A stretch of 64,000 nt of DNA. It comes from Neoroseomonas terrae (GTDB taxonomy: Bacteria > Pseudomonadota > Alphaproteobacteria > Acetobacterales > Acetobacteraceae). The notes below the pieces were generated by a model. It saw nothing but the letters and a program-made list of their open reading frames with translations. It did not search any database and had not been told where the DNA came from. Below are positions 1-64,000 of the stretch, one piece after another. The translations under genes and the position numbers were made by a program. Every line of letters begins with the position of its first letter. The stretch's first letter is position 1. The stretch spans positions 186,001 through 250,000 of the forward strand of contig NZ_JAAEDI010000003.1 in assembly GCF_018129025.1 (NCBI RefSeq), given 5' to 3'.

Positions 1-469
1 GAGAGGTCGTCCTGATGCCAGCGGGTCTGGACAACCACGATGGCTGCACCGGGCCGCAGGCGCGTGCGGAGGTCGTCCTGGAACCATTCCCACACGCGAG
101 CCCGGCGCGCCTCGCTATCGGCTTCCTCGCGGGATTTCACCGGGTCGTCGATCAGAGCCAGGTCGGCCCGTAGGCCCGTGATGACCCCGCCGATCCCCGC
201 TGCGCGGTATTCCCCTCCATTGCTGGTGGTCCAGAGGTCCTCCGCCTCGCGCTCCAGCCGGTAGCCGAGCATCGGGCCATGGCTGCGGATGCGGCCCCGC
301 ACCCGGCGGGAGAAGGTGCCTGCCAGGTCGGCGGTGTTGCTGGTGGCAATGACCCGACGGTCGCGGCCCTGGGCGAGGAACCAGGCGGGGAACAGGTCGG
401 AGGTGTAGGTGCTCTTCGCCGATCCCGGCGGCATGAACACCATGAGCCGGTCATGCACGCCGTCGGCCA
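1..469. repeat. Direct repeat copy 1 (large-terminase segment)
   Basis: Aligns without gaps and at high identity to 35,902-36,370 in the same orientation (constant offset 35,901). It lies inside the large-terminase gene. Homology stops abruptly after 469 because the right-hand copy switches to recombinase sequence. The repeat may extend left beyond the window. Confidence 0.9.
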
Positions 470-611
470 CGGCCTGCAGTTCGCGGATCAACAGGCGGTG
501 GTGGGCGGCGGGGACCAGGCCCTGCGGCGCGAGGGCGTGTTCGCACCACAGGCCAAACTCGCGGCGGATGCTGCGCCGCTGGCCAAGCTCCCAGGCGGCG
601 TCATTCGCCAT
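1..611 (-). CDS. Phage terminase large subunit, N-terminal part (cut by window edge)
   Basis: ATPase that drives DNA packaging into phage heads. The visible 203 residues start with MANDAAWELG at 611 and run off the window at base 1. A Walker A-like PPGSAKST lies at about residues 61-68, a Walker B-type LALIDDP at about 151-157, and the VVQTRWHQDDL coupling motif near 193-203. The start overlaps the end of the small-terminase gene by 11 bases, so the two are translationally coupled. The C-terminal nuclease domain would lie to the left of the window. Bases 1-469 are repeated at 35,902-36,370. Family assignment is secure; whether the rest of the gene is intact cannot be seen. Confidence 0.9.
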   Translation of the reverse strand, partial: MANDAAWELGQRRSIRREFGLWCEHALAPQGLVPAAHHRLLIRELQAVADGVHDRLMVFMPPGSAKSTYTSDLFPAWFLAQGRDRRVIATSNTADLAGTFSRRVRGRIRSHGPMLGYRLEREAEDLWTTSNGGEYRAAGIGGVITGLRADLALIDDPVKSREEADSEARRARVWEWFQDDLRTRLRPGAAIVVVQTRWHQDDL

Positions 612-978
612 CGATCGTGAGCCGCGCCGTCCGCGCCCGCGCGATCTCCTCCATCAACTCCTCGTCGGTCATCTCGCCGGGCTCCTTGGCCGTCAGCACC
701 AGCTCGTGCTTTTCGCGCCAGCCGGCCCGGGCCTTCATCCAGAAAATGGCGGCGGCGACGTTCTGGCCCTCGGTGGCCATGCGGAACAGGGACTGCGCGA
801 CCTTACTGGTGGCCTCGATCGAGCCGAGGTCCAGCTCGTCGCGGAAGTGCTTGCGCAGGGTCTTGGCGTCCACGCGCAGGTAGGTCGCGATGTCGGTTTG
901 CGGGATCCCGAAGCCGGCCATGGCCCGGACGGTCCGGCGCTGGTCGTCGGTGGGAACGTAGGGGAGACCCTGGGTCAT
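601..978 (-). CDS. Terminase small subunit-like HTH protein
   Basis: A 125-residue protein starting MTQGLPYVPTDDQ. It has a predicted helix-turn-helix near residues 12-45 (RAMAGFGIPQTDIATYLRV, then KTLRKHF) and an acidic C-terminal part (EMTDEELMEEIARAR). The HTH, the size and the position directly upstream of the large terminase fit the DNA-recognition subunit that feeds DNA to the packaging motor. Its ATG overlaps the stop codon of the methyltransferase gene (ATGA), and its end overlaps the start of the large terminase, giving a tight three-gene operon. The function is inferred mainly from size and position. Confidence 0.75.
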   Translation of the reverse strand: MTQGLPYVPTDDQRRTVRAMAGFGIPQTDIATYLRVDAKTLRKHFRDELDLGSIEATSKVAQSLFRMATEGQNVAAAIFWMKARAGWREKHELVLTAKEPGEMTDEELMEEIARARTARLTIDGE

Positions 979-2237
979 GGGGTGGCCTCGGTGCCGCGCT
1001 GGGCCGCCATAGCCGCGAAGCTGGACCCACCGCCCTCCAGCACCGCCTGCTGGCCCGTGAACGCCTCCCACCGCGCCACCGCGACGTCGACATAGGCCGA
1101 GCAGAGTTCGATGGCGTGGCAGGTCCTACCCGTCATCTCCGCCGCGATGATGGTGGTGCCGGATCCTGAGAACGGCTCGTACACCGCCTGGCCGAGGGAG
1201 GAGTTGTTCTCGATCGGCCGCCGCATGCATTCGACGGGCTTCTGGGTACCGTGGATGGTCTGAGCGTCCTCACTTCGGCCGGCGATCTGCCAGAGGGTTG
1301 TCTGCTTGCGGTCGCCCGACCAATGGCTCTGGCCGCGCACGGCATACCATGCCGGTTCATGTTGCCAGTGATAGTGCCCGCGGCCGAGGACCAGCCGATC
1401 CTTCGCCCAGATGATCTGCGCGCGGATGTCGAAGCCGCAGGCAGTGAGGCTCTCTGCCACGGTGGTGGCGTGCAGGGCGCCGTGCCAGACATAGGCCACG
1501 TCGCCGGGGAACAGCGCCCAGGCTTCCCGCCAGTCGGCACGGTGGTCGTTCTCGACCTTGCCGGTGCGGCGGGTGGCGCTGAGGCCGGCGCGGTTCCGCC
1601 AGTCGGGGTCATACTCCACGCCGTACGGCGGATCGGTGACCATCAGGTGGGGCCGCACGCCGCCCAGTGCCGTCGCCACCACGGCAGCATCGGTGCAATC
1701 CCCGCAGGTCAGGCGGTGCCGACCCAGTAACCAGACGTCGCCAGGCTGCGTCACCGGCATCTCGGGCAGCGGCGGGATGTCATCGGGGTCGGTCAGGCCC
1801 GTGGTCGGCTCGGCGAGGAACCCGGCGATTTCGTCGGCGTCGAAGCCCGTTAGCTGGAGGTCGAAGCCCAGGTCCTGCAGCTCGGCGAGTTCCAGACGGA
1901 GCAGGTCCTCGTCCCAGCCAGCGTTCAGCGCCAGCTTGTTGTCGGCCAGCACATAGGCGCGACGCTGGGCGGCGGTGAGATGGGCCAGCTCGATCACCGG
2001 CACCTCGGCGAGACCCAGCTTGCGCGCCGCCAGCACGCGGCCGTGGCCGGCGATGATGCCGTTGGCCCCGTCGGTCAGCACCGGGTTGGTGAAGCCGAAC
2101 TCGCGGATGGACGCGGCGATCTGCGCGACCTGGTCGTCAGAATGCGCGCGGGCGTTCCGAGCGTAGGGGATTAGGTCTGCTGTTCTGACCCTTTTGTAGG
2201 CGGGGAAGTCTGCAGGCTGCGGGGCGGATACAGGCAT
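975..2237 (-). CDS. ParB-like domain fused to DNA methyltransferase
   Basis: A phage-type DNA modification enzyme of about 420 residues. A ParB/Srx-type N-terminal domain covers about residues 20-120 and includes SIREFGFTNPV and IIAGHGRVLAA. A beta-class N4-cytosine/N6-adenine methyltransferase follows, with catalytic DPPY near residue 202 and the SAM-binding FSGSG near 356. The ATG at 2237 is preceded by a good GGAGGG ribosome site; an in-frame ATG at 2255 has none. It overlaps the small-terminase start by four bases. Such fusions are common in phages and may protect DNA from restriction, but the target site and methylated base cannot be read from sequence. Confidence 0.88.
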   Translation of the reverse strand: MPVSAPQPADFPAYKRVRTADLIPYARNARAHSDDQVAQIAASIREFGFTNPVLTDGANGIIAGHGRVLAARKLGLAEVPVIELAHLTAAQRRAYVLADNKLALNAGWDEDLLRLELAELQDLGFDLQLTGFDADEIAGFLAEPTTGLTDPDDIPPLPEMPVTQPGDVWLLGRHRLTCGDCTDAAVVATALGGVRPHLMVTDPPYGVEYDPDWRNRAGLSATRRTGKVENDHRADWREAWALFPGDVAYVWHGALHATTVAESLTACGFDIRAQIIWAKDRLVLGRGHYHWQHEPAWYAVRGQSHWSGDRKQTTLWQIAGRSEDAQTIHGTQKPVECMRRPIENNSSLGQAVYEPFSGSGTTIIAAEMTGRTCHAIELCSAYVDVAVARWEAFTGQQAVLEGGGSSFAAMAAQRGTEATP

Positions 2238-2427
2238 CTCGAAACCCTCCGTCATGGGAGTGGCGTCGGGCCATCGCCGCGACCTCCATTAGATACTGGA
2301 TCGGAAGTTCTCGGCACAATCGACCGCAATTGCGCGGCGCTACGCTGGACTGCGATTGGCGCATTTTTCTGCTTTTCACCCGTCCCCACTGCCTGGACGA
2401 GGCAACCGCCTCATCGCGGACCCGGGT

Positions 2428-2631
2428 GAACCAGATTCCCAGATCTGGTTCCCCCCGTAGGGGGAGATCTTGGGAATCCGGGAATGTCGCAGAAAACCGC
2501 CATTTTTTGGCGTTCCCAGCCTCGTGGGAAGCGATTGCCTGGGAATGTCTCCAAAGCCGCGAAAGAGCTGGGCTACAGCGATTCCCAGCATCAGCGATTC
2601 CCAGCGGGAAGCGGGAAGCGGGAAGCGGGAA
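2428..2631. repeat. Hairpin- and TTCCCA-rich intergenic region
   Basis: Between the primase and methyltransferase genes (2238-2646, no credible gene) lies a dense set of small repeats. There is a perfect 9-bp inverted repeat at 2428-2436/2443-2451, a CCCCC/GGGGG hairpin at 2452-2464, a CGCCA/TGGCG hairpin at 2498-2512, and repeated TTCCCA or TGGGAA words on both strands. It ends with four tandem 7-bp GCGGGAA units at 2604-2631. It could be a replication origin, a regulator-binding cluster or an mRNA structure; the sequence alone does not decide. Confidence 0.6.
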
Positions 2632-2646
2632 CGCCAGGAGACTGCA

Positions 2647-4920
2647 TCAACCGGCTTTCCGGGCCCGATACTGCGCGATCGCCTCGGCGCGCGAACCCTG
2701 AAACATCTCTTCCCCGACCCCCTTCGCAAGCGGACCGTCGGGCACGTCAAGGTATTTGGGGGCACCCTGGCTCCACGTCGTTCGGGCTTTGACGAGAGCG
2801 CCGCTTTCCAGCGCAAGGGTCCCAAGTTCCTCCAGGCGGCGCTTTGTCAGCGAGGATAGCGCTTCCGGCAGATCGGCACGGTGCGTCCACAATCCTGCTA
2901 CGCCGCTATACGAGTAGGGCATCGCGGCTGCGGCACTTTCCGCGCATGCGTCGACCAGCAGCTTCAACAGCTCCTGGTTGTCTACCGCTCCTTGCCGCGT
3001 TCGATTGCTCACGTCGACCAAGTGACCAGTGTGCTTCTGCCGCAGGAAGAGTTTGGCGATGCCGATAGGGGCCCCCGCGTGGTTCGCCTTGACCAGCTTG
3101 CCACAGACCAAGCCTTCGGCAGGCTCTTGGATCTGCTTCGCCAGCCGCTCAGCCTCAGCGGGTGCGGGCGCCCATAGAGCATAAGCAAACCTGCTGTTGG
3201 CGATCCAGGCGCTGCTGCCACGCATCGTCGGATTGTCCACGTCGATTCCCTTTGCGACATGACCAACGAGGATGATGGTGCAGCCATGGCGCGCAGCGAC
3301 AGCGCGCAGATGGCGCATCAGCACCTTTACGAAGGTGGCGTCGTTCTCATCGGCATTCATGAAGTCACCGGCCGGATCCAACACCAGAAGTCGGACCTCC
3401 CGACCCGACAACTGCTCGATGTTGCACAACAGGCGGTCCAGACCATCGGTGGCCAGCGCAGTCAGCTTAGCCGCCCGTCCGTCCGGCACGACAAGCGCTG
3501 GGTCGAGGCTCAAGACGTCGACGGCGGGTATGACGAAACACGGCGCGTCCTCGCGTTGTCCTTGCGGGTCAAGGGCGGCGACGCGGCGGTGGATCTCTGC
3601 CGTATCGTCCTCCAGTGTCAGGAAGACGCTCGCGCCCGCCGCCTCCAACGGCACCTGGCCCCCCAGGATCGAGAATCCGCCGAGGGCCACCTCGCCGAAC
3701 CGTCCGCGGATTGCCACGAGTAGGCAGAGGGCGAGCGCGACGAGCGACTTCCCAATGCCCCCTGCGCCAAAGATGAGCCCCACCTTCCCAAGCGGCATCA
3801 GCGGCGCCAGCAGGAACTCCTGAACCGGAGGCGCTCCGGCGGTCATGGCATCCAAACGGAACCCGCCGATCCGCGCGGAGCCGAACATGTCGTCCGATGC
3901 TGCCTTCGCCTTGTCCGCCTCGATCTCAGCCCGGGCAGTGCTGACGGCGCGCGGGATGTCGTTGTAGCGCGACAGCCACCGCAGGGGATGCACGACGCCA
4001 TCCTTGACGTCGCGAACCGCCTCGGGCACGGCGAGCATGAGACCCTGCAGCGTCAGCACCACCTGCGCGTCGGTCATGCCGCCCTTGAGATACCGCATCG
4101 CCAGGGCGGCGATCGGCGCATGATAGTCGGACCCCGTCGTGATCGCCCTGACGAGTTCCCGACTATCCCGTGCCTCGCCCTTCTTCGGTTCCTCCTCCTG
4201 CCCCCCCTGAGACTGTGGCCGAGACGCGTTGAAGATGTCCCAGGCCTCGCGGAGCCGCTGCTCGGCATCGGCGAGATCGAGTTCGTTTTCGGCCTCGGTG
4301 ACGATGCGGCAGAGCCGCGGCGATGACTTCCTGTGCCACGAACCCGGCCAGCGCATCGGGTGCACCATGGGATTGCTAGTGGCATCGCCGCCCACCAGGT
4401 CCTTCGCCATCGCGCGGCAGCGCTTCAGTTGTGCGTGGCTGGCGGGGTCCGAGGTCGGTTCCGTCAGACGCCAATGAAGATGGACCTTCGGCTGAAGCTC
4501 ACCGGTAGTCGGGTCCGGCCAATCTCCACCGCTGGCAACGACGACGGTGGCAGGTCCGAGCAGATGTTCCAGGCGCTGCCTCGCCACGTCGGGCTGGCTG
4601 TCGCACTCAACGCTGAGGCAGAGCCCATTGTGAAGATCCGCTTCCGTAGCCCCGCGATCATTGGAGAGCGTGGCGATAGGCGGAGCGAACACCACGGGCC
4701 GGCTGCTCTGTGCCGCCCTGGTCACGAGATTGCAGGCGTCATCGATCAGGCTAGAACGGTCGGCCGTGAGCCTGTGTGCCCTGATGTCAAAGACCTGGTT
4801 TGCATCGTCGTAGAAGGCGCGGAGCGAGACATAGCTGCCATCCTCCGCATAGCGGAACAACACATCGACAAAGCGCGCGATCTGATCGCGATCCGCCGCG
4901 CGGGGCGGGGTGGCGTTCAT
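2647..4920 (-). CDS. Phage primase/helicase: RepB-like primase domain plus RecA-type AAA ATPase
   Basis: A 757-residue replication protein. The N-terminal third resembles RepB-type primase domains, with KVHLHWRL near 145 and the basic RWPGSWHRKS near 190. The C-terminal half is a RepA/AAA_25-type helicase ATPase, with Walker A GAGGIGKS near 385-392, Walker B VRLLVLDPAGDF near 510, and GHVAKG further on. It probably opens and primes DNA for replication of the element. The ATG at 4920 overlaps the stop codon of the preceding small gene. The repeat-rich region directly downstream is a candidate target. Primase activity is inferred from resemblance; the ATPase call is strong. Confidence 0.85.
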   Translation of the reverse strand: MNATPPRAADRDQIARFVDVLFRYAEDGSYVSLRAFYDDANQVFDIRAHRLTADRSSLIDDACNLVTRAAQSSRPVVFAPPIATLSNDRGATEADLHNGLCLSVECDSQPDVARQRLEHLLGPATVVVASGGDWPDPTTGELQPKVHLHWRLTEPTSDPASHAQLKRCRAMAKDLVGGDATSNPMVHPMRWPGSWHRKSSPRLCRIVTEAENELDLADAEQRLREAWDIFNASRPQSQGGQEEEPKKGEARDSRELVRAITTGSDYHAPIAALAMRYLKGGMTDAQVVLTLQGLMLAVPEAVRDVKDGVVHPLRWLSRYNDIPRAVSTARAEIEADKAKAASDDMFGSARIGGFRLDAMTAGAPPVQEFLLAPLMPLGKVGLIFGAGGIGKSLVALALCLLVAIRGRFGEVALGGFSILGGQVPLEAAGASVFLTLEDDTAEIHRRVAALDPQGQREDAPCFVIPAVDVLSLDPALVVPDGRAAKLTALATDGLDRLLCNIEQLSGREVRLLVLDPAGDFMNADENDATFVKVLMRHLRAVAARHGCTIILVGHVAKGIDVDNPTMRGSSAWIANSRFAYALWAPAPAEAERLAKQIQEPAEGLVCGKLVKANHAGAPIGIAKLFLRQKHTGHLVDVSNRTRQGAVDNQELLKLLVDACAESAAAAMPYSYSGVAGLWTHRADLPEALSSLTKRRLEELGTLALESGALVKARTTWSQGAPKYLDVPDGPLAKGVGEEMFQGSRAEAIAQYRARKAG

Positions 4921-5132
4921 CGCGGCGGCTCGCCCTTGCTGCTGCCGACCGCTTGGGCTTGCTCGGCGCGCCGGCGACGCTGCATCTCCTCTTCTAGCGC
5001 GACGCCCAACGTGCCGATTGCAGCAACGCGAGACGCGGGCGATGCTCCACTCTCGACATCGTCGTTCCAACGACGACGAAAGTTGGGATTCCGGTCCGGG
5101 TCGGACATCGCGGCGGCGCTCGCGGCATCCAT
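4917..5132 (-). CDS. Small hypothetical protein between AlpA-like and primase genes
   Basis: A 71-residue charged protein (MDAASAAAMSDPD...). Its ATG begins directly after the stop of the AlpA-like gene and its stop overlaps the primase ATG, so it sits in a fully coupled three-gene operon, which is the main evidence that it is real. The C-terminal half is a short Glu/Arg-rich helix (LGVALEEEMQRRRRAEQ). An internal ATG at 5108 could be used instead. No family is recognised. Confidence 0.55.
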   Translation of the reverse strand: MDAASAAAMSDPDRNPNFRRRWNDDVESGASPASRVAAIGTLGVALEEEMQRRRRAEQAQAVGSSKGEPPR

Positions 5133-5315
5133 TTACGCCCTACCCCGCAGCTGCTCGGCCTCATAGGCCTCGATGTCCTCCAACCTGTAGACGACGCGGC
5201 TGCCGATCTTGATGTAGGCGGGCCCGATGCCGAGCCATCGCCAACGCTCGAGAGTGCGCAAGGAAACCCGCCAGCGTTCGGCGAGATCTTTTTGCTGAAG
5301 GTGGCGCACGGCCAT
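5133..5315 (-). CDS. AlpA/excisionase-like HTH regulator
   Basis: A 60-residue MerR-like winged-helix DNA-binding protein. QKDLAERWRVSLRTLERWR forms the helix-turn-helix, followed by a wing (IKIGSRVVYRLEDIEAYE), the typical layout of AlpA/Xis-type helix_turn_helix_17 proteins. Such proteins regulate excision or early transcription of prophages and satellites. It is the first gene of the primase operon, and a large inverted repeat lies just upstream at 5363-5438, a possible binding site. Confidence 0.85.
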   Translation of the reverse strand: MAVRHLQQKDLAERWRVSLRTLERWRWLGIGPAYIKIGSRVVYRLEDIEAYEAEQLRGRA

Positions 5316-5362
5316 CTCGGGGCTCCTCGAAGCGGTGACGGCTTCAAGGGTGGAGCGCGACC

Positions 5363-5438
5363 GAAGCCCGATCCAACGGTCAGATCGGGCTTGTGAAAGG
5401 TCAGAATCGAATCAGATCTGACTGTTGGATCGGGGCTT
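5363..5438. promoter_or_regulatory. Long imperfect inverted repeat upstream of the AlpA-like gene
   Basis: The arm near 5363-5386 is complementary to 5415-5438, with about 21 of 24 positions matching. The inner core ATCCAAC-GTCAGATC (5371-5386 against 5415-5430) has a single mismatch. The 28-base spacer contains further GATC and TCAGA words. The right arm overlaps the last codons of the upstream hypothetical gene. There is no T-run, so an operator or recombination site is more likely than a simple terminator. Confidence 0.6.
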
Positions 5439-6251
5439 TAGCTCCGCGTATCTGACCCGAATGGCAGATTCCACCGTGCTCTGGCTGATCCGATGATACG
5501 ACGGGGCAACCTCTCTGGCCCAGTCCGAGAGCCATTGGGCCTCGTGTCCGACTCGGTCCATCGTTTCGCCATTGGCGACGCGATGCTCAAATTTCCGCCG
5601 TACCAACGGGGCGAGGCTAACTACGCCGCTGCCCAGCAGCTTGATCCCGTGCTCTTCCACTACTCGCCGTGCGTGCTCCTCAAGCAGTGCCGCTATCACC
5701 TCGCACGAAAGCAGGCCGACGTCGGCCGTCGCCAGAACAATTCGTCCATCAATACCGACGGTGAATGGATTTGGAGTAGGCGCAGCTTGAGTCGCCGCGA
5801 CCAACACCGGGGCATCGGAGGTAGGGGGAAGAACGTCCGTCGCTCTCACACTGACGAAGCGTTGGTCGCCCATCTCTATCGTGTTCGCCAGGACGTCGAA
5901 GTTGAAATCCGCCGCCCAGTGGCCGGCTATGTGGACGGGTTCCTGTCCGCGGGTGGGGCGGCTCTGGACGCCCCAGAGATAAATTCTGCGCCGCTCGAGC
6001 AACTGACGAAAGTTCAGCAGGAGGGCCCGCCAGGCGTTGTCGAGGTGCGTTTGGGCTTCCTCCCGAGAAATATGCTCGAGCGGAACCGGCTGACCTCGAT
6101 TCGAGGCGCCCCCAAGGTTCGGCCAACCGAACGTCGCGAGCTCCTGAGAGAGAAAGTAGACCTCAAACTCCTGCACATCCTCCACCCGTTCCGGGAAGCA
6201 CCATTGAAGGAGCGCTTCGCGGAGAGGAAGGGAGATCTGGTTTCCGCTCAT
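5412..6251 (-). CDS. Hypothetical protein of the phage-type region
   Basis: A 279-residue soluble protein starting MSGNQISLPLREALLQWCF, with no signal peptide or membrane segment. It is first in the minus-strand phage run, about 100 bases before the AlpA-like gene. Coding is supported by length, codon pattern and position. No motif identifies a function. Confidence 0.65.
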   Translation of the reverse strand: MSGNQISLPLREALLQWCFPERVEDVQEFEVYFLSQELATFGWPNLGGASNRGQPVPLEHISREEAQTHLDNAWRALLLNFRQLLERRRIYLWGVQSRPTRGQEPVHIAGHWAADFNFDVLANTIEMGDQRFVSVRATDVLPPTSDAPVLVAATQAAPTPNPFTVGIDGRIVLATADVGLLSCEVIAALLEEHARRVVEEHGIKLLGSGVVSLAPLVRRKFEHRVANGETMDRVGHEAQWLSDWAREVAPSYHRISQSTVESAIRVRYAELKPRSNSQI

Positions 6252-6340
6252 AGGTTAAGTTCTTTCGTCTCCGGGCCGCCGCGGGCGTCAGCGATGAGGC
6301 GGGTCAGCACCAATCGACCCGCGTGCGCGGTGCGGCCCGC

Positions 6341-6622
6341 ATGATGGCCCGCGCGCCCCATAGCTCCAACCTCCCGCCCCACCTGCGGGAGGTCTGCGAC
6401 ATCCTCGCCCGCGGCCTGCTGCGGCTGCGGCTGCGGCTGCGCAGCAGCGACCGTGGGACGGAGGTGGACGACGGTGACACCGCCCTGGTGTTCAGTCCTC
6501 CGGCCGTAACTCGGGATAGGTCGGTAGCCCGTCGTCGAGGTGAACCCAACTCAGCTGGGTCGCGGTCCGCGTATGGTCGGCCGGCGGCATCGTCTCCGGG
6601 TCATCGAGGCTCACCGTCGTGA
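6341..6622 (+). pseudogene. Remnant of small recombinase-cassette ORF
   Basis: The first 35-40 codons (MMARAPHSSNLPPHLREVCD) look like a real small protein with an amphipathic Leu/Arg-rich helix. From about 6,490 the frame runs through the 3' part of the opposite-strand GFA gene, so the natural C-terminus seems lost. I recall similar short proteins near DUF2924-recombinase cassettes in related bacteria, which would make it a cassette gene broken by the GFA insertion. This is a low-confidence reading. Confidence 0.35.
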
Positions 6623-6890
6623 TGTCGATCTCATCCGGCGAGTACGCCGATTCGAATGTCAGCGGCGTGCCGCACCTGGGACAGAAGGTCCTGAACGCCT
6701 GCGGGCTCGAGGCGAACCTGGTCGGCTCGCCGGCCACGACCCGGTACTCGGCGCGAGGGACGCTGAACCATGCGACCATCGGCGCGCCGGCCACCCGTCG
6801 GCACATCGAGCAGTGGCAGACCGTCGAATGGAAGGGCGTGCCGCCGGCCTCGTACCGGACGTATCCGCAGAAGCATCCGCCTTTGAGCAT
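6492..6890 (-). CDS. GFA/CENP-V family zinc protein
   Basis: A 132-residue protein with the zinc ligands of the GFA (glutathione-dependent formaldehyde-activating enzyme-like) fold: GGCFCG at residues 4-9, CHCSMCR near 25-31, and FCPRCG near 69-74. Most family members bind zinc, and few have proven substrates. It is transcribed against the surrounding recombinase-cassette genes, and a GGGAG ribosome site precedes its ATG. It appears to be an inserted cargo gene. Confidence 0.88.
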   Translation of the reverse strand: MLKGGCFCGYVRYEAGGTPFHSTVCHCSMCRRVAGAPMVAWFSVPRAEYRVVAGEPTRFASSPQAFRTFCPRCGTPLTFESAYSPDEIDITTVSLDDPETMPPADHTRTATQLSWVHLDDGLPTYPELRPED

Positions 6891-7103
6891 GTCGGGCGTC
6901 TCCCAATGGATTGGTGATCAGGTTTCCCATCAGCGTGCCCACCGGGCAGCGGTTTCCGCGATCACCCCCTGTTTGCCAAGGCTGCGGCCACAAAGCCGCA
7001 CTGTCCACAACATCGACCGCGACCTCGGGGCCCACGGAGAGAGTTCGCTACACTATCCCGGCCACCAGAGCGTGCATGTGGTCCCCTTGGAGAGGACTTC
7101 CGC

Positions 7104-7616
7104 ATGACCCGCCGAACCTGCAGTTCCGACGCCATTGAGCCCGTCGCCCGCAGCACCATCCCCGCCGTCCCAAAGGACCAGGTCCTGGGCCGGCTTGCCT
7201 GGATCCGGACCGCGCCCATCGCGGAGTTGAAGGATGAATGGCGCCGCCTCTACGCCAAGGAGCCGCCGCCGTTCAGCCGCAGCTATATCACGAGCCGCCT
7301 GGCCTACCGGGTGCAGGAACTGGCCTATGGCGGCCTGAAGCCGGAGACGCGGGCGCGGCTGGAGGCGCTCGGCGAACAGCTGGATGGCGGGAACATCGTG
7401 CTTCGACGGATCCGGGCCGACAGCCGCCCGTTGCCCGGGACGCGGCTGCTGCGGGAGCATGACGGCGTCCAGCACGTCGTCACCGTGCGGGCCGATGACT
7501 TTGAGTATGAGGGGCGGCCGTATCGGTCGCTCTCCGCCATTGCGCGGCATATCACCGGGACGCGGTGGAACGGCTGGGCGTTCTTTGGGCTGCGGCAGCC
7601 GGGCGGTGGCGCATGA
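7104..7616 (+). CDS. DUF2924 protein of the recombinase cassette
   Basis: A 170-residue DUF2924 protein. The N-terminal family core reads ELKDEWRRLYAKEPPPFSR followed by RLAYRVQELAYGGL, and a compact C-terminal domain contains RPYRSLSAIARHITGTRWNG, seen in DNA-associated domains. GAGAGGA precedes the ATG. DUF2924 genes typically lie next to serine recombinases in alphaproteobacterial islands, and here the stop codon overlaps the recombinase start (ATGA). The biochemical function is unknown; an accessory role in recombination is inferred from the coupling. Confidence 0.9.
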   Translation: MTRRTCSSDAIEPVARSTIPAVPKDQVLGRLAWIRTAPIAELKDEWRRLYAKEPPPFSRSYITSRLAYRVQELAYGGLKPETRARLEALGEQLDGGNIVLRRIRADSRPLPGTRLLREHDGVQHVVTVRADDFEYEGRPYRSLSAIARHITGTRWNGWAFFGLRQPGGGA

Positions 7617-8965
7617 GGCGGAAGGCGCCCGAAGGCGGGGTCATGCCGGCGACCACGAAGAAGCTACGCTGCGCGGTCTATACCCGGAAATCGACTGACG
7701 AGGGGTTGGATAAGGAGTTCAATACCCTGGATGCGCAACGCGACGCCTGCGAGGCGTATGTCGCCAGCCAGCGGGCGGAAGGCTGGACCCTGGTCAAGGA
7801 TCGCTACGACGATGGCGGGTTCTCAGGCGGCACGCTGGAGCGCCCTGCGCTGAAGCGGCTGCTGGCGGACATCGAGCGCGGCTCGGTGGATGTCGTCGTC
7901 ACCTACAAATTGGACAGGCTGTCGCGATCCCTGACTGACTTCGTGAAGCTCATGGATCGGATGGAGGCGCATGGCGTGACCTTCGTCTCCGTCACGCAGT
8001 CGTTCAACACCACGACCAGCATGGGTCGGCTGACGCTGAACATCCTGCTCAGCTTTGCCCAGTTCGAGCGCGAGGTCATCGGGGAGCGCATTCGGGACAA
8101 GTTTGCCGCATCGCGCGCCCGCGGCATGTGGATGGGGGGCAGGGTGCCGCTCGGCTACGATGTCGTAGCCAGGAAACTGGTGATCAACGAGGCCGAGGCC
8201 CCGCGGGTGCGCAGGGTGTTCGAGATCTTCGCCGAGACTGGATCGGGCATCGAGACGGTGGCCCGCCTCCGGGCGGAGGACGCCACCAGCAAGGCAGGGC
8301 GGCCGCTGGACAAGGGCGACGTCTACAAGCTGCTGAACAATCGGACCTATGTCGGCGAGGTAGCGCACAAGGGGCAGGTCTATCCTGGCGAGCACCAGGC
8401 GATCGTGCCGCGGGAACTGTGGGAAGAGGTTCATGCCATCCTGCAGGTCAGTCCGCGGACCCGTGCCGCGCAGAACCGGCAGCAGAGCCCGGCGCTGCTC
8501 AAGGGTATCTTGTACGGCATCGACGGCAGGGCATTGTCGCCGACACACACCAGGAAACGCGGTAGGCTGTATCGCTACTACGTGGCGCAGCGGGTGATGA
8601 AGGGTGATGCCGACGACGACGGCAGCATCGTCCGCCGGATCGCGGCAGCGCAGATCGAGGCCGCAGTCATGAGCCAGGTTCGCGCCCTGCTGTGGCAGCC
8701 GGAGATCGTGGTCGGCACCTGGCTCGCGGCGCGGCGTGAAGCGCCCGACTTGACGGAACGTGAGGTTCGGGACGCGCTGCATCGCCTCGACCCGTTGTGG
8801 GATGAACTCTTTCCGGCGGAGCAAGCACGGATCGTGCGGGCTCTAGTAGAGCGGGTGGTGGTCGGTCCTGCCGGCGCCGACATCCGGCTGCGCGTCGAGG
8901 GGCTGGCCGGGCTGGTCAGAGACCTCGGCGCCATCGCGCCCGCAGTACTGGATGCCGCGGCGTGA
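7613..8965 (+). CDS. Large serine recombinase
   Basis: A 450-residue site-specific recombinase. The catalytic serine is S27 in VYTRKSTDEG. The resolvase domain (about 18-165) also has the arginine-containing KLDRLSRS and the FERE...GERIRDK region, and a Recombinase domain follows. The place of the usual zinc ribbon (LLKGILYGIDGRALSPTHTR) has no cysteines, so this domain is present in shape but probably not zinc-bound. The ATG at 7613 overlaps the DUF2924 stop; an ATG at 7643 is also possible. It probably integrates or excises the surrounding element. The stop overlaps the next gene's GTG. Confidence 0.93.
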   Translation: MRRKAPEGGVMPATTKKLRCAVYTRKSTDEGLDKEFNTLDAQRDACEAYVASQRAEGWTLVKDRYDDGGFSGGTLERPALKRLLADIERGSVDVVVTYKLDRLSRSLTDFVKLMDRMEAHGVTFVSVTQSFNTTTSMGRLTLNILLSFAQFEREVIGERIRDKFAASRARGMWMGGRVPLGYDVVARKLVINEAEAPRVRRVFEIFAETGSGIETVARLRAEDATSKAGRPLDKGDVYKLLNNRTYVGEVAHKGQVYPGEHQAIVPRELWEEVHAILQVSPRTRAAQNRQQSPALLKGILYGIDGRALSPTHTRKRGRLYRYYVAQRVMKGDADDDGSIVRRIAAAQIEAAVMSQVRALLWQPEIVVGTWLAARREAPDLTEREVRDALHRLDPLWDELFPAEQARIVRALVERVVVGPAGADIRLRVEGLAGLVRDLGAIAPAVLDAAA

Positions 8966-9357
8966 CGGCCGCAACCAGCATCACGGTCCGAGTGCCGCTG
9001 AAGATCCGGCGGCGACCGGGGCGGAAGACAGTTGTGATTCCCATTGGCGGAGAGGGCGGCGCCGTACTAACGCGCACCGATCCGGCGCTGGTGAAAGCGC
9101 TGGCCAGGGCGTTCCGGTATCAGCGGCTGCTCGACGACGGTCGATATGCCTCGATCACTGAGATGGCCGAGGCGGAGCGGGTCGAGCGGGGATACTTGGG
9201 GACCCTGCTACGGCTGACGCTGCTTGCTCCAGACATTATTCAGACAATGATTGATGCGCGGGCGCCCGAAGGCGCAAATCTGCCGTTTCTGCTGGGGGCG
9301 TTTCCGGAGTGCTGGACAGATCAGCGGGATGCGCTCCGCGTCGGGTCGACCGGTTGA
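8962..9357 (+). CDS. Recombinase-linked small HTH protein (copy 1)
   Basis: A 131-residue protein starting at GTG 8962, overlapping the recombinase stop (GTGA). The N-terminus is short and basic (TSITVRVPLKIRRRPGRK). A ParB/KorB-like helix-turn-helix follows: RYASITEMAEAERVERGYL, then LRLTLLAPDI. Two more copies occur in the window (a remnant at 11,436-11,832 and an intact gene at 36,450-36,869). The last 37 bases overlap the end of the convergent permease gene. A directionality or regulatory partner of the recombinase is inferred. Confidence 0.85.
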   Translation: MTAATSITVRVPLKIRRRPGRKTVVIPIGGEGGAVLTRTDPALVKALARAFRYQRLLDDGRYASITEMAEAERVERGYLGTLLRLTLLAPDIIQTMIDARAPEGANLPFLLGAFPECWTDQRDALRVGSTG

Positions 9358-11333
9358 TGCTCGCCTCGTGAGCTGGACCCCTGCGATGCGCGAGACATGG
9401 TATCAAGGCATGCTAGCACGGCCTCGTGCAGAGAGCCGACATAGTGGTCGGCGCCGATCGACGTCCGGACTTGTGGATCGCTCAGCGCAGCCTCTCGGGC
9501 GGGCCAACCGCCTACCAGGATCGGTGTGTCTGGCGCTAGGCGCTGGCGTAGCCGGCGGAGCAGGTAGCGCAAATGCGCTGGGCTGCCACTAGCCTCGAAG
9601 TAGGAAACGCAAACCATCGCCACACCTGTCCCGTCGAGCCTTGCCACTTCTTCGCGGGAAACGGCCGTGTTGGGCAGAGTCTCCGCACCAAGTCCACTCC
9701 GACGGAGTAGCTGGGCGAGCATTTCTGCGGCGACCTCGTCGAGGGTGCCGCGGCCGCCGATGCAAAGCACCGAGCGCGGTGCCCGCCAAGCCGGGGGCGG
9801 GCTTTCCGGCACGCTCGGGATTGAGGCGTTCGGGACGGACTGTTCGGTCATCGAATGTGTCACCGGCGCTGCAGCGTCCGAGGGCGGTTCCGGCTGTGCC
9901 TCGGTATGGCTGGCGAGGTCTGCGATGACGTTGTGAGCCGATGTGATAACAGCTGCTAGCTGTGGAGATGGCAGTGTGCCTCGTGCGGCATCGCGGGCGG
10001 CGAATTGTAGGCCTTTCAGCAACACGTCGTCGTAATAAGTAATGAGCAGGTGATCCTTCAGGAACAGTTCCGCTTGATCCAACGCCTCGTCGGCGTCGCC
10101 GGATAGCATGCGCTGATAAAAGCTCTCGGCCGGCGTCAGCGCAGGCTGGTCGCCAAGCAGCACATCGAGGAATTCCAGGCGCTCGACATGCCGCCCGAGT
10201 ACGACGAGGCAGAGAGTGAGAGGCATGGAGAGGATTAGGCCAATTGGGCCCCAGATCCAACTCCAGAAGATAGCCGCGACAATCACCGATACAGGTGTGA
10301 TACCGCTACTTTTTCCGAAGGCGACTGGTTCCACGATCTGCCCCATCGTGCCCTCGCCAACAAGAAAGAAGAGCGCTGTCGAGAGCGCCATGGTCCAAGC
10401 TGGGTCGACGGCGGCAGCCATTAGGATCGGCGGCGCGGCGGCAATTATGCTACCGACGTAGGGTACGAATCGCATCAGCCCCGCGAGGATGCCCCACAGC
10501 AGGGCGCCGGGAACGCCGATAAAGGAAAGCACCGCCCAGGTCGCCGTCCCATAGGCGGTATTCATTGCGAATTGGGCAAGGAAGAAGCGGCTAAGGCGCC
10601 GGGCAGCTTCGTCCAACGCAACAGTCGTGCGGTGCAGGTCCGTTGAGCCGACCAAGCGGATTAAGCGGTCACGCAAATCCGTCCGCTGCAGCAGAATGAA
10701 GATAGCGACGACGAAGACGATGCCTGCTGTGGTCAGTGGGTGCACTGCGGGCGTCAACACCTGCCGGGCGATCTCAATAGGTGTAGCGTCAGGCTGGCGA
10801 ACCTCAACCTGGATGGGCGGCGTCTCCTCCGCCGTGGTGGGCGGGCTGGTGCGGCGTTCTCGCGTGGCCGCGCTGTCAGCCCCACCAAACCGGCGACCCA
10901 CATCGTTCAGCACAGCGGATAGCCGGCCGACAGTGGCCTCCTGCACCACCTCAAGCTTTCGCTCCACCGTCGACACGTATCGTGGTGCGTCGGCGGCCAG
11001 CCCCGCGAGCTGTGTGGCGATCAGAGCGCCCACGATCGCTACGGCCCCGAGCGCGAGCAGCGCCGCGAGTAGGACCGACAGGACGCGTCCAAGGTACAGA
11101 CGCCGCAGCAGGTCAGTGACCGGCGCCAAAATGAAAGATAGCAGCACCGCGAGGGTAATTGGGATCAGCACCTCTCTTCCCACATACAGAGCGGCGACGA
11201 TGGCAATGCTCACGACTACCGCGAGCAGGGCGCGGACGCCGGGGACTTCGGCCGCAGCGATAGAGTGTGACGGAAAACCGATCGCGCGGGCAGAGACGGG
11301 GGGCTGCGGGGAACGAGGTGTATTATCCGCCAT
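9321..11333 (-). CDS. AI-2E family (PerM-like) permease with B12-binding-like C-terminal domain
   Basis: A 670-residue membrane protein. Residues about 35-410 form the AI-2E/PerM fold: paired N-terminal helices, a soluble insert with ERKLEVVQEATVG, then several helices including GLMRFVPYVGSIIAAAPP. The tail (about 545-660) resembles a cobalamin-binding Rossmann domain (RSVLCIGGRGTLDEVAAEML and later DTPILVGGWPA) but lacks the DxHxxG cobalamin motif. The start at 11333 has a GGAAGG ribosome site; an upstream ATG at 11384 is less likely. Substrate unknown; the AI-2E name does not prove autoinducer export. It is flanked by two copies of the recombinase-linked HTH gene. Confidence 0.88.
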   Translation of the reverse strand: MADNTPRSPQPPVSARAIGFPSHSIAAAEVPGVRALLAVVVSIAIVAALYVGREVLIPITLAVLLSFILAPVTDLLRRLYLGRVLSVLLAALLALGAVAIVGALIATQLAGLAADAPRYVSTVERKLEVVQEATVGRLSAVLNDVGRRFGGADSAATRERRTSPPTTAEETPPIQVEVRQPDATPIEIARQVLTPAVHPLTTAGIVFVVAIFILLQRTDLRDRLIRLVGSTDLHRTTVALDEAARRLSRFFLAQFAMNTAYGTATWAVLSFIGVPGALLWGILAGLMRFVPYVGSIIAAAPPILMAAAVDPAWTMALSTALFFLVGEGTMGQIVEPVAFGKSSGITPVSVIVAAIFWSWIWGPIGLILSMPLTLCLVVLGRHVERLEFLDVLLGDQPALTPAESFYQRMLSGDADEALDQAELFLKDHLLITYYDDVLLKGLQFAARDAARGTLPSPQLAAVITSAHNVIADLASHTEAQPEPPSDAAAPVTHSMTEQSVPNASIPSVPESPPPAWRAPRSVLCIGGRGTLDEVAAEMLAQLLRRSGLGAETLPNTAVSREEVARLDGTGVAMVCVSYFEASGSPAHLRYLLRRLRQRLAPDTPILVGGWPAREAALSDPQVRTSIGADHYVGSLHEAVLACLDTMSRASQGSSSRGEHQPVDPTRSASR

Positions 11334-11435
11334 GTTGGGTGCCTTCCAAATGTGGCGCTCGGCGATGTCTGCGTCGACGAACATCGTCGGGAGGACTGGA
11401 GGCCAAAACAGGAACGCTGTTGGCGGTTCGTCGTT

Positions 11436-11832
11436 TCAATCACTCGCGCGCCTTGTGGTGATCTCATTGCAGGCGCGCACAGAAGAAGTGGCGCGAGCGG
11501 GGGAGGACAACGGCGGCGATGCCTGTGCATTGGCAGGTCGGGGAACGTTAGCATTCGACTCGGCTGACCCAGCGTCGGCACTAGGGCGGGCGCAGGCGTT
11601 CCGGTATCAGCGACTGCTCGACGAGGGGCGGTACGCGTCGATCAGCGAGATGGCGGTGGCTGAGCGGATCGAACGGGGGTATGTCGGCTCGCCGGTGCGG
11701 CTCACACTGCTGGCGCCTGCCGTAGTGGGGGAACTTACGGAGGGAAGAGCTGGGCTTGAAGCGGTACTACCGGAACTGCTTCGACCATTTCCCGAGATCT
11801 GGGAATATCAGCGAGAGGCTTTCGTATCATAG
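11436..11832 (+). pseudogene. Decayed recombinase-linked HTH gene (copy 2)
   Basis: From about 11,590 to 11,832 it is clearly homologous to copy 1: QAFRYQRLLDEGRYASISEM, then ERIERGYVGSPVRLTLLAPA and a PFPEIWEYQREAF end. The N-terminal part is only recognisable in another frame (SITRAP near 11,436), so at least one frameshift separates the halves. The start codon and upstream recombinase are absent. It sits just beyond the start of the AI-2E-type gene, as if the permease were inserted between two cassette ends. Confidence 0.7.
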
Positions 11833-11997
11833 CGCCGACGGCCGTTCGTCAGCTTTGCGCCCAACTCAGTAACGTCGGCCGATCTTGGCGTTTACCGAAA
11901 CTGGACATGTCGAACGCTATGCGCGCAGGCCAGCGCCGTCCAGATCTCACCGAGGGCGGCTACCTTTCGCCAGTAGTGGTCAACCAACCCTCCGCTT

Positions 11998-14868
11998 TCA
12001 CGAACCGACCATGATAGTCTCGCGCCCATATTTGCGCGCCCGGAGTTGGAACGCCTTCGCGCCCCCTTCCATGATGTGTGTGATCACCTGCCTGATGCTC
12101 GGCGTTTCTATGGCTCCGTCGACCTCGACGCGAACCTTCGGCACATCCGAACCGGCCCGATCTTCCGGCACGGTCGCGGTCATGGTTATGACCTTGTCCG
12201 CATCCCCGTTCACAACCAGATTGGGGTTGTGGGTGGCGAAGATCAGCTGCCGGTTTGATTTCGATATCCGGATCAACTCGACAATCTCCATCATGACTCG
12301 ATTGTCGAGGTCATCCTCGGGCTGGTCGACGATCAGCGTGCCTGCTTCCTGTCGGAGAAGGAGCCTGAGAAGAGCCGACGCTTGTTGGCCCGGCGAAGCC
12401 TCCTCGAAGCGGATGTCTTGACCGTTGCTGACATATGTCAGGTTGATCGTGTCCTTCGGGGTGGCCGCGAGAACCAAACCGAGCGTCTGGTCGCTGAGCT
12501 TCGCGTAGGCCCGGTTAATCTGGTTAGGCGTCATTTCTACCCGCCCACCGAAGAAGGCGTCCTTGATCGTGGCAGAGGCCTCTGCGCCGGGCTCGACCGG
12601 GCTGCCGGCCAGGATCTTGCCCTTGTAGATCGAGACAAGCGTGTCGCAGACCGCTGTCCAACCGATGGCCCCGTCCTCATAGGCCTTGCCCACCCATTCG
12701 TCGCAATGGACCTCGGGGTTCCGGAAATGACTCCCTTCGAGCAAGCCGCAGAGTGCTTGCACGCAGTCGATAGGTTTCCTGTCGCGCTTGGGGCGCGCCT
12801 TGAGGACGCCGCCTGATTTCTCCACGACCTGGTCGGACGCCCGCTTGAGCAGCGCATGGCGTTCGCCGACGAGGCGGACGAGCTCTCCACGGGCAGTGGC
12901 GAACCGATTCAACGCGGGGAGGGTCGCTGCATAGGCAGCAGCGGCCCTGTCCTGTTCGACCGAGGCGACCTGCAGCTGGGTGCCGAGCTTCTCGTTCTCG
13001 ACAATAAGGGCTCGATGGTCGGCCTGCCTTGCCTTGGCTTGTTCGTAGAGCACGAGGAAGCTTTCGTGTTCGAGACCGAACTTCCTTTTCATTTCTGACC
13101 GCGCGGAATCCAGTCGACCGAGAAGGTCCAGCACCGGCTCCAGAGCCGCTCCAACTGCCGTACGGGCCTCCGCTACCTTCTCGGCCAGCTCTTGGACATG
13201 TGCAAACTCCATGGCCTCGGCGAAACGCCCGGCCTCGACGCCAAGCGCCGTCTCAACAAGTGACTTCACTCGCTCCCGATCCGCCGCGACCTGCCGCTCC
13301 ACCGCGTCGATGAAGTTCACCGCACGGTCCCACTTCGGGGCCTCTGCCAGGGTCTTGACGTCTTCCGGCGTCACACCCCCCTGGCTCATCCGCTCCGTGA
13401 GCGCGGCACGGCGGAGCCGCAGATCCTCCACCTTGCTCTGAGCTTGTAGGTGTTCGAGCTCCGCCTGCCAGTGGGCCGCGGCATCCTGGAGTGCAGTGGT
13501 CACCGACCGCTTCGAATTCGCAATGCCGAGCTCGTTACGTCGCTTCTCCTCGATCACTTCGGCCGCGGCGATCCCGGTGATGTTGTCCGCCGCCACGACT
13601 GGATCCACCATCGTCGTCGAGAGCTCCTTCTGGTGGAACGCCCGCGCTCGGAAGCGCTCCCGGGCCGCCAGGATGTTGAGAGGCTCCGGGTCACGCCCAT
13701 CCTGCTCGACACTGATGTCTTCGGGATTGTCGCCGTGCCGCGTCCAGGTCTCGAGGACGGTGTCGCGTTCGAGCACCACCTTGACCCAGCCGCCCTTCAG
13801 CGTGTCCTCAATCAGCTTCACCTCGCGGTCGCGGGGCCGGCGCCCGGGCGCATCCTCACCAATAAAGTCGCGCTCAGCGCGCCCAAGCCCGAAACGAAGA
13901 TATTCGAGGATCGAGCTTTTACCCGAACCACGCCCGCCGATGAGCGCCGTGTAGCCATCGTTGAAGCTGATCCGCACAGGTACGTCGCCGGTCAGCTTCG
14001 ACTTGACCTCGATCTCGACGACCCGCTCGGTCGGACGCTCGGGCGGGCCGTAAGCGATCCGCGCCTCATCGGCGAGAAACGCTTGCCGGATCGCCTCTAC
14101 CGAGTTCTCACCAAGCTTGATCCAGCACTCGTGAAGACCAAGTCGGCGCCAGTCTCCGAACCGGTTGTCTCCCGTGGCCAAGATGGCGCGCCTACGGGTT
14201 CCCCACTCCTCTATGCGGCCTTGGATCTTGGCAACGGTAACAACGTCCAGCTCGGAGTATTGGCATTCGATGTACACGCCGTCGAAGGGGAGTTCCTTCG
14301 CCCTCGGCGCATGCCCGGGGGAGTTCAGGGTCTTATGGTCGGTCTCCCGACCGAAGTGGGGGATCAGAAGCACGCAATCACGCAGAACGGTGTCCACCTC
14401 CACCGCATCGAAGAGCTCTGTAAGCGTCAGCCCGCAATGCTCCGTTTGAGAGGTATGCGGCTCTTTGTCGCCCGCAGGCACAACGTTCCGCAAGTTATGT
14501 AGGAGGCGCGCCCACTCGGCCGTCGTCGTGGTTGGATCAAAAATCGCTAGACATTGTACCGAGTCGGAACAAGTGATCTCTATCCCGGGTAGGACCAGGA
14601 GGCGCGGAACGCCCTCGGCATCCCGGGAAGCTTCCAGCACATAGGGCAGGAAGGCGACGTCGTGGTGGTCGGTCACGGCGACGATTGAGAGCCCTTTGTC
14701 CAGCGCTGCCGTGACGAAGGTGGACGCCCAGACTTGCCTGGCCGCTTCGCGTCCTGGAGCGCACCTGGGAAGCTCCGCTCCATACCACTTTCGATCACGA
14801 GGGGTGTGGCACTGGAAGTCCGCCCGTCGCCAGGTGGCGCCCGGATGAAGTCCAACTTCAATTGCCAT
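11998..14868 (-). CDS. TrlF-type PHP-SMC ATPase, candidate defence protein
   Basis: A 956-residue fusion. The N-terminal PHP phosphoesterase domain (about 10-270) has metal-site motifs DFQCHTPRD (17-25), AVTDHHD (64-70), PGIEIT (94-99), IPHFGRE (169-175) and TGDNRF (232-237). An SMC/Rad50-like ATPase follows: Walker A IGGRGSGKSS near 310-319, long coiled-coil stretches in the middle, a signature-like ASPGQQAS, Walker B TLIVDQPEDDLD and H-loop FATHNPN near the end. This layout matches TrlF-family proteins, which are regarded as nucleic-acid-targeting conflict proteins. No partner gene is adjacent. The architecture is secure; the defence role is inferred from family and island location. Confidence 0.88.
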   Translation of the reverse strand: MAIEVGLHPGATWRRADFQCHTPRDRKWYGAELPRCAPGREAARQVWASTFVTAALDKGLSIVAVTDHHDVAFLPYVLEASRDAEGVPRLLVLPGIEITCSDSVQCLAIFDPTTTTAEWARLLHNLRNVVPAGDKEPHTSQTEHCGLTLTELFDAVEVDTVLRDCVLLIPHFGRETDHKTLNSPGHAPRAKELPFDGVYIECQYSELDVVTVAKIQGRIEEWGTRRRAILATGDNRFGDWRRLGLHECWIKLGENSVEAIRQAFLADEARIAYGPPERPTERVVEIEVKSKLTGDVPVRISFNDGYTALIGGRGSGKSSILEYLRFGLGRAERDFIGEDAPGRRPRDREVKLIEDTLKGGWVKVVLERDTVLETWTRHGDNPEDISVEQDGRDPEPLNILAARERFRARAFHQKELSTTMVDPVVAADNITGIAAAEVIEEKRRNELGIANSKRSVTTALQDAAAHWQAELEHLQAQSKVEDLRLRRAALTERMSQGGVTPEDVKTLAEAPKWDRAVNFIDAVERQVAADRERVKSLVETALGVEAGRFAEAMEFAHVQELAEKVAEARTAVGAALEPVLDLLGRLDSARSEMKRKFGLEHESFLVLYEQAKARQADHRALIVENEKLGTQLQVASVEQDRAAAAYAATLPALNRFATARGELVRLVGERHALLKRASDQVVEKSGGVLKARPKRDRKPIDCVQALCGLLEGSHFRNPEVHCDEWVGKAYEDGAIGWTAVCDTLVSIYKGKILAGSPVEPGAEASATIKDAFFGGRVEMTPNQINRAYAKLSDQTLGLVLAATPKDTINLTYVSNGQDIRFEEASPGQQASALLRLLLRQEAGTLIVDQPEDDLDNRVMMEIVELIRISKSNRQLIFATHNPNLVVNGDADKVITMTATVPEDRAGSDVPKVRVEVDGAIETPSIRQVITHIMEGGAKAFQLRARKYGRETIMVGS

Positions 14869-15363
14869 TGCCGCCCCCCGTATTCATTTTCCCGGCACGC
14901 AGACCAAACAGCGTCCTGCTCTCGACCCTGGGCACGGGCTTGTCACCGCTATGCCGGCCGCCAGCCTTGGGCATGTGTGTCCGCCTTCCACTCCCCGCGG
15001 CCCCGGATTCGCACAAGCCGTATTAAGTATCTACCCATAATTGCGCCGCATCAGGTCCTTGTCTGCTACGTTCGTCATGGGGCAGGATCGAGGGCGCAAA
15101 CTCTGAGCCAAGTCTACGTAGCGCAGTTGCTCTCGGGCGGCTCCTCAAATGCCAAGCTGTCTTGCATTAATGAGCCGAGTGCAGCCGGTCCACGCTGCCG
15201 GTGAGAGCACTGGCCGAGCATTTCGCTGATGCTCACCATGATCGGAGTGGGACCATCTCGATCCCACAGCGTCAAGGTGGTTGGAATGTCTGCCTTCCGC
15301 GCAAGCTCCCTGCAAACGGACGGTCGCTTGTCGGCCAGCATGAGACGTTCCGGCCCCTCCGCC
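14869..15363. other. Gap without a supported gene
   Basis: No convincing gene. A minus-strand frame at 15,114-15,341 (MLADKRPSVCRELARKADIP...) is open but unrecognised and has only a poorly spaced ribosome site. The stretch contains the putative promoter region of the PHP-SMC gene at its left end. Confidence 0.4.
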
Positions 15364-15490
15364 CTAGCTGCAGGCGAGACACGACCTCAGCTCACGCTTG
15401 TCCCGCGCTGCCTCGATCGCAGATCCGATGCGGATGCAGTCCGCGCCATCGTCGGATGCCTCAACTGACGGATGACGCGGTTCTCCCGCG
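15364..15490 (-). pseudogene. Fragment of zinc-ribbon protein gene
   Basis: Reads VEASDDGADCIRIGSAIEAA and ends SCLACS before a stop at 15,366. This aligns with the C-terminus of the intact protein at 16,393-17,019 (FDASDDGANCMRCGYAIETG ... TCAKCG). One zinc cysteine is replaced (CIRI for CMRC), and no start codon or N-terminal region is present. It is best read as a decayed duplicate, about 1 kb from its intact relative. Confidence 0.6.
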
Positions 15491-15494
15491 CCTG

Positions 15495-15884
15495 CTACTT
15501 TAGAAATGTCTCGCTGTGCGCGTGGCAGTGCCACCCATCGGCATCGCGCACCCAGGTGGAGCTATCCGCGGCCTTTAATTCTTGCCGTTTGCCGTCCATC
15601 GTCACGGTCTGCCGAACGGAATATGCGATGATCGCGACGTTCTCAGCAGGCTGCACAACATGCACATCCGCAAACTCGTAGTCTTCCAGGGTCCAGTGCC
15701 CGTCCTCGGTCATTTTCCCCATCTTGGACCGAGGTATGCTCACGACGCCGCGCGCGCCGGTCACGAGGCTGTTTGTGCCCGACAGGCTCGCAGTTCGCTT
15801 CCCGTCTTTCGCCTTCATCGCTTCCCAGTAATCCGTCTCTAGTTGGACGATTTCGTCCTTCGCAGCCTTGCTGGAGCTAGCCAT
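15495..15884 (-). CDS. SnoaL/NTF2-like (DUF4440-type) protein
   Basis: A 129-residue protein with an NTF2-like pattern: an N-terminal helix (DEIVQLETDYWEAMKAKD), then strands ending in the typical STWVRDADGWHCHAHSETF. No signal peptide. The family ranges from isomerases to stress proteins, so no substrate is assigned. The gene stands alone; AGGAGGAT lies just upstream of the ATG. Confidence 0.82.
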   Translation of the reverse strand: MASSSKAAKDEIVQLETDYWEAMKAKDGKRTASLSGTNSLVTGARGVVSIPRSKMGKMTEDGHWTLEDYEFADVHVVQPAENVAIIAYSVRQTVTMDGKRQELKAADSSTWVRDADGWHCHAHSETFLK

Positions 15885-16106
15885 TCGATCCTCCTGTGCA
15901 ACTTCGCTGCTCGGAGAAGCGTATGGAGGTTACTATGGTTGCCGGCGGGCTTGTCCCTCACGCCATTACAAGGGCGTGTACGCCCTGCGGCTCCGTATCA
16001 CTCGTCGGCGCGTTGAAGATGATGATTAAGGACGGTGCGGCGCGATATTGGTTGATGCGCGGGCGAGGCCAACTACTGTTCGAGAGAGAGCAACTCGGAG
16101 TTGACG

Positions 16107-16370
16107 ATGGCAACCGGCTGGGCTCCAGACGGGGCTGTGCAGTCCCAGATCGACGACACGGTGAAGGATGGCGTGCTCCGCGCGCGGGCGGCAATGCCTG
16201 CAGGCGAGAGCCCTTTCCACTGTGCCGAGTGCGGCGACGAGATTCCAGAGGCTCGCCGACGTGCCGTGCGCGGCGTCAGGACTTGCGTCCCTTGTCAGAC
16301 TGAGCGCGACCGGCGTCCCGTGTCGTTCGGGATCAACCGCCGGGGCAGCAAGGACAGCCAGCTCAAGTAG
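16107..16370 (+). CDS. DksA/TraR family C4 zinc-finger protein (YbiI-like)
   Basis: An 87-residue protein, MATGWAPDGAVQSQIDDTVK, with a four-cysteine zinc finger: HCAECGDEIPEARRRAV then TCVPCQ. The end (INRRGSKDSQLK) is typical of the short YbiI group rather than full DksA. DksA relatives act on RNA polymerase, but short C4 forms have no firm function and are frequent on phages and islands. An in-frame ATG at 16,101 is possible; MATGWAPD is the conserved start. Confidence 0.88.
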   Translation: MATGWAPDGAVQSQIDDTVKDGVLRARAAMPAGESPFHCAECGDEIPEARRRAVRGVRTCVPCQTERDRRPVSFGINRRGSKDSQLK

Positions 16371-16392
16371 CGGCGACTACGGCCGAGCGACC

Positions 16393-17019
16393 TCAGCCAC
16401 ACTTCGCGCAGGTCACCATTCCGCGCTTCTCTCTACCTGTCTCAATCGCGTAGCCGCAGCGCATGCAGTTCGCGCCGTCGTCGGAGGCGTCAAACGGATC
16501 GGCGACGCGTCGGGCCGTCGCCCTAGCCACGGCCCCGCTCGGTTGACCAGCGATCGGGTGCGGCGGGGTGTTGGGCGCATCAGGGCCAGCCGTCCCGGCT
16601 TCGGCGCCCGCAGGCCCGGATACCAGGACATTCCTCGGCCGTGCCCGACCGCGCCTCGGTGGCGCGACCAAGGCTTCAACTGGCTCTGGATCTGCGGGCA
16701 CTACCGCACGCTCCCACGCGGGCATCACATGCGCGGTGGGAGGCACTGGGCGCTCGGCTGCGGGAGCGACCTCTAGAACTGCGGGAACGGCAAGGGGCGC
16801 CTTGGTTGGAAAGCCTCCCTCCCAAGACGCCGCTCGAACATGCGGATCGATGCGCTGAGACCGTTCGCGGACAGCGCCGCCGGTTCGAAGCCGGACGACT
16901 TCGACAGTCCTGCGACCGGGCTCGCCGACGCGTCGCGGGATGGTCAGCACTTCGCGCCGGTCTGGAGCGTCAGTCCGATCGTCCTTGAAGTTGGCGAAGA
17001 CGCGATCCTTGTCTTCCAT
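16393..17019 (-). CDS. Proline/alanine-rich protein with C-terminal zinc ribbon
   Basis: A 208-residue protein. The N-terminus is MEDKDRVFANFKDD, the middle is a long low-complexity Pro/Ala/Arg linker, and the last 30 residues hold a C4 zinc ribbon (CMRCGYAIETGREKRG, then TCAKCG). A GGAAG ribosome site sits before the ATG at 17,019. It is convergent with the DksA-type zinc-finger gene, 22 bases away. A fragment of a relative lies at 15,364-15,490. Function unknown; a nucleic-acid or RNA-polymerase contact is possible. Confidence 0.7.
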   Translation of the reverse strand: MEDKDRVFANFKDDRTDAPDRREVLTIPRRVGEPGRRTVEVVRLRTGGAVRERSQRIDPHVRAASWEGGFPTKAPLAVPAVLEVAPAAERPVPPTAHVMPAWERAVVPADPEPVEALVAPPRRGRARPRNVLVSGPAGAEAGTAGPDAPNTPPHPIAGQPSGAVARATARRVADPFDASDDGANCMRCGYAIETGREKRGMVTCAKCG

Positions 17020-17482
17020 GGACTTCCAGTAAGGCTGGCTAAGGCGGCACTTGGGCGCCGCAGAGAAGCTTGGGGGTCGATCAGCGATTCGCAGCAATGA
17101 ACGATTGCTGGAGCGATGGCATTACTGAACTTCGGGAACAGCTGCGGAAAAACAATATCAGAATTCAATGGTTTAAGCTTGAGGGTAAAATCGGCCTACC
17201 CTCAAGGTTCGGAGACTCTCCGCTCTCTCCCGCGCGAATCTGTCGCTGATTGCGCCGCTGAACCATCAAGGTTCGCCCGCAAACCGCGGCCAAACCTGCA
17301 CCTCAGCGCGATGCGCCGTGCAAGAGAGACAGGTTGTGAGAGAGAAGATTGGAGCAGCGGTGGGAACTGGGAACTGAAATTCTCTGGCGCAGCACGCCGC
17401 AGCGCCAGGTCACCGAGGCTTCGCTCCCATCGCGTCACATATGCGCGCGCTTCATCACCGCACGCCCACAGGTGCTGCGCGC
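17020..17482. other. Gap without a supported gene
   Basis: No ORF with credible protein features. The stretch contains several poly-A or T patches near 17,145-17,190, less GC-rich than the flanks, consistent with promoter or decayed DNA. Confidence 0.4.
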
Positions 17483-18499
17483 TCATCGCTTCTCGACCGC
17501 AGGATTAAGCCTCCTCCCGATGGTCGCGGGCTTTTTCACTGCGGTGGCCAGCACGTTAGGTTGAAGCTCGATGGACTCGTCGAACAGCGCTTCGTCGGCC
17601 TGCGTAAGCAGCCGGACCAAGGCTTGGCTGACCGCGGACTGTCGCCTACCGCGCAGAGCAAGTATCCCGAAGTTCACAGTAAACCAGGGTTCAAACCACG
17701 CCACCGCCCGCAGATGGCCAGCTTCAACGGCTTTGACGGCAGGAGGCACCGTAGCTGCGGCCAGAAGATCGGCATGCATCGCCATGGCCAATGCAGTCGC
17801 GACGGGCTCAAGGACAACCGCCGGAAACGCCGCGTGGCCGCCAACGCGCCGAGCCTCCTCCCGGGCCTTTGCCACTGGTAGCGATATGCGGGTCGTCAGG
17901 TAGCTCGGAGCGATTACCGGGTGGGCAAGGATCTCACCCAGCTCGGGTCGGCGCTTCAGGGTGAGAAGCGGGTGCCCGGGACGAGCGAAGAACAAGATGG
18001 GGTGCCGGAGCAATGGCGTGGCGACAAATGCCTCTGGCGTGTCGAGTTCCGAGATGTCGGCAATTGCGAGATCCACGCGCCGTTCGTGCAGCATTCGCTG
18101 CGCCTCGATCGGCGTGCACGCGACGATCTGGAGTTGCGTCTCTGGATGCTGCGCCGTGAACTCCGCCGCCGCCTGCACTAAGACTGTCTCAAGTGGATAG
18201 GGCGCAGCTGCGACCCTCAGGGCACTGTCCTGCCCTCCCCGCAATTCGGCGATCGTGGAATTCAGGGATGCCAGGCGCGTCAGGATGTCCGTGCTGCTCG
18301 CGAGAATCGCGCGGCAGATATCCGTCGGCCAGAGACCACGACGCTTCCTGTCGAACAGCGGGGCACCCAGCCGTGATTCGATAGCGGCGAGGTTGCGCGA
18401 AAGCGTCGGCTGCGTGACACCTTGCATCCGCGCGACGCGCACGATGCTGCCATGGGCCGCCAGGTCAGCAATGAGGCGTAAATCTCTGATCTCGAGCAT
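17483..18499 (-). CDS. LysR family transcriptional regulator
   Basis: A protein of about 338 residues with the LysR layout: an N-terminal winged HTH (GSIVRVARMQGVTQPTLSRN, then IESRLGAPLFDRKRRG) and a PBP2-type effector domain (LRVAAAPYPLETVLVQAAAEF onward). ATG 18,499 has a well-spaced GGA; ATG 18,505 is the alternative. It is divergent from the alkyl sulfatase operon, across 229 bases to the leader ORF, so it probably controls that operon in response to an unknown ligand. Confidence 0.9.
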   Translation of the reverse strand: MLEIRDLRLIADLAAHGSIVRVARMQGVTQPTLSRNLAAIESRLGAPLFDRKRRGLWPTDICRAILASSTDILTRLASLNSTIAELRGGQDSALRVAAAPYPLETVLVQAAAEFTAQHPETQLQIVACTPIEAQRMLHERRVDLAIADISELDTPEAFVATPLLRHPILFFARPGHPLLTLKRRPELGEILAHPVIAPSYLTTRISLPVAKAREEARRVGGHAAFPAVVLEPVATALAMAMHADLLAAATVPPAVKAVEAGHLRAVAWFEPWFTVNFGILALRGRRQSAVSQALVRLLTQADEALFDESIELQPNVLATAVKKPATIGRRLNPAVEKR

Positions 18500-18733
18500 A
18501 GCCATTCCGTATTCAAATTATGCCTAGAACGTATAGTTCGAAAATCAACCGATGGCTGCATTCTGATGCGGAGCGGTTCGGAACAGTTGGATGGCGAAAC
18601 TCGTAAGCTGCTTTCTGGTCTGAGCAACCCGCTGCCGCGCACGCCGCAGTGCTTCTTCGAAGTTGGACGAACAAGGTGAACGTCTCGCCATCGCCCGTGA
18701 TCCGCGAATGGCTATCGAGAAGAGGAGTGAACT

Positions 18734-18853
18734 ATGGCCGGGCTTGAGACCGCATTTTACCGCCGAGTGCTGGCCGGCATCGCGACAGGCCTCGCAGCAG
18801 CCGTAGGTGCGGCCGGCGTGGCTCGGTCGTGCCAGAAGGGAGCCTTTCCATGA
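18734..18853 (+). CDS. 39-residue leader-like ORF overlapping the alkyl sulfatase gene
   Basis: Starts at ATG 18,734 (MAGLETAFYRRVLAGIATGL) seven bases after a strong AGGAG. It contains one Ala/Gly-rich hydrophobic stretch and ends at a TGA that overlaps the alkyl sulfatase ATG (ATGA). The ribosome site plus exact stop-start coupling are the evidence that it is translated. It may be a small membrane protein or simply a leader that couples translation. No homologue is recognised. Confidence 0.5.
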   Translation: MAGLETAFYRRVLAGIATGLAAAVGAAGVARSCQKGAFP

Positions 18854-20874
18854 CATCTCGTGACGAACTCGCGGAAGCGCCTCCCTCTGAGCAAAGGCAG
18901 GATTCAAAGACTGGTCGACGCAAGGTGCTGTTGAGCGCCTCGGCGGCCATCGCAACATCTGCCTTCGGCGCAATGGTGGCGGCGCCGTCGCAAGGCTTAG
19001 CGCAAACTCCGTCCCCACATACAGGTCGCACCGGCGCGGCGGCAGCACTTGGTCCGCTCAACAGCCCCGTACGAAGCACCAATCCTGCTGCGTTCGAGAG
19101 CCGCGCAGTGCTGGATCATCTGGCACCAATCGCGTGGGAAAGCGACAACCTCGCCTACACCGACGAAGCCCCCACCGTGCACCCGGCGCAGACTGCATTC
19201 GCGCGGATGATGACCAAGAAGATTCAGGAGCCGGTGAAGGACAAGATCTACCTTGTCTCCGGCTTTCAGGCGGCCTCGACGCTTATCGTGGTTGGCGATC
19301 AAGGATTGATCGTCGTCGACCCGGGTTCGGACGATGACAGTGCCAAGGCTTCGTTTGATGCGTTTAAGAGGCTGCGCCCCGAGGCCGGCGCGCTACCCGT
19401 GGTCGTCATAGTCTACACGCACCGACACATCGACCATGCCTTCGGCGCAGCGGGCTTCGGCGTCACGCAGGCGGATATCGACGCCGGCAAGGTCAAGGTG
19501 ATCGCGTCCACGAATTTCATCGATAATCTGGTCAGTGACGTTGGTGTGGTGGGCAACATTCTGACCCAGCGCACGGCCTACGCTGGGGGCTACGTCGCTC
19601 CCGGCCCACAGGGGCCGGTGCACTTCGGACTGGGTCCTGCCTTTGGGGCCGGCCCGATTTCTTTCTTTCTCCCTACCGACCTGGTGCCCGCAAACCAGCC
19701 GTTGAAAACCACCATTGCCGGCATCGAGTTGGAAATCTTCCCCGCCTATGGCGACGCTGGCGACGACGAGATCGATATCTATTTCCCGCAGTTCCGCCAC
19801 GTCCACGGCTCCGAGACCATCCAGGGCGAGACCTTCCCGAACCTCTACACCTTGCGTGGAACGAGCTACCGCGACGTCCAGCAGTGGATGAAGGGGGTGG
19901 AGACAACGCTCGAATATGCAAGGAAGTCAGACACCTACTCGGGCTCCCACATGCGTGCCTGGAAAGGGAACGAGTTCATTGTCGAGCGCATCCAGAACTA
20001 CCGGGATGCGATTCAGTATGTCCACGACCAGTCCATCTACCTCATCAACCTCGGATACAAGCGTGACCAACTTGCCGACATGGTCGTGCTGCCCGAGCCC
20101 TATGCCAGCGATCCCTGGCTGCAGGAATACTACGGTGCCGTCGCCCACTCGGTTCGAAACATTTACGATGGATACCTCGGGTGGTGGCAGGGCGATGCGA
20201 CCGATCTCGCCAAGCCCGACTTCATGGAGACAGCGCGGCAATACGTCCGTGTCATGGGTGGCCGCGACAAGGTTCTGGAGGAAGGCAGGAGCGCGATTGC
20301 AGCCAGGAATTACGGCTGGGCCGCTGAAGTGCTAACGCACCTGACCCGTGCGGAACCTCGCGACATGGAGGCGCGGCGCCTCAAGGCCGAGGCGCTGCGG
20401 AACTGGGGATACGCGCAGACCAACATCTACTGGCGGATGTATGGGATCGCCGGCGCGATGGAACTTGATGGGACACTCGACCGCTCCAAGCCGTGGAACT
20501 TTACGGATCCTGCCATCGTACGAGTGCTGCCTACCAACAAGATCCTCAGCACCATGAGCGTACGGCTGAATGCGGAGCGGGCCAAAGGTCAGAACCTCTC
20601 GGTCCAGTTCATCATTGCCGATACTGGCGAGAAGTCTGGCTTCCATGTGCGCAATCAGATTGCGGCATTCAGCGAAGGCGAATTGGCAGGCGCCACCGTG
20701 ACGATCCGCGGCAACAAGGCCGCTATCTTGCAAACCGTTGCCACCGGCCGACTGAGTGACGGTGTGGAAGTAGGGGGCAGTATCGAGGTCGCATCTCGGT
20801 TCCTTGGGCTGTTCGAAGTCATTGCCCCCAATGACGTGAACCTCCTGCTGCCACCCGGTGTGCCGATCAAATGA
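18850..20874 (+). CDS. Exported alkyl sulfatase (SdsA1-like)
   Basis: A 674-residue enzyme expected to hydrolyse alkyl sulfates such as dodecyl sulfate to alcohol and sulfate. A Tat-type signal (TGRRKVLLSASAA, RR at 23-24) targets it to the periplasm. The metallo-beta-lactamase domain carries THRHIDH at 190-196, and the family segment HGSETIQGETFPNLYTLRG with SHMRAWKG follows. Next is the alkyl-sulfatase dimerisation region (ARNYGWAAEVLTHLTRAEP), and the end is an SCP2-like domain. GGGAG precedes ATG 18,850. Family is secure, substrate inferred. Confidence 0.92.
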   Translation: MTSRDELAEAPPSEQRQDSKTGRRKVLLSASAAIATSAFGAMVAAPSQGLAQTPSPHTGRTGAAAALGPLNSPVRSTNPAAFESRAVLDHLAPIAWESDNLAYTDEAPTVHPAQTAFARMMTKKIQEPVKDKIYLVSGFQAASTLIVVGDQGLIVVDPGSDDDSAKASFDAFKRLRPEAGALPVVVIVYTHRHIDHAFGAAGFGVTQADIDAGKVKVIASTNFIDNLVSDVGVVGNILTQRTAYAGGYVAPGPQGPVHFGLGPAFGAGPISFFLPTDLVPANQPLKTTIAGIELEIFPAYGDAGDDEIDIYFPQFRHVHGSETIQGETFPNLYTLRGTSYRDVQQWMKGVETTLEYARKSDTYSGSHMRAWKGNEFIVERIQNYRDAIQYVHDQSIYLINLGYKRDQLADMVVLPEPYASDPWLQEYYGAVAHSVRNIYDGYLGWWQGDATDLAKPDFMETARQYVRVMGGRDKVLEEGRSAIAARNYGWAAEVLTHLTRAEPRDMEARRLKAEALRNWGYAQTNIYWRMYGIAGAMELDGTLDRSKPWNFTDPAIVRVLPTNKILSTMSVRLNAERAKGQNLSVQFIIADTGEKSGFHVRNQIAAFSEGELAGATVTIRGNKAAILQTVATGRLSDGVEVGGSIEVASRFLGLFEVIAPNDVNLLLPPGVPIK

Positions 20875-20937
20875 AGGCAATCGATCAGCAAGACCACACC
20901 GTTCCTGCGGCGAATACGCTGAAGAAGGATCCACGAA

Positions 20938-22434
20938 ATGACCCTTGATCGAAGAAATCTTTCCCGCCTTGCTGCCGGCACGGCCACGGCGGCTGTATTG
21001 CCCATCTCTGCGGGCGTGGCGCATGCCCAGACGTCGCCTGCCGGAGCGCCCGCACCCAGCAGCGCTCAGCCACCACGAGGCCCGGTAGCTGGCACCACTA
21101 TGCCGGAAGCCTATGCGCGCGTGATTGGTCAGTTCGCCTATGTTTGGGCGTGGCCGATGGTGAACATGCACAATCGACGCAACAGATTCGACCAGGTGCC
21201 CGAACCAGGCCTGTTGGACGGCGTGGCCCCCGCCGCACCGGTCAATGAGATCTGCATGTTGACCGACTACGTCGATCCGATGGAGCGCATCGTGGCGACG
21301 CCCAACCAGGACGTCGTCTACGGCTTCGGCCTGCTGTCGCTGGACCGCGAGCCAGTGGTCGTGCAGGTGCCGGATTTCGGGGATCGCTTCTGGGTCTACC
21401 AGGCCGCCGACCAGCGCACGGATGGCTTCGCGCAACTCGGTTCGATGTACGGCACGCGGCCAGGCCTCTACATGCTCGTCGGGCCCAACTGGCAAGGCGC
21501 GACGCCGCCCGGCATCAACGCCGTCTTCCGCAGCCCGACCACAGTCGGCGCCTTCGCCCCGCGCGTCTTCCAGGATGATACCGCCGAGGATCGTCAGCGC
21601 GTGCAGCCGCTGATCCGCCAGATCATGGCCTATCCGCTCAGCCGCTCAACCGGCCGGATGCAGACCCGGGACTGGACCACGGTGCCGCGCTTTCCGGCCC
21701 CCGCTGGCGCCAGTGCGGGCGAGACGAAGTGGGTGGACCCGGAGACGTTCTTTGATTCGCTGCCGAAGGTGCTGGAGGAGGCCCCGCCCCTGCCGGGCGA
21801 GGAGGCCATCTATGGCCAAGTGCGCGCCCTGCTCGATGCGGCTAAGGCGAAGCCGGAACTGATGGCCGTGCTGAAGCGGGTGGCGGCGGAAACCGAAGAT
21901 GGCCTGATCTCAACGCTGTTCAACTGGCGCAACCAGGGCATTCCAGTGGCCAACGGCTGGACCACCATGGTCAATGCCGCAGCGTGGGGCACCGATTATC
22001 TCACCCGCGCCTCGGCCGCGAGGGCGAACATTTTCTCCAACGTCGCTGTTGAGACGCGGTACTTCGCCATCGACCTGGAGTCGGACGGCTCTCGGTTAGA
22101 AGGCAGCCACCGCTACACGGTGACCTTCCCCGCCGGGCAGTTGCCGCCGGTGCGGGGCTTCTGGTCGCTCACAATGTATGGCGAGACCCATTTCTTCGAG
22201 CGCAATGACCTCAACCGCTATTCGCTCGGCACGAAGAATCATCACCTCAAGACCGGACCAGATGGATCGCTTACGATCCATGTTTCCGGGGAGCCACCCG
22301 AGGACGCGGCGCAGCGGACAAATTGGCTGCCGGCGCCGCGCGGCAAGTTCTCGCTTTATCTGCGCGCCTACTGGCCGGGGCCTGAGATCCTGGACGGACG
22401 TTGGACGCCACCGCCTGTGCGGCGCACTTCCTGA
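20938..22434 (+). CDS. Exported DUF1254/DUF1214 protein
   Basis: A 498-residue protein with a Tat-like signal (LDRRNLSRLAAGTATAA, cleavage near AHAQ). The DUF1254 region (about 60-200) includes VWAWPMVNMHNRRN, TPNQDVVYGFGLL and DRFWVYQ. The DUF1214 end includes RGFWSLTMYGETHFF and a final PAPRGKFSLYLRAYWP. Family members are periplasmic and mostly uncharacterised. It follows the alkyl sulfatase after 63 bases and is probably cotranscribed. No enzymatic role is proven. Confidence 0.88.
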   Translation: MTLDRRNLSRLAAGTATAAVLPISAGVAHAQTSPAGAPAPSSAQPPRGPVAGTTMPEAYARVIGQFAYVWAWPMVNMHNRRNRFDQVPEPGLLDGVAPAAPVNEICMLTDYVDPMERIVATPNQDVVYGFGLLSLDREPVVVQVPDFGDRFWVYQAADQRTDGFAQLGSMYGTRPGLYMLVGPNWQGATPPGINAVFRSPTTVGAFAPRVFQDDTAEDRQRVQPLIRQIMAYPLSRSTGRMQTRDWTTVPRFPAPAGASAGETKWVDPETFFDSLPKVLEEAPPLPGEEAIYGQVRALLDAAKAKPELMAVLKRVAAETEDGLISTLFNWRNQGIPVANGWTTMVNAAAWGTDYLTRASAARANIFSNVAVETRYFAIDLESDGSRLEGSHRYTVTFPAGQLPPVRGFWSLTMYGETHFFERNDLNRYSLGTKNHHLKTGPDGSLTIHVSGEPPEDAAQRTNWLPAPRGKFSLYLRAYWPGPEILDGRWTPPPVRRTS

Positions 22435-22606
22435 GTTCTAGCAATGCTGCGTGCATGGTCCTCTTCATCCGAGGCCTTGACAGGTCGCGTTGGTGGATCG
22501 GCGAGGCGGGAGGAAGTTCTTCCTCGGCTGGCGATGCGTATATTGGGAAACCGTAGTTCCACAGACCGCGCGCACTGCGACATCCGCTTCACGGAGATTC
22601 GTCCGC

Positions 22607-24046
22607 ATGTCCTGGTCCAACAATAGTACTCCAACCACCGGCCCCACTTCGGGCGATGACGTTTTCAATGGCACTCCCGCTGGCGAAAGTCCGGAAGGTG
22701 GCGGAGGCGGCGACGACACGATGCATGGTGCCGGCGGCGATGATTCGCTGCGGGGAGAAGACGGTAACGACTACCTCTACGGCGGAATCGGCTCGGACAC
22801 CATCGAAGGTGGCGCGGGAACCGATTGGATCTTCAGCGGGGACAGCGGCCTGCTCACCGATAGCCTGGACGGTGCTGTGGTGATCGGTTACGGCGGCGAT
22901 GATACTATCCTCGTGACGGTCGCCGGTGCGCTCGATACCAGCGTTGCGCCTGGAATCGCGATCGCGTCGCGGGGAGGCAACGACTTCATCGCCCTTACCG
23001 GCGACGCAGACGGCTTTGCGCCAACGGTGGATGGGGGCGCCGGCGACGATACGATTGTGGGATCGGGCCCCCACGACAGCCTGTACGGTGGCGAGGGTAA
23101 CGACCTCATCGAAGCCGGCAGCGGCAACGATATCGTTACGTGGAATCTGGGCGACGGCGACGACACGATCGATCTTGGTGCTGGGCACGACACACTGTAC
23201 CTCGAAGGCTGGGATGGCGCCGACACCGCGAATGACGACTGGGAACTCTCGGTGGTCGGTAGCACCGCGACCTTCACCGGCAATGGCAACGTCGGGAATG
23301 CGGTCGTTACCGTGCTTAACTACGACGTCGGTGACAGTGTCGTGTGTTTCGCCGAGGGCACACGGATCATGACCGCGCGTGGCGAGGTCCCGATCGAGGC
23401 GCTGCGCGTCGGCGATTTAGCGCTCACGGCCGGTCGCACGCCAGCCCTGCGGCCGATCCGCTGGGTCGGGCATATCAAAGTTGACCTATCACGTCACCGC
23501 GCGAGGAATCGTGCGGCGCCGGTGCTCATCCTAGCCGGTGCTCTCGGCGAGGGCGTGCCGCACCGGGACCTGCGTGTTTCGCCGGAGCATGCGCTATTGA
23601 TCGATGGCGCGCTTGTGCCGGCTGGCCTGCTTCTGAATGGAACGACAATTCTGCAGGAGGTCTGGCTGCCAAGCGTCATCTACTGGCACGTCGAACTGGA
23701 CACCCACGACGTGCTCGTGGCTGAAGGCGCTTACGCCGAGAGCTATCTCGACGACGGCAATCGGCAGTTCTTCGGGAATGCCGCTCTCGTGTTGCTTGAT
23801 CCGGATTTCGCGGCACGGCGCACGGGACGTGTCTACGTGGCGCGTGCTTGCTCGCCGGTGGTTGCCGAAGGCGATTTCCGCCTTGAGCAAATCCGGCAAC
23901 GCCTATCACTACTTTGGCAGAATAGAATTGGGACGGACGGCGAAGCATCGGCTGCGATCGGGACATCGGCCGTGGGATACGCGGAATTAGTGCTGCTGGA
24001 TGGCTCGGCGGACGGCAGGGAGGGTGGGCTCAGGCGGTGGTCCTGA
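22607..24046 (+). CDS. RTX-repeat protein with C-terminal Hint domain (Hint 1)
   Basis: A 479-residue protein. Residues about 25-215 hold glycine/aspartate-rich calcium-binding RTX repeats (GGDDSLRGEDGNDYLYGG and relatives), which usually mark type I secretion and fold on calcium. A Hint_2 domain begins at Cys about 247 (CFAEGTRIMTARGEVPIEAL), with LRVSPEHALLIDGALVPAG and HVELDTHDVLVAEGAYAESY. Hint domains catalyse autoproteolysis starting at that first cysteine. ATG 22,607 has a GGAG site. No adjacent type I secretion genes are seen. Confidence 0.87.
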   Translation: MSWSNNSTPTTGPTSGDDVFNGTPAGESPEGGGGGDDTMHGAGGDDSLRGEDGNDYLYGGIGSDTIEGGAGTDWIFSGDSGLLTDSLDGAVVIGYGGDDTILVTVAGALDTSVAPGIAIASRGGNDFIALTGDADGFAPTVDGGAGDDTIVGSGPHDSLYGGEGNDLIEAGSGNDIVTWNLGDGDDTIDLGAGHDTLYLEGWDGADTANDDWELSVVGSTATFTGNGNVGNAVVTVLNYDVGDSVVCFAEGTRIMTARGEVPIEALRVGDLALTAGRTPALRPIRWVGHIKVDLSRHRARNRAAPVLILAGALGEGVPHRDLRVSPEHALLIDGALVPAGLLLNGTTILQEVWLPSVIYWHVELDTHDVLVAEGAYAESYLDDGNRQFFGNAALVLLDPDFAARRTGRVYVARACSPVVAEGDFRLEQIRQRLSLLWQNRIGTDGEASAAIGTSAVGYAELVLLDGSADGREGGLRRWS

Positions 24047-24366
24047 CGTGCGTGTCCTGTTCGTGCCAACTGCTGTGCGCAGCTTGCTCCCGTCAGGACG
24101 TTGGCGTGGTGTGCGATCTACCGCTCAAATCGCCATCTGCGCGAGCGGGCTCGTGTCGAACTGTCGCCGCAGCCGCCATGAGTGACGATGAAAGTGGGAC
24201 GATCGGTCCACGGATATTCCGCCGTGTTGCTCCTGCATCGCCGCGTCGCAAATCGATTGAAGGGAACACACTGCCAATGTACTCAGGACCAGCCCGCCGG
24301 GGTGAGTATGGGAAGCGGCGTCGTTGCACGACGAGTGAGCGCGCCTCGTTCCGAGATTTGACGGCG

Positions 24367-25155
24367 ATGACGCTGCGGCATCTCGCTTCCACAGCGCTCA
24401 TCCTGGCTGCGGCAATACCGGACGCCAGTGCTCAGCAGGCCGACAGTGACCTGGCGGCGCAGCTCGCCAATCCTGTCGCTGCGCTGATCAGCGTACCGTT
24501 CCAGAATAACCTCGACTTCGGGGGCGGGACAGGCGACGCATTTCGCTACGTAATGAATTTCCAGCCTGTCGTGCCGCTGACGCTCGGGCCGGACTGGAAC
24601 CTGATCCTGCGCACCATCGTCCCATTGCAGTATTCCGAGCGGGTCTACCCGGATCATCGCTGGGGCCTTGGCGACACGGTGCAGTCGTTCTTTTTCTCGC
24701 CGTCCCAGCCGGTGAACGGAATCACGTGGGGCGTCGGCCCGGTCATGCTGTATCCCACTGCGACCGAGGGCATTGGCCAGCGGCAGTGGGGGGCGGGGCC
24801 GACGGGCGTACTCCTGCGGCAGTCGGGGCCATGGATCTATGGCGCGCTCGTCAACCACATCTGGTCCATGGGCGGCACGCCGAATGGCCAGGAGGCGATC
24901 AACGCTACCTTCATGCAGCCATTCATCAATTACGTCTTTCCGAGCCAGACCACGCTCTTCCTGAACACCGAGACAACCTATGACTGGTCGCGCCGGCAAT
25001 GGAGTGTGCCCATCAATGCCGGCGTGAACCAGCTTGTGAACATCGGTGGCCAGGCGGTGCAGGTCGGCGCGGGCATTCGGTACTTCGCCGAGGGGCCGCA
25101 GGGCGGGCCTGACTGGGGTCTGCGCCTGAACCTGACCTTTGTCTTCCCGAAGTAG
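24367..25155 (+). CDS. Predicted outer-membrane beta-barrel protein
   Basis: A 262-residue protein with a signal peptide (MTLRHLASTALILAAAIP, cleavage near ASAQ). It has alternating amphipathic strands such as WNLILRTIVPLQYS and WGLRLNLTFVFPK, ending in a lysine-capped aromatic-containing strand. It resembles transporter-annotated barrels of the neuromedin U/phenol-degradation MetA type. The frame is open upstream to 24,037, but the signal peptide defines the start at 24,367. It lies between the two Hint genes. Substrate unknown. Confidence 0.75.
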   Translation: MTLRHLASTALILAAAIPDASAQQADSDLAAQLANPVAALISVPFQNNLDFGGGTGDAFRYVMNFQPVVPLTLGPDWNLILRTIVPLQYSERVYPDHRWGLGDTVQSFFFSPSQPVNGITWGVGPVMLYPTATEGIGQRQWGAGPTGVLLRQSGPWIYGALVNHIWSMGGTPNGQEAINATFMQPFINYVFPSQTTLFLNTETTYDWSRRQWSVPINAGVNQLVNIGGQAVQVGAGIRYFAEGPQGGPDWGLRLNLTFVFPK

Positions 25156-25466
25156 GTCACGGCTCGCTCACATGTCTCCCCGGCAGGAGCATCCATTGGA
25201 ACTCGGCACTCGGTCAAATTGTAAGACAGATGTGCCGCTGGGCATTCGCCACGTTCAGCAAGGGGGTTCCTGAGGCGGTCCCAATGTTCGGAGAAACGAT
25301 TGTCGCGCGCTTTTGAAGCCGCGATTCCCGTAGACCGACTGGGAGCAGCGCGGGTGTTCTATATCATTCCCCAATTATGTTGGTTCCGCTTCTAGTAACG
25401 GCGAGGCGGAAAACTAGGCAGAATTCCGCCGCCCGAGATACCGCAACGTGAAGAGGAGATCTATCG
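25156..25466. other. Gap before Hint 2
   Basis: No gene seen. A GGCGGAA/TTCCGCC inverted repeat at 25,405-25,430 lies about 40 bases before the Hint 2 start, with an AT-richer patch at 25,360-25,400 that could hold its promoter. Confidence 0.4.
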
Positions 25467-26378
25467 ATGGCAACTTTCGAGTCCAGCTACTACACCATCC
25501 TCAACTTCGACGGCACCACCTACACGGCCGCCACTGACAGCATCGCCGGCGACGTGACGAGCTTCGACAACGAGCCGTCCGGCGGTGGCCAGCCAGGTTC
25601 GGAAACCTTCGAGGAGGGGGACAACATGACGACATCCGGCGCCATCAGTGGCGGCGGTCAGTACGTCGGATTCTATGGCGACGGCTACATCGGCAACCAG
25701 GGTGGGACCTACTACTACTTCTCCAACACGCCGATTTCCGCGAACGACGTTGTTCCCGTCGATCCCGGTGATTTTGACGTCGTCTGTTTCCTGGAAGGGA
25801 CAATGATTGCCACGCCGGATGGCGAGGTTCCGGTCCAGACGCTCCGCTCCGGTGACCTGGTTCTAACGCTGCAACACGGACAGGTTCGGGTCCGACCGCT
25901 CATCTGGGTGGGGCGAATGGAGGTGGCTGTACCGCGCGGCCCCGCGGGCCGACATGGGACCCCCATCACCTTTCTCCCAGGCTCGTTGGGCGATGGCATG
26001 CCGTGCCGTGGCCTGCGAGTTAGCCCTGCACACGGCATCCTCATCGACAACGCGCTGGTGCCCGCGGGACTGTTGGTGAATGGCGAGACGATTTTGCAGG
26101 ACACGGTCCAGCCCAGTGTCACCTACTTTCATCTTGAGCTCGAGAAGCATGGCCTGCTGCTGTCGGATGGCGCCTGGAGCGAAAGCTATCTCGACGATGA
26201 CAACCGTCATCTATTCGGTAATGGCACACTGGCCGTCCTGCTGCATGGCGCCGATGCCCTTGTGGCCAGGCACAAGGACAACCGGTCATGCCTCCCAGTG
26301 CTGCGCAGCGGGCCAGCGCTAGATCGCATCAGGGTGGCGCTCAGCTTGCGGGCCCAGTCTCTGTTGGCCGCAGCGTAA
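25467..26378 (+). CDS. Hint domain protein without RTX repeats (Hint 2)
   Basis: A 303-residue protein. The N-terminal 100 residues are Gly/Thr/Tyr-rich and Asp-rich (YYTILNFDGTTYTAATDS), resembling a short adhesin or repeat segment. Cys about 110 begins the Hint domain (CFLEGTMIATPDGEVPVQTL), followed by LRVSPAHGILIDNALVPAG and HLELEKHGLLLSDGAWSESY, closely parallel to Hint 1. GAGGAG precedes the ATG. A terminator follows directly. Autoproteolysis at the cysteine is a family property; the passenger fate is unknown. Confidence 0.87.
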   Translation: MATFESSYYTILNFDGTTYTAATDSIAGDVTSFDNEPSGGGQPGSETFEEGDNMTTSGAISGGGQYVGFYGDGYIGNQGGTYYYFSNTPISANDVVPVDPGDFDVVCFLEGTMIATPDGEVPVQTLRSGDLVLTLQHGQVRVRPLIWVGRMEVAVPRGPAGRHGTPITFLPGSLGDGMPCRGLRVSPAHGILIDNALVPAGLLVNGETILQDTVQPSVTYFHLELEKHGLLLSDGAWSESYLDDDNRHLFGNGTLAVLLHGADALVARHKDNRSCLPVLRSGPALDRIRVALSLRAQSLLAAA

Positions 26379-26394
26379 CTTCTAGTGGGGGCGG

Positions 26395-26418
26395 AGGCCG
26401 CGTCAGGCGCGGCCTTTT
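26395..26418 (+). terminator. Rho-independent terminator after Hint 2
   Basis: GGCCGCG (26,396-26,402) pairs with CGCGGCC (26,408-26,414) across a five-base loop, followed by TTTT. It lies 17 bases past the Hint 2 stop. Confidence 0.8.
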
Positions 26419-26543
26419 CCGCCTTAGCCATCCGACGGCGACGGCCGCTAGCCGTCTCGCCGGATGGGGCTATGACCGGGCCCAGTTTGTGCGTTGCCGC
26501 TGGGGTGCGCGCCGCGTCCAATCAGTATCGTCGGGAGGAATGA

Positions 26544-28067
26544 ATGCGGAACCGGTCCAAATCATGTCGGATGACGATCAAATCGCTCCGCTGCATCGCA
26601 GTCGCACTCGCCTTGCCTGTCGCGTCGTTAGGGCCGGTCATCTTAGCCAACCTCGCTGCGGCGCAATCGGCACCGGCCGCTCCGCCCGCCGGGCAAACGG
26701 TCGCGGCCAGCGAGGAGCGTCTCACCCAGGCGCAGCTCGAACAATTGCTTGCGCCGATCGCGCTGTATCCGGACGACCTGCTGATGCAGGTGCTGATGGC
26801 CGCGACCTATCCGCTCGAGATTGTGCAGGCAAAGCGCTGGCTGGCTGAAGGACAAAACGCCTCCCTTACCGGCGACGCTCTGGTGCAGGCGCTGAACGAG
26901 CAGCCCTGGGACCCATCTGTGAAGTCGGTCGTGCCCTTCGCCGATGTGTTGGCCCTGATGAACGACCAGCTCGACTGGACGCAGCAGGTCGGCGATGCGG
27001 TGCTCGCACAGCAGGATGACGTTCTGAATGCGGTGCAGGTGCTGCGCGGCCGCGCGCAGGCCAGTGGATCGCTGCAGAGCGGCCCGCAGCAGACGGTGAA
27101 CGTGACGCAAACCGTCAACGCCGCCCCGGCGCAGGGTGCCGCCGTCGCGCCGCCGCCGCAGACCATCGTCATCGAGCCGACCAATCCCGATCAGGTCTTT
27201 GTGCCGGCCTACAATCCCTCGGTGGTGTATGGCAGCTGGCCGTATGCGGAGTATCCGCCAGCCTATTATCCGCCGCCAGTCGGTTGGGGCGTAGGCAACG
27301 CCATCCTCACCGGCATGGCCTTCGCCGGCAGCGTCGCGGTGGTGAACTCGCTCTGGGGCTGGGCGCGACCAGGCTGGGGACGCGGTGACATCGACGTGAA
27401 CGTCAACCGCTTCAACAACATCAATGTCAATCGCAGCCAGATCAGCGGCAATCGCTGGCAGCATGACGTCTCGCACCGACATGGGGTGGCCTATCGCAAT
27501 GACGCGGTGCGCGATCGTGTCGGCGGTCATCGCACTGGCGGCGGGCGCGACCGGGTACAAGCGCGCGAGCAGTTTCGCGGCCGCGCCCAACAGGCCGATC
27601 GCGGGCAGGGGATTGGCGGGCGGCGTCCCGATGCAGATCGACCCACCCTTGGGGACCGTCGTCCCGGCGGGGGTGATCGACCGGCGATAGGTGGCCAGCA
27701 GGCCGGCGGACGTGGCGACCGGCCCGGGTTGGCTGACCGCGGCCACGGCGGCGCGGCGACCCATCGACCCGGTGGACAGCGACCGGCCGCGCAGCGCCCT
27801 GCCGTGGCGCACCGGCAAAGTGGGCGCCCCCAGGCGCGCCCGGCACCGACGCGACAAGCACCGCAGGGCCTTCGTGGCGCGGGCGAGGGCAGGCATGAGC
27901 GCGCGGCCGCGAGCCGTGGCAGGGCGAGCCGTCAGGGCCAACCCGCGGCCCGCGCCCATGCGCAGCAGCGGCGCGCTGCCCAACCCCATCGCGGAGGGGG
28001 CGCCGCGGCGCATCGTGGACGAGGCGGTGGTGGCCATGCCGGACGCGGCGGCGGGCGGCATCGGTGA
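26544..28067 (+). CDS. DUF3300 protein with long Arg/Gly/Gln-rich tail
   Basis: A 507-residue exported protein. After a signal peptide ending near AAAQS, the DUF3300 domain (about 55-290) shows LLAPIALYPDDLLMQVLMAA, YPLEIVQAKRWL and VFVPAYNPSVVYGSW. From about 320 to the end it is a low-complexity Arg/Gly/Gln/His-rich tail, probably disordered. GGAGG sits 6-7 bases before ATG 26,544. DUF3300 genes commonly precede DUF2950 genes, as here. Function unknown; a cell-envelope location is likely. Confidence 0.88.
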   Translation: MRNRSKSCRMTIKSLRCIAVALALPVASLGPVILANLAAAQSAPAAPPAGQTVAASEERLTQAQLEQLLAPIALYPDDLLMQVLMAATYPLEIVQAKRWLAEGQNASLTGDALVQALNEQPWDPSVKSVVPFADVLALMNDQLDWTQQVGDAVLAQQDDVLNAVQVLRGRAQASGSLQSGPQQTVNVTQTVNAAPAQGAAVAPPPQTIVIEPTNPDQVFVPAYNPSVVYGSWPYAEYPPAYYPPPVGWGVGNAILTGMAFAGSVAVVNSLWGWARPGWGRGDIDVNVNRFNNINVNRSQISGNRWQHDVSHRHGVAYRNDAVRDRVGGHRTGGGRDRVQAREQFRGRAQQADRGQGIGGRRPDADRPTLGDRRPGGGDRPAIGGQQAGGRGDRPGLADRGHGGAATHRPGGQRPAAQRPAVAHRQSGRPQARPAPTRQAPQGLRGAGEGRHERAAASRGRASRQGQPAARAHAQQRRAAQPHRGGGAAAHRGRGGGGHAGRGGGRHR

Positions 28068-28078
28068 GGAGACGGAGC

Positions 28079-29053
28079 ATGAACACGACCATTGCCCCCC
28101 TTCTGCTTGTCGCATCCCTGATCGCGATGCCGGTGTCGGCGCAGGCTCCCGCAACGCAAGGACCGACCGAGGCGGCCCCACGTCCGAGCGCGCCTCGGCC
28201 GATTGCCCCCCGCGCCTTCCAATCCCCCGAGGAAGGCTTCGCCGCGCTCATCGCCGCGCTGCGCGCGGACGACGATCGCGCCCTGCTGAGCATCCTGGGT
28301 TCGGCCGGGCAGCGCCTGGTGCGATCCGGCGACCGCGCCATCGACCGCGCGGCACGCACAAGGGTCCTCGATGAGTACGCTTTGAAGAACGAGATCCTGC
28401 GCCCGACACCGAACGAAGCGATCCTGCAACTCGGCGCGGATGACTGGCCTATGCCGCTTCCGATGGTGGAGCGCAGAGGCGCTTGGCGCTTCGACGCTGC
28501 CGCGGCGACACAGGAGATCGTTGACCGCCGGATCGGCCGCAACGAACTCGACACCATCGAGACGCTGCGAGCTATGGGCGATGCGCAGGACGAGTACGCG
28601 CGCACAGCGGGCCGGCATGGAGCGCTGCGCGCCTATGCGCGGCGTTTCTTCTCTACGCCGGGACAGCGTGACGGGCTCTATTGGCCGACCGCAGAAGTCG
28701 AGGACGAAAGCCCGCTTGGCCCACTGGCGGCCGCAGCCAGCGCCGGCGACTATGGCCGTCGGCAGCGCGGCGAACGGCCCGAGCCCTATCACGGCTATGT
28801 CTACCGCATTCTGGAACGCCAAGGTGCCGCCGCCCCCGGTGGCGCGATGGACTACGTGGTGAATGGACGGATGATCGGCGGCTTCGCCATCATCGCCGCG
28901 CCGGCGCAATATGGTTCGACCGGCATCAAGACCTTCATGATCAGCCACGATGGCGTGGTGTGGGAACAGGACCTCGGCCCTGGTACGGTTCGGGAAGCGG
29001 CTGCCATCACGACCTTCGACCCGGGCGAGGGGTGGGTGCGGGTGGCCGAGTAA
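28079..29053 (+). CDS. DUF2950 protein
   Basis: A 324-residue exported protein with a cleavable signal (MNTTIAPLLLVASLIAMPV, then SAQ). Family features are AFQSPEEGFAALIAALRADD, EIVDRRIGRNELDTIETLRA, and the end GIKTFMISHDGVVWEQDLG. A GAGGAGACGGAG site precedes ATG 28,079, which lies 11 bases after the DUF3300 stop, so the two are surely one operon. The function of the family is not established. Confidence 0.9.
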   Translation: MNTTIAPLLLVASLIAMPVSAQAPATQGPTEAAPRPSAPRPIAPRAFQSPEEGFAALIAALRADDDRALLSILGSAGQRLVRSGDRAIDRAARTRVLDEYALKNEILRPTPNEAILQLGADDWPMPLPMVERRGAWRFDAAAATQEIVDRRIGRNELDTIETLRAMGDAQDEYARTAGRHGALRAYARRFFSTPGQRDGLYWPTAEVEDESPLGPLAAAASAGDYGRRQRGERPEPYHGYVYRILERQGAAAPGGAMDYVVNGRMIGGFAIIAAPAQYGSTGIKTFMISHDGVVWEQDLGPGTVREAAAITTFDPGEGWVRVAE

Positions 29054-29111
29054 GCGTATCGCCGTGACCGCCGACAGGGCGCGGTTGCGGCGGCCAAGAG
29101 GGGGCGCGTCC

Positions 29112-30365
29112 ATGGTTGTCGACCAAGCCGGGCTCGAGGCGCCGCCGCTTGCACGCTTTGCAATTTTGCTGCTCGGCGTGATGGCAGCTCGGTGGATCTG
29201 CCCGCGGCTGCGCCTGCCGGAGTGCATCGGATATATCCTGATCGGCGTGTTGGTCGGCCCCCATCTGATCGGCATCATCCCGAGGCATGCCGAGGTAGCC
29301 ACCTTTTTCGGCGAGATCGGCAAGCTGCTGCTGATGTTCTTCGTCGGGCTGGAGATCGATCTCGACCAGTTCGCACGAGCGCGACGACGGGCGCTTTCCT
29401 TCGGCGTCGCGACCTTCGCGCTTCCGCTGGCCGGTGGCTTTGCGGTCGGCCATGCATTTGGGTATTCGCCGGTCGCCGCGCTACTCATTGGCTCGTTGAT
29501 CGCCTCGCACACGCTGATCGCCTTTCCCATAGTGACCGCGGCGGGGCTGTCGGCGCGCCCTTCGGTCACCGTGACGGTGGGTGCGACCGTGCTGACCGAC
29601 ATGCTGGCCCTGCTCGTGCTCGCTGCATGCCTGACGACGCATCGCAGCGGCTTTGCTCCGATGGCAATCGTGATCCAGGTCGGCGAACTCATCGCGTTTG
29701 CGGTGATTCTGCTCGGCATCGTCGGGCCGCTTGCCCGCCGTGCAGTTTGCGCGCATGGGAATAGTGAACAGGCAAGCTTTACTCTGCTGCTGATCGTCGT
29801 CAGCGTCGCCGCGATGACAGCGGAAATGATCCAGCTCGAAGGCATCATTGGTGCGTTCTTGGCGGGCATTGCGGTCAACCAGGCGGTCAAGACGTCCAGC
29901 GCGAAGGAGAAGCTCGAATTCCTCGGGAATGGGGTGTTCATCCCCGCCTTCTTCATCGTGACCGGATTCCTGGTGGACCTGCGGCTCTTGGTCTCGTCGC
30001 TCACCACCGACCTGCCGCTTGTGCTGGCCATCGTCCTCGCCCTGTTGGGAACCAAATGGATCGCCGCGGAAGTCTCGGGGCGGACCTTCGGTTTCCGAGC
30101 GACAGATAGGCTGTTGATGGCCTCACTCACCGTGCCGCAGGTGGCGGCAACCCTTGCAGCGACACTCGTCGGCTATGAGGCGTTGAACGGCGCGGGGGAA
30201 CGTCTGCTCGACGGCCGGATGCTGAATGCGGTGCTGGTTCTGGTGATGGTCACCGCAGTGGTCGGGCCGGTTTTGACGGAGCGTGCGGTGGCGCGGCTGC
30301 GTGGATGTGTCGGTGAGAACGATACCACGCAAAGCCCTGCAGCCTCTCTACCGGTGCAAGGCTGA
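29112..30365 (+). CDS. CPA2-type cation/proton antiporter
   Basis: A 417-residue integral membrane protein with about 12-13 helices of the Na_H_Exchanger fold. CPA2-like features are FFGEIGKLLLMFFVGLEIDL, TVGATVLTDMLALLVLA and EGIIGAFLAGIAVNQAV. No C-terminal TrkA-N domain is present. The start at 29,112 follows GAGGGGG; the open frame reaches further upstream but that part looks non-coding. It follows the DUF2950 gene by 58 bases. The transported ion cannot be told. Confidence 0.88.
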   Translation: MVVDQAGLEAPPLARFAILLLGVMAARWICPRLRLPECIGYILIGVLVGPHLIGIIPRHAEVATFFGEIGKLLLMFFVGLEIDLDQFARARRRALSFGVATFALPLAGGFAVGHAFGYSPVAALLIGSLIASHTLIAFPIVTAAGLSARPSVTVTVGATVLTDMLALLVLAACLTTHRSGFAPMAIVIQVGELIAFAVILLGIVGPLARRAVCAHGNSEQASFTLLLIVVSVAAMTAEMIQLEGIIGAFLAGIAVNQAVKTSSAKEKLEFLGNGVFIPAFFIVTGFLVDLRLLVSSLTTDLPLVLAIVLALLGTKWIAAEVSGRTFGFRATDRLLMASLTVPQVAATLAATLVGYEALNGAGERLLDGRMLNAVLVLVMVTAVVGPVLTERAVARLRGCVGENDTTQSPAASLPVQG

Positions 30366-30451
30366 CGACTGACGAATCGGGACAGCCTTGTGATTTGGCC
30401 GATGGAACGTCCAGTCCGCTGTCCGGCTCATGGCGCTCGCCGCTTTGTCAC

Positions 30452-30844
30452 CTACACCGACAGCGTTGCGGAGCCCAGATCGAAGATGGCTGGCGAGATG
30501 TTCCTGGCCATAACGCACGCGGTGTTGTTGGACCATGCGGCGGCGTCGAGCTCGATGAAGCGCGTCGACGATGCCAACGCCGCGTGGGCGAAGTCCCCCT
30601 GCCGTGCGCCGGGGACGGTGACGTCGAGCAGGTTGGTATCTCCCGGCGCCAGGTTCGGCAGGTCCCAGGCCACCTCCGCCGCGAACTCCCGCTGTCCGAC
30701 CGGCAGGGCGGGGGTGCCGCAGAGCAGCGCCGGCGCCGCCTCCGGCAGCCCATAGAGGCGCAACGCCTCGACCTCGATCTGCCCGTCGAAGCCGACGATG
30801 CCGATCTGCGCGAAAGAGACAGCCGGCCCGAGCCGCACCGTCAC
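30452..30844 (-). CDS. Phage-type structural protein, isolated
   Basis: A 130-residue beta-rich protein (MTVRLGPAVSFAQIGIVGFD, ending ARNISPAIFDLGSATLSV). Its style and composition recall tail-associated proteins of alphaproteobacterial prophages, but no named family is recognised. No other phage gene is adjacent, so it looks like a leftover of a degraded prophage. Coding is supported by full-length reading with no low-complexity artefacts. Confidence 0.5.
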   Translation of the reverse strand: MTVRLGPAVSFAQIGIVGFDGQIEVEALRLYGLPEAAPALLCGTPALPVGQREFAAEVAWDLPNLAPGDTNLLDVTVPGARQGDFAHAALASSTRFIELDAAAWSNNTACVMARNISPAIFDLGSATLSV

Positions 30845-30901
30845 ACTGTCGGGGTGCTAGCTTGGCCTGGCCCGAGAATGGGCAGATTCATGGAGGCGAC
30901 G

Positions 30902-31159
30902 ATGGAAGAGGAGCCCGTCTATCATAGGACTGATCTGGTTGGCAGCTCGAGGAAATCCGTCAGCGACGCCATCGAGACCGCGATAGGGCGCGCGGTGAAA
31001 TCGCTGCGCCACATCGAGTGGTTCGAAGTCAGTGAGATCCGAGGACGCGTGCAGGACGGCAAAGTCTCCCAGTACCAAGTCAGCATACCAGTACCAAGTC
31101 AGCATAAGAGTGGGGTTCCGCGTCGAGGCGTGATGGCGGACCCGTCCTGTCGGGCGTGA
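30902..31159 (+). CDS. Dodecin, C-terminus altered by a 19-bp duplication
   Basis: Dodecins are small flavin-binding proteins that form 12-subunit cages. Residues 1-60 are a good match: YHRTDLVGSSRKSVSDAIET, then KSLRHIEWFEVSEIRGRVQDG and YQVSI. A tandem duplication of 19 bases at 31,069-31,106 shifts the frame. With one copy removed the frame would read SIRVGFRVEA and stop at 31,133, a normal dodecin end; as it stands the protein continues to 31,159 with an unrelated tail. The ATG at 30,902 has GGAGG. The last beta strand, needed for assembly in dodecins, is probably lost. Confidence 0.8.
   Translation: MEEEPVYHRTDLVGSSRKSVSDAIETAIGRAVKSLRHIEWFEVSEIRGRVQDGKVSQYQVSIPVPSQHKSGVPRRGVMADPSCRA
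31069..31106 (+). repeat. 19-bp tandem duplication inside dodecin gene
   Basis: Two identical 19-base units at 31,069-31,087 and 31,088-31,106. Nineteen is not a multiple of three, so the reading frame changes. The exact identity suggests a recent event. Confidence 0.95.
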
Positions 31160-31394
31160 ATTCATGGGTGGCGTCCGAGCGGCACGGGCAGGACGTCTAG
31201 TGCCTGCATGCCGGCTCCATGGCCGTGTGGCGATCAGTAAGCACCATTCTGATCGAACCCTTCGCTTGGCTTCGCGCTGCTTTGGAGCGAATGGTCGTGT
31301 GCGCGTAGAGAGCCGCGCTGCCCCGCCGAGGCTCTATCCGCGGGGCTCGGGCTGGTAGCACCCGGATCATCGGGTGTGGCACCGGAGCCCAACG
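31160..31394. other. Intergenic stretch with hairpins before the DUF3489 gene
   Basis: No gene. GCCCCGC (31,320-31,326) pairs with GCGGGGC (31,340-31,346), and CACCCG (31,359-31,364) pairs with CGGGTG (31,371-31,376), the latter just before the DUF3489 start. They may be regulatory or recombination sites. Confidence 0.4.
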
Positions 31395-32222
31395 ATGACG
31401 CAGCTGTCCGATACCCAGCGTGTGATCCTCAGCAAAGCAAGGCAGCGCGACGATCGGCTGGCCGTTCCACCCGACCGGCTCCCCGCCGCCGCGCGGCAGA
31501 CGGTGGCGAAGTCGCTGATCAAGCAGGGCCTAGTCACTGACGAGGACGTGGGAGCTGCCAATGCGCTGAACGCGTGGCAGATCGACGGCCAGCCCCGGGT
31601 GCTCCGGATCACGCTGGGTGCCATCGGCGTTGAGCCGGATAGTGGCGCGGCAGCCCCGGCAATGCCGGACCTCCCCCCAGCAGCGGCATCGCTCAGCCTG
31701 CCCGTCGAGGGCCAGGGAGACTCACACGCGGCGTCTGCGCCCGTGCCGCCCGCCACCAGCGACCTGGGGTCAGAGGCCCATCAGCAGCCGCCGCTGAGTC
31801 AGCACGGCCGCAACGGGCGCGCAGCAGCCCTTCGCCCAGCGGCGGCAGCCGTCGTGACCGCCTGGAATGGGTCTGGGCGCGACGGTCTCGACGACGCTGT
31901 TACTGCTTTGCGCCCAGCCCCGGCTGCGGCGCCTCACTCTCGGCGCGATGCCGCTGTACTGCGGCAGCCGCGTACGGGTACCAAGCAGCAGGCGATCCTC
32001 GCATTGCTCCGCCGAGACGAGGGCGCGACCATCGCCCAGATCATTGAGGCGACCGGCTGGCAGCAGCACACCGTCCGGGGCTTCCTCGCTGGCCTCAAGC
32101 GGCGCGGCATCACGGTGGAGGTTCTGGAGCGGGTCCGGCAGGTCGGGCCGAGCAAGCAGGGTGCGAAGGGCTCCTACTCCATCTACCGGATCACCGCCGC
32201 CGCGCCGGTGGAGGCTGGCTGA
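31395..32222 (+). CDS. DUF3489 protein paired with resolvase
   Basis: A 275-residue protein. The N-terminus (MTQLSDTQRVILSKARQRDD) is a short helical domain, a Pro/Ala-rich linker follows, and the C-terminal DUF3489 domain is a winged-helix type: QQAILALLRRDEGATIAQII, then GWQQHTVRGFLAGLKRRGI. DUF3489 genes typically neighbour serine recombinases, and here the stop overlaps the resolvase start (TGATG). A DNA-binding partner of the recombinase is inferred. Confidence 0.88.
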   Translation: MTQLSDTQRVILSKARQRDDRLAVPPDRLPAAARQTVAKSLIKQGLVTDEDVGAANALNAWQIDGQPRVLRITLGAIGVEPDSGAAAPAMPDLPPAAASLSLPVEGQGDSHAASAPVPPATSDLGSEAHQQPPLSQHGRNGRAAALRPAAAAVVTAWNGSGRDGLDDAVTALRPAPAAAPHSRRDAAVLRQPRTGTKQQAILALLRRDEGATIAQIIEATGWQQHTVRGFLAGLKRRGITVEVLERVRQVGPSKQGAKGSYSIYRITAAAPVEAG

Positions 32223-32965
32223 TGCGCAGCGGCGCACCGGGACCTCGTCTCGCGGTCGGGGTCATCCGGGTCTCGACCGCCGAGCAGGGCAACAGCGGGC
32301 TGGGGCTGGAGGCCCAGCAAACCAGCATCCGCGCCTTCGTCGCAAATCAGGGCTGGACCCTGGTCGCGGAGTACTCGGACATCGCGTCGGGCAAGGACGA
32401 CCGGCGCGCAGGATTCCAGGCGGCCCTTGCCCGCTGCCGGCAGCTGGACGCCGTGTTAGTGGCGGCGCGGCTCGACCGCATCACGCGTAGGGCCCACACG
32501 CTGTCGCAACTGCTAGAGGACGGCATCTCCATTCGCGCTGCCGACATGCCCAATGCTGACGATCTGATGCTCCGGATCTATGCTGCAATGGCGCAGAGGG
32601 AGCGGGATCTCATCAGCGAGCGGACCCGGGCAGCGCTGGCGGCAGCCAAGGCGAGAGGGAAGGTGCTGGGCGGGGACAGGGGATATCGTCCGACCGTAGG
32701 CCCAGACGGAACTGCAGCCGCGCGGGCGCGACGCAAGTTGGCGGCCCAGACCGCTCATCGACTGCATCTCCAGATCGGCGAGCCCCACCCTGGCGATGTA
32801 CCGAGCTTCTCTGCAATGGCGCGATCGTTGAATGAACGCGGCGTCCCGACACCGAAAGGTACTGGAGCGTGGACCCATACGAGTGTCGCAAGAATCGTGC
32901 GGCGCATCTCGTATCGCCACGCAGGTGATCTCGAACAGCAGGATGATTCACCTCTGACGACCTGA
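32222..32965 (+). CDS. Small serine recombinase (resolvase/invertase type)
   Basis: A 247-residue recombinase. The catalytic serine lies in VIRVSTAEQG near residue 18; DIASGKDDRRAGFQ, ARLDRITRR and AQRERDLISERT are further resolvase signatures. A Recombinase-like helical region follows (PSFSAMARSLNERGVPTPKG). It is shorter than the large recombinase at 7,613 and has no zinc-ribbon region. It is translationally coupled to the DUF3489 gene. Its sites are not identified. Confidence 0.92.
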   Translation: MRSGAPGPRLAVGVIRVSTAEQGNSGLGLEAQQTSIRAFVANQGWTLVAEYSDIASGKDDRRAGFQAALARCRQLDAVLVAARLDRITRRAHTLSQLLEDGISIRAADMPNADDLMLRIYAAMAQRERDLISERTRAALAAAKARGKVLGGDRGYRPTVGPDGTAAARARRKLAAQTAHRLHLQIGEPHPGDVPSFSAMARSLNERGVPTPKGTGAWTHTSVARIVRRISYRHAGDLEQQDDSPLTT

Positions 32966-32967
32966 AC

Positions 32968-33849
32968 TTATGCGCGTCTAGCGGCTGTCCGGATCCAATC
33001 TCTAAAGGCGGAGAGCGCGGGATCTGCCGTGCGAGTGGGTCGGTAGACCAAGTGCCAGCCGCCTATTTTCGGCGCGGTGATGCCGAAGAGTGCAACTAGG
33101 CGCCCCGCCGCCAAATCATCGTCAACGTAAGGCCGAACTCCGAGGGCGACGCCTACCCCATCGGCCGCCGCCTGCTGCGCCTGTCCATAGAAGTCAAAGA
33201 TAGGCCCTGCGGCTCGCAACTCTGACAAGCCCGCCGTTGACGCCCAGCGCAGCCAGTCGTCGGCGGCGTGAGCAACCCGAAGCAGCATGCCCGGTACCAG
33301 ATCAGATGGATCGCTTAGTTTTGCTGCGACGGCCGGTGCGCAAACCGGCACGAGATCAGCAGAGACGAGAAACTCGGAAACAAGTCCCGGCCAAGTGCCA
33401 TCGCCGAGCCGAATCCCGCAACTCCATCCATCGGCGAAGGGAGCCGCGGCGCCGCCTGTGGCGATGCGAACATCGATGCCGGGTTGAGTTCGGGTAAAGT
33501 CCGCGAGGCGCGGGATCAACCAGCGGATCGCGAAGGAGGGCCCGACGCCCACCGTCAGCACATGGTGACAACCCGCGTCGACCACCTCCGCCGTCAGTCT
33601 GGCAAGCCGGTCCAGCAGCGGCGTCAGCCCAGCCCTAAAGGCTTCTCCTGCCGCAGTCGGAGTAAGTCGGTTGGCGTGGCGGTCAAACAAGACGATGCCG
33701 AGCCTCTGTTCCAGCAGCCGCACCAGCCTGCTGACCGCGGCGGGGGTGACGTTCAGCTCGGCAGCCGCCGTCGTGAATGCGCCGCTGCGGGCCGCAGCCT
33801 CGAAGGCGCGGATTCCATTCAACGACGGCAGGCGGCGTGGTCTGAGCAT
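32968..33849 (-). CDS. LysR family regulator, GcvA-like
   Basis: A 293-residue regulator with an N-terminal HTH (GIRAFEAAARSGAFTTAAAE, then VTPAAVSRLVRLLEQRLGIV) and a PBP2 domain of the GcvA type (VGVGPSFAIRWLIPRLADF). It is divergent from the TauE/SafE gene with 85 bases between start codons, so it probably controls that gene. Its stop lies almost against the resolvase stop (convergent). Confidence 0.9.
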   Translation of the reverse strand: MLRPRRLPSLNGIRAFEAAARSGAFTTAAAELNVTPAAVSRLVRLLEQRLGIVLFDRHANRLTPTAAGEAFRAGLTPLLDRLARLTAEVVDAGCHHVLTVGVGPSFAIRWLIPRLADFTRTQPGIDVRIATGGAAAPFADGWSCGIRLGDGTWPGLVSEFLVSADLVPVCAPAVAAKLSDPSDLVPGMLLRVAHAADDWLRWASTAGLSELRAAGPIFDFYGQAQQAAADGVGVALGVRPYVDDDLAAGRLVALFGITAPKIGGWHLVYRPTRTADPALSAFRDWIRTAARRA

Positions 33850-33934
33850 CAGGAAAACTTAGCCTCAGGCTCAGGTAACGCTGTTTGTGATGATCCTGCA
33901 ACTGGCACAGAAGCGGTCAACGGAGAGCCAGCTC

Positions 33935-34678
33935 ATGTCACCCCTTCTGACCGCCGCGCTGATCCTGACCATGGTGGGAACCTCCCTGCTGTCCGGCGTG
34001 TTCGGCATGGCGGGGGGGCTAGTGTTGGTAGGCGTACTCCTGGTGCTGCTGCCGGTACCCGATGCCATGGCGCTGCATGCGGTGACTCAAGTTGCCTCGA
34101 ATGGCTGGAGGGCGGCGCTATGGTGGCGGCGCATCCGGCCGTGGCCGGTGGTGGCGCATGCGGCCGGATGCCTGGTGGCACTGGGTGCCTGGTCGCTGGT
34201 GCTGCTGGTGCCCGACCGCGGTGCGGCGCTGCTGCTCCTGGGTGCCAGCCCGTTCCTGGCGCAGGCGCTACCGGCGCGCATCCGCCCGAATCCGCAGAAA
34301 CCGCTGCATGGCGCGATCGTCGGTGCGATCTCGATGTCGCTGATGGTGCTGACCGGGGTGTCGGGTCCGTTGCTCGACCGCCATTTCCTCGGCGGCGCGA
34401 TGGACCGACGGGAGATCGTGGCCACTAAGGCGGCCTGTCAGGCGATCGGGCACGCGCTGAAACTGGTCTATTTCGGACTGTTGGTGGCCGATGCCGGGCA
34501 GATCGACCCGTGGCTCGCGGCGATGGCCGTGGTGGCGTCGATGACCGGCACGATGCTGGCCAAGCGGCTGCTGGAGGCCATGAGCGACACTACCTACCGG
34601 CTGTGGGCCGGGCGCATCGTCACCGCGCTGGGGGGTTTCTACATCGGCCAGGGTGGCTGGCTGCTGCTGACGGAATGA
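33935..34678 (+). CDS. TauE/SafE-type sulfite exporter family protein
   Basis: A 247-residue membrane protein with about 8 helices and the family repeat pattern (LLSGVFGMAGGLVLVGVLLV in the first half, VLTGVSGPLLDRHFLGG in the second). ATG 33,935 follows GGAG. The family exports sulfite, sulfonates or other anions; the substrate here is unknown. Likely regulated by the divergent LysR gene. Confidence 0.87.
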   Translation: MSPLLTAALILTMVGTSLLSGVFGMAGGLVLVGVLLVLLPVPDAMALHAVTQVASNGWRAALWWRRIRPWPVVAHAAGCLVALGAWSLVLLVPDRGAALLLLGASPFLAQALPARIRPNPQKPLHGAIVGAISMSLMVLTGVSGPLLDRHFLGGAMDRREIVATKAACQAIGHALKLVYFGLLVADAGQIDPWLAAMAVVASMTGTMLAKRLLEAMSDTTYRLWAGRIVTALGGFYIGQGGWLLLTE

Positions 34679-34688
34679 GGAGGTTGGA

Positions 34689-34913
34689 ATGTCCGAGACG
34701 CTGCGCCCGCTCATGCTCGACCTGGTCGCCTTCGTGGCGGAGCGACCACGGCCCTATGCCGAGGTGCTGGATGCCTGGCGCACCAGCTGCCCACGCCTGT
34801 CGGTGTGGGAGGACACTGTGGAGGCAGGGTTGGTCCACGTGTTAGATGGTAAGGTGATGGCGACGGCGGCGGGGCACGCTGCACTGACACGACGGGTGTC
34901 GCGCGTTCTGTGA
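34689..34913 (+). CDS. Small conserved protein after TauE gene
   Basis: A 74-residue protein, MSETLRPLMLDLVAFVAERP. GGAGG lies ahead of the ATG and only 10 bases separate it from the TauE stop, so it is cotranscribed. The sequence has helical, winged-HTH-like features (YAEVLDAWRTSCPRLSVWED). I recall similar short ORFs in related genomes but no named family. Confidence 0.65.
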   Translation: MSETLRPLMLDLVAFVAERPRPYAEVLDAWRTSCPRLSVWEDTVEAGLVHVLDGKVMATAAGHAALTRRVSRVL

Positions 34914-35051
34914 GCGCCCCACCAACGCGACATTGCTTCGGCGAGTCAAGATATGGCCGCATCAGAATGCTAGCGTCTTGTCGAGGCGCCCCGTTCACGA
35001 CCGACCAACGGTCGTTGCTCGGTGTTGAACAGATGCGATGCATGGAGGCTG

Positions 35052-36371
35052 TCAGGCGACCTTCCAGCCCTCCACGTCACCATCGTTCAGGCGCTCGAAA
35101 AGCCTTGCCCAGCTGTCCTTCGGCGGCGCCGGCTCTGGCGTCGCAGCCGGACCCGTGACCATCTGGTCGAGCAACTGCCCGATCAGGCCCAGCGCATCCA
35201 CCTGGTCATCGTGCTTCCCTGCCGGGAAGGTCATGAGCTCCGCCTCAAATGCCTGTCGCCACGGCGCGTGCCGCGGCAGGTGAAGCCCCTCCAATGCCAT
35301 GCGGCCGCGGATTGATTGCGCCCTCACCGCCTTGTCCCCACGCGTTGGGAAAGCGTGGCGAGCCACATAGGCTTGGCGCTCGCGCATGCGCCGCTGCAAG
35401 AACGGCCCAATGCCGGCTCGGATTTGACCCGTTTCTTCGGCCCAGCCGATCGGCCGCCACCGCTTCACCAGATCACAGAACGCCTCGATCCACGCATCCG
35501 CCGCGGTCTGCCCTCGCCAGAGGTCCAGCAGCCAAAGCTGACCTGCCGGATCCATCCCCACCACCGCATGCACGGTGAAATCGCCACCGTCGGCGGTGAC
35601 GGCGTAATCCGAACCGCCATAGATCCGCAGAGTGGCCCGATCCGGCAGGACGTCGACGTGACGCAGCCACTCGGCCTGGAAATAGTCACCGGTGTCCGGC
35701 ACCGGGCGCTGCATATACAGTGCCGACCAACTGCGGGTGCTGGCCTCGGCCTTCACGCGCTGGAGTGACGCCGCGTAGCCGTAACCATCATCGCCCCACA
35801 GCATCTCGCCAGGGGCACGCCCCAGGGGATCGTCCACCTCCGCCTCGGCCGGTAGCGACACCACCCGCCACTTGTCCCCCTGCGCCTCGAGCAGCCTTCC
35901 GGACAGATCGTCCTGATGCCAGCGGGTTTGGACAACCACGATGGCTGCACCGGGCCGCAGGCGCGTGCGCAGGTCGTCCTGGAACCATTCCCACACGCGG
36001 GCCCGGCGCGCCTCGCTATCGGCTTCCTCGCGGGATTTCACCGGGTCGTCGATTAGAGCCAGGTCGGCCCGTAGGCCCGTGATGACCCCGCCGATCCCGG
36101 CGGCGCGGTATTCCCCTCCATTGCTGGTGGTCCAGAGGTCCTCCGCCTCGCGGTCCAGCCGATAGCCGAGCATCGGGCCATGGCTGCGGATGCGGCCCCG
36201 CACACGGCGGGAGAACGTCCCCGCAAGATCAGCGGTGTTGCTGGTGGCAATGACCCGACGGTCGCGGCCCTGGGCGAGGAACCAGGCGGGGAACAGGTCG
36301 GAGGTGTAGGTGCTCTTTGCCGATCCCGGCGGCATGAACACCATCAGCCGGTCATGCACGCCGTCGGCCAT
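35052..36371 (-). CDS. Terminase large subunit lacking its first 48 residues
   Basis: A 439-residue protein. Compared with the gene at 1-611, the first 48 codons are missing: the frame begins MADGVHDRLMVF exactly where the upstream DNA switches to recombinase sequence (36,370). The Walker A-like PPGSAKST, Walker B ALIDDP, VVQTRWHQDDL and the nuclease segment (SDYAVTADGGDFTVHAV) are all kept, so ATPase and nuclease cores look intact. The frame is open upstream to 36,635 but that part translates recombinase-cassette DNA backwards. No small terminase precedes it and no portal gene follows; it is probably non-functional in packaging. Confidence 0.8.
   Translation of the reverse strand: MADGVHDRLMVFMPPGSAKSTYTSDLFPAWFLAQGRDRRVIATSNTADLAGTFSRRVRGRIRSHGPMLGYRLDREAEDLWTTSNGGEYRAAGIGGVITGLRADLALIDDPVKSREEADSEARRARVWEWFQDDLRTRLRPGAAIVVVQTRWHQDDLSGRLLEAQGDKWRVVSLPAEAEVDDPLGRAPGEMLWGDDGYGYAASLQRVKAEASTRSWSALYMQRPVPDTGDYFQAEWLRHVDVLPDRATLRIYGGSDYAVTADGGDFTVHAVVGMDPAGQLWLLDLWRGQTAADAWIEAFCDLVKRWRPIGWAEETGQIRAGIGPFLQRRMRERQAYVARHAFPTRGDKAVRAQSIRGRMALEGLHLPRHAPWRQAFEAELMTFPAGKHDDQVDALGLIGQLLDQMVTGPAATPEPAPPKDSWARLFERLNDGDVEGWKVA
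35902..36370. repeat. Direct repeat copy 2 (large-terminase segment)
   Basis: Matches 1-469 without gaps and with only scattered substitutions, in the same orientation. Recombination between the copies would delete or circularise about 35.9 kb. Confidence 0.9.
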
Positions 36372-36453
36372 CCGGCTCCGCGTCGAGGGACTGGCCGGTT
36401 TGGTCCGCGACCTCACGGCCATCGCGCACAGCGCGCTGGCGGCGGCGGCATGA
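36370..36453 (+). pseudogene. 3' remnant of a large serine recombinase gene
   Basis: Reads IRLRVEGLAGLVRDLTAIAH and stops at 36,453, matching the last codons of the recombinase at 7,613-8,965 (IRLRVEGLAGLVRDLGAIAP). The rest of the gene is gone; the join with terminase sequence is at 36,370. The downstream HTH gene is still coupled to its stop codon. Confidence 0.85.
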
Positions 36454-36869
36454 GCACCGCGACCAGCATCACAGTCCGGGTACCACTGGCGATTCGTCAC
36501 CGGCCGGGACGCAAGACCATCGTCATGCCAGCGAAGGCGGAGCCGGCCGCGGTTGCCACAAGGGCCGATCCGGCGCTGGTGAAGGCGCTGGCTCGCGCGC
36601 ACCGATACCAACGCCAACTCGACCAAGGTCGCCATGGATCGTTGACCGAACTGGCGGCGGCCGAGAAAGTCGACCGGTCCTTCCTTGGGAAGCTGCTCAG
36701 CCTGACTCTCCTGGCGCCGGATCTGGTCGAGGCGATCCTGGACGGCCGCTGTGAGGCCGGCCTGACGACGCTACTCCGGCCTCTACCGGTACTCTGGCCG
36801 GACCAGAGCAGAGCGTTGGCCTCCGAGAGCAGGCCGGCTTCGTCTCAGCCGAAGAATTCCGAAGGGTAA
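36450..36869 (+). CDS. Recombinase-linked small HTH protein (copy 3)
   Basis: A 139-residue paralogue of the gene at 8,962. It has the same basic N-terminus (TSITVRVPLAIRHRPGRK), the same ParB/KorB-like HTH (RHGSLTELAAAEKVDRSFLG, then LSLTLLAPDLVEAIL) and a similar PLPVLWPDQ end. The ATG overlaps the stop of the recombinase remnant (ATGA). It is intact although its partner recombinase has been destroyed. Confidence 0.82.
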   Translation: MSTATSITVRVPLAIRHRPGRKTIVMPAKAEPAAVATRADPALVKALARAHRYQRQLDQGRHGSLTELAAAEKVDRSFLGKLLSLTLLAPDLVEAILDGRCEAGLTTLLRPLPVLWPDQSRALASESRPASSQPKNSEG

Positions 36870-37214
36870 TGCGGCGAGTCGACTGAAGGACTCGTCCGCG
36901 GCCATATGGCGGGCCGATATGCGACGAGGCTCGGGGGCAACAGAGCCGGGAGTTCCGTCCCGGTTTTCATCGCCGGGCGACGCTGGGCACAACTATGAGC
37001 GCCGGCGTCTTGGGGAATGTTGTGCAGAATCAGTCGGCTATTATCTCGGGAACTAATCGCGCAAGTCCCAAGGTGCCGAGAGAATTGGCTCGACAGAGAG
37101 AGAAACCGGGCTGCTCGGTTTGGGTCACTTCCCGACCCACATGCAGAATGGCCCGCCAAACGTGGCCCTGGCCGCGACTGACACCAGACGGGAGAATGGT
37201 GTTGGGAAACCGAT
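36870..37214. other. Gap between island end and tRNA-Gly
   Basis: No gene supported. This is the stretch in which the island's chromosomal junction should lie if the tRNA is the integration site; I see no copy of the tRNA 3' end in it. Confidence 0.4.
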
Positions 37215-37289
<75 letters not shown>

Positions 37290-37430
37290 GCTCCGTGCGG
37301 AGGCCGGGCTTCTACCATGCTGCGCCCGGATTGCAACCCACCCGCCGCAAGGATTCTGTCATCCTCCTCGACAGCCGCCCGTCGACCGCGCGATCATGAC
37401 CGCAACGACATCTCCCGGGAGAATTACGTC

Positions 37431-38402
37431 ATGGATCGCCGCACCGCCCTCGGCCTCGCCGCCGGCGCGCTTGTCCTGCCCATGGGCCGCAGGGCTGCCG
37501 CCCAGGCCTTCGACCATCCCGTCCGTCTCATCGTCCCCTTCGCGCCGGGCGGCACCTCCGACATCCTCGCCCGGCTCCTCGCGCCAGACCTGACGCGCGC
37601 CTTCGGCCAGAACGTGGTGGTGGAAAACCGCACCGGCGCCGGCGGCAACATCGGCGCCGACCTGGTCGCGAAATCCCCGCCGGACGGCCACACCCTGCTG
37701 ATCATCGACGTTTCGACGCTGGCTACCGCGCCCTCGCTCTACACGCGCTTCCCCTTCGACCTGAAGCGGGACCTCGCGCCGGTCACGATGCTGATCTACG
37801 CGCCCTACATTCTCGCGATCCATCCCTCGGTTCCCGCGCGGAACGCCGCCGAACTCGTCGCCTATGCCAGGGCGAATCCCCCGAGGGTGAACGTCGGCCA
37901 TGCCGGTGTCGGCGTCGGCAACCACCTCACCGGGCTCCTGGTCACACAGCACTGGGGCGCGGACCTCACCCAGGTGCCCTATCGCGGCGGTGCGGCGGCC
38001 CTGACGGCGGTCGCCGCCGGCGAATCGCAGATGATCATCAACGGCGCGACTGCCACCGCGCCTTTCTGCAAACAGGGCACGCTGCGCCCCATCGCCGTCA
38101 CCGGCCCGGCGCGACTGGCGGACTTCCCGGACGTACCGACCTTCCAGGAACTCGGCTGGCCGGCGGCCGATTCCGGCACCTGGCAGGGCGTCCTGGCGCA
38201 GGGCGGCACGCCGGCGCCGATGGTGAACCGCATCGCCAACGATCTCCGTACAGCCATGGCGGTGCCGACCACGGCCGAACGCATCGCCGCCCTCGGCGCC
38301 GTGAATCGCGTCGAGGGGCCGGACAGTTTCCGCACCTGGCTCGACAATGAGATCGAGGTCTGGTCCAGGGTGGTCCGCGCCAACAACATCAAACTGGACT
38401 GA
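37431..38402 (+). CDS. Tripartite tricarboxylate transporter (Bug-type) substrate-binding protein
   Basis: A 323-residue periplasmic binding protein. Tat-like signal (MDRRTALGLAAGALVLP, cleavage near AAAQ). Family motifs: RLIVPFAPGGTSDILARLL, VVENRTGAGGNIGADLVAKS, PDGHTLL, and VPYRGGAAALTAVAAGE. GGGAGAA precedes ATG 37,431. No TctA/TctB membrane genes are nearby, as is usual for the many orphan Bug proteins of this bacterial group. Ligand unknown. Confidence 0.92.
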   Translation: MDRRTALGLAAGALVLPMGRRAAAQAFDHPVRLIVPFAPGGTSDILARLLAPDLTRAFGQNVVVENRTGAGGNIGADLVAKSPPDGHTLLIIDVSTLATAPSLYTRFPFDLKRDLAPVTMLIYAPYILAIHPSVPARNAAELVAYARANPPRVNVGHAGVGVGNHLTGLLVTQHWGADLTQVPYRGGAAALTAVAAGESQMIINGATATAPFCKQGTLRPIAVTGPARLADFPDVPTFQELGWPAADSGTWQGVLAQGGTPAPMVNRIANDLRTAMAVPTTAERIAALGAVNRVEGPDSFRTWLDNEIEVWSRVVRANNIKLD

Positions 38403-38912
38403 ATGCCCGAATCGCCTGAGGGGCTGCTCGCCCGCCTCGCCGCCGCCGGTATCGCCGCCGAGACGCATCACCACCGCCCGGTCTTCACCGTGGCGGAAAG
38501 CCGGGATGTCTCCATGCGGCTGCCCGGCGGTCACACCAAGAACCTGTTCCTCCGTCCCGCGAAAGGGGACGGGCCGTTCCTGCTCGCGACGCTGGAGGCC
38601 GACCGCCAGGTTTCGGTCAATGCCCTCGCGCGCCTCGCCGGCGCGGGAAAGGTGTCGATGGCGAGTGCGGACCAGCTCGAGGCGACCCTCGGCGTCCCGC
38701 CAGGCTCCGTCACCCCCTTCGGCCTGGTCAATGCCGCGCCGGGCGCCGTGCGCTTCGTGATGGACCGCCAGCTGGCGGACGGCTTCGACCGCATCTGGGT
38801 GCATCCACTGACCAACGCAGCGAGCACCGGCCTCCCGCCCGCCGAACTCCTTCGGTTCTTCGCCGGGCTCGGCCATCCCTGCACGCTGTTGGACCTTGGC
38901 GATCCCAACTGA
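38403..38912 (+). CDS. YbaK/ProXp-type aminoacyl-tRNA editing domain protein
   Basis: A 169-residue single-domain protein that follows the Bug-type gene with no gap. GGHTKNLFLRPAKGDGPFLL and DRQVSVNALARLAGAGKVSM are typical of prolyl-tRNA synthetase-associated editing proteins, which clear mischarged tRNA such as Ala-tRNA(Pro). VTPFGLVNA and HPLTNAAST complete the pattern. Substrate specificity is not determined here. Confidence 0.88.
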   Translation: MPESPEGLLARLAAAGIAAETHHHRPVFTVAESRDVSMRLPGGHTKNLFLRPAKGDGPFLLATLEADRQVSVNALARLAGAGKVSMASADQLEATLGVPPGSVTPFGLVNAAPGAVRFVMDRQLADGFDRIWVHPLTNAASTGLPPAELLRFFAGLGHPCTLLDLGDPN

Positions 38913-39020
38913 GCCGCTGCGGCGCGTCCTGCTCCACCTCCCCTGCCGCTCCCGCCGATCAGCGCTTGCGCGCCGCTTCGGACGGCGCATCTATGCGGCA
39001 GGATTAGAGGAATGCCCGCC

Positions 39021-39965
39021 ATGGACGTCATCATCGACCCTACCCGCCAGGGTGCGCCTGCTGCTGCTGCTCCCGAAGGCGTCATCAAGGACGGCGACCA
39101 GAAGACCTTCATGCAGGACGTTATCGAGGCGTCCCGTCAGGTTCCCGTCCTGGTCGATTTTTGGGCAACCTGGTGCGGCCCCTGCAAGACCTTGACCCCG
39201 GCGCTGGAGAAGGTTGTCAACGCCGCGGCAGGGCGGGTCCGGCTGGTGAAGGTCGATATCGACCAGAACCGCTCGCTCGTTGCCCAGCTCACTCAGATGG
39301 GCCTGCCTCTGCAGTCCGTGCCGACGGTCGTTGCGTTCTGGCAGGGCCAGATCCTCGACCTGTTCCAGGGCGCCCTGCCGGAATCCGAGGTGAAGCGCTT
39401 CGTCGAATCGCTGCTCAAGGCCGCCGGCGGCCAGATGCCGACCGCCGACCTGTTGGCCGAGGCCGAAGCCGCCGTCGCCGAGGGTGACCATGCCGGCGCG
39501 CTCGAAATCTTCGGCGCCCTGTCGCAGCAGGAACCTGAGAACGCCAAGGCGCTCGCCGGCGTTGCCCGCGCCCTGCTGGTGCTGGGCGAGGAGGAGCAGG
39601 CCCTTGCCGTGCTCGACAGCGCGCCCGCCAAGATCAAGGAGGCACCGGAGCTCTCCGCCGCCCGCAGTGCCATCGAGCTCGAGATCGAAGGCCGTCGCGC
39701 CCGCGACCAGCTGGCCCAGTTTCAGGCCCGCATCGATGCTGATCCGGACGATCACGCGGCGCGCATCGACCTTGCCATAGCGCAGAGCGCGAGTGGTGAG
39801 CGCGACGCTGCCGTGGACACGCTGATCGAGGCTGTTCGCCGCGACCGTGCCTGGAACGAGGAAGCCGCCCGCAAGCAGCTTCTGAAGCTGTTCGAGGCCT
39901 GGGGCTTCGAGGACCCGGCGAGCAAGGCCGGCCGTCGCAAGCTCTCGGCCGTCATCTTCCGCTGA
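39021..39965 (+). CDS. Thioredoxin-TPR co-chaperone, YbbN/CnoX-like
   Basis: A 314-residue protein. The thioredoxin domain (about 25-130) has FWATWCGPCKTL, so both redox cysteines are present, unlike E. coli CnoX. The C-terminal two thirds are TPR-like helices (AEAAVAEGDHAGALEIFGAL). Known relatives protect proteins under oxidative stress and hand them to chaperones. The start at 39,021 has a proper AGAGG spacing; ATG 39,012 is too close to it. Confidence 0.9.
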   Translation: MDVIIDPTRQGAPAAAAPEGVIKDGDQKTFMQDVIEASRQVPVLVDFWATWCGPCKTLTPALEKVVNAAAGRVRLVKVDIDQNRSLVAQLTQMGLPLQSVPTVVAFWQGQILDLFQGALPESEVKRFVESLLKAAGGQMPTADLLAEAEAAVAEGDHAGALEIFGALSQQEPENAKALAGVARALLVLGEEEQALAVLDSAPAKIKEAPELSAARSAIELEIEGRRARDQLAQFQARIDADPDDHAARIDLAIAQSASGERDAAVDTLIEAVRRDRAWNEEAARKQLLKLFEAWGFEDPASKAGRRKLSAVIFR

Positions 39966-39981
39966 GGTCGGGCCCGGCGCC

Positions 39982-40647
39982 ATGCCAGCCTTCCACCCGC
40001 GCTTCGCAGACCTGCCGGAGGAGATCGCGATCTTCCCCCTTCCCGGCGCGCTGCTCCTGCCGCAGGGAAGGCTGCCGCTCAACGTATTCGAGCCGCGCTA
40101 CCTCGCGATGGCGCTCGACAGCCTCGCGCGGGGGCGGATGTTCGGCATGATCCAGCCGGACCCGTGCAAGGCGCGCTGCGAGCACGGCCCGGCGCTCTAC
40201 AGGATCGGCTGCCTCGGCCGCCTCTGCTCCTTCAGCGAGACGGAGGACGGGCGGTTGCTGATCGCCCTGGCCGGGCTGATCCGCTTCCGCATCGCCGAGG
40301 AATTGCCGCTCGCCCCCGGCGGCTATCGCCGGGTGCGAGCCGACTACGATGCCTTCGCGGCCGACCTGGTCCCGCAGGACGGCCGGCCGCCCTACGACAA
40401 GGCTGAATTGCTCGCTGCGCTGCGCCCCTATTTCCGCGCCCGCGGCATCGAGGCGAACTGGGACGCGGTGGAGCAATCCGCCGACACCATGCTCGTCACC
40501 ACCCTGTCCATGGTCTGCCCCTTCGAGATTCCGGAGAAGCAGGCTCTCCTGGAAGCCCCCGACTGTGCGGAGCGCGCGCGCATGCTCGTCGCGCTGATGC
40601 GCATGGGGGCAGCCGCCAATGCGCCGTCCGACGGACGGCCGATCTAG
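39982..40647 (+). CDS. Lon N-terminal (LON substrate-binding) domain protein
   Basis: A 221-residue protein with the Lon N-terminal fold only: [20 protein letters not shown], then FEPRYLAMA, and [10 protein letters not shown]. No ATPase or protease domain, so it is a stand-alone LON-domain protein of unknown partner. It lies 16 bases after the thioredoxin gene in an apparent operon with the Trm112 and DUF971 genes. Confidence 0.9.
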
Positions 40648-40660
40648 AGGACGATCCATC

Positions 40661-40858
40661 ATGTCCGAAACCACCCCGGCCGGCGGCGCCGTCGATCCGC
40701 GCCTGCTCGAAATCCTCGTCTGCCCGGTCACCAAGGGCCCGCTGCGCTACGACCGCGAAAAGGGCGAACTGGTCAGCGAGCGCGCCGGCCTGGCCTACCC
40801 CATCCGCGACGGCATCCCGATCATGCTGCCCGACGAGGCGCGCAAGCTCGACGGCTGA
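40661..40858 (+). CDS. Trm112 family protein
   Basis: A 65-residue protein with the Trm112 pattern [20 protein letters not shown] and [19 protein letters not shown]. Only one cysteine of the usual set is present. Trm112 proteins serve as activators of methyltransferases in eukaryotes; bacterial roles are less clear. The start at 40,661 follows GAGGACG, and the stop codon overlaps the next ATG. Confidence 0.9.
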
Positions 40859-41220
40859 TGTCCGCGCCATCCGAGATCCGCCTGAAGCGCGCCGAGCAGG
40901 TGATCGAGGTTGCCTGGCCGGACGGCGCGCGCTTTCGCCTGCCGGCCGAATATCTGCGCGTGGAAAGCCCCAGCGCCGAGGTGCAGGGCCACGCGCCCGA
41001 CCAGAAGGTGATCGTCGCCGGGCGCCGGCATGTCGGCATCATGCGCGTGGAGCCCGTGGGGAACTACGCCGTGCGGATCGTCTTCGACGATCTGCACGAC
41101 ACCGGCATCTACTCCTGGGCGTATCTGCGGACGCTGGGGGCGGAGCAGGAGACGCGCTGGGCGACGTACTTGGCCGAACTCGGCGCGCGGGGACTGTCAC
41201 GGGATCCGCCGCGGCGCTGA
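40858..41220 (+). CDS. DUF971 protein
   Basis: A 120-residue protein with DUF971 features (IEVAWPDGARFRLPAEYLRV, VGNYAVRIVFDDLHDTGIYS). This fold is known from iron-sulfur and oxygenase contexts such as gamma-butyrobetaine hydroxylase N-termini, but stand-alone forms have no settled role. Last gene of the YbbN-LON-Trm112-DUF971 run; its ATG overlaps the Trm112 stop. Confidence 0.9.
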   Translation: MSAPSEIRLKRAEQVIEVAWPDGARFRLPAEYLRVESPSAEVQGHAPDQKVIVAGRRHVGIMRVEPVGNYAVRIVFDDLHDTGIYSWAYLRTLGAEQETRWATYLAELGARGLSRDPPRR

Positions 41221-41342
41221 TCGTCGCCGGTAGGGGCGCAGCGACCGCGCCTGCGCGGGGAACACCAGGTATGGTTTTCGGGGCTCTTCCCCGCTTTTGG
41301 CGGCGACAGGCAAAGCCCCTCCTGCTGCCTTCGCAACGGAGA

Positions 41343-41569
41343 TCGGAGGGGCGCCGCCCCTCCGAACCACCCCGCCAGGGGGTTAGACCCCCTGGACCGC
41401 AATCTGTTGGTATCGAGCGCTGCGGGCTGCGCTGGCCCCGTCAGGCACGCTTCGTGCGCAAGGGCGGGTTCCGGCACCACTTCTGACAGCGGCGCACCGC
41501 ACCAGGTTGAGGTTTGCAAAAGCCTTTCGGCCTTTGCTGGGGTGGCTTGGAGGGGCAACGCCCCTCCAA
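41343..41569 (+). repeat. Five-hairpin mosaic element, copy A (227 bp)
   Basis: Hairpins lie in order at 41,343-41,365, 41,375-41,395, 41,445-41,457, 41,516-41,537 and 41,547-41,569. The same element occurs inverted at 59,552-59,777. The outer hairpins are identical between copies. The second stem differs by paired changes (CCAGGGGGT with ACCCCCTGG here; CCAGGATGC with GCATCCTGG in copy B). It fills most of the 391-base gap between the DUF971 and BKACE genes. Short frames across it read differently in each direction and are not taken as genes. Confidence 0.85.
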
Positions 41570-41611
41570 CTCGGCATCGGAAGTATCGGCGTGACCAGCG
41601 ATCCTTCCCGT

Positions 41612-42538
41612 TCAGAACCCGACCAGATCGCCGCCCTTGAGCTTCAGCATCTCGCGCGCCTCGGCCGGCGTCGCGATTTCCAACGACAGCTCCTCAAGGA
41701 TGCGGCGGATCTTCGCGACCTGCTGGGCGTTGGATGTCGCGGCCTGGCCCTTGCCGATCCACAGGCTGTCCTCGAGCCCGACGCGGACATTGCCGCCCAT
41801 CATCGCCGCCATCGTCACGAAGGGCATCTGGTGTCGCCCCGCCGCCAGCACGGACCAGACGTAGTCCTTGCCGAACAGGCGGTCCGCCGTCTCGCGCATG
41901 AACATCAGGTTGCGATGCTCGGCGCCGATGCCGCCCAGGATGCCGAAGATCGTCTGGGTGAACAGCGGCGGCTCGACCACCTTGCGGTCCAGCATGTGCG
42001 CGAGGTTGTAGAGATGGCCGATGTCGTAACATTCGAACTCGAACCGCGTGCCGTGCCCCTTGCCCAGCCGCTCGACGATCTGCTCGATGTCCTGGAAGGT
42101 GTTGCGGAAGATGTAGTTGGTCGTGCCTTCGAGGTAGGGCCTCTCCCACTCGTGCTTGAAGTGCTTCACCCGCGCGGCGGAGGGCGCGATGTTGAAGTTC
42201 ATCGAGCCCATGTTGAGGCTGCACATCTCCGGCTTCGCCTGCAGCGGCGCGGCCAGCCGCTCATCCACCGTCATGCCCAGCCCGCCGCCGGTGGTGATGT
42301 TGATGACCGCATCGGTGGACTGCTTGATGACCGGCAGGAACTGCATGAACACCGCCGGGTCGGGCGTCGGGCGGCCGTCCTTCGGGTCGCGCGCGTGCAG
42401 GTGGATGATGGAGGCGCCGGCCTCGGCCGCTGCAATGGACTGCTCCGCGATCTCCTGCGGCGTGATGGGCAGATGGTCCGACATCGACGGTGTGTGAATC
42501 GCACCCGTGACGGCGCAGGTGATGATGACCTTGGACAT
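41612..42538 (-). CDS. BKACE family beta-keto acid cleavage enzyme (DUF849)
   Basis: A 308-residue TIM-barrel enzyme of the 3-keto-5-aminohexanoate cleavage (BKACE) family, which condenses a beta-keto acid with acetyl-CoA and releases acetoacetate and a CoA ester. Zinc-site HLHARDPKDGRP lies near residues 46-57, MGSMNFN near 110, and GGNVRVGLEDSLW near the end. GGAGG precedes ATG 42,538. The substrate differs widely within the family and is not predictable here. Confidence 0.92.
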   Translation of the reverse strand: MSKVIITCAVTGAIHTPSMSDHLPITPQEIAEQSIAAAEAGASIIHLHARDPKDGRPTPDPAVFMQFLPVIKQSTDAVINITTGGGLGMTVDERLAAPLQAKPEMCSLNMGSMNFNIAPSAARVKHFKHEWERPYLEGTTNYIFRNTFQDIEQIVERLGKGHGTRFEFECYDIGHLYNLAHMLDRKVVEPPLFTQTIFGILGGIGAEHRNLMFMRETADRLFGKDYVWSVLAAGRHQMPFVTMAAMMGGNVRVGLEDSLWIGKGQAATSNAQQVAKIRRILEELSLEIATPAEAREMLKLKGGDLVGF

Positions 42539-42646
42539 GCGCGGTTCCTCCACGTGATGCAGCGATCCTGCCCCGGGCAGGCGCCTGCCGGAAGGGGCGC
42601 GTTCCCGGCATGGCGCGCTGTCCCGCATGACGGAGCGGGCAGGCCG

Positions 42647-44224
42647 CTACGGCGCGATCCGCAAGGACGTCGCCAGCGTGTACTCGTCCGACCGCGGCGC
42701 GTAGGTCAGGCCCTGTCGCGTGGCCCAGATGTTCATCTGGTGGTGGATCGGCAGCACCGGCGCATCTTCCATGGCGACGCGCATGCCCTCACGCCACAGC
42801 GCCTGCCGTTCTGCGGCATCGAGCGCCACGACGGCCCGGCTGTAGATGTCGTCCACCCGCGGGTTGGAATACCCCATGCGATTCACCGTGCCCCAGCCGC
42901 GCGTGCGGTTCTCGCTGAGCAGAACGGGGGCGAAGATGTTGTTCGGCTCATAGGCGGAGGACTGCCAGCCCGTCATGGCCGCGGAAAACTCCCGCCGCGC
43001 CCCGCGCGGGAAGAACACATTCGACGGCAGCGCCTCCACCCGCACCTTGACGCCGATGCGCTGCCAGAAGCCGCCGATCGCCTGCAGGATGCGCTCGTCA
43101 TTCACGTAGCGGTCGTTGGGTCCGGCGAAGCTCAGCGTGAATCCCTCTCCCCATCCTGCCTCGGCGAGCAGCGCGCGCGCCCGGGCGGGGTCGTAGGCAT
43201 CAGGCCCCAAGGCAGGATCCGCGACGCCGAGGCCGATCGCCTGCATCTGCCCGGCGGGCGCTGCGGCGCCTTCCATGATCTGCCGGCTGATCGCCGTCCG
43301 GTCGATCGCGACCGACAGCGCGCGGCGCACGCGTGGGTCGCGCAGCGGGTTGCGGTCCATCGGCCGCCCCTGCGCATCCGCGACACCCGGCGAGGTATCC
43401 CGCGCCACGTCGAAATAGACATAGACGAGCCGTGTGCCCGGGCTGCGCCAGATCGCGACGTTGGAATCGCGTTCCAGCATGGCGAGGTCGCGCGGCGGCA
43501 CGATCTCGATGAGCTGCACGTCGTTCGCCCGCAGCGCCGCTACGCGCGCGCTGTCATTGGCAATGACGCGGAAGGTCACGCGGGAGAACGGCGAGGGCGT
43601 GCCCCGCCAGGCCGGATTGCGCTCGAACACCACGCGCTCGCCCTGGACGTACTGGACCAGGCGGAAGGGGCCGGACCCGATGACGGCGCGGCCGGAATTG
43701 AAATCCTGCGTGCTGGCCTCCCGCGCCACGTGCTCGGGCACGATCATCACCGGGGGGATGTTCTCCGGCAGCAGCGGGGCTGGTCCGTGCGTCAGCAGGC
43801 GGACCGTGTGCGGGCCGACCGCCTCCACGGCACGTACCTGATTGATGTAGATGCTGAGGCGGCCCGGGCTGTTCGGCACGTCGGGGATGCGGGCGAACGT
43901 CGCCGCGACATCGGCGGCCGTGACCGGCTGGCCATCGGAGAAGCGCGCCTGCGGGTTCAGGTGGAAATCCCAGCCGGCGCCGTCGGGCAGCATCTCCCAC
44001 CGCTCGGCCATGGCGGCGATGGTGCGGCTCTGCTCGTCGCGCCAGACCAACGGCTCGAACACGTGCTGCTGCACCATGAAGGACGGCGAGTGGGCGAAGA
44101 AATGCGGATCGAAGCTGGCGGGCGGTGCGCCCAGCGCGATTGTCACCTCGCGCCCCGGTGCCTGCGCGGCCGCTGCCATCGGCAGGCCAAGAGCCAGCAC
44201 GGCAGCCAACATTCCATGACGCAT
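42647..44224 (-). CDS. ABC transporter family-5 substrate-binding protein (peptide/nickel type)
   Basis: A 525-residue periplasmic binding protein. Signal peptide MRHGMLAAVLALGLPMAAAA. SBP_bac_5 features: FVQQ-type opening (SFMVQQHVFEPLVWRDEQS), LNPQARFSDGQPVTAADVAA, and GSGPFRLVQYVQGERVVFER. GGGGAGAA precedes the ATG. Permease and ATPase genes are absent; the downstream neighbour on the same strand is the BKACE gene, so uptake of its substrate or precursor is possible but unproven. Confidence 0.9.
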   Translation of the reverse strand: MRHGMLAAVLALGLPMAAAAQAPGREVTIALGAPPASFDPHFFAHSPSFMVQQHVFEPLVWRDEQSRTIAAMAERWEMLPDGAGWDFHLNPQARFSDGQPVTAADVAATFARIPDVPNSPGRLSIYINQVRAVEAVGPHTVRLLTHGPAPLLPENIPPVMIVPEHVAREASTQDFNSGRAVIGSGPFRLVQYVQGERVVFERNPAWRGTPSPFSRVTFRVIANDSARVAALRANDVQLIEIVPPRDLAMLERDSNVAIWRSPGTRLVYVYFDVARDTSPGVADAQGRPMDRNPLRDPRVRRALSVAIDRTAISRQIMEGAAAPAGQMQAIGLGVADPALGPDAYDPARARALLAEAGWGEGFTLSFAGPNDRYVNDERILQAIGGFWQRIGVKVRVEALPSNVFFPRGARREFSAAMTGWQSSAYEPNNIFAPVLLSENRTRGWGTVNRMGYSNPRVDDIYSRAVVALDAAERQALWREGMRVAMEDAPVLPIHHQMNIWATRQGLTYAPRSDEYTLATSLRIAP

Positions 44225-44389
44225 ATCGCGTTCTCCCCGGACGTTTTCCGTTTCCCGGGGGAAGGCTAGAGCAGATCCCTGTTGGGTGAAATCACCTGGA
44301 TCGGGTGAAGATGCTCGCCAAAACAATGACCTAGCGACACTGCCCTCGGCCGCAGTGAAGAAAAATGGCGCCGGGCAGCGCAAACAGCG

Positions 44390-44429
44390 GGCAAAGAAAA
44401 AGGCGGCCACCCCGGAAGGGCGCCGCCTT
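44390..44429 (-). terminator. Rho-independent terminator of the L28 gene
   Basis: On the minus strand AAGGCGGC pairs with GCCGCCTT (plus-strand arms 44,400-44,407 and 44,422-44,429), followed by TTTTCTTT. It lies 22 bases after the L28 stop. Confidence 0.9.
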
Positions 44430-44451
44430 GTCAGGCTCCCGGTCGGGCCGC

Positions 44452-44745
44452 TTACGCGGCCTTCTTCGCCTGCGCGCGCTCGATGCGACGCTTCAGGGTA
44501 ATCGCCTCGGTCGGCAGGCGCCGATCCGGCGTGCCGAGCAGGAAGCTGTCGAGGCCGCCATTGTGCTCGATCGTGCGGATGCCGTTGGTGGACAGGCGCA
44601 TCTGCACCTGCATGCCAAGCACGTCCGACCAGAAGGAGGTCTCCTGCAGGTTCGGCAGGAAGCGCCGGCGGGTCTTGTTGTTGGCGTGGCTGACGTTGTT
44701 GCCCGTCAGGACGCCCTTGCCGGTGATGCCGCAGCGGCGGGCCAT
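44452..44745 (-). CDS. rpmB: 50S ribosomal protein L28
   Basis: A 97-residue L28: [49 protein letters not shown]. Length and start are typical of alphaproteobacteria. Component of the large ribosomal subunit. It stands alone with its own terminator. Confidence 0.97.
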
Positions 44746-44857
44746 GGTGGTATTCCCGAAACGATCAGGGCGCGCAGACAGGGCCCGCGCGCGGGTGGAA
44801 GCGATGAAGGCGCGGCTTTTGGCCCAGTCCGGCGCCGCCGTCAAGCCTTCCGGGCCG

Positions 44858-45115
44858 TCAGGCCCGGTTCGGGCCGCCCTGCTCGCGGGCCTCGTTCAGC
44901 TCGCCGCTCTCGACGGAGGCCAGGGCGTTGCGCAGCACGGCGGCGACGGAACGGTCGTCCATCGTCCGCGCCAGAAGGCCCAGCGCGCCGCCCAGCAATG
45001 CCGAGGCGATGGAGATCGGCGCGATCTTCTGCTCCATCATGTACTCGATCGCCTTGTCGACGACCGAACCGGCGTGGCTCAGATCCTCGGGGGCCATGTC
45101 CGCGGGGTCCTGCAT
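44858..45115 (-). CDS. Small conserved protein with hydrophobic segment
   Basis: An 85-residue protein, [20 protein letters not shown], with one possibly amphipathic or membrane-associated stretch ([18 protein letters not shown]). A GAGGAGTGAAG site precedes the ATG. It lies between the ABC exporter gene and the L28 gene on the same strand. No family recognised; likely lineage-specific. Confidence 0.7.
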
Positions 45116-45186
45116 GCGGCTTCACTCCTCAGTCTTTCATCGAAGATTGGAACAGGCGGGGCGCGATGTAACCCCCGACCGGTCGG

Positions 45187-47052
45187 TCAGGCGATGGTCT
45201 CGCCCAGCCGGCCGCTGCGCGGGCGGGCCAGATCGGCCTCCGCCTGGGCGCGGGCGGCGGCCTCGGCGGCCGCGACCGCCTGGGCCTGGCGGCGCCACAT
45301 CTCGGCATAGAGGCCGTCCTCGGCGATCAGGCTGGCATGAGTGCCGCGTTCGGCGATGCGGCCATCCTGCAGCACGATGATCTCGTCCGCCTCAACCACG
45401 GTGGAAAGCCGATGGGCGATGACCAGCGTCGTGCGGTTGCGGGAGACGTCGCGCAATGCCGCCTGGATCTCCTGCTCGGTGCGGGTGTCGAGCGCCGAGG
45501 TCGCCTCGTCCAGAATCAGGATGCGCGGGTCCTTGAGGATGGTGCGGGCGATCGCGACGCGCTGCTTCTCGCCGCCCGAGAGCTTCAGCCCCCGCTCACC
45601 CACGCGCGTGGCGTAGCCGTCCGGCAGGCGCATCACGAAGTCATGCACCTGGGCGTGGCGGGCGGCTTCCTCGACCTCGGCATCCGTGGCGCCGGGGCGG
45701 CCATAGGCGATGTTGTAGCGGATGGTGTCGTTGAACAGCACGGTGTCCTGCGGCACGACGCCGATCGCCTGCCGCAGCGATGCCTGAGTCACGCCGCGCA
45801 CATCCTGCCCATCCACTCGCACGGCACCGCCCGTCGCGTCGTAGAAACGGAACAGCAACCGGGAGACGGTGGATTTCCCCGCCCCCGTTGGCCCGACGAT
45901 CGCGAGCATCCGCCCGGGCGGCACGGTGAAGGACACGCCCTTCAGGATGACGCGGTCGGGGCGGTAGCCGAAGCGGACATCCTCGAAGCGGATCTCGCCC
46001 GGGCCCCTGGCGAGCGGGGGCGCGCCGGGTGCGTCCTGCACCTCGGCCGGCACGGATAGCAGGCGGAACATCTCCTCCATGTCCGTCAGCCCCTGCTTGA
46101 TCTCGCGATAGGCGAAGCCGAGGATGTTCAGCGGCTGATAGAGTTGCAGCAGGTAGGCGTTGACCATCACGAGGTCGCCGACCGTCATGTGGCCCTGCGC
46201 GATGTTCCGTCCGGCCAGCAGCATCGTCACTGTCAGGCCGAGCGCCATGATCAGCGCCTGGCCGGCGTTCAGAAGGTTCAGCGTTATCTCGGACCGCACA
46301 TAGGCGCGCTCGTAGCGCGTCAGACTGTCCTCGTAGCGGCGCGCCTCATGCGTCTCGTTGTTGAAGTATTTGACCGTCTCGTAGTTCAGCAGGCTGTCCA
46401 CCGCCTTGGTGTTCGCCTCCTCATCGGTCTCGTTCATCGTGCGGCGGAAGCGCAGGCGCCAATTGGTGAATAGCAGGGTGAACACGACATAGCCCGCGAT
46501 GGTGCCGAGCATCACCAGCGCGAAGGATGCCGCGAACAGCCACCACAGGATGATCGCGACGAGCAGGATCTCGACGATGGTCGGGATGATGTTGAACAGC
46601 AGGAAGTTCAGCGAGGTGGCGATGCCGCGGACGCCGCGCTCGATCACGCGGGACAGACCGCCCGTCGCGCGATCCATGTGGAAGCGCATCGACAGCGCGT
46701 GCATGTGCTCGAACACCTCGAGCGCGACGCGCCGCGCCGCGCGCGCCTGGACCTTGGCAAAGACGGCGTTGCGCAATTCCCCGAACGCGGCGGCCAGCAC
46801 GCGCATCAGCCCGTAGCAGAGCAGCAGCGCGACCGGCACGGTCAGCGCCGCGCCCACCCCCGATTGCGGCGCCAGCGCATCCACTGCGCGGGCGTACAGC
46901 ATCGGCACGACCACGTTGGCGGCCTTCGCCGCGGCCAGCAGCACCAGCGCGCCGACGACGCGGATGCGGAGCTCCGTTTCGCCCTTCGGCCACAGATAAG
47001 GGGCGATGCGCAGCAGGGCGCGCAGGTGGTTCTCTCGGGTGGCGGCAGGCAC
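45187..47052 (-). CDS. ATM1-type ABC exporter (half transporter)
   Basis: A 621-residue half transporter. The six-helix membrane domain (about 25-330) contains the ATM1-type segment NYETVKYFNNETHEARRYED. The nucleotide-binding domain has Walker A GPTGAGKST, signature LSGGEKQR, Walker B ILILDEATSALD and H-loop IAHRLSTV. Relatives export glutathione-linked metal or sulfur compounds in mitochondria and alphaproteobacteria. It would work as a homodimer in the inner membrane. Substrate inferred only from family. Confidence 0.93.
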   Translation of the reverse strand: MPAATRENHLRALLRIAPYLWPKGETELRIRVVGALVLLAAAKAANVVVPMLYARAVDALAPQSGVGAALTVPVALLLCYGLMRVLAAAFGELRNAVFAKVQARAARRVALEVFEHMHALSMRFHMDRATGGLSRVIERGVRGIATSLNFLLFNIIPTIVEILLVAIILWWLFAASFALVMLGTIAGYVVFTLLFTNWRLRFRRTMNETDEEANTKAVDSLLNYETVKYFNNETHEARRYEDSLTRYERAYVRSEITLNLLNAGQALIMALGLTVTMLLAGRNIAQGHMTVGDLVMVNAYLLQLYQPLNILGFAYREIKQGLTDMEEMFRLLSVPAEVQDAPGAPPLARGPGEIRFEDVRFGYRPDRVILKGVSFTVPPGRMLAIVGPTGAGKSTVSRLLFRFYDATGGAVRVDGQDVRGVTQASLRQAIGVVPQDTVLFNDTIRYNIAYGRPGATDAEVEEAARHAQVHDFVMRLPDGYATRVGERGLKLSGGEKQRVAIARTILKDPRILILDEATSALDTRTEQEIQAALRDVSRNRTTLVIAHRLSTVVEADEIIVLQDGRIAERGTHASLIAEDGLYAEMWRRQAQAVAAAEAAARAQAEADLARPRSGRLGETIA

Positions 47053-47310
47053 GCGGTCGGATGCTCCCGGTCAGGCCCCCGCAGATGGGGCCGCGGCGCG
47101 GAAAGAGAAGCGCCCGCGGCGCATGGGCGCCATATGCGCTCCGGACGCAAGGGCGCGATGGCTTTCCTGCGTCCGTCCCGGCGCGACCCTGGCCTATGGG
47201 GCATCCGCCGCCCCTGAAACACTGCGTTGCGGCCAGGGTAGCTGATCACGATAATGCCGAGCCATGATCGTCCTTCCCGCCGCCCGCCCGGCGCCTGTCC
47301 CCCCGAGCCC

Positions 47311-48063
47311 ATGACCCCTGAACTCCAGGCCAAGCAGCAGCGCATCGCGGCCCTCGCCGGCCCGATCCGTCCGATCGCGGGCAACTACGCGATCGCGGCG
47401 ACAACCGCGATCAAGATCACCCGCTCGCTGATCGCGCATGGCGCGTCGAACCAGATCGCACCCTTCTCGGGCGGCAGCTGGGGTGGGCAGGTGCCGGCCG
47501 GCGGCCCGCGCCAGCTGCGCAGCTTCGACCGGCCGGAGAAGAAGCCCGACGATCCCTTCGCGATCCGCCGACTCGGTGCGGAGCTCGACCGCTGGTTCAC
47601 TTCCACCGTCCGCACCAACCAGGTCGATACCGCGGTCGGGGAACTGGACTATGACGAGGCGCACGCCATGCGGCTGCCGGTCACGGACCCCTACCGGCTG
47701 GACCATGTGGACGAGGTCGCGGCGGAGGCGATCCGCCACGGCGCCGGGAATTGCGGCTACATCGCCTCGACCACCTTCGCGCTGCTGCACCACGCGGGGG
47801 TGGCGCCGATCGACCTGATCCTGATCCTGCCGCGCAGCGGGCCGCGCTACTTCCGCAACCACACCGTCGCCGTCGTCGGCATCCCTGACGTCTCCGGCAA
47901 CCAGAAGGAGCCGCCCTTCGAGCAATGGGCCGACGTCGCGATGCTAGCGGATGCGTGGGAGGAGGAGCGGAGCGTCCCGGCCTCGCTGCTGAACGGGCGC
48001 TGGCCGTATGAAAGCTACCACTACCTTTCCTATTCCCGGGTTCCGCCGCCGCGTCGCGGCTGA
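47311..48063 (+). CDS. Hypothetical protein with transglutaminase/papain-like Cys-His-Asp spacing
   Basis: A protein of about 250 residues, or 269 if the upstream ATG at 47,254 is used; neither has a clear ribosome site. Candidate catalytic residues are Cys148 in GAGNCGYIAS, His184 in FRNHTVAVVG and Asp208 in EQWADVAML, an order and spacing that fit transglutaminase-like folds. No signal peptide. It is followed closely by the Nudix gene. The fold is my inference, not a recognised family match. Confidence 0.6.
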   Translation: MTPELQAKQQRIAALAGPIRPIAGNYAIAATTAIKITRSLIAHGASNQIAPFSGGSWGGQVPAGGPRQLRSFDRPEKKPDDPFAIRRLGAELDRWFTSTVRTNQVDTAVGELDYDEAHAMRLPVTDPYRLDHVDEVAAEAIRHGAGNCGYIASTTFALLHHAGVAPIDLILILPRSGPRYFRNHTVAVVGIPDVSGNQKEPPFEQWADVAMLADAWEEERSVPASLLNGRWPYESYHYLSYSRVPPPRRG

Positions 48064-48081
48064 CCGCATGACCGAGGCCGC

Positions 48082-48936
48082 ATGCCCGACCCCGCCTTCC
48101 AGCGCCACATCGACGCCTGCAACAACATCGGCTCTCCCGCGGGCCTGATCCCCTTCCGCATGGGCGCGGCGCAGGTCGGCTGGGTATCGCCGGAACTCGC
48201 CAAGGCGCTGACCTTCCGCCCGCGCGACTTCCACTTCGACCGTGACGGCGTCGCGCTGGCGGCGCGGCTGCGCAGCCCCGGCATGCGCGGCGAGGCGCTC
48301 GCACAGGCGTTGCCCACCCTCGCCGCCGGCGGCTTCCTGCGCATCCGCGGGGAGGCTTTCGACGTGCGCGAGACCACCGCCGGGCCGACCCTCGCCACCA
48401 TTGACCGTGGCGCGCTGCCGGCCTTCGGCATCATGTCCCAGGGTGTGCACGTCAACGGGCTGGTGCGGCGGGCGGACGGGCTGCATGTTTGGGTCGGCCA
48501 TCGGTCGCCGCACAAGGCCGTCGCCCCGGGCCAGATCGACAACATCGTCGCCGGCGGCATCCCGGCGGGCCTGTCGCCCACCGAATGCCTGGTCAAGGAA
48601 GCCGACGAGGAAGCCAAGCTGTCGGCGGGTCTCGCCGCCGGTGCCCGCGCGGTCGGCCGCGTCTCCTATGTCATGGCGAATGCCGAGGGGCTCCGCCGCG
48701 ACGTACTGCATTGCTACGACCTCGACATCCCCGAAGGCGTGGTGCCCCAGCCCAACGACGACGAGGTCGAGCGCTTCGAGCTGTGGCCCGCCGCCCGGCT
48801 CATCGAGGCGGTGCGCGCGACCGACAACGTGAAGTTCAACGTCAACCTCGTGCTCATCGACCTGTTCCTGCGCGAGGGGCTGATTCACGACCCGGATGGC
48901 CTGCTGCGGGCGGGGCTCGACCAGGGGCCGGACTGA
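48082..48936 (+). CDS. Nudix hydrolase with DUF4743 N-terminal domain
   Basis: A 284-residue protein. Residues about 1-115 resemble the DUF4743 domain found with thiamin-pyrophosphokinase-related Nudix enzymes. The Nudix box is GGIPAGLSPTECLVKEADEE, near 154-173. Family members hydrolyse oxidised or damaged thiamine diphosphate analogues in yeast and plants; the bacterial substrate is inferred. It lies 18 bases after the Cys-His-Asp protein gene, probably cotranscribed. Confidence 0.9.
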   Translation: MPDPAFQRHIDACNNIGSPAGLIPFRMGAAQVGWVSPELAKALTFRPRDFHFDRDGVALAARLRSPGMRGEALAQALPTLAAGGFLRIRGEAFDVRETTAGPTLATIDRGALPAFGIMSQGVHVNGLVRRADGLHVWVGHRSPHKAVAPGQIDNIVAGGIPAGLSPTECLVKEADEEAKLSAGLAAGARAVGRVSYVMANAEGLRRDVLHCYDLDIPEGVVPQPNDDEVERFELWPAARLIEAVRATDNVKFNVNLVLIDLFLREGLIHDPDGLLRAGLDQGPD

Positions 48937-49107
48937 CGCGGTCACGCGGCGGCTGGTCAATGCTTCGGCAACCCTGCCGGCCACATCCTGGCCGCGTGGT
49001 CCGCCGCATCGGAATGCAACCGCGGTGGGCTGGACTCAGGCCCGCGCCGGCGGCCCAATGACCGCCCATGCGCTCCGCCATGGCGGGACGCCTCATCGAG
49101 AGACGAC

Positions 49108-50304
49108 ATGACCGCGATCCCCACCCTGACCCGCCTGGCCCTGTTCGCCTCCGTCGCGCTGCTGCCGGCCTGCGGTATGACCCTCGAACGCACCGACCGC
49201 ATCCAGGCGCTGGAACGCAGCCTCGCCGAGGCGGAAGCGCGCAGCCGCACCCTGACCGGCCAGGTGGAGACGTTGGAGCAGACGCTCGCCAGCGAACGCC
49301 GTGCCCGCGGCGACCTGACGGCCATGGAACGCCGCCTGTCTCGCGCGCAGGCCGATCTCGGCGCCGCCCACCGCGGCCGCGGCACGGCGGAACAGGAGGC
49401 GGCTGTCCTGGCGCAACGCGTCGCCGAGGAGGAACGGCGGCTCGCCGGCCTGCAGGGTGAGGCCGGGCAGTCCCAGCGCGAGCTCGACCAGCGGCGCGCC
49501 GGCGTCGCGGCGGCCGAGACGCGCCTTGCCGGGTTGCGCGACCAGATGAACGGCGAGGAACGGCGGCTCGGGGCGCTGCGCGGCGACATCGGCGCCTCCG
49601 AGGCTCGGCTTGCGGCAATGGGTGGCCGCAATGCGGAGGAGGAGCAGCGCGGCAACACGCTGCGCGCCGCGGCCGCAGCGGCCGAGCGGCGGCTGGCCGA
49701 ACTCAATGCCAGCGCCGGGGCGGAGGAGCGGCGTCTTGCCGAGCTGCGGCTGCGCAGCGCCGAGCAGAGCACCCGCATCAGCGAGCAGGAGGCGCGGCTG
49801 AACGCGGCGCGCGAAGCGGCGAACGCGGCCCAGGTGGAGGCGGCGGCGCGCCGGCAGGCGGTGACGCAGCTCGATGGCGAGGTCGCGCGGCTGACGACCC
49901 AGCGGGAGCGCGCGACGGCGGAGCTGCGCGGCCTGCAGACGCGCGCGACGGAATTGCGCGCGACGGTGGCCGAGACCGAGCAGCGCCTGGTCCAGTTGCG
50001 GGAAAGCGCGACGGCCGAGGAGCACCGCATCGCCACACTGCGCGAGCAGGTCCAGACTGCCGAACGCCAGCGGGCCGAGGCCGCCACGCAGACCGCGGCG
50101 GTGCGCAACGAGGTCGCCGCCGCCGAACGGCGCCGCGCCGAGCTTGCGGGGCAGGTGGCCGCGGCGGAGGCCCGACTGACCGAGCGTCGCTCCGAGCTGA
50201 ATGACATCGAGACCCGTCTGCGTGTTGCGCGGGATGCGATGCAGGGCTCGCCCGTCACCGTCATCGCGCCGGTACCCGACGCGCCGGCCGCCGCACCGCG
50301 CTGA
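49108..50304 (+). CDS. Coiled-coil lipoprotein
   Basis: A 398-residue protein. N-terminal signal with lipobox LLPAC (cysteine at 22), then almost pure Ala/Arg/Glu-rich coiled coil from residue 30 to 385 (for example LAEAEARSRTLTGQVETLEQ). It would be anchored in a membrane and extend into the periplasm. No catalytic domain. Repetitive composition produces long open frames on the other strand, which are artefacts. Confidence 0.8.
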   Translation: MTAIPTLTRLALFASVALLPACGMTLERTDRIQALERSLAEAEARSRTLTGQVETLEQTLASERRARGDLTAMERRLSRAQADLGAAHRGRGTAEQEAAVLAQRVAEEERRLAGLQGEAGQSQRELDQRRAGVAAAETRLAGLRDQMNGEERRLGALRGDIGASEARLAAMGGRNAEEEQRGNTLRAAAAAAERRLAELNASAGAEERRLAELRLRSAEQSTRISEQEARLNAAREAANAAQVEAAARRQAVTQLDGEVARLTTQRERATAELRGLQTRATELRATVAETEQRLVQLRESATAEEHRIATLREQVQTAERQRAEAATQTAAVRNEVAAAERRRAELAGQVAAAEARLTERRSELNDIETRLRVARDAMQGSPVTVIAPVPDAPAAAPR

Positions 50305-50649
50305 CGGCACGGCGTTACCGCGCGGCGAGTGCGCGGTGCCAGTCGATCAGCGGCGCGGCGGAAGCCCGCGCCCAGGGGGCGGGCTTCATGTGATCAGCGC
50401 CGGGATGGACCTGCAAGGTGCGTCGGCCGGCGCCCGGCGACGGTGACACAGGTGCCGAGCAGCCCGAATGGGCGAAGTCGCGCACCGGGTCATAGGGCAG
50501 GCGGCGATAAAGGACGGCGTCCGCAGCATGCGAGGCGACGAGCCATGTGAAGCGCTTCCCTTCATATGGTCGGCGGGCCGTCCTGTGCGTTGGGCGTGAG
50601 CCGCAGAGGAAGGTATCCTGCGCGGTACCAGGAACAAGGGGCAGTGCGG
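50305..50649. other. Gap without a supported gene
   Basis: No gene seen. The open frame of the next gene extends into this stretch, but its signal peptide marks the true start at 50,650. Confidence 0.5.
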
Positions 50650-50982
50650 ATGCGGCGCTTCGCGATGGTTGTCGCCCTCGCGCTCGGCGGTCCGGCCGTG
50701 GCGCAGGACCTGCCGCCCGATGCGCTTCGCGCCTATTGGGTAGGTGTGGCGCATGCGATGCTCATGCAGGCGGCACCGTGCTCCCGGCGCGCGGCGGAGA
50801 ACGAGGCGCTGCAGGCCATGATGCAGGAGGCTTACGCGCGCATCCATGGCCGGCCGGAACAGGAGCAGGCCTTCGCGCGCGGCGTGTCGATCACGCAGGT
50901 GCAGCAGCGCTACATCGGGCGGTCGGACCCGGTGGCGTGCAACGAGATCCGCAGCATCCTGACGAACTTCCTCCGGAACTGA
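50650..50982 (+). CDS. Small secreted hypothetical protein
   Basis: A 110-residue protein with signal peptide MRRFAMVVALALGGPAVAQ and a mature part of about 91 residues, mostly helical, with two cysteines (APCSRRA and VACNEI) that may form a disulfide. No family recognised. Convergent with the Bug-type gene. Confidence 0.65.
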   Translation: MRRFAMVVALALGGPAVAQDLPPDALRAYWVGVAHAMLMQAAPCSRRAAENEALQAMMQEAYARIHGRPEQEQAFARGVSITQVQQRYIGRSDPVACNEIRSILTNFLRN

Positions 50983-50998
50983 CCGGCGGCGACTGTCG

Positions 50999-51970
50999 TC
51001 AGCTTGGCTCGATGCCCGCGGCGCGGATCAGCGGCTGCCACTTCGCCGCATCGGCCGCGAGTTGCGCGGCCATTCCCTCCGGCGTCGTCGGCCAGGCATC
51101 GAGGCCGCGCTGGCGAAAGCCTGCCGCCAGCGCCGGATCGACGAGCGCGGCGCGGACCACTTCCGCCAGCCGTGCGCGGATGGGCGCGGGCGTGCCCCTC
51201 GGGACGACGATGCCGTCCCAGTTCAGCACCTCGAAATCCGGCAGGCCGGCTTCGATCATGGTCGGCACGGACGGCAGGTCGGTCGTGGCGCGTGTGCGCG
51301 TCGCCACGCCCAGTGCGCGGATGGTGCCGGCCTGCACATGCGTCAGCACGGTGCCCATGGGGGAGAAGCCGAAATCGTGCTCGCCCGCCACGAGGGCGAG
51401 CATCTGCGGCCCACCGCCGCGATAGGGCACGGGCACTGTCTTCGTGCCGGCGATGTGGTCGAACAGGATTCCGCAGAGATGGCCGGGCGAACCGACGCCG
51501 CCGGTGCCGTAGCTGATCGTCTCAGGCCGTGCCTTTGCCGCGGCGACGATATCGGCGACCGAACGAAAGGGCCGGTTGGCCGGTACGACGAGGACGTTCA
51601 CGGCATTGAACAGCATCGAGACCGGCAAGAGATCCGTCGCCGGGTCGAAGCCCATGTTGCGTACCAGCGCCGGATTGACGGCGAGCGTGCCCATGTTGGC
51701 GGAGCCGATGGTGCTGCCGTCCGGCGCAGCGCGAGCCACTTCAAGCGCGCCCAGATTGCCGCCGGCGCCCGGCCGGTTGTCGATCACGACCGGCTGGCCG
51801 AGCGAGGCCTGCAGCACGGGCTGGAGGATGCGCACGGCGGCGTCCGATGCGCCACCGGGCGGGAAGCCCAGAACGAGCCGGACGGGCCGGGTCGGTGTCC
51901 ATGCCTGGGAAAGGGCGGGACGGGCCAGGGAGCTGCCGGCGAGACCGGCAAGGAGGGAGCGGCGCTGCAT
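50999..51970 (-). CDS. Tripartite tricarboxylate transporter (Bug-type) substrate-binding protein
   Basis: A 323-residue binding protein. Signal MQRRSLLAGLAGSSLARPAL. Family motifs: RLVLGFPPGGASDAAVRIL, VVIDNRPGAGGNLGALEVAR, PDGSTIG, and VPYRGGGPQMLALVAGEHD. It lies downstream of the UbiD 1 gene on the same strand, so it may bind an aromatic acid used by that locus; this is inference from position. No TctA/TctB genes nearby. Confidence 0.9.
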   Translation of the reverse strand: MQRRSLLAGLAGSSLARPALSQAWTPTRPVRLVLGFPPGGASDAAVRILQPVLQASLGQPVVIDNRPGAGGNLGALEVARAAPDGSTIGSANMGTLAVNPALVRNMGFDPATDLLPVSMLFNAVNVLVVPANRPFRSVADIVAAAKARPETISYGTGGVGSPGHLCGILFDHIAGTKTVPVPYRGGGPQMLALVAGEHDFGFSPMGTVLTHVQAGTIRALGVATRTRATTDLPSVPTMIEAGLPDFEVLNWDGIVVPRGTPAPIRARLAEVVRAALVDPALAAGFRQRGLDAWPTTPEGMAAQLAADAAKWQPLIRAAGIEPS

Positions 51971-52210
51971 CCGGTATCCTAAGCAGGAATCGGACCAATC
52001 AGGAATCGGATCGATACAGAATCGGAGGCGGCATCGTGGACAAGAGGTCCAATGAGCATTCCTCCGGCGCGGCGCGCTTCGGAGCTGAACTTCGGGATGA
52101 AGCCCGGCACTGATGCGTCGGACTTCAAGCGGCCTCGGCCAGCCGTCTCGGCGGCAGGCCTGTCGAAAGGAGCGGCCGCGGCAAGTTGCCGCGGGGGCGC
52201 TCAGCAAAAC

Positions 52211-53569
52211 TTAGCGCGACCGCTCGATCTCGGGCAGGTCGAAGCTGCGCCAATCCGGAACCTCGGAGACGTCGGGAAACTCCGCGCCGAAAGGACGCGT
52301 GGCGTCGATGCCAACGGCGGAGGAGTAGCCCCCATCCGTATACGGATCGAGAGGCGCGGCAGCCGTCCGGTCGACGACGAAAACGTCCTCGCGCGGTTTC
52401 ACGCGAAACGACATCGCCCACTCCACCTCCTGCGATCGACGGATATCGATGTCCGGGTCCACGACCACCACCCATTTCGGGTGCAGGTTCGACGCCATTG
52501 CGGCGAGGATGGCCTGTCGCGCCTCTCCTTCGTAACGCGGCGTCATGGCGATGACGACATAGACCTGAACGCCGCCGGAACTGGTGATCGCGATGTCTGA
52601 AATCGTTGGGAACTGGGTCTGGAGCTGGCGAAGAATGGAGGCTTCGAAGGGGATCTGCTTCAGGACGTGATTTTCCGTGATGGGCTTGCCTGTCAGCAAA
52701 CCCTGGAAGATCGCGTCCTGACGATGCGTGATCGCCGTGACCTTCGCCGTCGGCTTCGGTCCTGCCGGCGTATAGTAGCCCGTGTACTCGCCGAGCGGCC
52801 CTTCCTCGCGCTGATCCTCTGAATCCACCACGAACTCGATAATGAATTCAGCGCGCGCGGGTACCTTCAGATCGCTGGTCACGCACTTGGTCAGTTCGAC
52901 CGGTTCGCCGCGCAACCCGCCGGCGACAAACCAGTCGTTGCTGGCATCGCCCGACTGGACCTGGCAGGCAAAGGCCATCATCGGATCGACGCCGATGACG
53001 ATGGCGCCGTGCAGGGGAACCTTGCGCTGGATCGCCTTCGCCATGTTCTTGCCGAAGCGATGGTTGGGCGCGGAGAAGACGCCGAGCACGCGAGAATCGT
53101 GAAGCTGGAAGCGATAGTTTCCGATGTCCGGAATGCCGGTGTCCGGATCTTCCGAAACGACGATGCCTGCCGTGATGTACGGCCCGCCATCCTTCGGGCT
53201 GTAAGTTGGCACCGGCAGCTTCGTGAGATCGACGTCGTCGCCGGTCATGACAACGTCCTGACAGGGCGGCGGTCCGGAAAAGTCGATCGGGCCGATCGGC
53301 GCGTCGATGGCCTTGCTGACGCGATCGTGAATAGTCTCTTCCGTCGCCTCAAATGCCAGCAAAGCGCGGCGGCGATTCCCGTATATGCCGGCCACTAAAG
53401 GAAACTTTGTCCCGTTATCCTTGAACATCAACGCTGGGCCATCGGCTGCGCTGCTCTTGGCGAGTGCCTTCGCAACGTCATACTGCAAGGCAATGGGCCG
53501 TATAAGATCGACGAGTTCGCCGGACTGTCGGAGGGTCGAAAGGAAAGCGCGAAGATCTGTGTAAGGCAT
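52211..53569 (-). CDS. UbiD family decarboxylase (UbiD 1)
   Basis: A 452-residue prenylated-FMN-dependent (de)carboxylase. Typical pieces are DVDLTKLPVPTYSPKDGGPY, the cofactor/metal region (GIPDIGNYRFQLHDSRVLGV), and the active-site glutamate loop EEGPLGEYTGYY. UbiD enzymes decarboxylate aromatic or unsaturated acids. It is divergent from the FUSC gene, and a UbiX gene that could supply its cofactor lies 3.3 kb away. Substrate unknown. Confidence 0.9.
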   Translation of the reverse strand: MPYTDLRAFLSTLRQSGELVDLIRPIALQYDVAKALAKSSAADGPALMFKDNGTKFPLVAGIYGNRRRALLAFEATEETIHDRVSKAIDAPIGPIDFSGPPPCQDVVMTGDDVDLTKLPVPTYSPKDGGPYITAGIVVSEDPDTGIPDIGNYRFQLHDSRVLGVFSAPNHRFGKNMAKAIQRKVPLHGAIVIGVDPMMAFACQVQSGDASNDWFVAGGLRGEPVELTKCVTSDLKVPARAEFIIEFVVDSEDQREEGPLGEYTGYYTPAGPKPTAKVTAITHRQDAIFQGLLTGKPITENHVLKQIPFEASILRQLQTQFPTISDIAITSSGGVQVYVVIAMTPRYEGEARQAILAAMASNLHPKWVVVVDPDIDIRRSQEVEWAMSFRVKPREDVFVVDRTAAAPLDPYTDGGYSSAVGIDATRPFGAEFPDVSEVPDWRSFDLPEIERSR

Positions 53570-53603
53570 CGGTCATCTTTCTCGTCGCTTGCAGGAATGC
53601 TTA

Positions 53604-54638
53604 ATGCGCAACTTTCCTTTCGGGGTAAAGAGTCAGGATATGCGTGCTGCGCTCCGCGTCGGCGTGTCAGTTGGCTTGCCACTACTCGTTCTTTACGTGA
53701 TCGGCCTTGTTCATTTTGCTGTGTATGCAGCATTCGGAGCGCTGACATCTCTCTACGGGCACACCGAAGACGTTCGGCGGCGCGTGGAGACACAAATCCT
53801 GGTGGGCGCGGCGCTGTTCCTGACCATCGTCGCGGCGGCGCTCTACTCGACAATGCAAGGTGCGGAATGGCTCCTGTCCGCCATGCTCGCCGTGACAGTC
53901 ATCGCGGCCGGCACCCTCGGAACCATCATGGGATGGGTGCCGCGCGGCGAGATCTTCTTCATCCTCGTCCTGCTCGTCGTCGCCGGCGTTCCGCTGACCC
54001 TTGAGGCGTTGCCGACGGCGCTCGCGGCCGGCGCGGCCGGCATCGGATTTTCCATCCTGCTCACGATGGTCGAACCGAAAGGGGCGACCGATACGCCCGC
54101 GTCCGGCCTGCGGAGAAGAGTGCAGCGCGGTGCGGAATCGCTCGATCGCACCCGGCACGCGATCATCATCACCATCGCCGCGTTGGCTGTGACGGCTGCC
54201 TGGCTGCTGGCCTCCGCGCTAGGTATCGGTCACCCGTTCTGGGCGCCCATCGCCGTCGCAGCGCTGATGCCGGCTTTGTCCCCCGCCGACGGCATGCGGC
54301 GCGCGATTCACCTCCTGCTGGGAACCTTCGGGGGGGTTTGCCTCGCCGCCATCCTGCTTGCGCCGCAACCGGGGCCGCTCGCCCTGATCATCATGATCGC
54401 CGTGTGCCAGGCCATTGCGGAGCTCTTTATTGCGCGAAGCTACGCGGTGGCGATGCTGTTCATCACACCCCTCGCGATCGGGATGAGCAACCTCGGGCGC
54501 GGCCTTCCCTGGTCGCCGCTCCTGATCGAGCGGCTCATGGAAGCCGCTCTCGGCGCGGCGGTCGCGCTCGTCGCCATCAGCATAGGCAGCCGGCTCCTCG
54601 CGAGCCGAACCGCCCGGCACAGCGCCGGCGAGGCATGA
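53604..54638 (+). CDS. FUSC-type membrane protein
   Basis: A 344-residue protein with two blocks of transmembrane helices (about 15-150 and 180-335) and a short basic loop between (GLRRRVQRGAESLDRTRHAI), the FUSC layout. IGHPFWAPIAVAALMPALSP marks the second block. Relatives such as AaeB export aromatic carboxylic acids, which fits its place between two UbiD genes. ATG 53,604 follows AGGA. Confidence 0.8.
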   Translation: MRNFPFGVKSQDMRAALRVGVSVGLPLLVLYVIGLVHFAVYAAFGALTSLYGHTEDVRRRVETQILVGAALFLTIVAAALYSTMQGAEWLLSAMLAVTVIAAGTLGTIMGWVPRGEIFFILVLLVVAGVPLTLEALPTALAAGAAGIGFSILLTMVEPKGATDTPASGLRRRVQRGAESLDRTRHAIIITIAALAVTAAWLLASALGIGHPFWAPIAVAALMPALSPADGMRRAIHLLLGTFGGVCLAAILLAPQPGPLALIIMIAVCQAIAELFIARSYAVAMLFITPLAIGMSNLGRGLPWSPLLIERLMEAALGAAVALVAISIGSRLLASRTARHSAGEA

Positions 54639-54767
54639 GCAGCAGGAATGCCGGAGCCCCATGACGCCCCGCCATAACGGCGACAATGCCGTTCCAGGCG
54701 GCGCGCCACACACGTCCGGGCGTCCCGCCCGGATCAACACCTTCGCATCGATGGATGGAGACGCCCC

Positions 54768-55196
54768 ATGTCAACGACTCACGCCCTGAAGCACGAGATT
54801 GCCGTCACGGCAGACGCGACCACGCTGCGCGCGGCGCTGAGCACGGCCGAGGGCCTGCGCGGCTGGAACACGCCGCATGTGGACGGCACCGGCCAGGCCG
54901 GATCGGACTGGATCCTGAAGTACAGCGGCCGCCCCGACTTCGTCTGGCATATCGACCGCAATGAGCCGCAGGCGATCCTGTGGACATGCACGAAGGGCCC
55001 GGGCGACGCGGTCGGCACCACGGCATCCTTCTCGATCGCGACGCTGCCGGATGGCCGGACCCGGGTTTCGGTCACCCATGGCGGGTGGCCCCACGACGAG
55101 GCCAACTTCACCAAGTGCAACACCATCTGGGGCGCGCTGATGCATCACCTGCGCGTCTATGCCGAATCCGGCGTCGCCGCGCCGGCCTTCTCCTGA
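54768..55196 (+). CDS. SRPBCC (START-like) family protein
   Basis: A 142-residue helix-grip protein: HEIAVTADATTLRAALSTAE, LRGWNTPHVDG, and TRVSVTHGGWPHDE. The family binds hydrophobic ligands in a cavity; AHSA1-like members have varied roles. It lies directly before the UbiD 2 gene (21 bases), so it may handle the same aromatic compounds. Ligand unknown. Confidence 0.87.
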   Translation: MSTTHALKHEIAVTADATTLRAALSTAEGLRGWNTPHVDGTGQAGSDWILKYSGRPDFVWHIDRNEPQAILWTCTKGPGDAVGTTASFSIATLPDGRTRVSVTHGGWPHDEANFTKCNTIWGALMHHLRVYAESGVAAPAFS

Positions 55197-55217
55197 ATCG
55201 GGGCCGGAGCTTTACCA

Positions 55218-56855
55218 ATGGCGTCTCAGCAGTCGCTTCCCGATTTCGTGCAGGCCATGGATGCCGCCGGCTTCCTCGTCCGCATCAAGGACGAGATCCG
55301 CGTCGACCAGATTCCGACCACGTTGGAAGCCAATCCGACCAAGGCCGTCCTGATCGAGAAGATCAAGGATTGCGAGTTTTCGGTGCTCGCCAATGCCTAT
55401 TCCAACCAGGACATGTATGCCTGGGCGATGGAATGCGACAGGACGCAGACCGGGCGCCAGATGGTGGAACGGGCCAAGTCGCGCTTCAAATGGGAGGTGG
55501 TCGACACCGCGCCCTGCAAGGAGGTCATCCTCAAGGGGGATGACGTTGATCTGACGCGGCTGCCCCTGTTCCTCCACCATGACCGCGACGGCCACGCCTA
55601 CACGAACGACAACCTGTTCATCAGCAAGCACCCCGATACCGGGGTGTATGACTGGGGCATCTACCGCTCCATGTTCCGGTCAAGGACGGAGAAATCCGTC
55701 GACATGACGTGCACGTCGCATCGTCAGCGCATCCATGCGATGGCGGCCGCCGCGAAGGGGCAGAATCTTGAGGTCGCGATGGTCATCGGCGGCCCCATCC
55801 TGGACAAGGTCTCGGCGCTGGTCGGCGTGCCGGGCGACACCGATGACTTCGAGGTGCTGGGCGGATTCTACGGCGCGCCGGCCAAGATGGTGAAATGCGA
55901 AACCATCGACGTGCTGGTGCCCGCCAATGCCGAGCTTGTGCTCGAATGCGAGCTGATGGCGACCGAGGGACTCAATTTCGACGAGGGTCCCTATGGCGAG
56001 TTCACCGGCATGTATGGCGGCGGGATGAAGCACAACTATCGCCTGAAGGTGAAGGCGATGACGTTCCGCAAGAACCCGATCTACCAGCACTGCACGATCG
56101 GCGGCATGCATCCCTGGTACACCGACAACATGCTGCAGCTTCCGGCCATCGAGGCTGATCTGTACGGCGCGCTCCGCCTCGCGGGGATCGACGTGATGGA
56201 AGTCCGCAGCCCCGCCGGCGGGTTGTCGAACATCGCCTACGCGAAGATCCGGCCGCTCGGCGCCGGTGACGCCAAGCAGGCGCTCGGGCTGATGCTGACC
56301 TGCTCCAAGCAGGGGCTGCCGAAGGTGGCCATGGTGTTCAACGACGACGTCGACATCTGGGACGACCAGGCCGTGCTTGCCGCCATGGCGTTCCGCTACA
56401 TGCCCGACCGCGATACCGTCATCATCAAGGACTGCAACACGATGACGGTCGATCCGAAATGCGCCGAGCCGGGCGTCAGCTCGAAGATCGGCATGGATTG
56501 CACCAAGCCGATGGGCGGCAGCTGGAATCCGGACGAGTTCATCAAGAGCGCGGTGACCGATCTCGGCGACCCGCCCGACAATGTCACGCCGATGTCCGAG
56601 GAGGAGATCGCCCGCGAGATGGAAGCCTTCATCGGTGCCGAGCCGCGTGCCTGGCTCGACATCCTGAAGCATTTCCATGGCCAGCCTTACAAGCTGATCT
56701 ACGGGGCCTTCGGCGATCTGCGCCACAAGCTCGGCCGCATGAACGATGCGCCCTGGTATCGCTACACCCTTTCCGATCGGCCCTTCGCGTTCGAAGCGAA
56801 GCCGGCGGCCCTGTCCAATTTCGATCCGCGGCACGTCGGTTCCACCACGTCGTAA
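55218..56855 (+). CDS. UbiD family decarboxylase (UbiD 2)
   Basis: A 545-residue enzyme, longer than UbiD 1. DVDLTRLPLFLHHDRDGHAY, the metal/cofactor region (GVYDWGIYRSMFRSRTEKSV), the glutamate loop DEGPYGEFTGMYGG, and IAYAKIRPLG identify the family. It is followed after 13 bases by UbiX, which makes its prenyl-FMN cofactor. It probably decarboxylates or carboxylates an aromatic or related acid; the exact substrate cannot be told. Confidence 0.92.
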   Translation: MASQQSLPDFVQAMDAAGFLVRIKDEIRVDQIPTTLEANPTKAVLIEKIKDCEFSVLANAYSNQDMYAWAMECDRTQTGRQMVERAKSRFKWEVVDTAPCKEVILKGDDVDLTRLPLFLHHDRDGHAYTNDNLFISKHPDTGVYDWGIYRSMFRSRTEKSVDMTCTSHRQRIHAMAAAAKGQNLEVAMVIGGPILDKVSALVGVPGDTDDFEVLGGFYGAPAKMVKCETIDVLVPANAELVLECELMATEGLNFDEGPYGEFTGMYGGGMKHNYRLKVKAMTFRKNPIYQHCTIGGMHPWYTDNMLQLPAIEADLYGALRLAGIDVMEVRSPAGGLSNIAYAKIRPLGAGDAKQALGLMLTCSKQGLPKVAMVFNDDVDIWDDQAVLAAMAFRYMPDRDTVIIKDCNTMTVDPKCAEPGVSSKIGMDCTKPMGGSWNPDEFIKSAVTDLGDPPDNVTPMSEEEIAREMEAFIGAEPRAWLDILKHFHGQPYKLIYGAFGDLRHKLGRMNDAPWYRYTLSDRPFAFEAKPAALSNFDPRHVGSTTS

Positions 56856-56868
56856 AAGCGAAAGAACG

Positions 56869-57501
56869 ATGACTATGAGGAATGCACCGCGGCGCATGGT
56901 GGTGGGAATCACCGGTGCGACCGGCATCGTCTATGGCGTGAGGGTGCTCAAGGCTCTTCGTCAGCTGGAGATCGAGAGCCATCTGATCGTCTCCAAGGCC
57001 GGCGAGATGACGCGAGCCTACGAAACCGACATGTCCGCGGAGCAGCTCCGCAGCCTTGCTGACGTCGTCTATTCGCCGAACGATATCGCGGCGCCGATCT
57101 CCAGTGGTTCCTTCAGGACGATGGGAATGATCGTCGCACCGTGCTCGGTGCGCAGCATGAGCGATATCGCTCATGGTGTGACGTCCGGCCTGATCAGCCG
57201 GGCGGCGGATGTTTGCCTCAAGGAGCGGCGGAGGCTTGTGCTGCTGCTGCGCGAAACGCCTCTTCATGCCGGGCACCTGAAGAGCATGCTCGCCGTGACC
57301 GAGATGGGGGGCATCATCGCGCCCCCTGTTCCGGCCTTCTATTCGAGACCGCAATCCCTGGACGATCTCGTCACCCACACGGTCGGCCGCGTATTGGATC
57401 TTTTTGACCTGGATATCAAAGCCTTTCCGCGCTGGGGTGAACGCGACGAGGAAAGCGAAGACATCGGCGCGCGCACCGCGGCGCCGCTACGGCAGGCGTG
57501 A
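56869..57501 (+). CDS. ubiX: UbiX-type flavin prenyltransferase
   Basis: A 210-residue flavoprotein: VVGITGATGIVYGVRVLKAL is the FMN-binding start, SSGSFRTMGMIVAPCSVRSM and LVLLLRETPLHAGHL are conserved active-site parts. It joins a dimethylallyl group to FMN to make the UbiD cofactor. The protein could begin at 56,869 or 56,875. Last gene of the plus-strand run FUSC-SRPBCC-UbiD 2-UbiX; it converges on the permease genes. Confidence 0.93.
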   Translation: MTMRNAPRRMVVGITGATGIVYGVRVLKALRQLEIESHLIVSKAGEMTRAYETDMSAEQLRSLADVVYSPNDIAAPISSGSFRTMGMIVAPCSVRSMSDIAHGVTSGLISRAADVCLKERRRLVLLLRETPLHAGHLKSMLAVTEMGGIIAPPVPAFYSRPQSLDDLVTHTVGRVLDLFDLDIKAFPRWGERDEESEDIGARTAAPLRQA

Positions 57502-57570
57502 GCGGGGTTGGACGAACGCGCGATTCAGGGGCGGGGAGCCGGGAGCGGTTCCAACCTGCTCGATCCTGCG

Positions 57571-58356
57571 TTACCCGCCGGCCTGCGTCCTTCCACGCCG
57601 CTGCAACCACGCCACAACCAGCAGCAGCAACACTGACAGGCCCACCAGCATCGCCGCTGCCGCCGTCGTCGTCAGGCTGATCGAATCGTTCAGCCCGGCG
57701 AACATCTGCCGCGGCAGCGTCCGCTGCGCAGGGCCGGCGATGAACAGCGCGATGACCACCTCATCCAGCGACGTCGCGAAGGCAAAGATCGCACCCGCCG
57801 CTACGCCCGGCGCGATCTGCGGCAGACAGACGCGGAAGAAGGCGCTGACCGGCCCCGCGCCACAGGCCGACGCAGCGCGTAGTTGGACCGGATCGAACCC
57901 CTCCAGCGCCGCGAGGACCGTGACCACCACGAAGGGCACGCCGAGGGTCGTGTGCGCGATGATCAGGCCGCTGTAGCTCGCGACCAGCCCGATCGGCCCG
58001 AAGGTGAGCAGCAGCGCGACGGCCACCACGATGACCGGCACCACCATCGGCGCCAGCACGATGCCCATGGCCACCGCGCGCGCCGCCCCGCGCATCCGCC
58101 ACAGCCCGAAGGCCGCCGGCGTGCCGAGCAGCGTCGCGAGCCCCGCCGACGCGCTGCCGATCAGCAGCGAGTTCCACAACGCCGGTAGCCAGAAGTCGGA
58201 GCCGAAGAAATCCTGGTACCAGCGCAGCGACAGGCCGGGCAGCGGATAGAACAGGAAGGATCCGGCTGAGAAGGACAGCGGCAGGATCGCGACGATCGGC
58301 GCCACCAGGAACAGCGCCACCAGCACCGCCGCGACCCAGGCCAACCCGCGCGCCAT
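57571..58356 (-). CDS. Polyamine-type ABC transporter permease 2 (PotC-like)
   Basis: A 261-residue inner-membrane permease with about six helices. The ATPase-contact EAA loop reads EGFDPVQLRAASACGAGPVS. FPLPGLSLRWYQDFF-type openings (here YPLPGLSLRWYQDFFGSDFW) are usual in PotC relatives. The ATG overlaps the stop of permease 1 (ATGA). Confidence 0.93.
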   Translation of the reverse strand: MARGLAWVAAVLVALFLVAPIVAILPLSFSAGSFLFYPLPGLSLRWYQDFFGSDFWLPALWNSLLIGSASAGLATLLGTPAAFGLWRMRGAARAVAMGIVLAPMVVPVIVVAVALLLTFGPIGLVASYSGLIIAHTTLGVPFVVVTVLAALEGFDPVQLRAASACGAGPVSAFFRVCLPQIAPGVAAGAIFAFATSLDEVVIALFIAGPAQRTLPRQMFAGLNDSISLTTTAAAAMLVGLSVLLLLVVAWLQRRGRTQAGG

Positions 58357-59522
58357 CACGCTGCCCCCGGCCGGCGGAAGCCCGCGAGCTTCCCGTACAG
58401 CGCGACGCACAGCCCGACCGCCGCCAGCAGCAGGACCGACAGCGCCGCCGCCAGCCCCCAGTTGACGCTGCGCGTCGCGTAGAAGCCGACGAACCACGCC
58501 AGCATCTGGTCGTTCGGACCGCCGAGCAGCGCCGGCGTGACGTAGAACCCCAGCGCCTGGATGAACACCAGCAGGCACCCCGCGCCGATTCCCGGCAGGC
58601 ACAGCGGCAGCGTCACCCGCAGGAAGACGCGCCACGGCGCCGCACCCAGGGACGCCGCCGCCCGCGGCAGCCGCGGATCGAGCGCGCGGAAGGCCGCCAC
58701 CAGCGGCAGCACCATGAAGGGCAGCAGGATGTGCACCATCGCCAGCACCACGGCGAAGCGGTTCATCATCAGCGGCAATGGCCCGATGCCGAGCCCGCCC
58801 AGCGCCGCATTCACTACGCCTTCCCGCTGCAGCAGCACCATCCACGCCGCCGTCCGCACGATCAGCGAGATCCAGAAGGGCAGCATCACCGCCGCCAGCA
58901 GGACCGTCGCCGGCCAGCCCTTCGACGTCGCGATCAGCCAGGCGAGCGGCCAGCCGAGCAGCAGGCAGCAGGCGGTCACCATCAGGCTGATCCACAGGCT
59001 GCGCAGCAGCACGAGGCGGAACACCGCCTGGTCTTCCGGCACCGCGCGCAGGCTGCCCGCCGCATCCTGCCGCAGGTCGAGCGCCGTCAGCACATGGAAG
59101 GCCGACAAGGGCCCGCCGGCGCGACGGATGGCGCCCCAGGTCTCGGCCTCGCCCCATTCCTCGCTGATGGCGAGGACGGCGTCGCGCGCGGTGCCCTCGA
59201 ACGGTGCTTCCGCGCGCCGCGCGGTCATGGGCAGCAGGCCGCGGAAGCCGGGGCGGTCGGCATTGAGCCGCGCGGCGGCGCGGGGGATCGCGCTGGCGTC
59301 GCGTTGCCGCGCCTCGCGGAGATCGGCGACGAGCGCGGCGAAGGCGGGTTCGCCAGGCGCCACGCGCCCGTCCCAGCCGGCCAGCGCAGCGATGGTGCGG
59401 GGAAGGACCGGCGCGACCTCCCCATCCGTCACGCCACGCCAGAGGAAGGCACCGATCGGGGCGACGAAGGTGAGGAGGAGGAAGAGGAGAAGGGGAGCGG
59501 TCAGCAGGGCGGGACGGTTCAT
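58356..59522 (-). CDS. Polyamine-type ABC transporter permease 1 (PotB-like)
   Basis: A 388-residue permease. The first helix is MNRPALLTAPLLLFLLLTFV; a periplasmic insert of about 150 residues follows, then the remaining helices with the EAA loop FRALDPRLPRAAASLGAAPW. The insert makes it longer than PotB. The start at 59,522 is just inside the boundary of the hairpin element copy B; the open frame further upstream is repeat DNA. Confidence 0.92.
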   Translation of the reverse strand: MNRPALLTAPLLLFLLLTFVAPIGAFLWRGVTDGEVAPVLPRTIAALAGWDGRVAPGEPAFAALVADLREARQRDASAIPRAAARLNADRPGFRGLLPMTARRAEAPFEGTARDAVLAISEEWGEAETWGAIRRAGGPLSAFHVLTALDLRQDAAGSLRAVPEDQAVFRLVLLRSLWISLMVTACCLLLGWPLAWLIATSKGWPATVLLAAVMLPFWISLIVRTAAWMVLLQREGVVNAALGGLGIGPLPLMMNRFAVVLAMVHILLPFMVLPLVAAFRALDPRLPRAAASLGAAPWRVFLRVTLPLCLPGIGAGCLLVFIQALGFYVTPALLGGPNDQMLAWFVGFYATRSVNWGLAAALSVLLLAAVGLCVALYGKLAGFRRPGAA

Positions 59523-59551
59523 GGGAGGGGCTGCGCCTCCTGCTGTGGGCG

Positions 59552-59777
59552 TTGGAGGGGCGTTGCCCCTCCAAGCCACCCCAGCAAAGGCCGAAAGGCC
59601 TTTGCAAACCTCCACTTGGCGCCGGGCGACACGGGCGGGAACGATGCCGAACCCCGCTCTCGTGCACGGAGCGCGCGTTGGGGGGACGACAAGCCCCCGG
59701 TGCCGGACGCCAACAGATTGCGGTCCAGGATGCCCAGCATCCTGGCGGGGTGGTTCGGAGGGGCGGCGCCCCTCCGA
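59552..59777 (-). repeat. Five-hairpin mosaic element, copy B (226 bp, inverted)
   Basis: Reverse-complement copy of 41,343-41,569. Outer hairpins at 59,552-59,574 and 59,755-59,777 are identical to those of copy A. Inner hairpins at 59,584-59,605 (a perfect nine-base stem) and 59,725-59,745 correspond to the fourth and second of copy A. It occupies the 265-base gap between the binding-protein stop and the permease 1 start inside one operon. Confidence 0.85.
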
Positions 59778-59787
59778 CCTTCCACCC

Positions 59788-60831
59788 TTACCGCGACACC
59801 CATGTGTTGAACCGCTGCGTCAGCCGATCGAGGTTGTCGAGCCAGAACCGGTCGCTCAGATGCAGGGCGCTCGCGATATTCTGCGGCGCCGTCGGCAGGT
59901 TTGCCAGCACGTCGGGCGGCAGGCGTTCGTTCACCCCCTTCGCCGTGACGCCGTAGGGGATCTTCGGGGGCAGCGTGGCCTGGACGGCCGGCTGGCCGAC
60001 GAATTTCAGGAACTCCAGCGCCTTCGCCCGGTTCGGGCTGCCCTTCATGATCACCCAGCTATCCAGGGTGAAGATGTTGTTGGTCCAGACGATCGCGAAG
60101 TTGCGGTTGTCGGTCTGGTTCGCCGCGGAGATGCGCCCGTTGTACGCGACGGTCATCGCCACCTCGCCGGCGGCGAGCCATTGCGGCGGCTGGGAGCCGC
60201 GTTCGAACCAGGCGATGTCGGCCTTGATGCTGTCCAGCTTGCGGAAGGCGCGGTCCACGCCCGCGGCGGTGCCCAGCACCTGATACACCTGGGCCGGCTG
60301 CACGCCATCGGCCATCAGCGCCATTTCGAGCGTCGTCTTGGGCCCCTTGCGCATGCCGCGCTTGCCGGGGAAGCGGGCGCTGTCGAAGAAGTCGGCCCAG
60401 TTCGTCGGCCCCTGCGGGGTGCGGGCGCGGTCATAGGCGATGATGAAGGAATAGAGGATCGCGCCGACGCCGTAGTCGTTCACCGCCTCCGGGATGTAGG
60501 CATCGCGGCCGCCGATCGCGGCCCAGTCCATCCGTTCGAACAGCCCCTCATCGGCGCCGATCAGCAATTCCTCGGATTCCACCTGGACCACGTCCCAGGT
60601 GTTGGCGCCGGAGGCGATGCGGGAGCGCAGGACGCCGATGCCGCCATCCCAGGTCTCCTCGAGCAGACGGGTGTTGGTCTGCTGCTGGAAGGGGCGGAAG
60701 TAGACCTCCCGCTGCGCATCCTGATAGGCGCCGCCCCAGGAGACGACGGTGAGGTCGCGACCCTGCGCGCGGGCAATAGTTGGCAGGGCGCTGGCGGCCA
60801 GCGCCCCTGTAAGGACGGTACGGCGATGCAT
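59788..60831 (-). CDS. Polyamine-type ABC transporter substrate-binding protein (PotD-like)
   Basis: A 347-residue periplasmic binding protein. Tat-like signal (MHRRTVLTGALAASALPTIA, then RAQ). LTVVSWGGAYQDAQREVYF and NTWDVVQVESEELLIGADEG are typical of the spermidine/putrescine binding family. It lies 36 bases after the ATPase gene. The true ligand may be a polyamine or another small cation or organic acid. Confidence 0.92.
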   Translation of the reverse strand: MHRRTVLTGALAASALPTIARAQGRDLTVVSWGGAYQDAQREVYFRPFQQQTNTRLLEETWDGGIGVLRSRIASGANTWDVVQVESEELLIGADEGLFERMDWAAIGGRDAYIPEAVNDYGVGAILYSFIIAYDRARTPQGPTNWADFFDSARFPGKRGMRKGPKTTLEMALMADGVQPAQVYQVLGTAAGVDRAFRKLDSIKADIAWFERGSQPPQWLAAGEVAMTVAYNGRISAANQTDNRNFAIVWTNNIFTLDSWVIMKGSPNRAKALEFLKFVGQPAVQATLPPKIPYGVTAKGVNERLPPDVLANLPTAPQNIASALHLSDRFWLDNLDRLTQRFNTWVSR

Positions 60832-60867
60832 GGCGGTCGTCTCCTTCTCCCGGCGGCAGGGGGAAGC

Positions 60868-61968
60868 CTAGCCCTGCTTGGCGGCGTCGCGGAAGGCGAA
60901 CGCCGCACCTTCCGGCCAGGCAATCGACGCCGGGCCGCCGGGCTCGGGCAGGGTGCCGATGCCGGTGGGGCGCTTGGCCAGCACCTCCCCGCCATCCCCG
61001 AGGCCGAGGCGCAGCCGAACATGGTCGCCGAGGAAGATCGCCTCCTGCAGCGTCGCGGGCATGGCGCGTTCGCCGAGGTCGGCGGCATCGACGCCGGCGA
61101 CGGCGATGCGCTCGGGGCGGATCGCGACGAGGCAGCGTTCGCCCACGCCGCCGCAATCGACCGCCTGGGCGCTGACCACGGGGCCGCAGGCGAGACGGAC
61201 GGTGCAGTCGTCGCCCTCGCGCGTCGCGACGATGCCGGGCAGCAGGTTGTTCTCGCCGACGAAGCCGGCGACGAAGGCATCGGCCGGGCGGTCATACAGC
61301 CGCTTGGGATCGGCGCATTGGCGGATGCGCCCGCCCTCGAACACCGCGATGCGGTCGGACAGCGTCAGGGCCTCCGCCTGGTCGTGGGTGACGTACATCA
61401 TCGTCACGCCGAGCCGCTGGTGCAGGTGGCGGATCTCGAGCTGCATCTCCTCCCGCAACGCCTTGTCCAGCGCCCCGAGCGGTTCGTCGAGCAGCACGAT
61501 GGGGGGTTCGAAGACCAGCGCGCGAGCCAGCGCGACGCGCTGCTGCTGGCCGCCCGACAACTGCGCCGGACGCCGGTCCGCAAAGCCGTCGAGCCGCACC
61601 ATCGCCAGCGCCTTGCGCGTGCGCTCGTCGCGTTCCCCGCGGCCGATGCTGCGCACGGACAGCGGGAAGGCGACGTTCTCCGCGACCGTCATGTGCGGGA
61701 ACAGCGCGTAGGACTGGAACACCACGCCGATGCCCCGCCGGTGCGGCGCCGTATGCGCGATGTCGCGGCCCTCCAGCAGGATGCGGCCGGCGGACGGCAT
61801 CTCGAACCCCGCCAGCATCATCAGCGTCGTCGTCTTGCCAGAGCCGGACGGGCCGAGCAGCGTCAGCAGCTCCCCCCGCGCGATGTCGAGGTCGAGCCCC
61901 ACCACGGCGGCGGCGGTGCCGCCATAGGTCTTCCGCACGCCCTCGAAGCGCACCAGCGTCTCGGCCAT
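60868..61968 (-). CDS. Polyamine-type ABC transporter ATPase (PotA-like)
   Basis: A 366-residue ATPase, first gene of the four-gene transporter operon. Walker A GPSGSGKTT, Q-loop VFQSYALFPHMTV, signature LSGGQQQR, Walker B IVLLDEPLGALD, and a C-terminal TOBE domain (about 270-365). ATG 61,968 follows AAGG. Drives uptake by the two permeases. Confidence 0.95.
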   Translation of the reverse strand: MAETLVRFEGVRKTYGGTAAAVVGLDLDIARGELLTLLGPSGSGKTTTLMMLAGFEMPSAGRILLEGRDIAHTAPHRRGIGVVFQSYALFPHMTVAENVAFPLSVRSIGRGERDERTRKALAMVRLDGFADRRPAQLSGGQQQRVALARALVFEPPIVLLDEPLGALDKALREEMQLEIRHLHQRLGVTMMYVTHDQAEALTLSDRIAVFEGGRIRQCADPKRLYDRPADAFVAGFVGENNLLPGIVATREGDDCTVRLACGPVVSAQAVDCGGVGERCLVAIRPERIAVAGVDAADLGERAMPATLQEAIFLGDHVRLRLGLGDGGEVLAKRPTGIGTLPEPGGPASIAWPEGAAFAFRDAAKQG

Positions 61969-62052
61969 GACCTTGCATCCGGCGCCGCGCACGGCTTGTC
62001 AACGCCTGGTCTGCCCGGTAACGCCCGAGGCCAGCATGAGGGAACCGACCAG

Positions 62053-63072
62053 ATGAGCGAGACCGCCGAACCCACCCTGATCGCGAAGCGGGAGGGTCTC
62101 GCCGGCACCCTGCTGATGAACCGGCCCAAGGCGCTGAACGCCCTGACGCTGGAGATGATCCGCGCTTTCGCGGATGCCATCGCGGCATGGAAGGACGATG
62201 CGGCGGTGAAGCTGGTGGTGCTGGAAGGGGCGGGCGGGCGCGCCTTCTGCGCGGGCGGCGACGTGCGCGCGGTGCGGGAGGCCTCGATCAGCGGCGACCG
62301 CGCGGCGGTCGAGGCGTTCTTCTCCGAGGAATATGCCGTCAACACCGGCATCGCGACCTTCCCCCAGCCCTGGGTGAGCCTGATCGATGGCGTCTGCATG
62401 GGCGGCGGCATCGGCGTCGCGGTCCATAACGGGCCGGTCATCGTCAGCGAGCACGCGCTGGTCGCCATGCCGGAAACGGCGATCGCGCTGTTCCCGGATG
62501 TCGGCACTTCCTATGTCCTCCCGCGGCTGCCCGGCGCGGTCGGCACCTGGCTGGCACTGACCGGCGCGCGGCTGACCGGGGCGGATTCGGTGCATGCCGG
62601 GCTCGCGACGCATTTCGTGCCGCGGGAATCCTTCCCGGCCCTGCGCGCCGCGCTGGTGGCCGAGGGCCCGGAGGCCGTCGCGCGCTTCGCCGTGACGCCG
62701 CCGGAGGCGTCCTTCGCGCCGCACCGCGACGCGATCGACCGCTGCTTCGGCCAGGACAGCGTCGCCGGCATCCTGGCCGCGCTGGACGCGGAAGGCACGG
62801 AATGGGCGGCGGCGCAGGCCAAGATCCTGCGGCGCATGTCGCCGACCTCGCTCTGCGTGTCGCTGGAGCTGCTGCAGCGCGGGGCCAAGCAGGACCTCGC
62901 CGGGTGCCTCGCGACCGAACTGGCGCTGACGCGGGTGGTGGTGAACCAGCATCCGGATTTCGTGGAAGGCGTGCGGTCGGTGCTGGTCGACAAGGACGGC
63001 GCGCCGAAGTGGCAGCCGGCGCGGATCGAGGATGTGGACCCCGCGGCGATCCGGGGCATGTTCGGGGCGTAG
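62053..63072 (+). CDS. Enoyl-CoA hydratase/isomerase family, 3-hydroxyisobutyryl-CoA hydrolase-like
   Basis: A 339-residue crotonase-fold enzyme. GRAFCAGGDVRAVRE and VSLIDGVCMGGGIGVAVHNG form the oxyanion site; MPETAIALFPDVGTSYVLPR is characteristic of 3-hydroxyisobutyryl-CoA hydrolases of valine breakdown. The length fits that group. Frames that extend far upstream on this strand are antisense to the transporter operon and are not real. Confidence 0.9.
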   Translation: MSETAEPTLIAKREGLAGTLLMNRPKALNALTLEMIRAFADAIAAWKDDAAVKLVVLEGAGGRAFCAGGDVRAVREASISGDRAAVEAFFSEEYAVNTGIATFPQPWVSLIDGVCMGGGIGVAVHNGPVIVSEHALVAMPETAIALFPDVGTSYVLPRLPGAVGTWLALTGARLTGADSVHAGLATHFVPRESFPALRAALVAEGPEAVARFAVTPPEASFAPHRDAIDRCFGQDSVAGILAALDAEGTEWAAAQAKILRRMSPTSLCVSLELLQRGAKQDLAGCLATELALTRVVVNQHPDFVEGVRSVLVDKDGAPKWQPARIEDVDPAAIRGMFGA

Positions 63073-63086
63073 CGATCGAGTAGAGG

Positions 63087-63111
63087 ACGGAGGGAGCGGG
63101 CCTCTCTCCGT
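63087..63111 (+). terminator. Possible terminator hairpin
   Basis: ACGGAGGGA (63,087-63,095) pairs with TCTCTCCGT (63,103-63,111) with one G-T pair, 15 bases after the hydrolase stop. A T-run is missing, so intrinsic termination is uncertain. Confidence 0.4.
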
Positions 63112-63179
63112 TCCCCCCGGCCGCGTAGCTTGCCGGCCGATCTGGCGCAGGAGAGTGTTATGATATACTGTTGCAATTC

Positions 63180-63524
63180 ATGTCAGACAGCGCCGACCAG
63201 CCTCGCAGCAACGACATCACCGAGCGACCGCGTCTCTGGCGGCGCTTCGCCGGGGATGACTGGCAAGCCTTCGACGCGCTTCCCGCCGCCATCCGTCGCC
63301 GTATGCATGAGCACGCTTATGATGCCTGGACGGTCAACGCGCTGATGCTCTGGCGCCGCTTCCGACGGCAGACCGCCAGCAGCGCGCGGGGTGAGCGCCG
63401 GCTGCTGAACCATCTCGAGGACTGCGAGAGGCTTGAGTTCGACGCCTTCGCCGACGCCTATGCGCGGCAATGGGGCCATGCGCTGCCGCATCGCGCTGCG
63501 GCGGCGACGGTGCTGCGGTACTGA
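63180..63524 (+). CDS. Hypothetical protein resembling DUF6525
   Basis: A 114-residue basic, helical protein (MSDSADQPRSNDITERPRLW). The segment FDALPAAIRRRMHEHAYDAW recalls the DUF6525 family of short alphaproteobacterial proteins. No clear ribosome site precedes ATG 63,180. Function unknown. Confidence 0.6.
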   Translation: MSDSADQPRSNDITERPRLWRRFAGDDWQAFDALPAAIRRRMHEHAYDAWTVNALMLWRRFRRQTASSARGERRLLNHLEDCERLEFDAFADAYARQWGHALPHRAAAATVLRY

Positions 63525-63584
63525 CGTCGCAAAGCGGCGGCTTCCACCACGGAGAGCCGCCGCGTGCCGTCGGATCAGACGGCC

Positions 63585-63767
63585 TCAGTGCGCGGGCCGG
63601 CCGCGTTCGCCGCAGGCCCAACCGTGGCTGTGGACCAACCCCTCGTCGCGATCGTCATCCGTCGGGGCCGGCGTCGCGCGGGGACGCGGGCGGGGGTCGC
63701 GGGGTGGCTCGGTCGCCCAGTTGTGGGCGTGCACCAGGCCGTCATCGTGGCGGTCGTTGTTGCTCAT
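63585..63767 (-). CDS. Small His-rich protein with two-fold repeat
   Basis: A 60-residue protein containing the repeat DDGLVHAHNWA (about residues 8-18) and DEGLVHSHGWA (about 41-51), separated by a Pro/Arg-rich linker. GAGGAG lies ahead of the ATG. The paired HxH motifs could bind metal. It follows the isocitrate lyase gene by 26 bases on the same strand. No named family. Confidence 0.7.
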   Translation of the reverse strand: MSNNDRHDDGLVHAHNWATEPPRDPRPRPRATPAPTDDDRDEGLVHSHGWACGERGRPAH

Positions 63768-63793
63768 GATACGCGTCTCCTCTCGCTGGGGAT

Positions 63794-64000
63794 TCAGTGG
63801 GCCGGTTGGGTTTCGCTGTGGAACTGCGCAGCCTCGGTGGAATGGGCCATGGCGGTGGTCGAGGCCGTGCCGCCCGACGCCGCCATCGCGACCGCGTCGA
63901 AGTAGCCGACGCCGACTTCGCGCTGGTGGCGCACCGCGGTGAAGCCCTCGGCCTCGGCCGCGAACTCCGCCTGCTGAAGTTCGGAGTAGGCACCCATGCC
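63794..64000 (-). CDS. aceA: Isocitrate lyase, C-terminal end (cut by window edge)
   Basis: Only the last 68 codons are visible: AYSELQQAEFAAEAEGFTAV and RHQREVGVGYFDAVAMAA are highly typical of the C-terminus of isocitrate lyase, the glyoxylate-bypass enzyme that splits isocitrate into glyoxylate and succinate. The rest lies beyond base 64,000. Confidence 0.9.
   Translation of the reverse strand, partial: GMGAYSELQQAEFAAEAEGFTAVRHQREVGVGYFDAVAMAASGGTASTTAMAHSTEAAQFHSETQPAH

Follow-up and report, generated by a model that had tools for sequence, protein, structure and literature searches.

BIMEs consist of alternating palindromic units at the 3' ends of operons and genes, and those of E. coli bind gyrase and other proteins and stabilise mRNA. 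The repeat described here, from the genome of Neoroseomonas terrae (Acetobacteraceae; the source genome below), has only this general plan in common with them, and its unit sequence differs. According to the passages of PMC3116915 that deal with them, REPINs are REP doublets that form hairpins, show compensatory changes and possibly fold into a clover. Compared with that account, the present element is REPIN-like in being an inverted doublet with conserved ends, a less conserved spacer and many intergenic copies, and in its compensatory hairpin changes and possible clover fold. However, its unit is about 60 nt long and contains two hairpins, it resides in a genus without RAYT/Y1, and the GTAG tag is absent. 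The REPs with a GTAG or CGTC tag, as the relevant sections of PMC3733652 present them, occur as dimers and as heterodimers of different stems and lie between convergent or unidirectional genes near stop codons; in the same sections the CGTC REPs are likewise described as having no dedicated transposase and are stated to be missing in Acetobacteraceae. The new element also forms dimers and heterodimers with different stems near stop codons, is high in copy number and intergenic, and sits at gene 3' ends and rarely between divergent genes, but its consensus has no unpaired GTAG or CGTC tag. In description it further resembles RIME (Rhizobium-specific intergenic mosaic elements, mentioned in PMC2573895), which are intergenic palindromic repeats restricted to a single alphaproteobacterial group and of unknown function.

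Inspection of the arm consensus and of a flank profile (36 of the 41 source-genome copies, five being left out) revealed no unpaired GTAG or CGTC tag, and TGTC stands 3-4 nt outside HP1' in only part of the source-genome copies. The RAYT transposase (Y1_Tnp, PF01797) was found in none of 23 genomes of the genus (the source genome and 22 congeners), whereas the same search was positive in five of 14 control genomes. In the family, Y1_Tnp showed no association with the repeat, being present in 7 of 68 arm-bearing genomes and in 7 of the 52 that have no arm. The element was therefore rejected as a RAYT-mobilised REPIN and, judged by tag and transposase, falls outside the REP superfamilies that have been described. 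Among the titles and abstract openings of the open-access papers listed, no description of this repeat was found. It is a genuine structured repeat, of a new family and a known general kind.

Copies in the window

The window is the whole stretch of 64,000 nt that was analysed. An earlier note, made from its letters alone, had reported an element present twice, inverted, at 41,343-41,569 and 59,552-59,777, and full-length alignment in opposite orientation confirmed both (copy B is 80% identical to copy A by blastn). The parts of the two copies are listed below, where R1 is a covariance model of the right arm (33 sequences, 60 positions).

41343..41569, plus strand: copy A, inverted dimer of a ~60-nt unit, in a convergent spacer
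41343..41365, plus strand: outer hairpin HP1 of copy A, TCGGAGGGGC-GCC-GCCCCTCCGA; 98.3% of cells paired (80 copies)
41367..41373, plus strand: strand S1 of copy A (CCACCCC); its predicted pairing with 41539-41545 (GGGGTGG) would close a four-way junction
41375..41395, plus strand: hairpin HP2 of copy A (compensated stem), CCAGGGGGT-TAG-ACCCCCTGG; 66 of 80 copies have one of seven perfect stems
41399..41510, plus strand: variable spacer of copy A; spacer hairpin without support
41516..41537, plus strand: hairpin HP2' of copy A, with a single A.C mismatch where copy B has nine perfect pairs
41547..41569, plus strand: outer hairpin HP1' of copy A, TTGGAGGGGC-AAC-GCCCCTCCAA; 96.6% of cells paired
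41343..41399, minus strand: left arm of copy A, matched by R1 on the opposite strand with 57.8 bits
41510..41569, plus strand: right arm of copy A, matched by R1 with 86.0 bits
59552..59777, minus strand: copy B, after the stop codon of a solute-binding-protein gene and ahead of the start of a permease gene
59725..59745, minus strand: hairpin HP2 of copy B, CCAGGATGC-TGG-GCATCCTGG
59721..59777, plus strand: left arm of copy B, matched by R1 on the opposite strand with 51.2 bits
59552..59611, minus strand: right arm of copy B, matched by R1 with 90.6 bits

Genes were called with a home-made codon score and not with a standard gene finder. Copy A is flanked by a GBBH-like gene (ends at 41220, plus strand) and a BKACE gene (ends at 41612, minus strand). 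The neighbours of copy B, the solute-binding-protein gene (59788-60831) and the permease gene (58356-59522), are both on the minus strand, and the gene beside copy B has orthologues 81-92% identical in seven Neoroseomonas species, which puts the window in or close to that genus.

The compensated change in the inner stem (41375-41395) and the single mismatch of the stem at 41516-41537 are as the note had described them. The text between the hairpins, which it had called less conserved, has a mean identity of 68% in the spacer compared with 93% in the arms among the source-genome copies. Four of its five hairpins are supported; the fifth, in the spacer, was rejected because over 80 copies it pairs no better than the column make-up predicts. 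Its statement that it knew of no matching named family stands in so far as Rfam has no match, but as an inverted dimer built from a REP-like unit the element belongs to a known general kind. With Rfam 15, no family except tRNA reached the gathering threshold in the window, and copy A, at E up to 1, had a single match (Clostridiales-2, 18.8 bits compared with the 58.6 needed).

That tRNA gene, at 37218-37289 on the minus strand, is the sole Rfam match of the window. The window also contains a 300-nt direct repeat (1-300 and 35902-36201, 97% identity), the second copy of which sits inside an ORF at 35052-36635 on the minus strand that we take to resemble a phage terminase large subunit.

Copy number and dimer architecture

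The source genome carries at least 41 near-full copies, A and B among them. BLAST with copy A gave 40 copies covering at least 200 of the 227 positions (the best 40 of 294 candidates), and a search with copy B added one more (the best 20 of 317 candidates). The motif GGCCTTTGSYGGGGWGG occurs 70 + 66 times in this genome, 63 + 63 times in N. alba and 39 + 39 times in genome G003; it is present in 18 of 39 genomes and was not found in 16 genomes of other families or in a reversed control. R1 has at least 150 matches at E 0.01 in the source genome (all 150 scored, the best 150 of 3,625 candidates). Many more copies than two thus exist in the genome and its relatives.

Because R1 also recognises the left arms on the opposite strand, the element is an inverted dimer of one ~60-nt unit. 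Each unit consists of hairpin HP1, a C-rich strand and hairpin HP2, and the two units flank a fast-evolving spacer. Among the 150 matches listed, 13 pairs of arms span 228-378 bp and the next one spans 2,114 bp. An extra right-hand tail, with at least 13 of 17 letters in common, is shared by 16 of the 41 source-genome copies (shuffle maxima 10-14; 200 shuffles per copy), so the true ends of the element may fall beyond 227 bp. Several congeners have AAAGGCC-type HP2 stems on both arms, whereas the left HP2 of the aligned source-genome and N. alba copies is of other types.

A second, related dimer class was seen in a convergent spacer of the source genome (L110, 14894-15170), with HP1 GGAGAGGGGC, strand CCTCTCCCCGCC and an AAAGGCC-type HP2 on both arms. 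Two N. alba copies (L096 and L099) carry an extra hairpin at the base of HP2 (CATTGACGTTGC or near it, plus its inverse), which is partly kept in L091, and similar palindromes occur in L071 and in L112; it seems that one palindrome can land within another.

Folding and covariation

As RNA, copies A and B fold with z scores of −7.85 and −7.39 relative to 200 dinucleotide shuffles, and copy B folds as DNA with −6.55; none of the 200 shuffles was as low in any case. Pairing was examined in alignment A2, which comprises 80 copies (41 from the source genome and 39 from N. alba; the partial copy L138 and L032 and L053 of G003 were left out). Four of five covariation measures were above all 500 shuffles: pairing is kept in 96.8% of the 3,726 cells (shuffles, 92.5%), two-sided change affects 12 pairs (7.3), 145 cells are double changes (39.3) and the covariation score is 0.118 (0.045). 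The fifth, the number of further pair types, was not raised (35 compared with 35.8; 418 of 500 shuffles as high). Slid control structures pair in only 38-62%, and both these controls and the shuffles leave the relatedness among copies in place.

Individual pairs illustrate the changes. The second pair of HP1 is CG in 64 copies and UA in nine, and the first pair of HP2' is GC in 57 and CG in 21. The HP2 stem GGGGGT occurs 22 times in the source genome and never in N. alba, whereas GGGGCT occurs nine times in N. alba and never in the source genome. Six of the seven S1 pairs are kept at 94.7% and the seventh at 87.3%, a complementarity that also follows from the arms being inverted repeats.

A wider set of 61 arm matches in 38 loci agrees: 98.0% of cells are paired (81.1% shuffled), 18 of 19 pairs show two-sided change and 159 cells are double changes (35.4 shuffled), with none of 500 shuffles reaching any of these values. 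With one row per genus (30 genera; eight of the 38 loci left out), 79 double-change cells were counted, together with 8 G.T, 1 A.C and 3 other cells, mismatches being under-represented in this set because the alignment was fitted to the model and the best matches were taken. Stem covariation is thus present across the 80 copies and in the arm of 30 genera, and selection on pairing is supported. The two results that the note had named as refuting it, a lack of further copies and a lack of stem covariation, did not come about.

The RNA minimum-energy folds join parts of the two arms as a rod, part of which RNAalifold retains, whereas the DNA fold consists of local hairpins. For HP2, 97% of cells pair in the hairpin and 49% in the rod; for the second pair of HP1, the counts are 73 of 74 and 4 of 56. 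The third pair of HP1 suits both readings (75 of 76 in the hairpin and 61 of 62 in the rod). The long arm-against-arm rod was rejected for HP2 and the second HP1 pair, where the copies favour local hairpins.

Placement relative to genes

None of the 41 source-genome copies lies inside a gene; 28 have convergent flanking genes, 12 have tandem ones (5 and 7 per orientation) and 1 has divergent ones. The baseline of 115 adjacent gene pairs in 144 kb of the source genome, which includes 80 kb chosen for holding copies, contains 21 convergent and 22 divergent pairs, and against it the convergent enrichment is significant (Fisher p 1.9e-8). The bias toward gene 3' ends recurs in 20 further source-genome arms (9 convergent, 11 tandem, 0 divergent; L187 left out) and in other genera, where 28 of 30 loci (L160 and L166 left out) gave 14 convergent, 10 tandem, 0 divergent and 4 not classifiable; of the 24 classifiable loci, 22 have the right-hand gene with its stop codon toward HP1'. 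It is weaker in N. alba (8 convergent, 8 tandem, 3 divergent and 1 undetermined among the 20 of 40 copies used; p 0.03). At two loci of two congeners (L037 and L056), an arm lies just upstream of a gene with a start that reads like pheT, and thus perhaps between pheS and pheT.

Distribution and turnover

At E 1e-4, R1 has matches in 68 of the 120 Acetobacteraceae genomes (GTDB family) that were covered, corresponding to 60 of 102 genera. Across 142 genomes sampled from the whole class, it recognises the source genome and three of the 141 others, with a single match in each of these three, and has none in one other family member of that sample (G078). Plasmid and phage collections gave no blastn match at E 1e-5, and a plasmid or phage origin was rejected on this ground.

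The spacer of copy B was compared at 12 loci, two of which were not syntenic, with L081 left out. The arm is there in six of nine syntenic relatives (MAG bin.6, N. alba, N. lacus, N. oryzicola, N. soli and N. marina) and was not found in N. eburnea, Roseomonas sp. HF4 and Roseomonas sp. KE0001. For three source-genome sites in four congeners, 3 of 11 sequences contain an arm (L112, L120 and L121), the twelfth sequence being the orthologous N. alba copy L085; at site 2, genome G020 has a bare convergent spacer of about 30 bp. Only two of the 41 source-genome copies, one by a single flank, share their place with the first 20 N. alba copies. As the compared sites vary and few places are shared, no single site needs the element. 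The source-genome and N. alba copies mostly cluster by species (5 label changes compared with 26.9 when shuffled). In two spacers where the source genome has the element, a different palindromic family was observed in G003, G015 and G020 (L113-L116), with AAAGAAGG(G)AGGGGG.. and GGGGGAG..CTCCCCC-type hairpins.

Discussion

Stems are far better conserved than the parts between them. Among the source-genome copies, mean identity is 95.0% in stems, 68.1% in the spacer and 66.6% in the 3-nt HP1 loop; the corresponding values for N. alba are 85.2%, 67.8% and 65.2%, and where the two species share a place (two cases), stem identity is 88-89% and spacer identity 59-67%. Since homogenisation is not expected to skip a 3-nt loop between conserved strands, selection on the stems is the simpler explanation, and this contrast suggests selection in place. 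Singletons are about equal in stems (54 of 7,393 letters) and spacer (49 of 8,704), which could be read against constraint in place; because spacer columns are near saturation, the argument rests on pairwise identity and the loops. It has to be weighed against a mutational artefact, in which template switching or conversion within a hairpin perfects palindromes and stems look compensated without selection. Whole stems are indeed swapped: HP2 has 110 double-change cells compared with 3 G.T and 6 A.C intermediates, a tree with weak support (two starred inner branches of 77) implies at least 30 changes of HP2 type, and the orthologous site L025/L085 reads CCAGGGGG..CCCCCTGG in the source genome and CCAGGATGC..GCATCCTGG in N. 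alba. However, such a process would preserve complementarity and not the letters of the stem, which are conserved among the source-genome copies while the loops are not, and it leaves the 3'-end placement and the spread through the family unexplained; we consider it quite improbable. A purely selfish miniature mobile element, with hairpins kept for recognition by a putative transposase and a 3'-end bias reflecting where insertions do no harm, would agree with the differences in presence between species at the same place and with the clustering by species. In the sections of PMC3733652 and PMC3116915 concerned, moreover, REPs of other bacteria are placed likewise and REPINs show the same compensatory changes. 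Against it stand the absence of Y1_Tnp from the genus and its lack of association in the family, the conservation of stems in place while loops vary, and the result that no target-site duplication of 3 to 7 nt exceeded shuffled pairings in 81 copies. By the spans of arm pairs, no autonomous partner was obvious among the 150 matches listed. This explanation therefore seems to us rather unlikely.

The earlier note had proposed selection on structure, as RNA or as folded DNA. The pairing part of that proposal has held, but a structured RNA gene or cis-regulatory RNA transcribed from one strand has become highly improbable, despite the strong folding and covariation. One-strand RNA is expected to tolerate G.U far better than A.C. 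In the unfitted alignment A2, single-sided changes are not commoner as G.T (30 cells, 20 distinct) than as A.C (52 cells, 28 distinct), which makes one-strand RNA unlikely. When HP1 and HP2 of both arms are oriented toward the element from the nearer gene, the counts are 25 G.T and 33 A.C, and a 4:1 preference for G.T is rejected (p 7e-10). The per-genus set does favour G.T over A.C, by 8 to 1, but it was fitted to and picked by a model that itself prefers G.U. In addition, tandem copies of the source genome occur in both orientations, no promoter-like site was found at copies A and B, and there is no Rfam match. The constraint is thus without strand preference, so that it acts on folded DNA or on RNA used from both sides. 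An intrinsic terminator (a hairpin and then a T run) was rejected at copies A and B, where no T run was found.

We suggest, with moderate confidence, that the element is a RAYT-less, family-wide REP/REPIN-like dimer that acts at transcript ends on both strands. Its two inverted ~60-nt units would fold into a clover (four-way junction) flanked on either side by an outer hairpin. Because of the 3'-end and convergent placement, either gene would read stop codon, HP1, CCCC and HP2, and the element might form a two-way transcript boundary where it sits, by blocking 3' exonucleases or as a stop or buffer for converging transcription. It may have been spread by a putative enzyme that recognises the hairpins. 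The element probably has a function where it sits. In an unlikely variant, REP-like dimers that are independent of RAYT and typical of one family would make up a third class, in which a DNA clover or four-way junction, usable from either strand and selected in place between convergent genes, would be bound or moved by a putative structure-specific protein; whole stems would then be swappable because this protein recognises the shape of the fold rather than its sequence.

Few repeats are as common in bacterial chromosomes as those of the REP type, and it has long been debated whether they serve the cell or only themselves. The element adds a high-copy class in a family that PMC3733652, in the section concerned, describes as lacking CGTC REPs. 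With its unit in 60 of 102 sampled genera and with copies in a genus without RAYT, the structure is separated from the only known mover of REPs. Its function also becomes accessible to tests in laboratory strains, in which individual copies that lie between convergent genes could be removed.
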